From positions 1-20,714 of IMG/VR virus record IMGVR_UViG_3300011253_000731: DNA of 20,714 nucleotides; one strand, given 5' to 3'. The notes below the pieces were generated by a model, which searched no databases, was not told where the DNA came from, and saw nothing but the letters and a program-made list of their open reading frames with translations. Shown piece by piece: positions 1 through 20,714 of this stretch. The translations under genes and the position numbers were made by a program. Source of the stretch: a virus. Within the stretch, counting starts at the first letter, position 1, and every line of letters begins with the position of its first letter.

Positions 1-303
1 GGTGTTCTTAATGGACGTACAAAAGTATACATCGACCCGTATTCAGATACTGATTACTGTAACGTTGGCTACAAAGGTACTAACCCTTATGACGCTGGTC
101 TATTCTATTGCCCATACGTACCATTAACAATGGTTCGTGCGGTTGGTGAGAACACCTTCCAGCCAAAAATCGGGTTCAAAACTCGATACGGTGTTGGCGT
201 GAATCCTTTCGCTACAGATCAGGGTGTGGCTGGGCGAAATCAGAATACGTCCAACAAGTATTACCGAGGCGTTGTGATCAACAACCTCTTCGGTATTTCC
301 TAA
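1..303 (+). CDS. 23: Major capsid protein gp23, C-terminal 100 residues (5' end outside window)
   Basis: Frame 1 is open from the first base to TAA at 301-303. The translation contains IGYKG-like NVGYKGTNPYDAGLFYCPYVP and ends in NKYYRGVVINNLFGIS, matching the conserved C-terminal part of T4-type gp23 (YKGT-DAG-YY-PY-P and a terminal YYR-V---NL). gp23 builds the hexamers of the prohead shell; in T4 its N-terminus is removed by the prohead protease, but that end is not in this window. It is followed at once by a strong terminator, so it closes its transcription unit. Assignment is from sequence pattern recognition, not from a search. Confidence 0.93.
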   Translation, partial: GVLNGRTKVYIDPYSDTDYCNVGYKGTNPYDAGLFYCPYVPLTMVRAVGENTFQPKIGFKTRYGVGVNPFATDQGVAGRNQNTSNKYYRGVVINNLFGIS

Positions 304-330
304 TACTTAACGTAACTGAACCGTAAGATT

Positions 331-370
331 ATTGGGGAGTGTCCTTCGGGATGCTCCCCAATTTCTTTTT
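331..370 (+). terminator. Rho-independent terminator after gp23
   Basis: An inverted repeat at 331-362 pairs ATTGGGGAG with CTCCCCAAT, continues inward through two G-U wobbles and TCC/GGA, and closes with a TTCG tetraloop. TTCTTTTT follows at 363-370. It lies 27 bases after the gp23 stop codon, the usual place for a terminator after a highly expressed capsid gene. Confidence 0.93.
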
Positions 371-379
371 GTACATCTC

Positions 380-386
380 CTAAATA
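380..386 (+). promoter_or_regulatory. CTAAATA late-promoter-like motif
   Basis: CTAAATA resembles the late promoter -10 element of T4-like phages (TATAAATA in T4; shorter variants in marine relatives), recognised by gp55 with gp33 and the clamp. It lies between the gp23 terminator and the next structural gene, where a new late promoter is needed. It is only 16 bases before the ATG, so a start 6-8 bases downstream would fall in or next to the Shine-Dalgarno sequence and give a very short leader. Confidence 0.5.
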
Positions 387-402
387 GGTGAGGAGGTATG
401 TC

Positions 403-915
403 ATGCCAGAAAAAGTTTTCAACCAGCCAAGCAACATCAATTTACTCTCGCCTGTTGGATTTCGGTTCATGATCGAGTATCTTCCGAATACATCATGGTA
501 TCTAACCTCTGCTGCTCTTCCGGGTTTGTCTTTAGGTGAAATCAACTTCCCAACACCACTACAACCAACCCAGCTTCCCGGCAACGATGTCACATTTGAT
601 CCACTAGAAATTACCTTCATTGTGGATGAGGATTTGAATAACTGGAGAGAACTTTTTGATTGGATTACGGGTATTGGGTTTCCAAATGATTATAATGAAT
701 ATAAGAGCCAAAAAGCAAATCAAATACATTCAGATGCCACCCTCAGTATATTGAACTCTAATATGCAACCTAATTATAGGATCTTATTTAAAGACCTTTT
801 TCCAACCAGCCTTGGTGAAGTTTCCTTCGATTCTTCCTCTGCTGATGTTGATGGTATTAAAGCAACGGCAAGTTTTAGGTATCTTTCGTATTCTTACGAA
901 AAAGTTTCCTCTTAG
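403..915 (+). CDS. Tail-tube-fold structural protein (gp19-like family)
   Basis: The 170-residue product has the layout of T4-type tube proteins: an N-terminal NLLSPVGFRFMIE strand, a PGLSLGEI segment, a LPGNDVTFDPLEITFIVDED core followed by NWRELFDWI, and a C-terminal SFRYLSYSYEKV strand. This fold is shared by the gp19 tail tube and related tail-completion and baseplate-tube proteins, and the sequence alone does not decide which role applies. In marine T4-like phages this slot after gp23 is often called gp3 (tail completion), so that is an alternative. ATG 403 is chosen because AGGAGG at 391-396 lies six bases upstream; the in-frame GTG at 388 precedes that site. Confidence 0.78.
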   Translation: MPEKVFNQPSNINLLSPVGFRFMIEYLPNTSWYLTSAALPGLSLGEINFPTPLQPTQLPGNDVTFDPLEITFIVDEDLNNWRELFDWITGIGFPNDYNEYKSQKANQIHSDATLSILNSNMQPNYRILFKDLFPTSLGEVSFDSSSADVDGIKATASFRYLSYSYEKVSS

Positions 916-918
916 GGC

Positions 919-946
919 TTGACAAAACCCTCTGGGGAGCTATAAT
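919..946 (+). promoter_or_regulatory. Consensus sigma70 promoter upstream of uvsY
   Basis: TTGACA (919-924) and TATAAT (941-946) are both perfect consensus hexamers separated by 16 bases. The promoter starts four bases after the upstream stop codon and reads into uvsY-uvsW-55-47-46, which has no other clear promoter. The leader holds a small hairpin, CCAGA paired with TCTGG at 958-973. The host vegetative RNA polymerase should read it without a phage factor, which implies early or middle expression of the operon. Confidence 0.85.
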
Positions 947-1012
947 ATAGGGTAATGCCAGAACTGTATCTGGTTGTCACATCTTGAATAACCGTGGAGA
1001 TTTTATTTAACT

Positions 1013-1471
1013 ATGAACCATCTTATTGAAATGACTGAAGTTGAAGCCATCTACCAGATGTGGAGCGAAGACAGCAAAATTGACGATGTTGCTCTTGATG
1101 AAGAGAGTCTAAAGATCCCAAACCTACATTCCAAATACGTTCGACTGTTGACTGACGAACGTCGGCAGCTACAAAAGATGCGAGAAACCCACAAGATTCT
1201 TCATCGTGATAAGGTGGACTATTATAGTGGACGTATGAGCCAAGAGGATTTGGATGAGCGTGGTTGGGAACCTTTGGATGTTCGCATTCTCAAATCAGAT
1301 GTTCCGAAGTATGTGGACGGAGATCGGATTGTGGTGAACCATTTGATTCAGATTTCCGAACAGAACGAAAAGGTTCAACTTCTCGTTTCCATCATGGACA
1401 ACATCAAGTGGAGATCACAGCACATCAAGAACGCTATTGAATGGCGAAAATTCTTGGGTGGTTCTATCTGA
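1013..1471 (+). CDS. uvsY: UvsY recombination mediator
   Basis: In T4, UvsY loads the UvsX recombinase onto gp32-coated single-stranded DNA for recombination-dependent replication. This 152-residue protein (T4: 137) has the family pattern: a helical region with HSKYVRLL and RRQLQKM, the conserved DYYSGR motif near residue 68, and a C-terminal helical part, IKWRSQHIKNAIEWRKF, like the end of T4 UvsY. It is the first gene behind the consensus promoter and is followed directly by uvsW. Its Shine-Dalgarno (GGAG, 996-999) is 13 bases from the ATG, longer than usual. Confidence 0.88.
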   Translation: MNHLIEMTEVEAIYQMWSEDSKIDDVALDEESLKIPNLHSKYVRLLTDERRQLQKMRETHKILHRDKVDYYSGRMSQEDLDERGWEPLDVRILKSDVPKYVDGDRIVVNHLIQISEQNEKVQLLVSIMDNIKWRSQHIKNAIEWRKFLGGSI

Positions 1472-1472
1472 T

Positions 1473-2924
1473 ATGGAATCAGTAGTCGTTAGTAAAAAAG
1501 ATGACGTATACTTATGGGTTAGTTCTGAGCCATATATCATTCGTGAGATGTCCGACTATTTCACATTTGATGTTCCCTCTGCAAAGTTTCATCCATCATA
1601 CAAGATGGGTGCATGGGATGGGAAGATCCGACTCCTGAACTACAAAGACCAAACAATCTACGTTGGGTTGATTGATCACATTCGCACTTTCTGCAAGGAA
1701 CGTGAATACATCTTGACTTCTGAACAAGAGGCAGAAGAAAACTTCTCGGTCAACGAAGCCAAAGAATTCATCTCGACATTAGGTGTTCCCTTTGAACCAA
1801 GAGACTATCAACTAGAAGCCTTTGTTTCTGCTGTTCGCAAGAGACGAATGCTGTTGTTGTCACCAACGGGTTCGGGTAAGAGTTTCATCATCTACCTTTT
1901 GATGCGATGGTATATGCAACAGCATGATCGTAAGCATTTGATCATTGTACCCTCAACGTCATTAGTTGCTCAGATGAGAAAAGACTTTGCCGACTATGGT
2001 TTCGACTCCAAACAAAACATACACGAGATTATGTCGGGTCGCCAAAAAGAAACAGATAAACCGATTGTAGTTTCGACATGGCAATCACTTTACAAGATGC
2101 CCAAGAAGTTCTTTCAGCAGTTTGGAACTGTTGTCGTGGATGAGTGTCATGGTGTCAAAGCAAAGTCGTTGACTAACATCATGACCAAGATGACCGATAC
2201 CCCATACCGATTTGGTACTACCGGAACGTTAGATGGAACGTTGACTAACAAACTCGTGATTGAAGGGCTTTTGGGTGGTGTCCGAAAGGTGACACAGACC
2301 AAGGATCTGATTGAAAAGAAAGTGTTGGCAGACTTCACGGTCAAGGCAATCGTCTTGAAGCATCAGCAGAATGTTTCGTCTGGTCTGAAGTATCAAGACG
2401 AGATTGACTACCTCATATCAAACGAATCACGCAACAACTTCATCAAAAATCTGGTCCTTAGCTTAGAGGGTAACACACTCGTGTTGTTTAACTATGTCGA
2501 AAAGCATGGTGTTCCATTGTACCGTCAGATCAAAGATTCCAAGGATGAAGATAGAAAGTGCTTTTTTGTTCATGGTGGAGTAGGGTTGGATGAAAGGGAA
2601 AGTGTTCGTGAAACAGTAGAAAATGAAGAAAATGCTATCATTATTGCATCATCTGGTGTATACTCGCAAGGTATCAACATCAAACGATTGCATAACGTAA
2701 TATTTACTCACCCCGGAAAATCCAGAGTGAGAACATTGCAAAGCATTGGTCGTGCATTGCGAAGAGTAGATGATGAGGAGGCTACGTTATACGATATAGT
2801 CGATGATTTGAGTAATGGAAGAAAGACCAAGAACTTTTCTTTGAAACACTACCAAGAGCGTTACGCAATATACAAGTCAGAAAAGTTTAAGGTCAAAACA
2901 TACAATGTAGAATTGAAGGGATGA
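1473..2924 (+). CDS. uvsW: UvsW-type superfamily 2 helicase
   Basis: UvsW remodels branched DNA and R-loops and helps T4 switch from origin-dependent to recombination-dependent replication. The 483-residue product (T4: about 500) has an N-terminal YFTFDVP...GAWDGKIRLL domain typical of UvsW, Walker A SPTGSGKS near residues 130-137, DECH at 223-226, the TTGTLDG motif III region near 249-255, and a motif VI QSIGRALRR near 423-431. The start at ATG 1473 is one base after the uvsY stop; a longer in-frame start at 1437 lies inside uvsY and lacks a ribosome binding site. The junction with gp55 is equally tight. Confidence 0.93.
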   Translation: MESVVVSKKDDVYLWVSSEPYIIREMSDYFTFDVPSAKFHPSYKMGAWDGKIRLLNYKDQTIYVGLIDHIRTFCKEREYILTSEQEAEENFSVNEAKEFISTLGVPFEPRDYQLEAFVSAVRKRRMLLLSPTGSGKSFIIYLLMRWYMQQHDRKHLIIVPSTSLVAQMRKDFADYGFDSKQNIHEIMSGRQKETDKPIVVSTWQSLYKMPKKFFQQFGTVVVDECHGVKAKSLTNIMTKMTDTPYRFGTTGTLDGTLTNKLVIEGLLGGVRKVTQTKDLIEKKVLADFTVKAIVLKHQQNVSSGLKYQDEIDYLISNESRNNFIKNLVLSLEGNTLVLFNYVEKHGVPLYRQIKDSKDEDRKCFFVHGGVGLDERESVRETVENEENAIIIASSGVYSQGINIKRLHNVIFTHPGKSRVRTLQSIGRALRRVDDEEATLYDIVDDLSNGRKTKNFSLKHYQERYAIYKSEKFKVKTYNVELKG

Positions 2925-2925
2925 T

Positions 2926-3510
2926 ATGGTAAACAAGAAAAGACCGGAACATTATGTTGACAACAAAGAATTCTTAGAACACATGATTGGGTATCGTGAA
3001 CTTTTACTCAATGCTGAAGAGAATGGAGATCCAACACCACAAATACCGGACGAGATTGGAACCATCTTTTGGAAGATTGCTAGTCATCTTTCCTACAAAT
3101 CCAATTTCATCAACTATGCATTTAGAGACGACATGATCTCTGATGGAATCGAGAATTGCATCCAATACATCAGAAATTTTGATCCCGAGAAATCAAAGAA
3201 CCCATTTTCATATTTCACGCAGATCATCTACTATGCGTTTCTTCGACGCATCCAAAAGGAAAAGAAGCAGTTGTATGTGAGATACAAGTCCCTTGAAAAT
3301 GATCAGATTCTGGACAGTGTTTCCAATGACGAATTCACAAATATTTCCAGCCTTGGTTTTGCCAAGCTATACGATAACATGAACGAATTCATCGGAGCAT
3401 ATGAAGAGGCGATGGAGAAGAAGAAGGTGATCAAGAGTCAACAGAAGAAACCAAAGAAGGCTAAAGCTCAAAAAGGACTCAAGTTCATAGAGGATGGAGA
3501 AAAAGCATGA
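2926..3510 (+). CDS. 55: Late-transcription sigma factor gp55
   Basis: gp55 directs host core RNA polymerase to late promoters and joins it to the DNA-loaded sliding clamp. The 194-residue protein (T4: 185) carries YVDNKEFL near the N-terminus (T4: YVNNKELL), DDMISDGIENCIQYIRNFD, then KNPFSYFTQIIYYAFLRRIQKEKKQ, the sigma region 2-like segment that matches T4 EMIADGIE...NFDE...KNPHAYITQ...RIKKERK. The C-terminus has a lysine-rich linker (residues about 164-182) followed by GLKFIEDGE, comparable to the SLDFLYEAN clamp-binding tail of T4. The start is one base after the uvsW stop. The 3' end overlaps gp47 by ATGA. Confidence 0.92.
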   Translation: MVNKKRPEHYVDNKEFLEHMIGYRELLLNAEENGDPTPQIPDEIGTIFWKIASHLSYKSNFINYAFRDDMISDGIENCIQYIRNFDPEKSKNPFSYFTQIIYYAFLRRIQKEKKQLYVRYKSLENDQILDSVSNDEFTNISSLGFAKLYDNMNEFIGAYEEAMEKKKVIKSQQKKPKKAKAQKGLKFIEDGEKA

Positions 3511-4556
3511 AAATCGCACTTGTCACAGATACACACGCTGGGGTTAGGGGGGATAGTGACACTTTTGCCAAATATCAGCATAAATTCTGGTATGACGTTT
3601 TTATCCCTTATTTGAGAGAGAATAACATCAGCAATATCATACACTTAGGAGACATCACAGACCGTCGAAAATGGATAAATTATAAAACGCTAAAAGGGTT
3701 CAGGTCACTGATGAATTCTCTTTCATCTGAGTTCGATTTAAAGGTGATTATAGGCAATCACGACACATTTTTCAAAAACACCAATGAAATCAACTCTATG
3801 AGCTGTTTGTTTGAGACACCAACCCAATGGTACGACGGTGCTTTTCAATGGTATTCAAACCCAGAAGAAATTTGGTATCCGGGTGTAGAGCATCCCCTTC
3901 TGTTTGTTCCTTGGATCAATGAATCAAACCATGACATGACGATGGAGAAGATTGAAAAGACTTCTGCTAAGATTTGTCTTGGTCATCTAAACCTTGAGGG
4001 ATTTGAAATGGCAAGAGGTCTTGTCAATACAGAGGGGATGAGTCGAAAGGTGTTCAGCAAGTTTGATATGACGTTAAGTGGTCACTTCCACAAACGGTCA
4101 CACTCAGACAACATTTGGTATCTAGGTTCCCCGTTTGAACAGACTTGGATTGACTGTGAAGAAGAACGTGGTTTTCACATTCTTGACACAGACACACATG
4201 AGCTTGAGTTTGTTTCAAATCCGCATAAGATGTTCCACAAGATATTCTATGAGGGTTCTAGTAGTGTCGATATGTCCAGCCTTGAGAACAAGGCAGTCAA
4301 GGTGATTATCAATAGCATTGATGATCAATATGAATACTCCAAATTCATACAGGATTTGGAGTCTGTCAATCCTTGGCATATGCAGATCATCGACAATACT
4401 GACGCGGCGGATACATCTGATGTTGAAGTTGAACATATCGAAAGCAAAAGCACGATTCAGGTATTGAACGAGTATGTCGATCAGACCAAGTACGACAACA
4501 AGGATGAGGTGAAGAACCTCATGCGTGATTTATTTAATGAAGCAATTTCATCATAG
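3507..4556 (+). CDS. 47: Recombination nuclease subunit gp47 (Mre11/SbcD family)
   Basis: gp47 is the metallophosphoesterase subunit of the T4 gp46/47 complex, the counterpart of Mre11-Rad50, which resects DNA ends for recombination and host DNA breakdown. All expected metal-binding motifs are present in the 349-residue product: DTH at 8-10, GDITDRR from 48, GNHD at 83-86, GHLN near 159, and GHFH at 192-195. The remaining C-terminal part would bind gp46. The ATG overlaps the gp55 stop as ATGA, suggesting translational coupling, and gp46 follows nine bases later. Confidence 0.95.
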   Translation: MKIALVTDTHAGVRGDSDTFAKYQHKFWYDVFIPYLRENNISNIIHLGDITDRRKWINYKTLKGFRSLMNSLSSEFDLKVIIGNHDTFFKNTNEINSMSCLFETPTQWYDGAFQWYSNPEEIWYPGVEHPLLFVPWINESNHDMTMEKIEKTSAKICLGHLNLEGFEMARGLVNTEGMSRKVFSKFDMTLSGHFHKRSHSDNIWYLGSPFEQTWIDCEEERGFHILDTDTHELEFVSNPHKMFHKIFYEGSSSVDMSSLENKAVKVIINSIDDQYEYSKFIQDLESVNPWHMQIIDNTDAADTSDVEVEHIESKSTIQVLNEYVDQTKYDNKDEVKNLMRDLFNEAISS

Positions 4557-4565
4557 GGGTGAAAC

Positions 4566-6314
4566 GTGATTATTTTTCGCAAACTCAAGTACAAAAACTT
4601 CCTGTCAACAGGAAACACCTTTACCGAATATGATCTGAATAACACGAGAAACACACTCATCATCGGCAAGAATGGTTCTGGAAAAAGTACCCTTCTTGAT
4701 GCGTTGACATTCTCTTTGTTTGGTAAAGCATACCGCAACATCAACAAACCGGCTCTCGTCAACTCCATCAACCAAAAGGATTGCATGGTCGAGCTTGAGT
4801 TCTCTGTCGGAAAGAAGGAATACCATATCCGACGTGGACTCAAGCCGAATGTTTTTGATGTGGAAGTGGATGGTGAACCATTAGACAAGAATGCGTCTGT
4901 AAAGGATTTCCAGAACAACCTTGAGGATACCATTCTCAAGATGAACTACAAGTCTTTTTGTTCAGTTGTTATTCTGGGTTCTCGTTACGACTCGTTCATG
5001 AACATGACACCCTCTGATCGAAGAAAGGTTGTTGAGGATGTCTTGGACATTGAAATCTTTTCGGACATGAACGTGGTGTTGAGGGACAAGATGTCGCGAT
5101 TGAAGGATTCTATTCGTGTCAATGAATCTCAAGTCTTGCTCAATGAGGAAAAGATCAATCTCCAACAGGACAACATTGAAACATCAATCAAAGAGCGCCA
5201 AGGTCAGATTGAAAAGAAGGTCAAGAAGATCGAGGAAATTCACATAGAGGTAGATGATGACACCAAGATTCTCATTGAAGAAAGAGTTAATTCTCTCCGA
5301 ATAAAATCTGACGTGAAGAAAAGAAAATCTCCCCTTGAGGTTAGGAAAAAGCAGACAGAGAATGTTTTTCGCGATTTGAACAAAAGGCGAAGTTCTATTG
5401 AGAAGGACAAGAAGTTCTACACAGAAAATGCTTCGTGTCCGACATGTCAGCAAAATATTGATGATGCGTTTAGGGACGATATTCTTTCCAAACGAATTGG
5501 CACAGGCAAAGAGATTGATACTGCGATTGATCAGTTGACTGGTACATTAGACACCATTTCAAAAGAAGTTGATGCTATTGCAAAGATGGAGGATTTATTG
5601 AACGGTGTGGAGAATAACATATCGACAAGACAGAATCGCATTCGCATCAAGTCTGATCAAATCAAAACTCTACACGACGAGATCGTTGAAATCAATAGTC
5701 GCAATTCTTCACCAGAGGATAATCGCGAACAGGTTCTCAAGGAATTGCAGGATAATCTTCTGATGATGAATGATGAGAAGTTTGACCTAACACAACAGAA
5801 AAAGACCTATGACATTGCCTATGAGATGTTAAAGGATTCGGGCATCAAATCAAAAATCATTCAGAACTATCTGCCGGTCATTAACGGTCAGATCAATCAG
5901 CATCTACAGGATCTCGATTTCTACGTTAAGTTTGAGTTGGATGAGACATTCACCGAAACCATCAAGTCGCGCCATCTCGACGAGTTTACCTATGCCTCTT
6001 TTAGTGAGGGGGAGAAGGCGAGAATTGACCTTGCTCTTCTGTTCACATGGAGAAAGATTGCAGAACTCAAGAACAGCGTCAGCACCAATCTTCTGATTTT
6101 GGATGAGGTGTTCGATGGTTCGTTGGATGCTATTGGTGCAGATGAGGTGATGGCAAAGTTGTTATTCAAGCAGTCTGAGCATTTCAATGGCGAGGTTCGC
6201 GAAAATCCGAACACAAACGTGTTTGTGATTTCCCACAAGATAGACTTGGTGGACAAATTCGAGAACACCCTCAAGTTTGAGAAGGTCCGTGGGTTCTCTC
6301 GAAAAGCTGGATAA
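4566..6314 (+). CDS. 46: Recombination nuclease ATPase subunit gp46 (Rad50/SbcC family)
   Basis: This SMC-like ATPase is the partner of gp47. Its 582 residues (T4: 560) contain Walker A GKNGSGKST at 34-42, a long helical coiled-coil stretch from about 170 to 410, a zinc-hook CPTC at 291-294, the ABC signature SFSEGEKAR at 478-486, Walker B NLLILDEVFD at 508-517, and the H-loop SHK at 556-558. Translation starts at GTG, the only reasonable start: AGGGG at 4555-4559 is spaced six bases from it and the residues that follow match the family N-terminus (KLKYKNFLSTG). It is the last gene of the recombination operon. Confidence 0.95.
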   Translation: MIIFRKLKYKNFLSTGNTFTEYDLNNTRNTLIIGKNGSGKSTLLDALTFSLFGKAYRNINKPALVNSINQKDCMVELEFSVGKKEYHIRRGLKPNVFDVEVDGEPLDKNASVKDFQNNLEDTILKMNYKSFCSVVILGSRYDSFMNMTPSDRRKVVEDVLDIEIFSDMNVVLRDKMSRLKDSIRVNESQVLLNEEKINLQQDNIETSIKERQGQIEKKVKKIEEIHIEVDDDTKILIEERVNSLRIKSDVKKRKSPLEVRKKQTENVFRDLNKRRSSIEKDKKFYTENASCPTCQQNIDDAFRDDILSKRIGTGKEIDTAIDQLTGTLDTISKEVDAIAKMEDLLNGVENNISTRQNRIRIKSDQIKTLHDEIVEINSRNSSPEDNREQVLKELQDNLLMMNDEKFDLTQQKKTYDIAYEMLKDSGIKSKIIQNYLPVINGQINQHLQDLDFYVKFELDETFTETIKSRHLDEFTYASFSEGEKARIDLALLFTWRKIAELKNSVSTNLLILDEVFDGSLDAIGADEVMAKLLFKQSEHFNGEVRENPNTNVFVISHKIDLVDKFENTLKFEKVRGFSRKAG

Positions 6315-6317
6315 ATA
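6310..6317 (+). promoter_or_regulatory. Possible late promoter GATAAATA
   Basis: GATAAATA differs from the T4 late consensus TATAAATA at one base. It overlaps the last codons of gp46 and precedes the accessory block beginning at 6462. No separate sigma70 promoter is evident between gp46 and that block. The motif is short and AT-rich, so chance is a real alternative. Confidence 0.3.
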
Positions 6318-6461
6318 CATACAATGGCTTGATGGACAAACCAATGTCTACTCAACAAATAAGCCTCACACCGAGATATGTTTGTTTTGGTAATGTCAAG
6401 AGCCCGTGGATAAATGTCAGAGAGATATGAGTCGCGACGGGCAATATAGGAGTGGTTTGTG

Positions 6462-6608
6462 ATGGAAAATAAATGGTGGCAAACAAAGAGACGCAGAAAT
6501 GAAAAGGGTCATTTCATCAAAAATGACCGATCACTTTGGAGAGAGGTTTGGTGGAATATCAAGAGACTAGTTGGAAAGTTTCTTAGCTTATTCAATAAAT
6601 CCTCATGA
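6462..6608 (+). CDS. Small basic protein, 48 residues, function unknown
   Basis: The reading frame starts MENKWWQTKRRRNEKG and ends FLSLFNKSS, with stop TGA at 6606-6608. AGGAG at 6448-6452 lies nine bases before the ATG, and the stop overlaps the next gene's start as ATGA, the junction used by several genes here; those two signals are why I accept such a short gene. The product is very basic and rich in tryptophan (WW twice), with a C-terminal amphipathic segment that could touch nucleic acid or membrane. I do not recognise the family. Confidence 0.65.
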   Translation: MENKWWQTKRRRNEKGHFIKNDRSLWREVWWNIKRLVGKFLSLFNKSS

Positions 6609-7243
6609 GCTATATCAACGTAGACATTCCTGTCTTTGAGGCATATGTTCGCAATGAGTTTCTGTACGACATGCAAAAGGGACATGGTGAGTTTACACCT
6701 GTTGCTGTCTTTGGTGCATGTTCTCGTGCAGGATGGGCAACCAGTTTTCATGTGATGACAGAACGTGGAGCGCAAGTAGGAAGGCTTCCGATTCATGCTC
6801 TTGCATGGAAAACAGATGCTCCACCAATGGCATTAGAGACACTGCAACTCTGGGATTCATTCTCGGATAACGTGTCTGTCCATGAATACAGTTTGCTCGC
6901 AAGAAAGCGATGCCGAACACTACTTAAAGACTCAGAGGTTCACAATGCTACTTACTTATTTACGTTCGATTGGACGGGCAATTGTCACGCTGATGGTGTT
7001 GGGGATTTGGGCTGGAAGTGTGGTCACATGCTCCGTCTTGATTGTGGCAATTATGCTATTCAGCCCAATAATCGGATTCTTTGGTACGACCCTGCTTTCG
7101 TTGCACAACCGTATGAACAAGCTGATAAACCCGACTATTTGATCAACACACATGAATGGATATGTGAATCTACAGAATCTAAATATGTGACTACCGAGAA
7201 CTCTGACAAGATGTTTTATGATGTGAAGGAGAATGTGCAATGA
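6605..7243 (+). CDS. Conserved phage hypothetical protein, 212 residues
   Basis: The product has an ordered, soluble composition with conserved-looking stretches: FGACSRAGWATSFHVMTE, RLPIHALAWKTDAP, TLQLWDSFS, LFTFDWTGN, KCGHMLRLDCGNYAIQPNN and RILWYDPAF. This arrangement (a strand-rich front half, then FT-DW and CGH...LD-G-YA--PNNR) resembles a family of unknown function I have seen in T4-like marine phages; that recollection is unverified. The start overlaps the upstream stop by ATGA, and its own stop overlaps ugd in the same way, so the three genes are probably translated as a coupled set. A hydrophobic alternative frame lies inside it (see findings). Confidence 0.85.
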   Translation: MSYINVDIPVFEAYVRNEFLYDMQKGHGEFTPVAVFGACSRAGWATSFHVMTERGAQVGRLPIHALAWKTDAPPMALETLQLWDSFSDNVSVHEYSLLARKRCRTLLKDSEVHNATYLFTFDWTGNCHADGVGDLGWKCGHMLRLDCGNYAIQPNNRILWYDPAFVAQPYEQADKPDYLINTHEWICESTESKYVTTENSDKMFYDVKENVQ

Positions 7244-8070
7244 GTGATGTTTTGAAATTGGGTGTGATTGGCATGGGCTTTGTTGGAACTGCCGTGTCTC
7301 GTGGATTTACGAATGGTAACACTACACAACTTCCGGTTGATCCTAAGTTGGGTGCAGAGTCATTCTCAATTAGTGAACTGAGTATACAAAAGGCAGACGC
7401 AGCATTCATTTGTGTGCCAACACCAAGTAGAAATAACATGAATGATGTAGACCCAACAATCCTGTACAGTGTATTGGATGATCTGCGTAAAGAGACATTC
7501 GAGGGGCTGATCGTCATCAAGAGTACCGTTACTCCGAAATACTTGAAAGAGATGGTGGATCGGTATTCGGATCTTCGTATCGTATACAACCCAGAATTCT
7601 TGACAGAACGAACTGCCGAACACGATTTCAAGAACCCCTTCTTTCATGTGATTGGTGGTGACTTGGATGATTGTACGCAACTCGAAAAGATCTACAAGAA
7701 GTACAGTCAATGTGCATCTGCACCCACATTCAAGACTGATGTGGTCACTGCTAGTTTGGTGAAGTATGCGTTGAATACACACTATGCAGCAAAGGTCGTC
7801 TTTATGAACGAGATGCATCAGGTACATCAAGCATCAGGTGCCGAGACATCATGGGACGAGTTCAGAGAAATTCTTGCGGCTGATCCGAGATTAGGTCCAT
7901 CGCATTTGATGGTTCCCGGTCCTGATGGTCAATATGGATTTGGTGGTAACTGCTTTCCAAAGGATACCAAGGCATTGCTTCATTATGCACATGAGTTAGG
8001 TGTTGATATGAGCATGTTAAGTGTTGCTGTCAACAGAAACATCTATCTTAGGAACAGGCGTGATGAGTAA
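7240..8070 (+). CDS. UDP-glucose/GDP-mannose dehydrogenase-like protein (short form)
   Basis: The family oxidises a nucleotide sugar to its uronate using NAD. Visible features are the Rossmann GMGFVG at 11-16, CVPTPS near 58-63, KSTVTP near 94-99, the YNPEFLTERTA substrate segment at 116-126, a central helix with K185 and NE at 190-191, and the catalytic-cysteine motif GFGGNCFPKD at 233-242 with Cys238. At 276 residues it lacks the C-terminal nucleotide-sugar-binding domain of bacterial enzymes (usually above 380), so substrate specificity is uncertain. Phages may use such enzymes in sugar or surface-polysaccharide metabolism. ATGA joins it to the upstream gene and its last eight bases overlap the next. 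Confidence 0.88.
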   Translation: MSDVLKLGVIGMGFVGTAVSRGFTNGNTTQLPVDPKLGAESFSISELSIQKADAAFICVPTPSRNNMNDVDPTILYSVLDDLRKETFEGLIVIKSTVTPKYLKEMVDRYSDLRIVYNPEFLTERTAEHDFKNPFFHVIGGDLDDCTQLEKIYKKYSQCASAPTFKTDVVTASLVKYALNTHYAAKVVFMNEMHQVHQASGAETSWDEFREILAADPRLGPSHLMVPGPDGQYGFGGNCFPKDTKALLHYAHELGVDMSMLSVAVNRNIYLRNRRDE

Positions 8071-8236
8071 AAATGGAAGATACCTATGGAAAGTGTGGGC
8101 TAATTCTTTGGGTGTGAAGGCAAGAGCAGAGGATGATTCGTTTTCGGATCATGTGGCAATAGCCAGAACAATAATACTGCTCGTCTATGTGATAACAAAT
8201 GTTGTGATTGTGGCAGGTAACGTGAGGCATTGGTGA
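8063..8236 (+). CDS. Small single-span membrane protein, 57 residues
   Basis: The protein begins MSKNGRYLWKVWANSLGVKA, has an acidic EDDSFSDH patch, and then a hydrophobic span TIILLVYVITNVVIVAG near residues 35-51 ending in NVRHW. A basic N-terminal part and one transmembrane helix suggest an inner-membrane protein with the N-terminus inside. ATG 8063 overlaps the last eight bases of the dehydrogenase gene; a longer in-frame start at 8021 lies deep inside it and is unlikely. No specific role can be assigned. Confidence 0.75.
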   Translation: MSKNGRYLWKVWANSLGVKARAEDDSFSDHVAIARTIILLVYVITNVVIVAGNVRHW

Positions 8237-8240
8237 GAGT

Positions 8241-9194
8241 ATGAGTCTATTGAAGTTCATGGACATCGAGGATACTCATGCTGGTTATATTCCTCCGCAT
8301 GAGCGATTCGACAAATACGATGGTGACAAATGCTGGCAAGGACATCTACGAGAACTCCATTATGAACAAGACCTAAAAGACGCCAACCTGACACACGAAG
8401 AAGCACAGCAGCTACGCACGTCGGATTTTGAATTTGAATATATCCCAAAAGACGATAAATTGAAATGCAAACAGATCATCCGATTCATCGAGCGTCACGA
8501 ATGGCTAGGCAAGATGCCCACATGGTTGACGCATAGATTCGCATGGTATTTGAATATACCGGGGAAACCAAGAGTCTTGTCTGGTGTGATCGTTATGGCA
8601 ACACCGAATGCCTTTTCTAACCTGTTAGGCAAAGAGAACCGAGACAAAGAAAAGCTGATTGCAAGAGGAGCCTGCATTTCATTTGGTCCAAAGAACCTTG
8701 GATCGAACATCATCATGCAGGCAATCAAGTGGATGGTAAAGAACACAGAGTTTCGCTTCTTTACTGCCTATAGTGACCCTGATGCCAAGGAACTAGGGAC
8801 GATATACCAAGCCTGTTCATTCAGCTACTTAGGACAGACAAGTGGAACCAAGTATCAGTATTTCGTAGAGGGCAAAGGATGGAAGGGTGACAAGTCATTC
8901 ACTGAGCGTAGTGAGTATGTCCGTCATGCCAAGGATCTGGGCATCAAGTTCCTACCAGAGTGGAGAAAAAACGGCAAGGTCAACTGGCAAAATGTTCCGC
9001 CGGAAATTTCTTCCCAATTGCGACAAGCGGCAAAGGACAAGAAGGCATCATGCAAACGACGCCTCGCAAAACCCAAGCATAAGTACGTCTATATATTAGG
9101 CAGAGGAAAGAAAGAGACAAAGCGTCTCCGCAAACTATTTGTGATGAACAACCCGGATATACCAAAGGAGTATCCCAAGAACCGAGGTGAATGA
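8241..9194 (+). CDS. Mom-like DNA-modification protein (GNAT fold), candidate
   Basis: Phage Mu Mom belongs to a GNAT-fold family that turns adenine into a carbamoylmethyl derivative, protecting phage DNA from restriction. This 317-residue protein shows the pattern I associate with Mom-like phage proteins: GVIVMATPNAFSNLLG (112-130), RGACISFGPKNLGSNIIM (142-159) followed by an AIKWM helix, the signature AYSDPDAKELGTIYQACSF (176-194) with YLGQTSG, and a C-terminal basic segment KHKYVYILG (279-287) plus YPK (311-313). An N-terminal region of about 75 residues and a lysine-rich C-terminus could contact DNA. It is followed by a nuclease-like gene. Which chemical group it transfers cannot be read from sequence; a related GNAT acyltransferase is the alternative. 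Confidence 0.72.
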   Translation: MSLLKFMDIEDTHAGYIPPHERFDKYDGDKCWQGHLRELHYEQDLKDANLTHEEAQQLRTSDFEFEYIPKDDKLKCKQIIRFIERHEWLGKMPTWLTHRFAWYLNIPGKPRVLSGVIVMATPNAFSNLLGKENRDKEKLIARGACISFGPKNLGSNIIMQAIKWMVKNTEFRFFTAYSDPDAKELGTIYQACSFSYLGQTSGTKYQYFVEGKGWKGDKSFTERSEYVRHAKDLGIKFLPEWRKNGKVNWQNVPPEISSQLRQAAKDKKASCKRRLAKPKHKYVYILGRGKKETKRLRKLFVMNNPDIPKEYPKNRGE

Positions 9195-9196
9195 CC

Positions 9197-10123
9197 ATGC
9201 CCAAAACACCATCCAAGACATGCCACCAATGTAAAAAGACCTATGACAACGCGTACCTATATTTCTGGAAAGACGCAAGAATTTCAACGGGATATCAGGC
9301 AACATGCATTACATGTAAGACCGGAGGACAGAGAACGTCCAGAGTCCATATGCGTGATTCTAGTGTGGTCATCAAAACAAAACCCTCCCTGCCTAGCAAA
9401 AAGCCTAGCAATCGTTCTACACTTGAAGGTTTTTTCATTGCCCCTAAAAAGCAGAAGACTCCCAAAAAGAAGAAGAGTGTAAAGGACAATCACCAACAGC
9501 CAACCCTATTCGCTACGCCCCCCAAGAAGAAGAAGCAGCAAGAGAAGGGGATGAAAGAGTGTTCTTTTTGCAAAAAGGTGTTTCCAGAAACGACTAAGTA
9601 TTTTACTCCAAACCGCAAAAAAGGCAAACTTTCATTTGAGGGGATAAAACTTCATTCAACGTGTAGATCCTGTCGAAACGTTCAAAGTCAAATTCACAGA
9701 AAGAACAATCCCAACCTTCGCGTTTTCCAGACTAAGAGGCATAAAGCCAAGTACCACGGCATCGAATTCAATTTGGGTGAAAGGGGATCTTCAGGAGAAA
9801 AAGCATGGATAGCTAAAATGGAGAAGACCACGAGTTGTGTGGATTGCGGTCAGGAAATTAGTGCTTATGCACCAAAAGAAAGTAATGGAGCCCCAAGAAA
9901 GAATTCGATGTCATTTGACAAGATCAATCCAAATATAGGATATGTCGAGGGCAATACTCGCCTTGTGTGTTATGAATGCAACACACGAAAAAGCACTTCT
10001 CCTGTAGATGAATGGATGGGGCAACTAGAAGTGCGTATACGAAAAGGAATGATCCAAGAGATTGATCCAGATCTTGTTAGGTACATTGAAAGAGAAAACA
10101 GCTTAGAGAAGTATTTTGAATGA
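9197..10123 (+). CDS. Triple zinc-knuckle protein with HNH/endonuclease VII-like C-terminus
   Basis: The 308-residue product carries three paired CxxC sites: C9/C12 with C37/C40, C122/C125 with C156/C159, and C214/C217 with C258/C261. The last pair frames SFDKINPNIGYVEGNTRLVCYECN, the usual D-I-P---GY---N---VC--CN core of HNH and endonuclease VII-like nucleases, although the first catalytic histidine of the classic motif is not obvious. Between the first two zinc modules lies a lysine/proline-rich, probably disordered linker (residues about 55-120). ATG 9197 is chosen over ATG 9191 because GAGGTG at 9184-9189 is properly spaced for 9197 only. Likely a free-standing homing or DNA-processing nuclease. 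Confidence 0.8.
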   Translation: MPKTPSKTCHQCKKTYDNAYLYFWKDARISTGYQATCITCKTGGQRTSRVHMRDSSVVIKTKPSLPSKKPSNRSTLEGFFIAPKKQKTPKKKKSVKDNHQQPTLFATPPKKKKQQEKGMKECSFCKKVFPETTKYFTPNRKKGKLSFEGIKLHSTCRSCRNVQSQIHRKNNPNLRVFQTKRHKAKYHGIEFNLGERGSSGEKAWIAKMEKTTSCVDCGQEISAYAPKESNGAPRKNSMSFDKINPNIGYVEGNTRLVCYECNTRKSTSPVDEWMGQLEVRIRKGMIQEIDPDLVRYIERENSLEKYFE

Positions 10124-10141
10124 TAAGAGGTCAGAGAAGAG

Positions 10142-10459
10142 ATGTTGTATACCATAGTAGCAGTGATTGTAGGTGCCCTTTGTATCACCCGAGTAGAAGT
10201 TCTTGCAAGGACAAATGACACATTCCTTGATGCAATGTACGCAGGAATGCCCTTTATCCTCATAGGTCAATTCTGCATATACCAAGTGTTCAGTAGAGGA
10301 TCGTCTGTGATGATGGCATGGTTAGGATGGACATTGACTGTCTCTGCAATGCGCGTTATCAACTCCCAGTATATTTTACAAGAAGGACTTGACCTGAGAT
10401 GGATTGCTGCATCGGTACTACTGATGACCACTGCGGCTGTTTGTATGAAGCAGGCATAA
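10142..10459 (+). CDS. Four-helix small membrane protein, 105 residues
   Basis: Four hydrophobic segments are visible: YTIVAVIVGALCITRV (3-18), MPFILIGQFCIYQVF (36-50), SVMMAWLGWTLTVSAM (55-70) and WIAASVLLMTTAAVCM (87-102), joined by short loops. Size and topology would suit a holin or a superinfection or membrane-stress protein, but no motif decides this and no lysin gene is next to it, so the role stays open. GAGAAGAG precedes the ATG, a weak ribosome binding site. It lies between two nuclease genes. Confidence 0.72.
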   Translation: MLYTIVAVIVGALCITRVEVLARTNDTFLDAMYAGMPFILIGQFCIYQVFSRGSSVMMAWLGWTLTVSAMRVINSQYILQEGLDLRWIAASVLLMTTAAVCMKQA

Positions 10460-10477
10460 GGAAGGAGGAAGTTTGTT

Positions 10478-11515
10478 ATGTCGGTTGAAGTTGTTGTCAA
10501 GAACACCAATCTTTCCAAAAGAGCAAATCAGCGGAAGAAGAAGAAGAAGAAGAACAACAAAACCCCAAATGCTGCCCCCGGTACGAAGTTAGCCAAATCG
10601 CTGATGTCACCCGACTTGAGATTCATTGAAAGCGCAATCAAGCTCATACCCGAAGACAGAAAGTCCACCTTGGTTAAGATTCTGATGCGGAATATTAGTA
10701 ACGGCAGGAAGCCTAGTCTCAAGCAAGAGGTCAAAGAGTTCGTAGAGCAAGAAGAAGCCCAACACCAACTACCTTTGGATGATGCCGTATTTGCAGAGCA
10801 GTATAAGCGAATGCAGAAGCATAATCAAGAGAAATCAAAGAAGAAAGATGAACGGGAGAAGGCTCTAAGAGAACAAAAGCAACTAGAACTCAAGAATGAG
10901 AAGGATCGTAAGCGTAGAATTAGATACATGTATGATCCCCTAGAAGACCCTGACAACAGCATAATCCACACTCGTTATTTGGATGACACGAATCGACAAC
11001 AAACCAAAGTCCGTCTATCTGTACACAAGTGGTTAAGTGAAAAATTCTTCTCGCCTTCTGAGTGGTCTGCAAAAGTGAGCCTGTTGCCTGACGACCTAAA
11101 GGCATCTATAAAGAGCCCTTATCATTTCAAAAAGTTTGCTTCATGTGGAGTGTATCGCTTCTATAATGATGAAGGCATGAGCTATGTCGGCGAATCTCAG
11201 GACGTATGGAGTCGAATATCAAATCACCTTTCACCATCTGTGCTAGAATCCAGTAGAGGAAAACTTCAGCAGTATGTGAGAGAACATGGATGTGAGACGT
11301 TGAAGGTTGAGATTTTGGTGTATGGTAGTATGTTAGGCAAGTCATCTTATGTCAAATTCAGAAAGCACCTTGAAGCATTTTTGATCCACGAATACAACTC
11401 CATTGAAAATGGCTGGAACGTAAAGGTAGAGCATACATTAGAGGAGGATGGATTTGACATTGAAACAACTAGGAAGCTATGCGAATCTTGGGGAATACTG
11501 CCAGAAAAAGGTTAA
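10478..11515 (+). CDS. GIY-YIG nuclease with long charged N-terminal region
   Basis: The C-terminal domain shows the GIY-YIG signature as GVY (224-226) and YVG (236-238), a catalytic-type arginine in DVWSRISNHL (R246), the metal-binding glutamate in LEAFLIHEYN (E299), and the closing GWN (312-314). The first 220 residues are strongly charged: a run of lysines at 20-26 encoded by AAG repeats, a helical region, and a likely coiled coil at 105-148. The domain class includes homing endonucleases and repair or restriction nucleases; the unusual N-terminus fits a DNA-binding or tethering part. AAGGAGGAA lies nine bases before the ATG. It is the last gene before the first repeat-rich non-coding region. 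Confidence 0.87.
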   Translation: MSVEVVVKNTNLSKRANQRKKKKKKNNKTPNAAPGTKLAKSLMSPDLRFIESAIKLIPEDRKSTLVKILMRNISNGRKPSLKQEVKEFVEQEEAQHQLPLDDAVFAEQYKRMQKHNQEKSKKKDEREKALREQKQLELKNEKDRKRRIRYMYDPLEDPDNSIIHTRYLDDTNRQQTKVRLSVHKWLSEKFFSPSEWSAKVSLLPDDLKASIKSPYHFKKFASCGVYRFYNDEGMSYVGESQDVWSRISNHLSPSVLESSRGKLQQYVREHGCETLKVEILVYGSMLGKSSYVKFRKHLEAFLIHEYNSIENGWNVKVEHTLEEDGFDIETTRKLCESWGILPEKG

Positions 11516-11538
11516 AAAAAGCTATATTGACGGTCATA

Positions 11539-11579
11539 CCACTGTGTCCCTCTGAGAACCCACTGTATCCCACTGAGAT
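11539..11579 (+). repeat. Tandem imperfect 20-base repeat ending in CTGAGA
   Basis: CCACTGTGTCCCTCTGAGAA (11539-11558) is followed with a 21-base period by CCACTGTATCCCACTGAGAT (11560-11579); 17 of 20 positions match. Both copies end in CTGAGA, the core that recurs in the neighbouring repeats. Confidence 0.85.
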
Positions 11580-11640
11580 CTAGTCGTCTAAGCATACGAG
11601 CGAACGCGCCGCAATTTTTTTCCGAGATATTCCCCGCACA

Positions 11641-11683
11641 TCTCTGAGAAGCCTCTGAGTCGAGTCTCTGAGAAGCCTCTGAG
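11641..11683 (+). repeat. Perfect 19-base direct repeat TCTCTGAGAAGCCTCTGAG
   Basis: Two identical copies lie at 11641-11659 and 11665-11683, separated by CGAGT, a 24-base period or about two helical turns. Each copy holds two CTCTGAG cores. Directly after the second copy comes TGAGAGCCTCTAGAAAA (11680-11696), which matches 15 of 17 positions of 13808-13824. Confidence 0.92.
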
Positions 11684-11756
11684 AGCCTCTAGAAAAGAAA
11701 GTCGAATTCCTCAGCAAAATCAGCGGGTTACGGCGGAAGTATTTTCGTCGAACCCC

Positions 11757-11785
11757 TTGCGCCAGAGCAATATCTGATGTATAGT
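11757..11785 (+). promoter_or_regulatory. Probable sigma70-type promoter of the small-gene cassette
   Basis: TATAGT (11780-11785) matches five of six -10 bases. TTGCGC (11757-11762) is a poor -35 (three of six) at 17-base spacing. It lies 27 bases before the first small gene and 61 bases after the CTAGAAAA element. The weak -35 could mean that it depends on an activator bound to the upstream repeats. Confidence 0.5.
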
Positions 11786-11811
11786 TTAGGTGTTGATTGA
11801 GGGGGTTTCAA

Positions 11812-11910
11812 ATGTTTCTCGAAATTGTTCTTCCGTGGGTTCTTCTTTTTCTTGCTGCACCTGTTGCGGTTGTCGCGGCGGCTGTTACGCCGATGATCAT
11901 CGAGGGGTAA
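11812..11910 (+). CDS. 32-residue hydrophobic microprotein
   Basis: The frame from ATG 11812 to TAA 11908-11910 encodes MFLEIVLPWVLLFLAAPVAV, continuing with an alanine/valine stretch and ending MIIEG. Nearly the whole product is one hydrophobic segment, so a membrane-inserted peptide is likely. GAGGGGG about six bases upstream is a strong Shine-Dalgarno, and the next gene's ribosome binding site (GAGGGG) is encoded in its last codons. The family is unknown. Confidence 0.65.
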   Translation: MFLEIVLPWVLLFLAAPVAVVAAAVTPMIIEG

Positions 11911-11915
11911 CTAAC

Positions 11916-12140
11916 ATGTTAGTCAAGCTGATTGCAAAAACCAAAAAAGGAAAGCAACGTCTCAAGCTCCACGGCGAGCTTTGGGATGTCGAGAATATCG
12001 TCGAGAAGGCACTATTTGTCCGCGCAATTGATGGTCCCGGTCCTTTCCTTTTCATGCGACCTAACAGTGGTTCTGATGATTGTCGTTGGGTTTCGGAAGT
12101 CAATGACCCTGATTTTGATGTGATCGAGGAGATCGAATAA
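11916..12140 (+). CDS. Small phage protein, 74 residues
   Basis: The product begins MLVKLIAKTKKGKQRLKLHG, continues with WDVENIVE, GPGPFLFMRP and RWVSEVNDPDF, and ends in an acidic tail. A layout of KGK-R---HG-W...PGP...RWV...D-DF is one I have seen in small phage proteins of unknown function; this is recollection, not a search. GAGGGG at 11902-11907 lies eight bases before ATG 11916. A longer in-frame start at 11790 would overlap the upstream microprotein and produces an implausible cysteine/serine-rich extension. Confidence 0.82.
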   Translation: MLVKLIAKTKKGKQRLKLHGELWDVENIVEKALFVRAIDGPGPFLFMRPNSGSDDCRWVSEVNDPDFDVIEEIE

Positions 12141-12141
12141 C

Positions 12142-12246
12142 ATGACTGGTGAAATTCTGATTGTTCCTGCTCTGTTCCTGTGGGCATTTGTCTTTCGAGC
12201 AATCGCCGAGGACGTACTGATTCTCGCCAAGATCGAGGAGAACTAG
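12142..12246 (+). CDS. 34-residue membrane microprotein
   Basis: The sequence MTGEILIVPALFLWAFVFRA is followed by IAEDVLILAKIEEN, giving one hydrophobic segment and an acidic end. GAGGAG at 12126-12131 precedes the ATG by ten bases, and its own last codons (GAGGAG) provide the ribosome binding site of the next gene. Interlocking signals on both sides support it despite its size. Confidence 0.62.
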   Translation: MTGEILIVPALFLWAFVFRAIAEDVLILAKIEEN

Positions 12247-12247
12247 C

Positions 12248-12415
12248 ATGCAGTCAAGCGTAGTACGAGAGGGTATGCGAAAGCGACCTAACGCGAATCT
12301 CTCTGGTGCTGGTCCGGGTGGGTATCTTTGCCCATGCTGCGGACCTGCTCCTAAGCATCGTAAGAAGACTCGACGAGCAGAACGCCGACGAGCAAATCAG
12401 AAGGAATTCAATTAA
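12248..12415 (+). CDS. Small basic CPCC-motif protein, 55 residues
   Basis: The frame encodes an N-terminal MQSSVVREGMRKR, a glycine-rich turn, CPCCGP at 28-33 and a very basic tail KHRKKTRRAERRRANQ. The CPxC-GP-basic pattern suggests a minimal metal-binding or nucleic-acid-binding protein, but with only three closely spaced cysteines and one histidine a full zinc site is uncertain. GAGGAG at 12235-12240 is seven bases from the ATG. Confidence 0.7.
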   Translation: MQSSVVREGMRKRPNANLSGAGPGGYLCPCCGPAPKHRKKTRRAERRRANQKEFN

Positions 12416-12416
12416 C

Positions 12417-12737
12417 ATGCCAATTTGTGTCAAGCCTATCTCCAAGTACGAGATCGAAATCTCTTATGATCATGATGATCCAACACCGGAGGTCATTCCA
12501 GCCACCAACAAAGCAATTCGCGAGTGGGTCGAGAACATTGGTGGCGGGAATGAGATTGAACCCGGCTACTTTATGGAAACCGACTTTGCGGTTCTCTCTT
12601 GTGGGGGTCATGATGTTATAGGGAATCTCATTACGGCGGCTGTAAACGAATACAATCGCCCTCACACGGTTGCCTTCTGGCGGCATCATCATGGCGAAGA
12701 GGTAGCTGCTCGTCTAGAGAAGAAATATTTTAATTAA
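12417..12737 (+). CDS. Hypothetical protein, 106 residues
   Basis: The product is a soluble acidic protein with ISKYEIEISYDHDDPTPEV near the start, a REWVENIGGGNE segment, and WRHHHGEEVAARLEKKYFN at the end. ATG 12417 follows the previous stop by one base (TAACATG); a longer frame from 12306 runs inside the CPCC gene and is rejected. It is the last gene of the first cassette block and is followed by a palindrome and a terminator. I do not recognise it. Confidence 0.78.
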   Translation: MPICVKPISKYEIEISYDHDDPTPEVIPATNKAIREWVENIGGGNEIEPGYFMETDFAVLSCGGHDVIGNLITAAVNEYNRPHTVAFWRHHHGEEVAARLEKKYFN

Positions 12738-12783
12738 AGGATGTTCCGGCAATCTCCTTGGGGTGGCTCTCGAAGGCTGGAAG

Positions 12784-12803
12784 GTTGGTCTAATTAGACC
12801 AAC
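12784..12803. repeat. Perfect 20-base palindrome
   Basis: GTTGGTCTAATTAGACCAAC equals its own reverse complement. It lies 46 bases after the upstream stop codon and just before a terminator hairpin. A perfect 10-base half site without a loop is more typical of a dimeric DNA-binding protein site than of an RNA hairpin. Confidence 0.8.
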
Positions 12804-12805
12804 TA

Positions 12806-12850
12806 GGACCACCGACTCTCTGGTAGGGGGGTCGGGGTCTGTTTTTTTTT
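12806..12850 (+). terminator. Rho-independent terminator of cassette block 1
   Basis: GGACC-A-CCGAC pairs with GTCGG-GGTCT (one bulged A, one G-U), leaving a loop of about 14 bases, followed by a run of nine T at 12842-12850. It closes the block that began at 11812. Confidence 0.82.
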
Positions 12851-12878
12851 ATTTAACTCATATGAGGTCTTGACAAGT

Positions 12879-13139
12879 ATGTCTGACATGTATTGGGAAA
12901 TTCAATTTACTCCGGTTTCTCACGGGAAACTTCATTATAACGTAGGAGGGGAGATCGGGAATGTACAGGCAACTGTTCCGAAGATTTCATCACTTCTGCG
13001 AAAGCTCGTGCCAAGTGACCGTATGGTAAGCGGTTATTTCTTCGATCCCTCTGTGGATCTTGCTGATGACGTTAACGAGAACATCCGATTGCGTATTCGT
13101 AAGGCAATTGGTGTTCGTAATCATGAATGGGGGTATTAA
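12879..13139 (+). CDS. Hypothetical protein, 86 residues
   Basis: The product starts MSDMYWEIQFTPVSHGKLHY and ends with RLRIRKAIGVRNHEWGY; the middle holds PSDRMVSGYFFDP. A TTG at 12870 is also in frame, but GAGG at 12864-12867 is spaced for ATG 12879. No promoter is certain between the upstream terminator and this gene, although the 28 bases between them are AT-rich. Function unknown. Confidence 0.75.
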   Translation: MSDMYWEIQFTPVSHGKLHYNVGGEIGNVQATVPKISSLLRKLVPSDRMVSGYFFDPSVDLADDVNENIRLRIRKAIGVRNHEWGY

Positions 13140-13187
13140 GATGAACACTAGAGACGTTAAGGGGTATTCATATGAACAATAGAGATG
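13130..13187 (+). repeat. Tandem duplication of a gene-start region (period 31)
   Basis: GGGGTATT followed by ATGAACA-TAGAGA occurs at 13130-13156 and again at 13161-13187, with 23 of 27 positions alike. The first copy has an ATG that opens a frame of only 13 codons; the second copy starts the real gene at 13172. Confidence 0.85.
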
Positions 13188-13378
13188 GCGGTTCCGCAGA
13201 GATTGTCGTGAAGTCCATTGAACTCGCCGAGGAAATCGAGGATATTCAATTGACAATTGCGATTGGTGTGCATTCTAATGATGATGTTATGCTGAATCTT
13301 CTCATGAGTAGACTTGAAGAAGCAATCGAAGAACACCGCGTGTTAGTTCATGGGGTGTCAAGTGGTGCTGAGTTTTAA
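13172..13378 (+). CDS. Small acidic helical protein, 68 residues
   Basis: The protein is probably mostly helical, with IVVKSIELAEEIEDIQLTIA and LNLLMSRLEEAIEEHRVLV segments that could form a coiled coil or dimer. AAGGGG at 13159-13164 precedes ATG 13172. Its start region is duplicated just upstream (13130-13156). Family not recognised. Confidence 0.78.
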   Translation: MNNRDGGSAEIVVKSIELAEEIEDIQLTIAIGVHSNDDVMLNLLMSRLEEAIEEHRVLVHGVSSGAEF

Positions 13379-13409
13379 ACTCTGAGAAAATCTCTGTTAG
13401 GTGTTAGGG

Positions 13410-13440
13410 GGGGGGCCATTAGTCAGCAAGGTGGCCCCCC
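13410..13440 (+). terminator. GC-rich hairpin, possible terminator
   Basis: GGGGGGCCA (13410-13418) pairs perfectly with TGGCCCCCC (13432-13440) around a 13-base loop. The tail TATATTATTT is AT-rich but lacks a clean T run, so termination may be incomplete. It lies 31 bases after the previous stop codon. Confidence 0.55.
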
Positions 13441-13524
13441 TATATTATTTGAGGGGTTTAGCACCAGAGAATACATGTGTTGTCAAATCTTTTTCCAGAA
13501 TTTTTTTTCGCCAAAAGTCGCTGC

Positions 13525-13531
13525 CTAAATA
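13525..13531 (+). promoter_or_regulatory. CTAAATA late-promoter-like motif
   Basis: The same heptamer found at 380-386 and 16436-16442 occurs 38 bases before a small frame with a good ribosome binding site. The distance resembles the 16436 case. Confidence 0.35.
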
Positions 13532-13569
13532 TCTGAGTGAATCTCTAAGTAACCTCAGAGGAGCCTCAA

Positions 13570-13698
13570 ATGGAATCAGAAGAAACCCCGACAAAAAAGC
13601 AATTTCAACCACCCTCTATGATTGTCGAGAACCTTTCCTGTGAAATCTCTGCGTATCAATCAGAGGAAGACTCTTCTTTTGAAAGACCCCTTTTCTGA
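13570..13698 (+). CDS. Possible 42-residue small protein
   Basis: The frame begins MESEETPTKKQFQPPSMIVE and ends EEDSSFERPLF. Support comes from GAGGAG at 13558-13563, six bases before the ATG, and the CTAAATA motif upstream. The composition is hydrophilic and disordered-looking, with no recognisable domain. The surrounding sequence is repeat-rich, so the frame may be accidental. Confidence 0.4.
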   Translation: MESEETPTKKQFQPPSMIVENLSCEISAYQSEEDSSFERPLF

Positions 13699-13714
13699 GA
13701 ATATTCTACACATT

Positions 13715-13759
13715 CCCCCAAGTTACCCCCCAAGTGACCCCCCAAGTCACCCCAAGTTG
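13715..13759 (+). repeat. Four-copy tandem repeat of CCCCCAAGT(N)A
   Basis: Units begin at 13715, 13726, 13738 and 13750 (lengths 11, 12, 12 and 10) and each contains CCCCAAGT followed by TA, GA, CA or TG. The spacing is close to one helical turn, so the sites would line up on one DNA face. The fourth unit runs directly into CCTCTGAG. Confidence 0.88.
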
Positions 13760-13807
13760 CCTCTGAGATGCCTCATTTACCCAGTTTTTCTTTCCCTGAG
13801 AACGAAC

Positions 13808-13824
13808 TGAGGGCATCTAGAAAA
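13808..13824 (+). repeat. TGAGGGCATCTAGAAAA element shared with region A
   Basis: This 17-base element matches 11680-11696 at 15 positions. In both regions it follows the CTCTGAG repeats and precedes a sigma70-like promoter, 49 bases here and 60 bases in region A. Confidence 0.7.
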
Positions 13825-13873
13825 AATACTCTAAAACATCAATAGAATCAAGCACTTACAGAACGCCTCAGAG

Positions 13874-13902
13874 TTGACAAACGGGCAATTATTCTGTATC
13901 TT
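13874..13902 (+). promoter_or_regulatory. Sigma70-type promoter of cassette block 3
   Basis: TTGACA (13874-13879) is a perfect -35; TATCTT (13897-13902) matches four of six -10 bases at 17-base spacing. It reads into the gene at 13951. An A-rich tract at 13819-13850 could act as an upstream element. Confidence 0.65.
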
Positions 13903-13950
13903 CTATCTGTTGGGTCGGGGAGACATCCCCCAATTGAACGGAGACGCATA

Positions 13951-14139
13951 ATGAAATCCTTGAACATGAAGAAAATTGAAATGACTCACAAAGGGGACTG
14001 TGGTGGAGTTGCTCTGACCCTTGGGTATAATGGAAATCTTGAATACCTCAAGTGTGCCAAGTGTGAAGTCACCGACATCTACAATTGCAACAAACCTTGG
14101 CTCGATGAATGTCGATTTGCCTACGAAGAGGAAGCATAA
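13951..14139 (+). CDS. Small cysteine-containing protein, 62 residues
   Basis: After MKSLNMKKIEMTHKG come CGG, a YNGNLEYLKCAKCEV segment and a CNKPWLDEC region, giving five cysteines including one CxxC; a small metal-binding domain is possible. GGAG about nine bases upstream sets ATG 13951. The last codons (GAGGAAGCA) form the ribosome binding site of the next gene. It is the first gene after the promoter at 13874. Family not recognised. Confidence 0.78.
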   Translation: MKSLNMKKIEMTHKGDCGGVALTLGYNGNLEYLKCAKCEVTDIYNCNKPWLDECRFAYEEEA

Positions 14140-14140
14140 C

Positions 14141-14329
14141 ATGAAATCCTTTGGATTTAAACATAACACCAAAACTGAAAAGTACGAATTGTACGAAGAA
14201 GACGGACACGCTGCTCTCGCGGGTATGCACAAGATCAAAAGAATTGTTGCCGAGTTTGATTGGTGGGATGAAGCAATGCTGTGCTGCAAAGCACTGAACG
14301 AATCTGGAATCTCTGAGGAGGAAGCATAA
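14141..14329 (+). CDS. Small cassette protein, paralogue 1 (62 residues)
   Basis: The protein begins MKSFGFKHNTKTEKYELYE and contains HKIKRIVAEFDWWDEAMLCC followed by KALN. The gene at 14536 encodes a clear paralogue sharing MK-FGF, KIKR-VA-F, W-EAM-CCKALN and the same length; both genes contain TGTGCTGCAAAGCACTGAA (14280-14298 and 14675-14693). ATG 14141 is one base after the upstream stop; the longer frame from 14021 overlaps the previous gene and lacks a site. Function unknown. Confidence 0.82.
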   Translation: MKSFGFKHNTKTEKYELYEEDGHAALAGMHKIKRIVAEFDWWDEAMLCCKALNESGISEEEA

Positions 14330-14333
14330 CATC

Positions 14334-14534
14334 ATGCTTAAAAAAGATTTGGAATTTTCTCGCATTAGATATATGGATCGTGCAATCGCGGCTGAAGAAA
14401 AGGTGAAACGCCTCGCCCTTGCACTGAGGGAAATTCGCTCAATGGTTAATTCTGGTAGCGAAGAAATGCACATCATTGACGAAGCCCTCCACCCGGACAT
14501 CAACTCATGGGCACTGGAGAATGAGGAAGAATAA
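14334..14534 (+). CDS. Small helical protein, 66 residues
   Basis: The product (MLKKDLEFSRIRYMDRAIAA, then EEKVKRLALALREIRSMV) is predicted helical and may form a coiled coil; it ends in an acidic LENEEE tail. GAGGAGGAAG, encoded in the preceding gene's end, serves as ribosome binding site. It separates the two paralogues at 14141 and 14536. Confidence 0.76.
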   Translation: MLKKDLEFSRIRYMDRAIAAEEKVKRLALALREIRSMVNSGSEEMHIIDEALHPDINSWALENEEE

Positions 14535-14535
14535 C

Positions 14536-14724
14536 ATGAAGAAATTTGGATTTCATAGCAAAAACAAAACTGACCAGCATGATGTATTTGAATATGACCT
14601 GAAAGCATTTGATGTTGGGCTGTTCAAAATCAAGCGTCATGTTGCCTCTTTCGAGTCATGGCATGAAGCGATGGTGTGCTGCAAAGCACTGAATGTTGAT
14701 TGGGAAAACGGTCGAAAAGACTAA
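14536..14724 (+). CDS. Small cassette protein, paralogue 2 (62 residues)
   Basis: MKKFGFHSKNKTDQHDVFEY opens the protein, followed by LFKIKRHVASFESWHEAMVC and CKALN. It aligns end to end with the product of 14141, indicating a local duplication with divergence. ATG 14536 follows GAGGAAGAATAAC; the longer frame from 14476 lies inside the previous gene. Confidence 0.82.
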   Translation: MKKFGFHSKNKTDQHDVFEYDLKAFDVGLFKIKRHVASFESWHEAMVCCKALNVDWENGRKD

Positions 14725-14737
14725 AGGAGATGTGAAA

Positions 14738-14998
14738 ATGAAAAACGAAGTGTCTTGGGAAAATGAAATGCTCGACGCGTTGGAAGAAGAAATCGTGCAA
14801 CGTGATGTTTACGAACATGCGTTTCACAGACTTGCCGAGGAATTTGCAGCAATTGGACGCACCTTATTGATACCAGTTGACCCTGACGAGATTCTGAAAG
14901 AATCGCGCGAGTATGTTAAACGACGCAATGAAGGAGAGGACGAGGCTTTTGATCGAGGATACGATGAAGCCAAGTATTGGACGGAGAATGAACGATGA
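14738..14998 (+). CDS. Small acidic protein, 86 residues
   Basis: The acidic, helical product has WENEMLDALEEEIVQRDVYE near the start and ends FDRGYDEAKYWTENER. AAAGGAG at 14723-14729 is spaced for ATG 14738, not for the in-frame GTG at 14732. It overlaps the next gene by ATGA. Not recognised. Confidence 0.8.
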   Translation: MKNEVSWENEMLDALEEEIVQRDVYEHAFHRLAEEFAAIGRTLLIPVDPDEILKESREYVKRRNEGEDEAFDRGYDEAKYWTENER

Positions 14999-15366
14999 GT
15001 CATCCGATTGTTGATCAAAAGTTATTAAATAGAATCAAAGAATATGCTGAACGTCTCGGCAATCTTCGTGAAGTTTATTATGAAGAAGAAGTTCCTAATC
15101 AAATTGCTCCTCCGATCAATATAGAATTGGGTCGGAAGTACGCAAAGGTGATCGCAGGAATTTCGACCCACACGTTCATTAACATGGAAAACGGAGACAT
15201 TCTCAGAGCAGCATCGAACATCGCACCGACTCCACCAAATACAGGTGTTCGCGGAAACATCTTTGAGGATGATTATGGAATCAGTTGCGTGGGTCCGTTT
15301 TGCACTCGACCGAAGAAACGAAAGAAGGCATGGCCCTTCACACGACAAAAGGAAACATTAATATGA
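14995..15366 (+). CDS. Conserved phage hypothetical protein, 123 residues
   Basis: After a helical N-terminus the protein carries GRKYAKVIAGISTHTFINME, then NGDILRAAS and GVRGNIFEDDYG, and ends with a basic PKKRKKAWP tail after a CVGPFC pair. The K--KI---S-H-FI----GDIL-AA and RGNIF-D--G elements resemble a family of short proteins seen in unrelated phages; no function is known to me. Coupled to both neighbours by ATGA overlaps. Confidence 0.83.
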   Translation: MSHPIVDQKLLNRIKEYAERLGNLREVYYEEEVPNQIAPPINIELGRKYAKVIAGISTHTFINMENGDILRAASNIAPTPPNTGVRGNIFEDDYGISCVGPFCTRPKKRKKAWPFTRQKETLI

Positions 15367-15575
15367 CACTCGTAGATGATGAGGATGATGAACCAATCCT
15401 GCGTGGCTCGGCTCGTGTGCATGTGTACTATAGCGATCATCCAGACATTGATATCATTCGAGAACTAGCGAATCATCCCGATTCCAACACACGCATTATA
15501 GAACTTAATGCATACACGGATGCGTATCGAAACCTGAAGACCTTGACCTGCATCGAAATAAAAGGAAACGAATAA
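15363..15575 (+). CDS. Small acidic protein, 70 residues
   Basis: The sequence MTLVDDEDDEPILRGSARVH is followed by VYYSDHPDIDIIRELANHPD and ends LTCIEIKGNE. ATG 15363 overlaps the upstream stop as ATGA; the longer frame from 15285 is inside that gene. No family recognised. Confidence 0.77.
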   Translation: MTLVDDEDDEPILRGSARVHVYYSDHPDIDIIRELANHPDSNTRIIELNAYTDAYRNLKTLTCIEIKGNE

Positions 15576-15576
15576 C

Positions 15577-15837
15577 ATGAAAATCGCATTAGAACATACT
15601 TCGCAGGAGTTGGTCAACGTCCATTCTCTGGAAGATTGTGAGGGGGATGTTTGCCCTATTCACAAACTAACCGACCATCACATGCGGAGCTTTCCTCAAC
15701 TATGGAGGGATGATCGCGGAATCATGGAACGCACTTGCCCACATGGCGTCGGGCATCCTGATCCTGATGATGTTCTGAATGAAGACAGGGTTCACGGCTG
15801 TGATGGATGTTGTGTTTCGCATAAGGAACTTCGTTAA
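15577..15837 (+). CDS. Conserved cysteine/histidine protein (GHPDPD, HGCDGCC), 86 residues
   Basis: Motifs in order are VHSLEDCEGDVCPIHKLTDH, RSFPQLWRDDRGIMERTCPH, GVGHPDPDD and HGCDGCC. The CPH-GVGHPDPDD...HGCDGCC signature recurs in small hypothetical proteins of many phages, including actinophages as far as I recall. The cysteines and histidines suggest a structural metal site. AAAGGAAACG and a TAACATG junction precede it. Confidence 0.84.
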   Translation: MKIALEHTSQELVNVHSLEDCEGDVCPIHKLTDHHMRSFPQLWRDDRGIMERTCPHGVGHPDPDDVLNEDRVHGCDGCCVSHKELR

Positions 15838-15838
15838 T

Positions 15839-15967
15839 ATGGGACATGCATTTATATGTGAATACTGTGAATGTTATCATACGGCTACAGATGGCTGTGA
15901 TGAATATGACCAGAATAGGGCTAATCGTATTATGGTCAACAATGAAACGCAAAAGGAAAATGAATAA
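15839..15967 (+). CDS. Small cysteine protein, 42 residues
   Basis: MGHAFICEYCECYHTATDGC opens the product, with four cysteines in 15 residues that could bind one metal ion; the rest is hydrophilic. The leader ATAAGGAACTTCGTTAATATG is nearly identical to that of the next gene (ATAAGGAACTTTGTTAAAATG), suggesting a duplicated translation-start cassette. Confidence 0.68.
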   Translation: MGHAFICEYCECYHTATDGCDEYDQNRANRIMVNNETQKENE

Positions 15968-15981
15968 GGAACTTTGTTAAA

Positions 15982-16323
15982 ATGATTTTGACTGATGATC
16001 GTAATGAACAAGAAAAGATTTCCCACCCTAACCTCATTGGGGGTCTGGATAGTTTCATGTCAGGATGGGGAAGAGCAGACGATGTTAACTCCTATGCCTA
16101 TTGGTCATGTTCAGATGAGCATGTGAAGGCAGTGGAGAAGTGGGTTTCAAAGCGAGAAGAGTTCTCGGGTGTCTGTGCATTCAAGTCTGTTGAAGACATT
16201 TCATCATATGTGACATGCTCCGAGGATGATCTGGTTCATGTCTATGTGGTCAATGAGAATCACCGGGCTGTGAAAGAAGAGCATGAGTGGATTGCACTCA
16301 CCAACCAACCGAAGGGACACTAA
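15982..16323 (+). CDS. Hypothetical protein, 113 residues
   Basis: The soluble acidic product contains HPNLIGGLDSFMSGWGRADD, YAYWSCSDEH, VEKWVSKREEFSGV and LVHVYVVNENHRAV. AAGGAAC about 12 bases before ATG 15982 is the likely ribosome binding site. It is the last gene of the cassette and is followed by a terminator. Not recognised. Confidence 0.78.
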   Translation: MILTDDRNEQEKISHPNLIGGLDSFMSGWGRADDVNSYAYWSCSDEHVKAVEKWVSKREEFSGVCAFKSVEDISSYVTCSEDDLVHVYVVNENHRAVKEEHEWIALTNQPKGH

Positions 16324-16368
16324 TGTATCGTTATTAATATAAAAATTAAATATAGATCAACGCAATAG

Positions 16369-16401
16369 ACCCCTCGGAGTTTTTCTCCGGGGGGTTTTTT
16401 T
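16369..16401 (+). terminator. Rho-independent terminator closing the small-gene cassette
   Basis: ACCCCTCGGAG pairs with CTCCGGGGGGT (one T-G wobble) around a TTTTT loop and runs into TTTTTT at 16396-16401. Confidence 0.93.
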
Positions 16402-16435
16402 GTTTTTATACTCAAATATTCAATTTCAATAAAAG

Positions 16436-16442
16436 CTAAATA
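16436..16442 (+). promoter_or_regulatory. CTAAATA late-promoter-like motif
   Basis: CTAAATA, extended as GCTAAATATAGG, lies 31 bases before the modular protein gene and directly after the terminator, which is a fitting position for a gp55-dependent late promoter. Confidence 0.6.
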
Positions 16443-16473
16443 TAGGATACAATCTTATTTTGGAGTTCTTCTC

Positions 16474-18027
16474 ATGGCAAAATCAATTAAAGAATCTTAC
16501 GGTCCTGTGCAGTATCACAACTCGCTAACTATGTTGGCAAGAGAATCACGCAACTGTGGTGACAACTGTCAATGTGACGATTGTGGTTGTGGTCAGATTG
16601 ATGAAAACAAAAAGGCAGAGAGACTAGCAAAGATCGCTCGTGCAGCAAAAGCTCGCGAAAAGGATCAGGCAAAAGAGAAAGCCAAAGCGACAGAGAAGCA
16701 CAATCAAAATTCTGCCAAGTCTCGCGCAGGCATTGATTACTTGAAGAATGGTGCAAACGAAGAAGTCGAGATCACCGAGTCCGACAAGGCTGAGTATGAT
16801 AAACTAATGAAGCAGTATGGTGACATGCCAGCATCGAAGATTCCGCCCAAGATATACATGCGGATTTCGCAGCTTGGTCGCAAGGTTCGTGGAGACAAGG
16901 GTGGACCGAAAGTTGGTGATCTGCTCAAGAGCATGAAGAAAAAGAAGATGGGTGAAGCAGTCGATCAGGTTGAAGAAGCATTCAGCCCAGCTATAATCAA
17001 AAAGATGAAACAGGTTCTTGATCGCACAGGAATGGGTGATATCAATTCTGCGATGGAGATTAATGATACCTTACCCAAGGATGCGAAAAAAGTGTTGTCA
17101 AAGGTTAAGAACTCAAAAGAGCTAGACAAATACTTGAAGTCAAATGAAGAAGTCGAGATCACCGAAGCCAAAAAAACTATTAAGCTCAGTAGTGGAGATG
17201 TAGTTGAAATCGGAAAGATCGACCGAGGAAATGGGAAGACTCATTACTATTGGAAACATAAGAGTGGATTGAAGAACATGTTTCCAACTCTAGAAAAAAT
17301 GAGATATTCACTTCGGAATGATGGAAACTTCAAAGGAGCCGAGAAGGTAACAAAGCAACTCGGCGAATCTCTTCGTCAGCGAGCCGATGATTCGATGACC
17401 TTCAGTAACCGACAAGCTGCCTTCTCGGCGGCATTCATGAAAGCCCATAGTCGAAAGCCAACAAAGCAAGAGCTTCGCGATGCTGGTGTTGGAAAGGGTG
17501 GAGACAATCCTGCTGGAGCGAAGGCGTACCAGAAAGCGATGAGTAAGCTGCGACCAGCAAGTCGATCAGGCATCAAGGATAAGTTCGTTCACAACGAAGA
17601 GGTTGAGATTGATGAAGCCGAGATGGGAGCAATCGCTCGTAACGTAAAGAAGGGTGACAGCCCGTATACTGTTGTGGCTATTGTGAATAAAAAGGTAGTG
17701 GATCAGGATCATGCAAAGGTTGCCGATCAGGTTCCTGCACTTGTTCGCGAACTCCAGAAAGAGTATCCGAATGCAAAGATTTCTGTAGAGGATCGTGGTG
17801 GTCGTGTTGTTCATTCTGAGGCTTTTGTTGACGAGGGCAGAATGGGTGGTGGTTTCAGATCCTTCCGAGGTAGCGGAATGAAAAATATTCGCATCCGTGA
17901 TGACGAAGGTTATCGGAAAGATGGTAGCAATCCTGTAGATGATGCAATTGCTAAACGTAATGCTGCACGAAGGAAAGCAATCGTGCGTAAAGTTCAAGCT
18001 GGCGATAAGACTAAAAAGGGAAAATGA
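16474..18027 (+). CDS. Modular protein with repeated I-x-E junctions, probable virion/prohead protein
   Basis: The 517-residue, strongly charged product reads as a chain of unrelated small modules divided by a recurring acidic linker: NEEVEITE-S (95-103), NEEVEITE-A (224-232) and NEEVEIDE-A (374-382), plus QIDE-N at 41-45 and the weaker VEEAF (166-170) and EAFVDE-G (449-455). (I/L)-x-E followed by a small residue is the cleavage pattern of the T4 prohead protease gp21, so I infer processing during head maturation. The first module is a CxxC/CxC-rich stretch (residues 28-40) then a lysine/alanine helix; others include KTIKLSSGDVVEIGKIDRG and SNRQAAFSAAFMKAHSRKPT. GGAG eight bases upstream sets the start. 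Confidence 0.75.
   Translation: MAKSIKESYGPVQYHNSLTMLARESRNCGDNCQCDDCGCGQIDENKKAERLAKIARAAKAREKDQAKEKAKATEKHNQNSAKSRAGIDYLKNGANEEVEITESDKAEYDKLMKQYGDMPASKIPPKIYMRISQLGRKVRGDKGGPKVGDLLKSMKKKKMGEAVDQVEEAFSPAIIKKMKQVLDRTGMGDINSAMEINDTLPKDAKKVLSKVKNSKELDKYLKSNEEVEITEAKKTIKLSSGDVVEIGKIDRGNGKTHYYWKHKSGLKNMFPTLEKMRYSLRNDGNFKGAEKVTKQLGESLRQRADDSMTFSNRQAAFSAAFMKAHSRKPTKQELRDAGVGKGGDNPAGAKAYQKAMSKLRPASRSGIKDKFVHNEEVEIDEAEMGAIARNVKKGDSPYTVVAIVNKKVVDQDHAKVADQVPALVRELQKEYPNAKISVEDRGGRVVHSEAFVDEGRMGGGFRSFRGSGMKNIRIRDDEGYRKDGSNPVDDAIAKRNAARRKAIVRKVQAGDKTKKGK
16756..16779 (+). repeat. Linker-coding repeat, copy 1
   Basis: GAAGAAGTCGAGATCACCGA is shared with 17143-17166 without mismatch over 20 bases, although the codons could vary freely. 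A third, diverged copy encodes NEEVEIDE at 17593-17616. Confidence 0.88.
17143..17166 (+). repeat. Linker-coding repeat, copy 2
   Basis: Differs from copy 1 only at the third base and the last base of the 24-base unit. The near-identity at silent positions suggests recent duplication or homology-driven module exchange. Confidence 0.88.
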
Positions 18028-18043
18028 AAAGGAATTAAATATA

Positions 18044-18370
18044 ATGAAAACATTTGAATCAGTTCTACATGTGATCATGGGATTCATTGCGACAATTTTT
18101 AACTTGAGGTTATTGTTAACGCTAAGAGAATATAAACAACTTCCACCAGAAAACGATAAGAATCCTGTAGTGTACATATCGAGTATACGACATGGAGAAG
18201 GTTGGAGCTGGTGTAAAGCATGGTTGAGGGCGTCTTATGGTGGAAACGAATATTGGGCAAAAGATCGTGTCATGGACACACTTAGAGACTCTCTTGAATA
18301 TGACATTGGTTCAACGCTGGGTTGGTTTGTTGTCTTTTCTCTTGGTGTTCTTCTCGGTATAAACCTTTAG
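18044..18370 (+). CDS. Small membrane protein with terminal helices, 108 residues
   Basis: An N-terminal hydrophobic segment (VLHVIMGFIATIFNLRLLLT, about 7-26) and a C-terminal one (STLGWFVVFSLGVLLGI, about 90-106) flank a hydrophilic, tryptophan-rich middle (GEGWSWCKAWLRASYGGNEY). Both ends in the same membrane would leave the middle on one side. AAAAGGAATTAAATATA precedes ATG 18044; the longer frame from 17939 overlaps the upstream gene. It ends 21 bases from the convergent minus-strand gene. Function unknown. Confidence 0.78.
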   Translation: MKTFESVLHVIMGFIATIFNLRLLLTLREYKQLPPENDKNPVVYISSIRHGEGWSWCKAWLRASYGGNEYWAKDRVMDTLRDSLEYDIGSTLGWFVVFSLGVLLGINL

Positions 18371-18391
18371 ATTATAATATCATTTGATGTA

Positions 18392-19252
18392 CTACGCAAA
18401 TGCCGCATCCGGTCTGCTCGTGTGAATAGGCAATGTAACTGCTCCGGGTACTTGTTTACTAAAAATGAATCCATGAAATGTTACCGCTTGCTGACCACCC
18501 CCAAGTTGATATTTCATTTCGGCAGGATCAATAGGACCAGTTAGCGCGCTGAAACCGGATGCTGCCACAGCATCTTCCATATCCCATGTAAGTGTCAGTG
18601 GTATATCAAATTCGTCTGTTCCAGAGGTTAAAAGACCCGATGTACCGTCCCGACCAGATGAAGCAAAATCAACAGATATGTCAACGCCATTGATGAATCT
18701 CGGATAGTCTTTACCTCCACCCTTATCGCCATGAAACTGGCCTCCACCATATTTATTTCCGGCAGCATCATGTATCTCAAAAGCTCCGGTGATATTGTCG
18801 TCGGTAAGCGAAGCACCCAGTGAATTTTGTGAATGGTATGTCAGTACCAAGGATACATATCTATATACGTCAGATATAGACCCATTAGGTATTCCATCAC
18901 TTGATGATGAGGTAAAGCTCGACTTAACAAGGGTTTCGTCGTCAGCGTCAGCCGCGTTATCAATACCGGGAAATCCAATATTGCCGCCATTGACGTTCCC
19001 TCCAGCCTCCACGGTTTTCATTTCCAAAAGAATACCATCACCACCAGCCAAAACGTCTGCGTCAGCAACGGAAATAAAACGACTCGTGTTTGTAACGCTT
19101 GGGAAATTTGTATTTACAGTTGTGCCTACATTAATATCGTCCGTAGTGAGCTTTGAAAAGTCCATTGCAAAAGAGTAATTATATGCTGGACCCGTTTCAA
19201 ATGCCGCAGCATCAGGGGATTTTGATGTACCTATATCCATTCCAATCTTCAT
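18392..19252 (-). CDS. Probable virion-associated beta-rich protein, 286 residues
   Basis: Glycine, serine, aspartate and threonine are abundant and the sequence alternates short strands and loops (for example GGNVNGGNIGFPGID, SSSSDGIPNGSISDVYRYVS, FHGDKGGGKDYPRFINGVDI), typical of extracellular or virion beta-structured proteins. Cysteine is absent. I recognise no specific family. On the minus strand AAGGAG lies nine bases before ATG 19252. It is downstream of two paralogous genes on the same strand and probably cotranscribed with them. Confidence 0.75.
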   Translation of the reverse strand: MKIGMDIGTSKSPDAAAFETGPAYNYSFAMDFSKLTTDDINVGTTVNTNFPSVTNTSRFISVADADVLAGGDGILLEMKTVEAGGNVNGGNIGFPGIDNAADADDETLVKSSFTSSSSDGIPNGSISDVYRYVSLVLTYHSQNSLGASLTDDNITGAFEIHDAAGNKYGGGQFHGDKGGGKDYPRFINGVDISVDFASSGRDGTSGLLTSGTDEFDIPLTLTWDMEDAVAASGFSALTGPIDPAEMKYQLGGGQQAVTFHGFIFSKQVPGAVTLPIHTSRPDAAFA

Positions 19253-19257
19253 AACTG

Positions 19258-20220
19258 CTATCTCCTTGCCCCACGACTATTTGCAGCCTTGACTGCTCTA
19301 GTGAATTCTTGTCTGTTATCATAGTATGTATACATGAATTTATATTTCTTTGCGAGCTGCATCATCTTTCGATTGATTGCCTTCACCACTTCTGGATTTG
19401 TTTCCAACTCACTGACCCAAGTCTTCTCTCTTGGGAAGAATGTTGTCAAGAAGTCTTGATAGAATGTAAAGTTTCGATGAATGTGCAGATGCTTGATGTC
19501 GATCTTGTTGACAATCAATTCATCCCAATCATCGTTTCGTTCGGCAGCGACTTGCTGAAGTTGCTGTTTCATTTCTCCTGCATACTTCTTCATAATTGCT
19601 TCAAGCCCGTCGATATATTCTGCAACAACCTTACCCTGAACCTTCTTGATGTCTGCCAGTTCAGAATAGAACGCAGCCTGCATATACTTCATGATCTTGG
19701 CTTCCATGTTCTTCCACTCAAGACCAATTTCCATAAACTCTGAAGTGTTGTAAAAACTAACATCAGCTCCGGCATACTTCTCCATTAGCTTCAGTCTCAG
19801 TTCAGACACATCTTTCGTGGCTGCTCCCACGCTCGCATCAAAAGCAGACACCATCCGAACCCATCGCCGACCATTAGAGTCAGGCTGAGACATGATGTCA
19901 TGCGGATATTCAACTAAAACGTCTGCGTCCATTTCTGCTACGATTCCACCTCGCGATTGAACACCTGATACCATAGCGGAGTCCGACATCTCTGTGAAGG
20001 CAGAGATGCTCTTCTTCTTTTTTTGTAGCTTGGCTAACTTTTCAATCATTCTCGCATCCAAAAGATGTTGGACACGATTTCGTGGTGGATCGTTCTCGAA
20101 TACGCGCTTATAGATGGTCGAGGAAATAGGCAACATAACATGTGTGTCAAAGATAAATTTCTTGACATCCTTTGTCCATGCAGGCGCTTTTTCTTCAAGG
20201 TAGTGCTTGAATCGTTTCAT
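19258..20220 (-). CDS. Probable structural/internal protein with CTS-like N-terminus, 320 residues
   Basis: The N-terminus MKRFKHYLEEKAP resembles the capsid-targeting peptides of T4 internal proteins (a short amphipathic helix starting MK- and ending L/I-x-E), with LEE at 8-10 as a possible gp21 cleavage site. The central and C-terminal part is helical: YIDGLEAIMKKYAGEMKQQL, then RNDDWDELIVNKIDIKHLHI. That segment is shared with the adjacent upstream protein, marking the two as paralogues. The ATG overlaps the upstream stop as ATGA. Precise role unknown. Confidence 0.78.
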   Translation of the reverse strand: MKRFKHYLEEKAPAWTKDVKKFIFDTHVMLPISSTIYKRVFENDPPRNRVQHLLDARMIEKLAKLQKKKKSISAFTEMSDSAMVSGVQSRGGIVAEMDADVLVEYPHDIMSQPDSNGRRWVRMVSAFDASVGAATKDVSELRLKLMEKYAGADVSFYNTSEFMEIGLEWKNMEAKIMKYMQAAFYSELADIKKVQGKVVAEYIDGLEAIMKKYAGEMKQQLQQVAAERNDDWDELIVNKIDIKHLHIHRNFTFYQDFLTTFFPREKTWVSELETNPEVVKAINRKMMQLAKKYKFMYTYYDNRQEFTRAVKAANSRGARR

Positions 20221-20714
20221 CTGTCCTGACCTTCCATCTTATCGTTGACCTTGCGGATATAGGGTTCCATCGCATCGGCATCAGGAAATTCTGTGACTGT
20301 AAACTTGCGGGCTAGTTTCATCTTCCAGTTCTCGTATGCGTCTTCGTCTCCCATGAAGTATCCAGCCTTGGTTGCACTGTCATTCAGTATCCTATCCCGT
20401 GTGAGCATCACCTTCTTGATGTTGATGTTATTCACGACCAACTCATTCCAAGAACCATCATGGCGTATTGACATCTTGCGGTCAATCACACTCCTATAGT
20501 AGTCAGAGATCAGCTTGGCATTCTTGGACATAACACCTTCCATTGCGTCAATGTAATCCGCAATCATCTTCTGAAGCAGTCTCCCTGCTTCCTTGCGTGT
20601 CATCGTGGGGTTTGCTCCATCGTCAATTTCACCCCATCCTCCAGTGGATGGTGTATGTATGGGTCGCATGTTAGCCCATTCGTGAGCAGCCTTTACGCCA
20701 GACACCCTCGGGCC
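20217..20714 (-). CDS. Paralogue of the neighbouring protein, partial (5' end outside window)
   Basis: The frame is open to the window edge, so the start is probably outside; the in-frame GTG at 20705 is not compelling. The visible 166 residues include YIDAMEGVMSKNAKLISDYY and RHDGSWNELVVNNINIKKVM, matching the neighbour's YID--E-IM-K and R-D-WDEL-VN-I-IK pattern. It ends with ATGA overlapping the next gene. The family has no assigned function that I can name. Confidence 0.75.
   Translation of the reverse strand, partial: GPRVSGVKAAHEWANMRPIHTPSTGGWGEIDDGANPTMTRKEAGRLLQKMIADYIDAMEGVMSKNAKLISDYYRSVIDRKMSIRHDGSWNELVVNNINIKKVMLTRDRILNDSATKAGYFMGDEDAYENWKMKLARKFTVTEFPDADAMEPYIRKVNDKMEGQDR

Follow-up and report, generated by a model that had tools for sequence, protein, structure and literature searches.

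Repeated prohead-protease-type linkers in P0001, a candidate cargo polyprotein from a marine T4-like phage

Repeated linkers in an open reading frame without full-length relatives

How should a viral protein be understood in which the same short sequence recurs between pieces that otherwise look unrelated? The question is raised by P0001, an open reading frame at positions 16474..18027 (+) of a 20.7-kb DNA stretch (20,714 nucleotides; hereafter the window) that constitutes an entire fragment of a T4-like virus. P0001 starts with ATG, runs unbroken for 517 amino acids (57 kDa, pI 9.7), and contains three closely similar linkers, NEEVEITE↓S at residues 95–102 (16756..16779, +), NEEVEITE↓A at residues 224–231 (17143..17166, +), and NEEVEIDE↓A at residues 374–381 (17593..17616, +), with the arrow marking the proposed cut, as well as a further candidate junction, QIDE↓N, at residue 44 (IDE codons 16597..16605, +). 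An initial annotation had placed junctions ending at exactly residues 102, 231, and 381, with IDE-N at 44, and had described the intervening modules as looking unrelated; the translated frame bears out both statements, and the pieces between the linkers show no mutual similarity at E ≤ 1. We consider it probable that P0001 is a cargo polyprotein made by a marine T4-like phage and that a prohead protease of the gp21 type cuts it into internal head proteins, with cleavage, packaging, and ejection of P0001 itself being inferred.

The four junctions first proposed are probably not the only ones, as plausible sites at residues 7, 161, 168, 298, and 454 had been missed. These comprise a possible leader cut inferred within MAKSIKE↓S (residues 5–7; 16486..16494, +), an N terminus that matches a capsid-targeting sequence (CTS) poorly; MGE↓A at residue 161, one more plausible site; two secondary candidates, also inferred, at VEE↓A (residue 168; 16969..16977, +) and LGE↓S (residue 298; 17359..17367, +); and the candidate VDE↓G (residue 454; 17827..17835, +). 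Four of the six predicted products have a pI of 9.4–11.3. The linker repetition is not due to chance: in 20,000 shuffles of P0001, three NEEVEI[TD]E copies never arose, and five or more [LI]xE[ASG] matches occurred in only 0.085%. The plain [LI]xE count is not unusual (six, against 3.4 expected from shuffles). The metal-binding-like patch reported for the first module does contain five cysteines (Cys 28, 32, 34, 37, and 39; 16555..16590, +) immediately before the first junction, and a comparable cysteine-rich patch precedes a junction in the cyanophage protein S-SCSM1_29 (CPYCSCDPCECEGVEIEE↓S). Its match to the Pfam metallothionein family remains below threshold (16.6 bits, cut-off 31.8).

The linkers are also close in DNA, differing by one, three, and four synonymous changes over the six NEEVEI codons. 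Taken alone, this near-identity cannot tell selection on the protein from duplication, and the small number of synonymous differences fits a reading in which linker DNA serves only as short homology for shuffling, its protein sequence being merely tolerated. We regard that reading as very improbable in view of the wider linker class described below. A second alternative is that the linkers are a repeated docking motif or flexible spacer, for example a core-binding motif, in a protein that remains whole. The AlphaFold model of P0001 has its lowest confidence at residues 361–380, as a spacer might, although the entire model is poor (pLDDT 44.7), so that low confidence is only weak support for predicted flexibility of the linkers.

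Searches with P0001 itself returned little. With E as permissive as 10, tblastn of the whole protein recovered no relative from phage records; there was also none in 47 uvsW-related records, and no match in the viral contigs searched with six peptides. Neither PHROGs nor Pfam, including the DUF6321 and PHROG 727 profiles, yielded a domain; Pfam gave no peptidase domain, and the two libraries no recognizable effector domain of polyvalent proteins. Module searches in the first loci produced marginal matches only, and in one case the linker had raised the score. Homology of module 382–454 to a cyanophage "YPG" module was considered (HMMER domain E 0.00045 to one sequence; hhalign score 28.1, where shuffled sequences reached 25.5 at most) and set aside as suggestive only. 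Outside the window, a clear relative was seen for just one P0001 module.

A modular linker class with exchanged modules

Because no full-length relative of P0001 was found, we scanned viral contigs for the linker itself, using DNA patterns for EEVEITE, EEVEIDE, EEVELDE (two codon classes), and EEVEQIDE. The resulting totals are lower bounds, the real class being larger than the sample. These scans recovered at least 160 open reading frames with two or more linkers among at least 612 with one, whereas shuffling the rest of each frame predicts a single multi-linker frame. The linker was absent from all 1,576 open reading frames of the uvsW-region loci, which contain head, tail, and replication genes. 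Among the matches listed, the most linkers in one protein is six (L220), the longest open frame spans 1,442 amino acids (L133), and 361 sites give the consensus (K/N)-E-E-V-(E/Q)-(L/I)-D-E. The small residue, S or A, that had been expected after the cut is present at the three P0001 linkers and does not hold across the class: at the same 361 sites A, L, and G are commonest, and K, I, and others also occur. Judged from these comparisons, the linker marks a large, previously undescribed class of modular proteins. We found no description of such linkers or of prohead-cut cargo polyproteins in the literature, having covered open-licence papers only, so an earlier account is possible.

The class also bears on what the linker is conserved for. 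All of the codon-distinct scans recover linkers, so that hydrophobic-x-E is kept despite changes in codons and residues, and junctions of the same property (VSE↓, LNE↓, ITE↓) occur without the EEVE stretch. Both observations argue against linker DNA acting solely as a recombination seam. Invariance of the P1 glutamate does not discriminate among readings, because this residue was fixed by the search pattern. Conservation extends upstream of the protease motif, through EEVE at P7–P4, which is beyond what gp21 specificity needs and is a point in favor of an uncut string of modules. The loose motif also matches a few unrelated open reading frames in S-SCSM1.

Modules appear in many combinations. 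Cutting 239 linker proteins among the matches listed at their linkers gave 847 modules, with 39 families found in at least three proteins and 27 of these in at least three different neighbor contexts; the largest family is probably over-merged because single linkage clustering was used. BLAST alignment ends are enriched 2.2–2.7-fold near linkers, an effect to which alignment of the linker itself necessarily contributes. Exchange involving P0001 emerged from a search with its module 382–454, which identified L666, a truncated modular open reading frame of a different phage. The two proteins share just one module (about residues 382–452), and their DNA is 82% identical over 204 nt (window 17593..17796, +, the linker plus residues 382–441; L666:733-936). 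The similarity sets in precisely with the opening codon of NEEVEIDE, which is also what a recombination seam would produce, and the candidate junction at residue 454 lies close to the end of the exchanged module. Outside the shared module the two have no significant similarity except for a second linker match.

In L666, the modular frame is followed by genes related to S-SCSM1_92 and S-SCSM1_96. The S-SCSM1_96-like product (L666:2047-2454) is a conserved protein of about 130 amino acids present in about 100 fetched loci, most of which were brought in by the linker, and it is possibly a synteny marker of a cargo gene cluster. Elsewhere, a modular EEVE protein (L145:1939-6234, −) seems to have an intein-like insert in one module, FDVYP[C...TGN]SAYANGWAAKWYK, and the same FDVYP module is uninterrupted in L122.

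Modules also have counterparts among single genes. T4 internal proteins reach the head by means of a CTS of 10–19 residues, which gp21 removes after L/I-x-E (PMC9026906). With aspartate in place of the P1 glutamate, T4 processing is blocked and targeting is not (PMC9026906). Among the loci at hand, 341 short open reading frames have a CTS-style start, MK-x-F-K...(I/L)-x-E, and the mature parts of these align to 631 separate internal places within longer frames. At 328 of the 631 (52%), the projected cut has an [ILVM]xE no more than two residues away, compared with 11.5% at random positions in the same proteins; the remaining 48% of in-chain counterparts have no site there. Two pairs serve as examples with zero offset. 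The single gene MKTFKDLSAELEE↓RDYKREYANYHS, whose mature part starts RDYKREY (L444), corresponds to in-chain EEVELDE↓RNYAKEYENYHS, which starts RNYAKEY, and a P-loop single gene, MKSFKDYHNINE↓GINDPAIFKAVF..GGPGSGKS (L444), corresponds to in-chain VELEE↓GVNDPAIFKAVF. L444 belongs to one contig with L270, which is related to the window's phage and has 74% identity to it in UvsW. The DUF6321 module likewise forms a single gene in S-CAM3 (S-CAM3_139, MKSFKDLRSDITE↓AAWTRK), and polyproteins elsewhere have it as their final module (..VSE↓GAAWTKK, ..VNE↓GAAWTKK, ..LDE↓VAAWQRK). These pairs indicate that the linker occupies the position of the CTS cut site. Homology often resumes directly after the glutamate in both the single-gene and in-chain forms, which weighs against the uncut string, a reading we consider unlikely.

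The P-loop protein itself (GGPGSGKS; L444:11768-12502, −) has a CTS-like leader as a single gene and is an internal module of other chains, and occurrence in both forms raises the possibility that an enzyme may be packaged by way of a chain.

Head genes, prohead protease, and virion annotations

The window opens with the C-terminal 100 amino acids of the major capsid protein gp23 (1..303, +; compared with gp23 of Melnitz), and, judging by this gp23 end, the phage has a T4 head gene set. Genes for a tail-tube protein, uvsY, and uvsW follow, and a gp55-like sigma factor, gp47, and gp46 were assigned by position and by sequence against Melnitz; the closest matches of gp46 are in marine cyanophages, S-CAM3 among them (44% identical). 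The N-terminal cut site of gp23 and the gp21 gene of this phage fall outside the contig. Both can be viewed in its closest relatives, L247 and L248 (UvsW 99–100% identical), where gp23 reads ..SLLGE↓AAPE and gp21 of L247 starts ..VEFITE↓E, much like the linker's VEITE. Both cut sites are inferred from their T4 equivalents rather than measured. More broadly, gp21 and gp23/gp21 sites of the same type are present in relatives with 74–100% UvsW identity, a second observation that speaks against an uncut protein, and the (L/I)-x-E motif is present at the P0001 junctions. The gp21 family, Peptidase_S77, was detected in 8 of 8 multi-linker contigs of at least 90 kb against 5 of 14 controls in the long-contig sample, and in 15 of 26 against 7 of 24 across every contig size. 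The 11 of 26 multi-linker contigs in which it was not found are each shorter than 85 kb and are possibly fragments.

Other genes of the window include one for a Mom-like DNA modification protein (8241-9194, +; Pfam 45.6 bits, cut-off 27.1), an Endonuclease VII/HNH-like gene (9191-10123, +), and after it a GIY-YIG homing-endonuclease-like gene (10478-11515, +). A T4-type late promoter was considered upstream of P0001, where CTAAATA lies at 16436-16442, 31 nt before the frame; the window has four such sequences against 1.6 expected, and 7 of 100 shuffles reach four, so the promoter was not retained. The gene adjoining P0001 (19258..20220, −) has a T4 CTS-like start, MKRFKHYLEE↓K, with MKTFKQHISE↓A and MKTFKTYLRE↓F in relatives, making its product a separate candidate for an internal head protein on sequence grounds, of unknown fold. 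An H-x-T...SIS motif had suggested an Alt-like ADP-ribosyltransferase; this assignment was rejected, as the model is weak (pLDDT 54) and Foldseek gave no significant match.

Proteolysis in the prohead need not yield cargo. P0001 could instead be an extra prohead core protein that gp21 shreds and whose pieces exit, in which case the cuts would be real and the products waste. There is precedent in the T4 core proteins gp22, gp67, and gp68, where cleavage yields several fragments, most of which are lost from the head, and gp22 of related phages is also rich in IxE/LxE sites. In the relatives, however, a distinct gene upstream of gp23 encodes gp22, and P0001 is not at the gp22 position between gp21 and gp23, its gene sitting about 16 kb beyond gp23 in the window. 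Core filler would also leave unexplained why the modules are diverse, are swapped as units, and exist as single capsid-targeted genes, the P-loop protein included.

Members of the class are, moreover, annotated as components of mature virions, a further argument against core filler, which we hold to be an unlikely account. The virion proteome of cyanophage S-SCSM1 was determined by mass spectrometry (974 peptides; PMC9602691), and its record names the modular proteins S-SCSM1_29, S-SCSM1_89, and S-SCSM1_92 as "virion protein", an annotation without junction peptides. Their junctions read EGVEIEE↓SVRV.. and ..VSE↓GAAWTKK in S-SCSM1_29, ..LSE↓AY.. and EEVENVDE↓R in S-SCSM1_89, and EEVELDE↓R in S-SCSM1_92. 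The authors of that study caution that part of the non-structural virion proteins may be carry-over (PMC9602691), and the record holds 48 virion-annotated coding sequences compared with 45 in the paper.

S-SCSM1_91, an NMNAT (L665:3820-5049), is also virion-annotated and has the CTS-like start MKSFLQFLKE↓AAE; a cytidylyltransferase of this kind has been detected in virions of S-SM1 (PMC3037559). A second NMNAT-like protein, from Melnitz (L241:14914-16866), starts MKKFSEIIE↓AR and has a modular tail as well. Such leaders could account for NMNAT in cyanophage virions. S-SCSM1_93 (L665:6627-6836), a virion protein of 69 amino acids, ends in RTFKEFLEYIE, which resembles a capsid-targeting sequence.

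A probable cargo polyprotein and its precedents

The proposal that P0001 is a precursor for gp21-type cleavage, made in the initial annotation, is supported by what the sequences demonstrate: repeated linkers that mark a modular class, exchange bounded by the linker, modules that double as single genes, and protease sites of the same type in relatives. The S-SCSM1 annotations agree with it, whereas cleavage itself is inferred. As a cargo polyprotein, the P0001 chain would enter the prohead core, bound through its leader or another part, and a gp21-type protease would cut after I/L-x-E within the EEVE(I/L)xE linkers and perhaps also at the I/L/V-x-E sites at 168, 298, and 454. This would release roughly six or more small proteins of about 5–17 kDa, most of them basic, which would remain with the DNA in the head and probably be ejected into the host. 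The linker of an internal module would be the counterpart of the CTS leader plus cut site of a single-gene internal protein, and modules would travel between phages together with their linker.

The likeness to T4 IPI, IPII, IPIII, and Alt is that these are head-internal, mostly basic, variable, and cut by gp21 after L/I-x-E, and that many related single genes found here start with the CTS-like MK-x-F-K-x-x-(I/L)-x-E. Whereas each T4 internal protein has one gene and one leader, several are strung here on one chain with repeated linkers. The T4 proteins gp22, gp67, and gp68 share the single precursor with multiple gp21 cuts, but their fragments mostly exit the head, unlike the exchanged units with single-gene equivalents seen here. 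In phages phiKZ and SPN3US, the prohead protease (gp175/gp245) cuts head-internal ejection proteins after x-x-E, sometimes at several sites; there, however, long propeptides are removed to leave one mature product per gene. Cyanophage proteins of PHROG 727, PHROG 3477, and DUF6321 (PF19846) belong to the same modular class, with xxE↓G/A junctions and some virion annotations, but none of the P0001 modules is DUF6321, and the libraries assign no function to these families. The nearest earlier idea is that of polyvalent proteins of phages and conjugative elements, which are multidomain, delivered with DNA, strongly domain-shuffled, and proposed to be processed into units (Iyer et al. 2017, PMC5512222). 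An embedded metallopeptidase is thought to process these, in contrast to the linker for a prohead-type protease acting in trans inferred here. P0001 is inferred to work in the manner of the T4 internal proteins, with several products coming from one precursor.

A more general idea, which we offer tentatively and to which we give somewhat less than even odds, is that cargo in T4-like environmental phages is combinatorial: interchangeable cassettes are carried on polyproteins, and the short sequence that bounds them is both prohead-protease cut site and recombination seam. If this is true, a phage could gain or exchange injected proteins with no need to evolve another gene start, targeting leader, or promoter. 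The cargo polyprotein reading as such would account for a large set of rapidly changing hypothetical proteins in T4-like phages of marine and fresh waters, as packaged and probably injected cargo. The linkers would make such cargo readable in sequence and give modules exact predicted ends, and existing virion mass-spectrometry data would become a direct test. The arrangement also offers a natural model for how phage heads might be loaded with several cargoes, and the modules would point to early host-takeover or counter-defense proteins of abundant ocean viruses.
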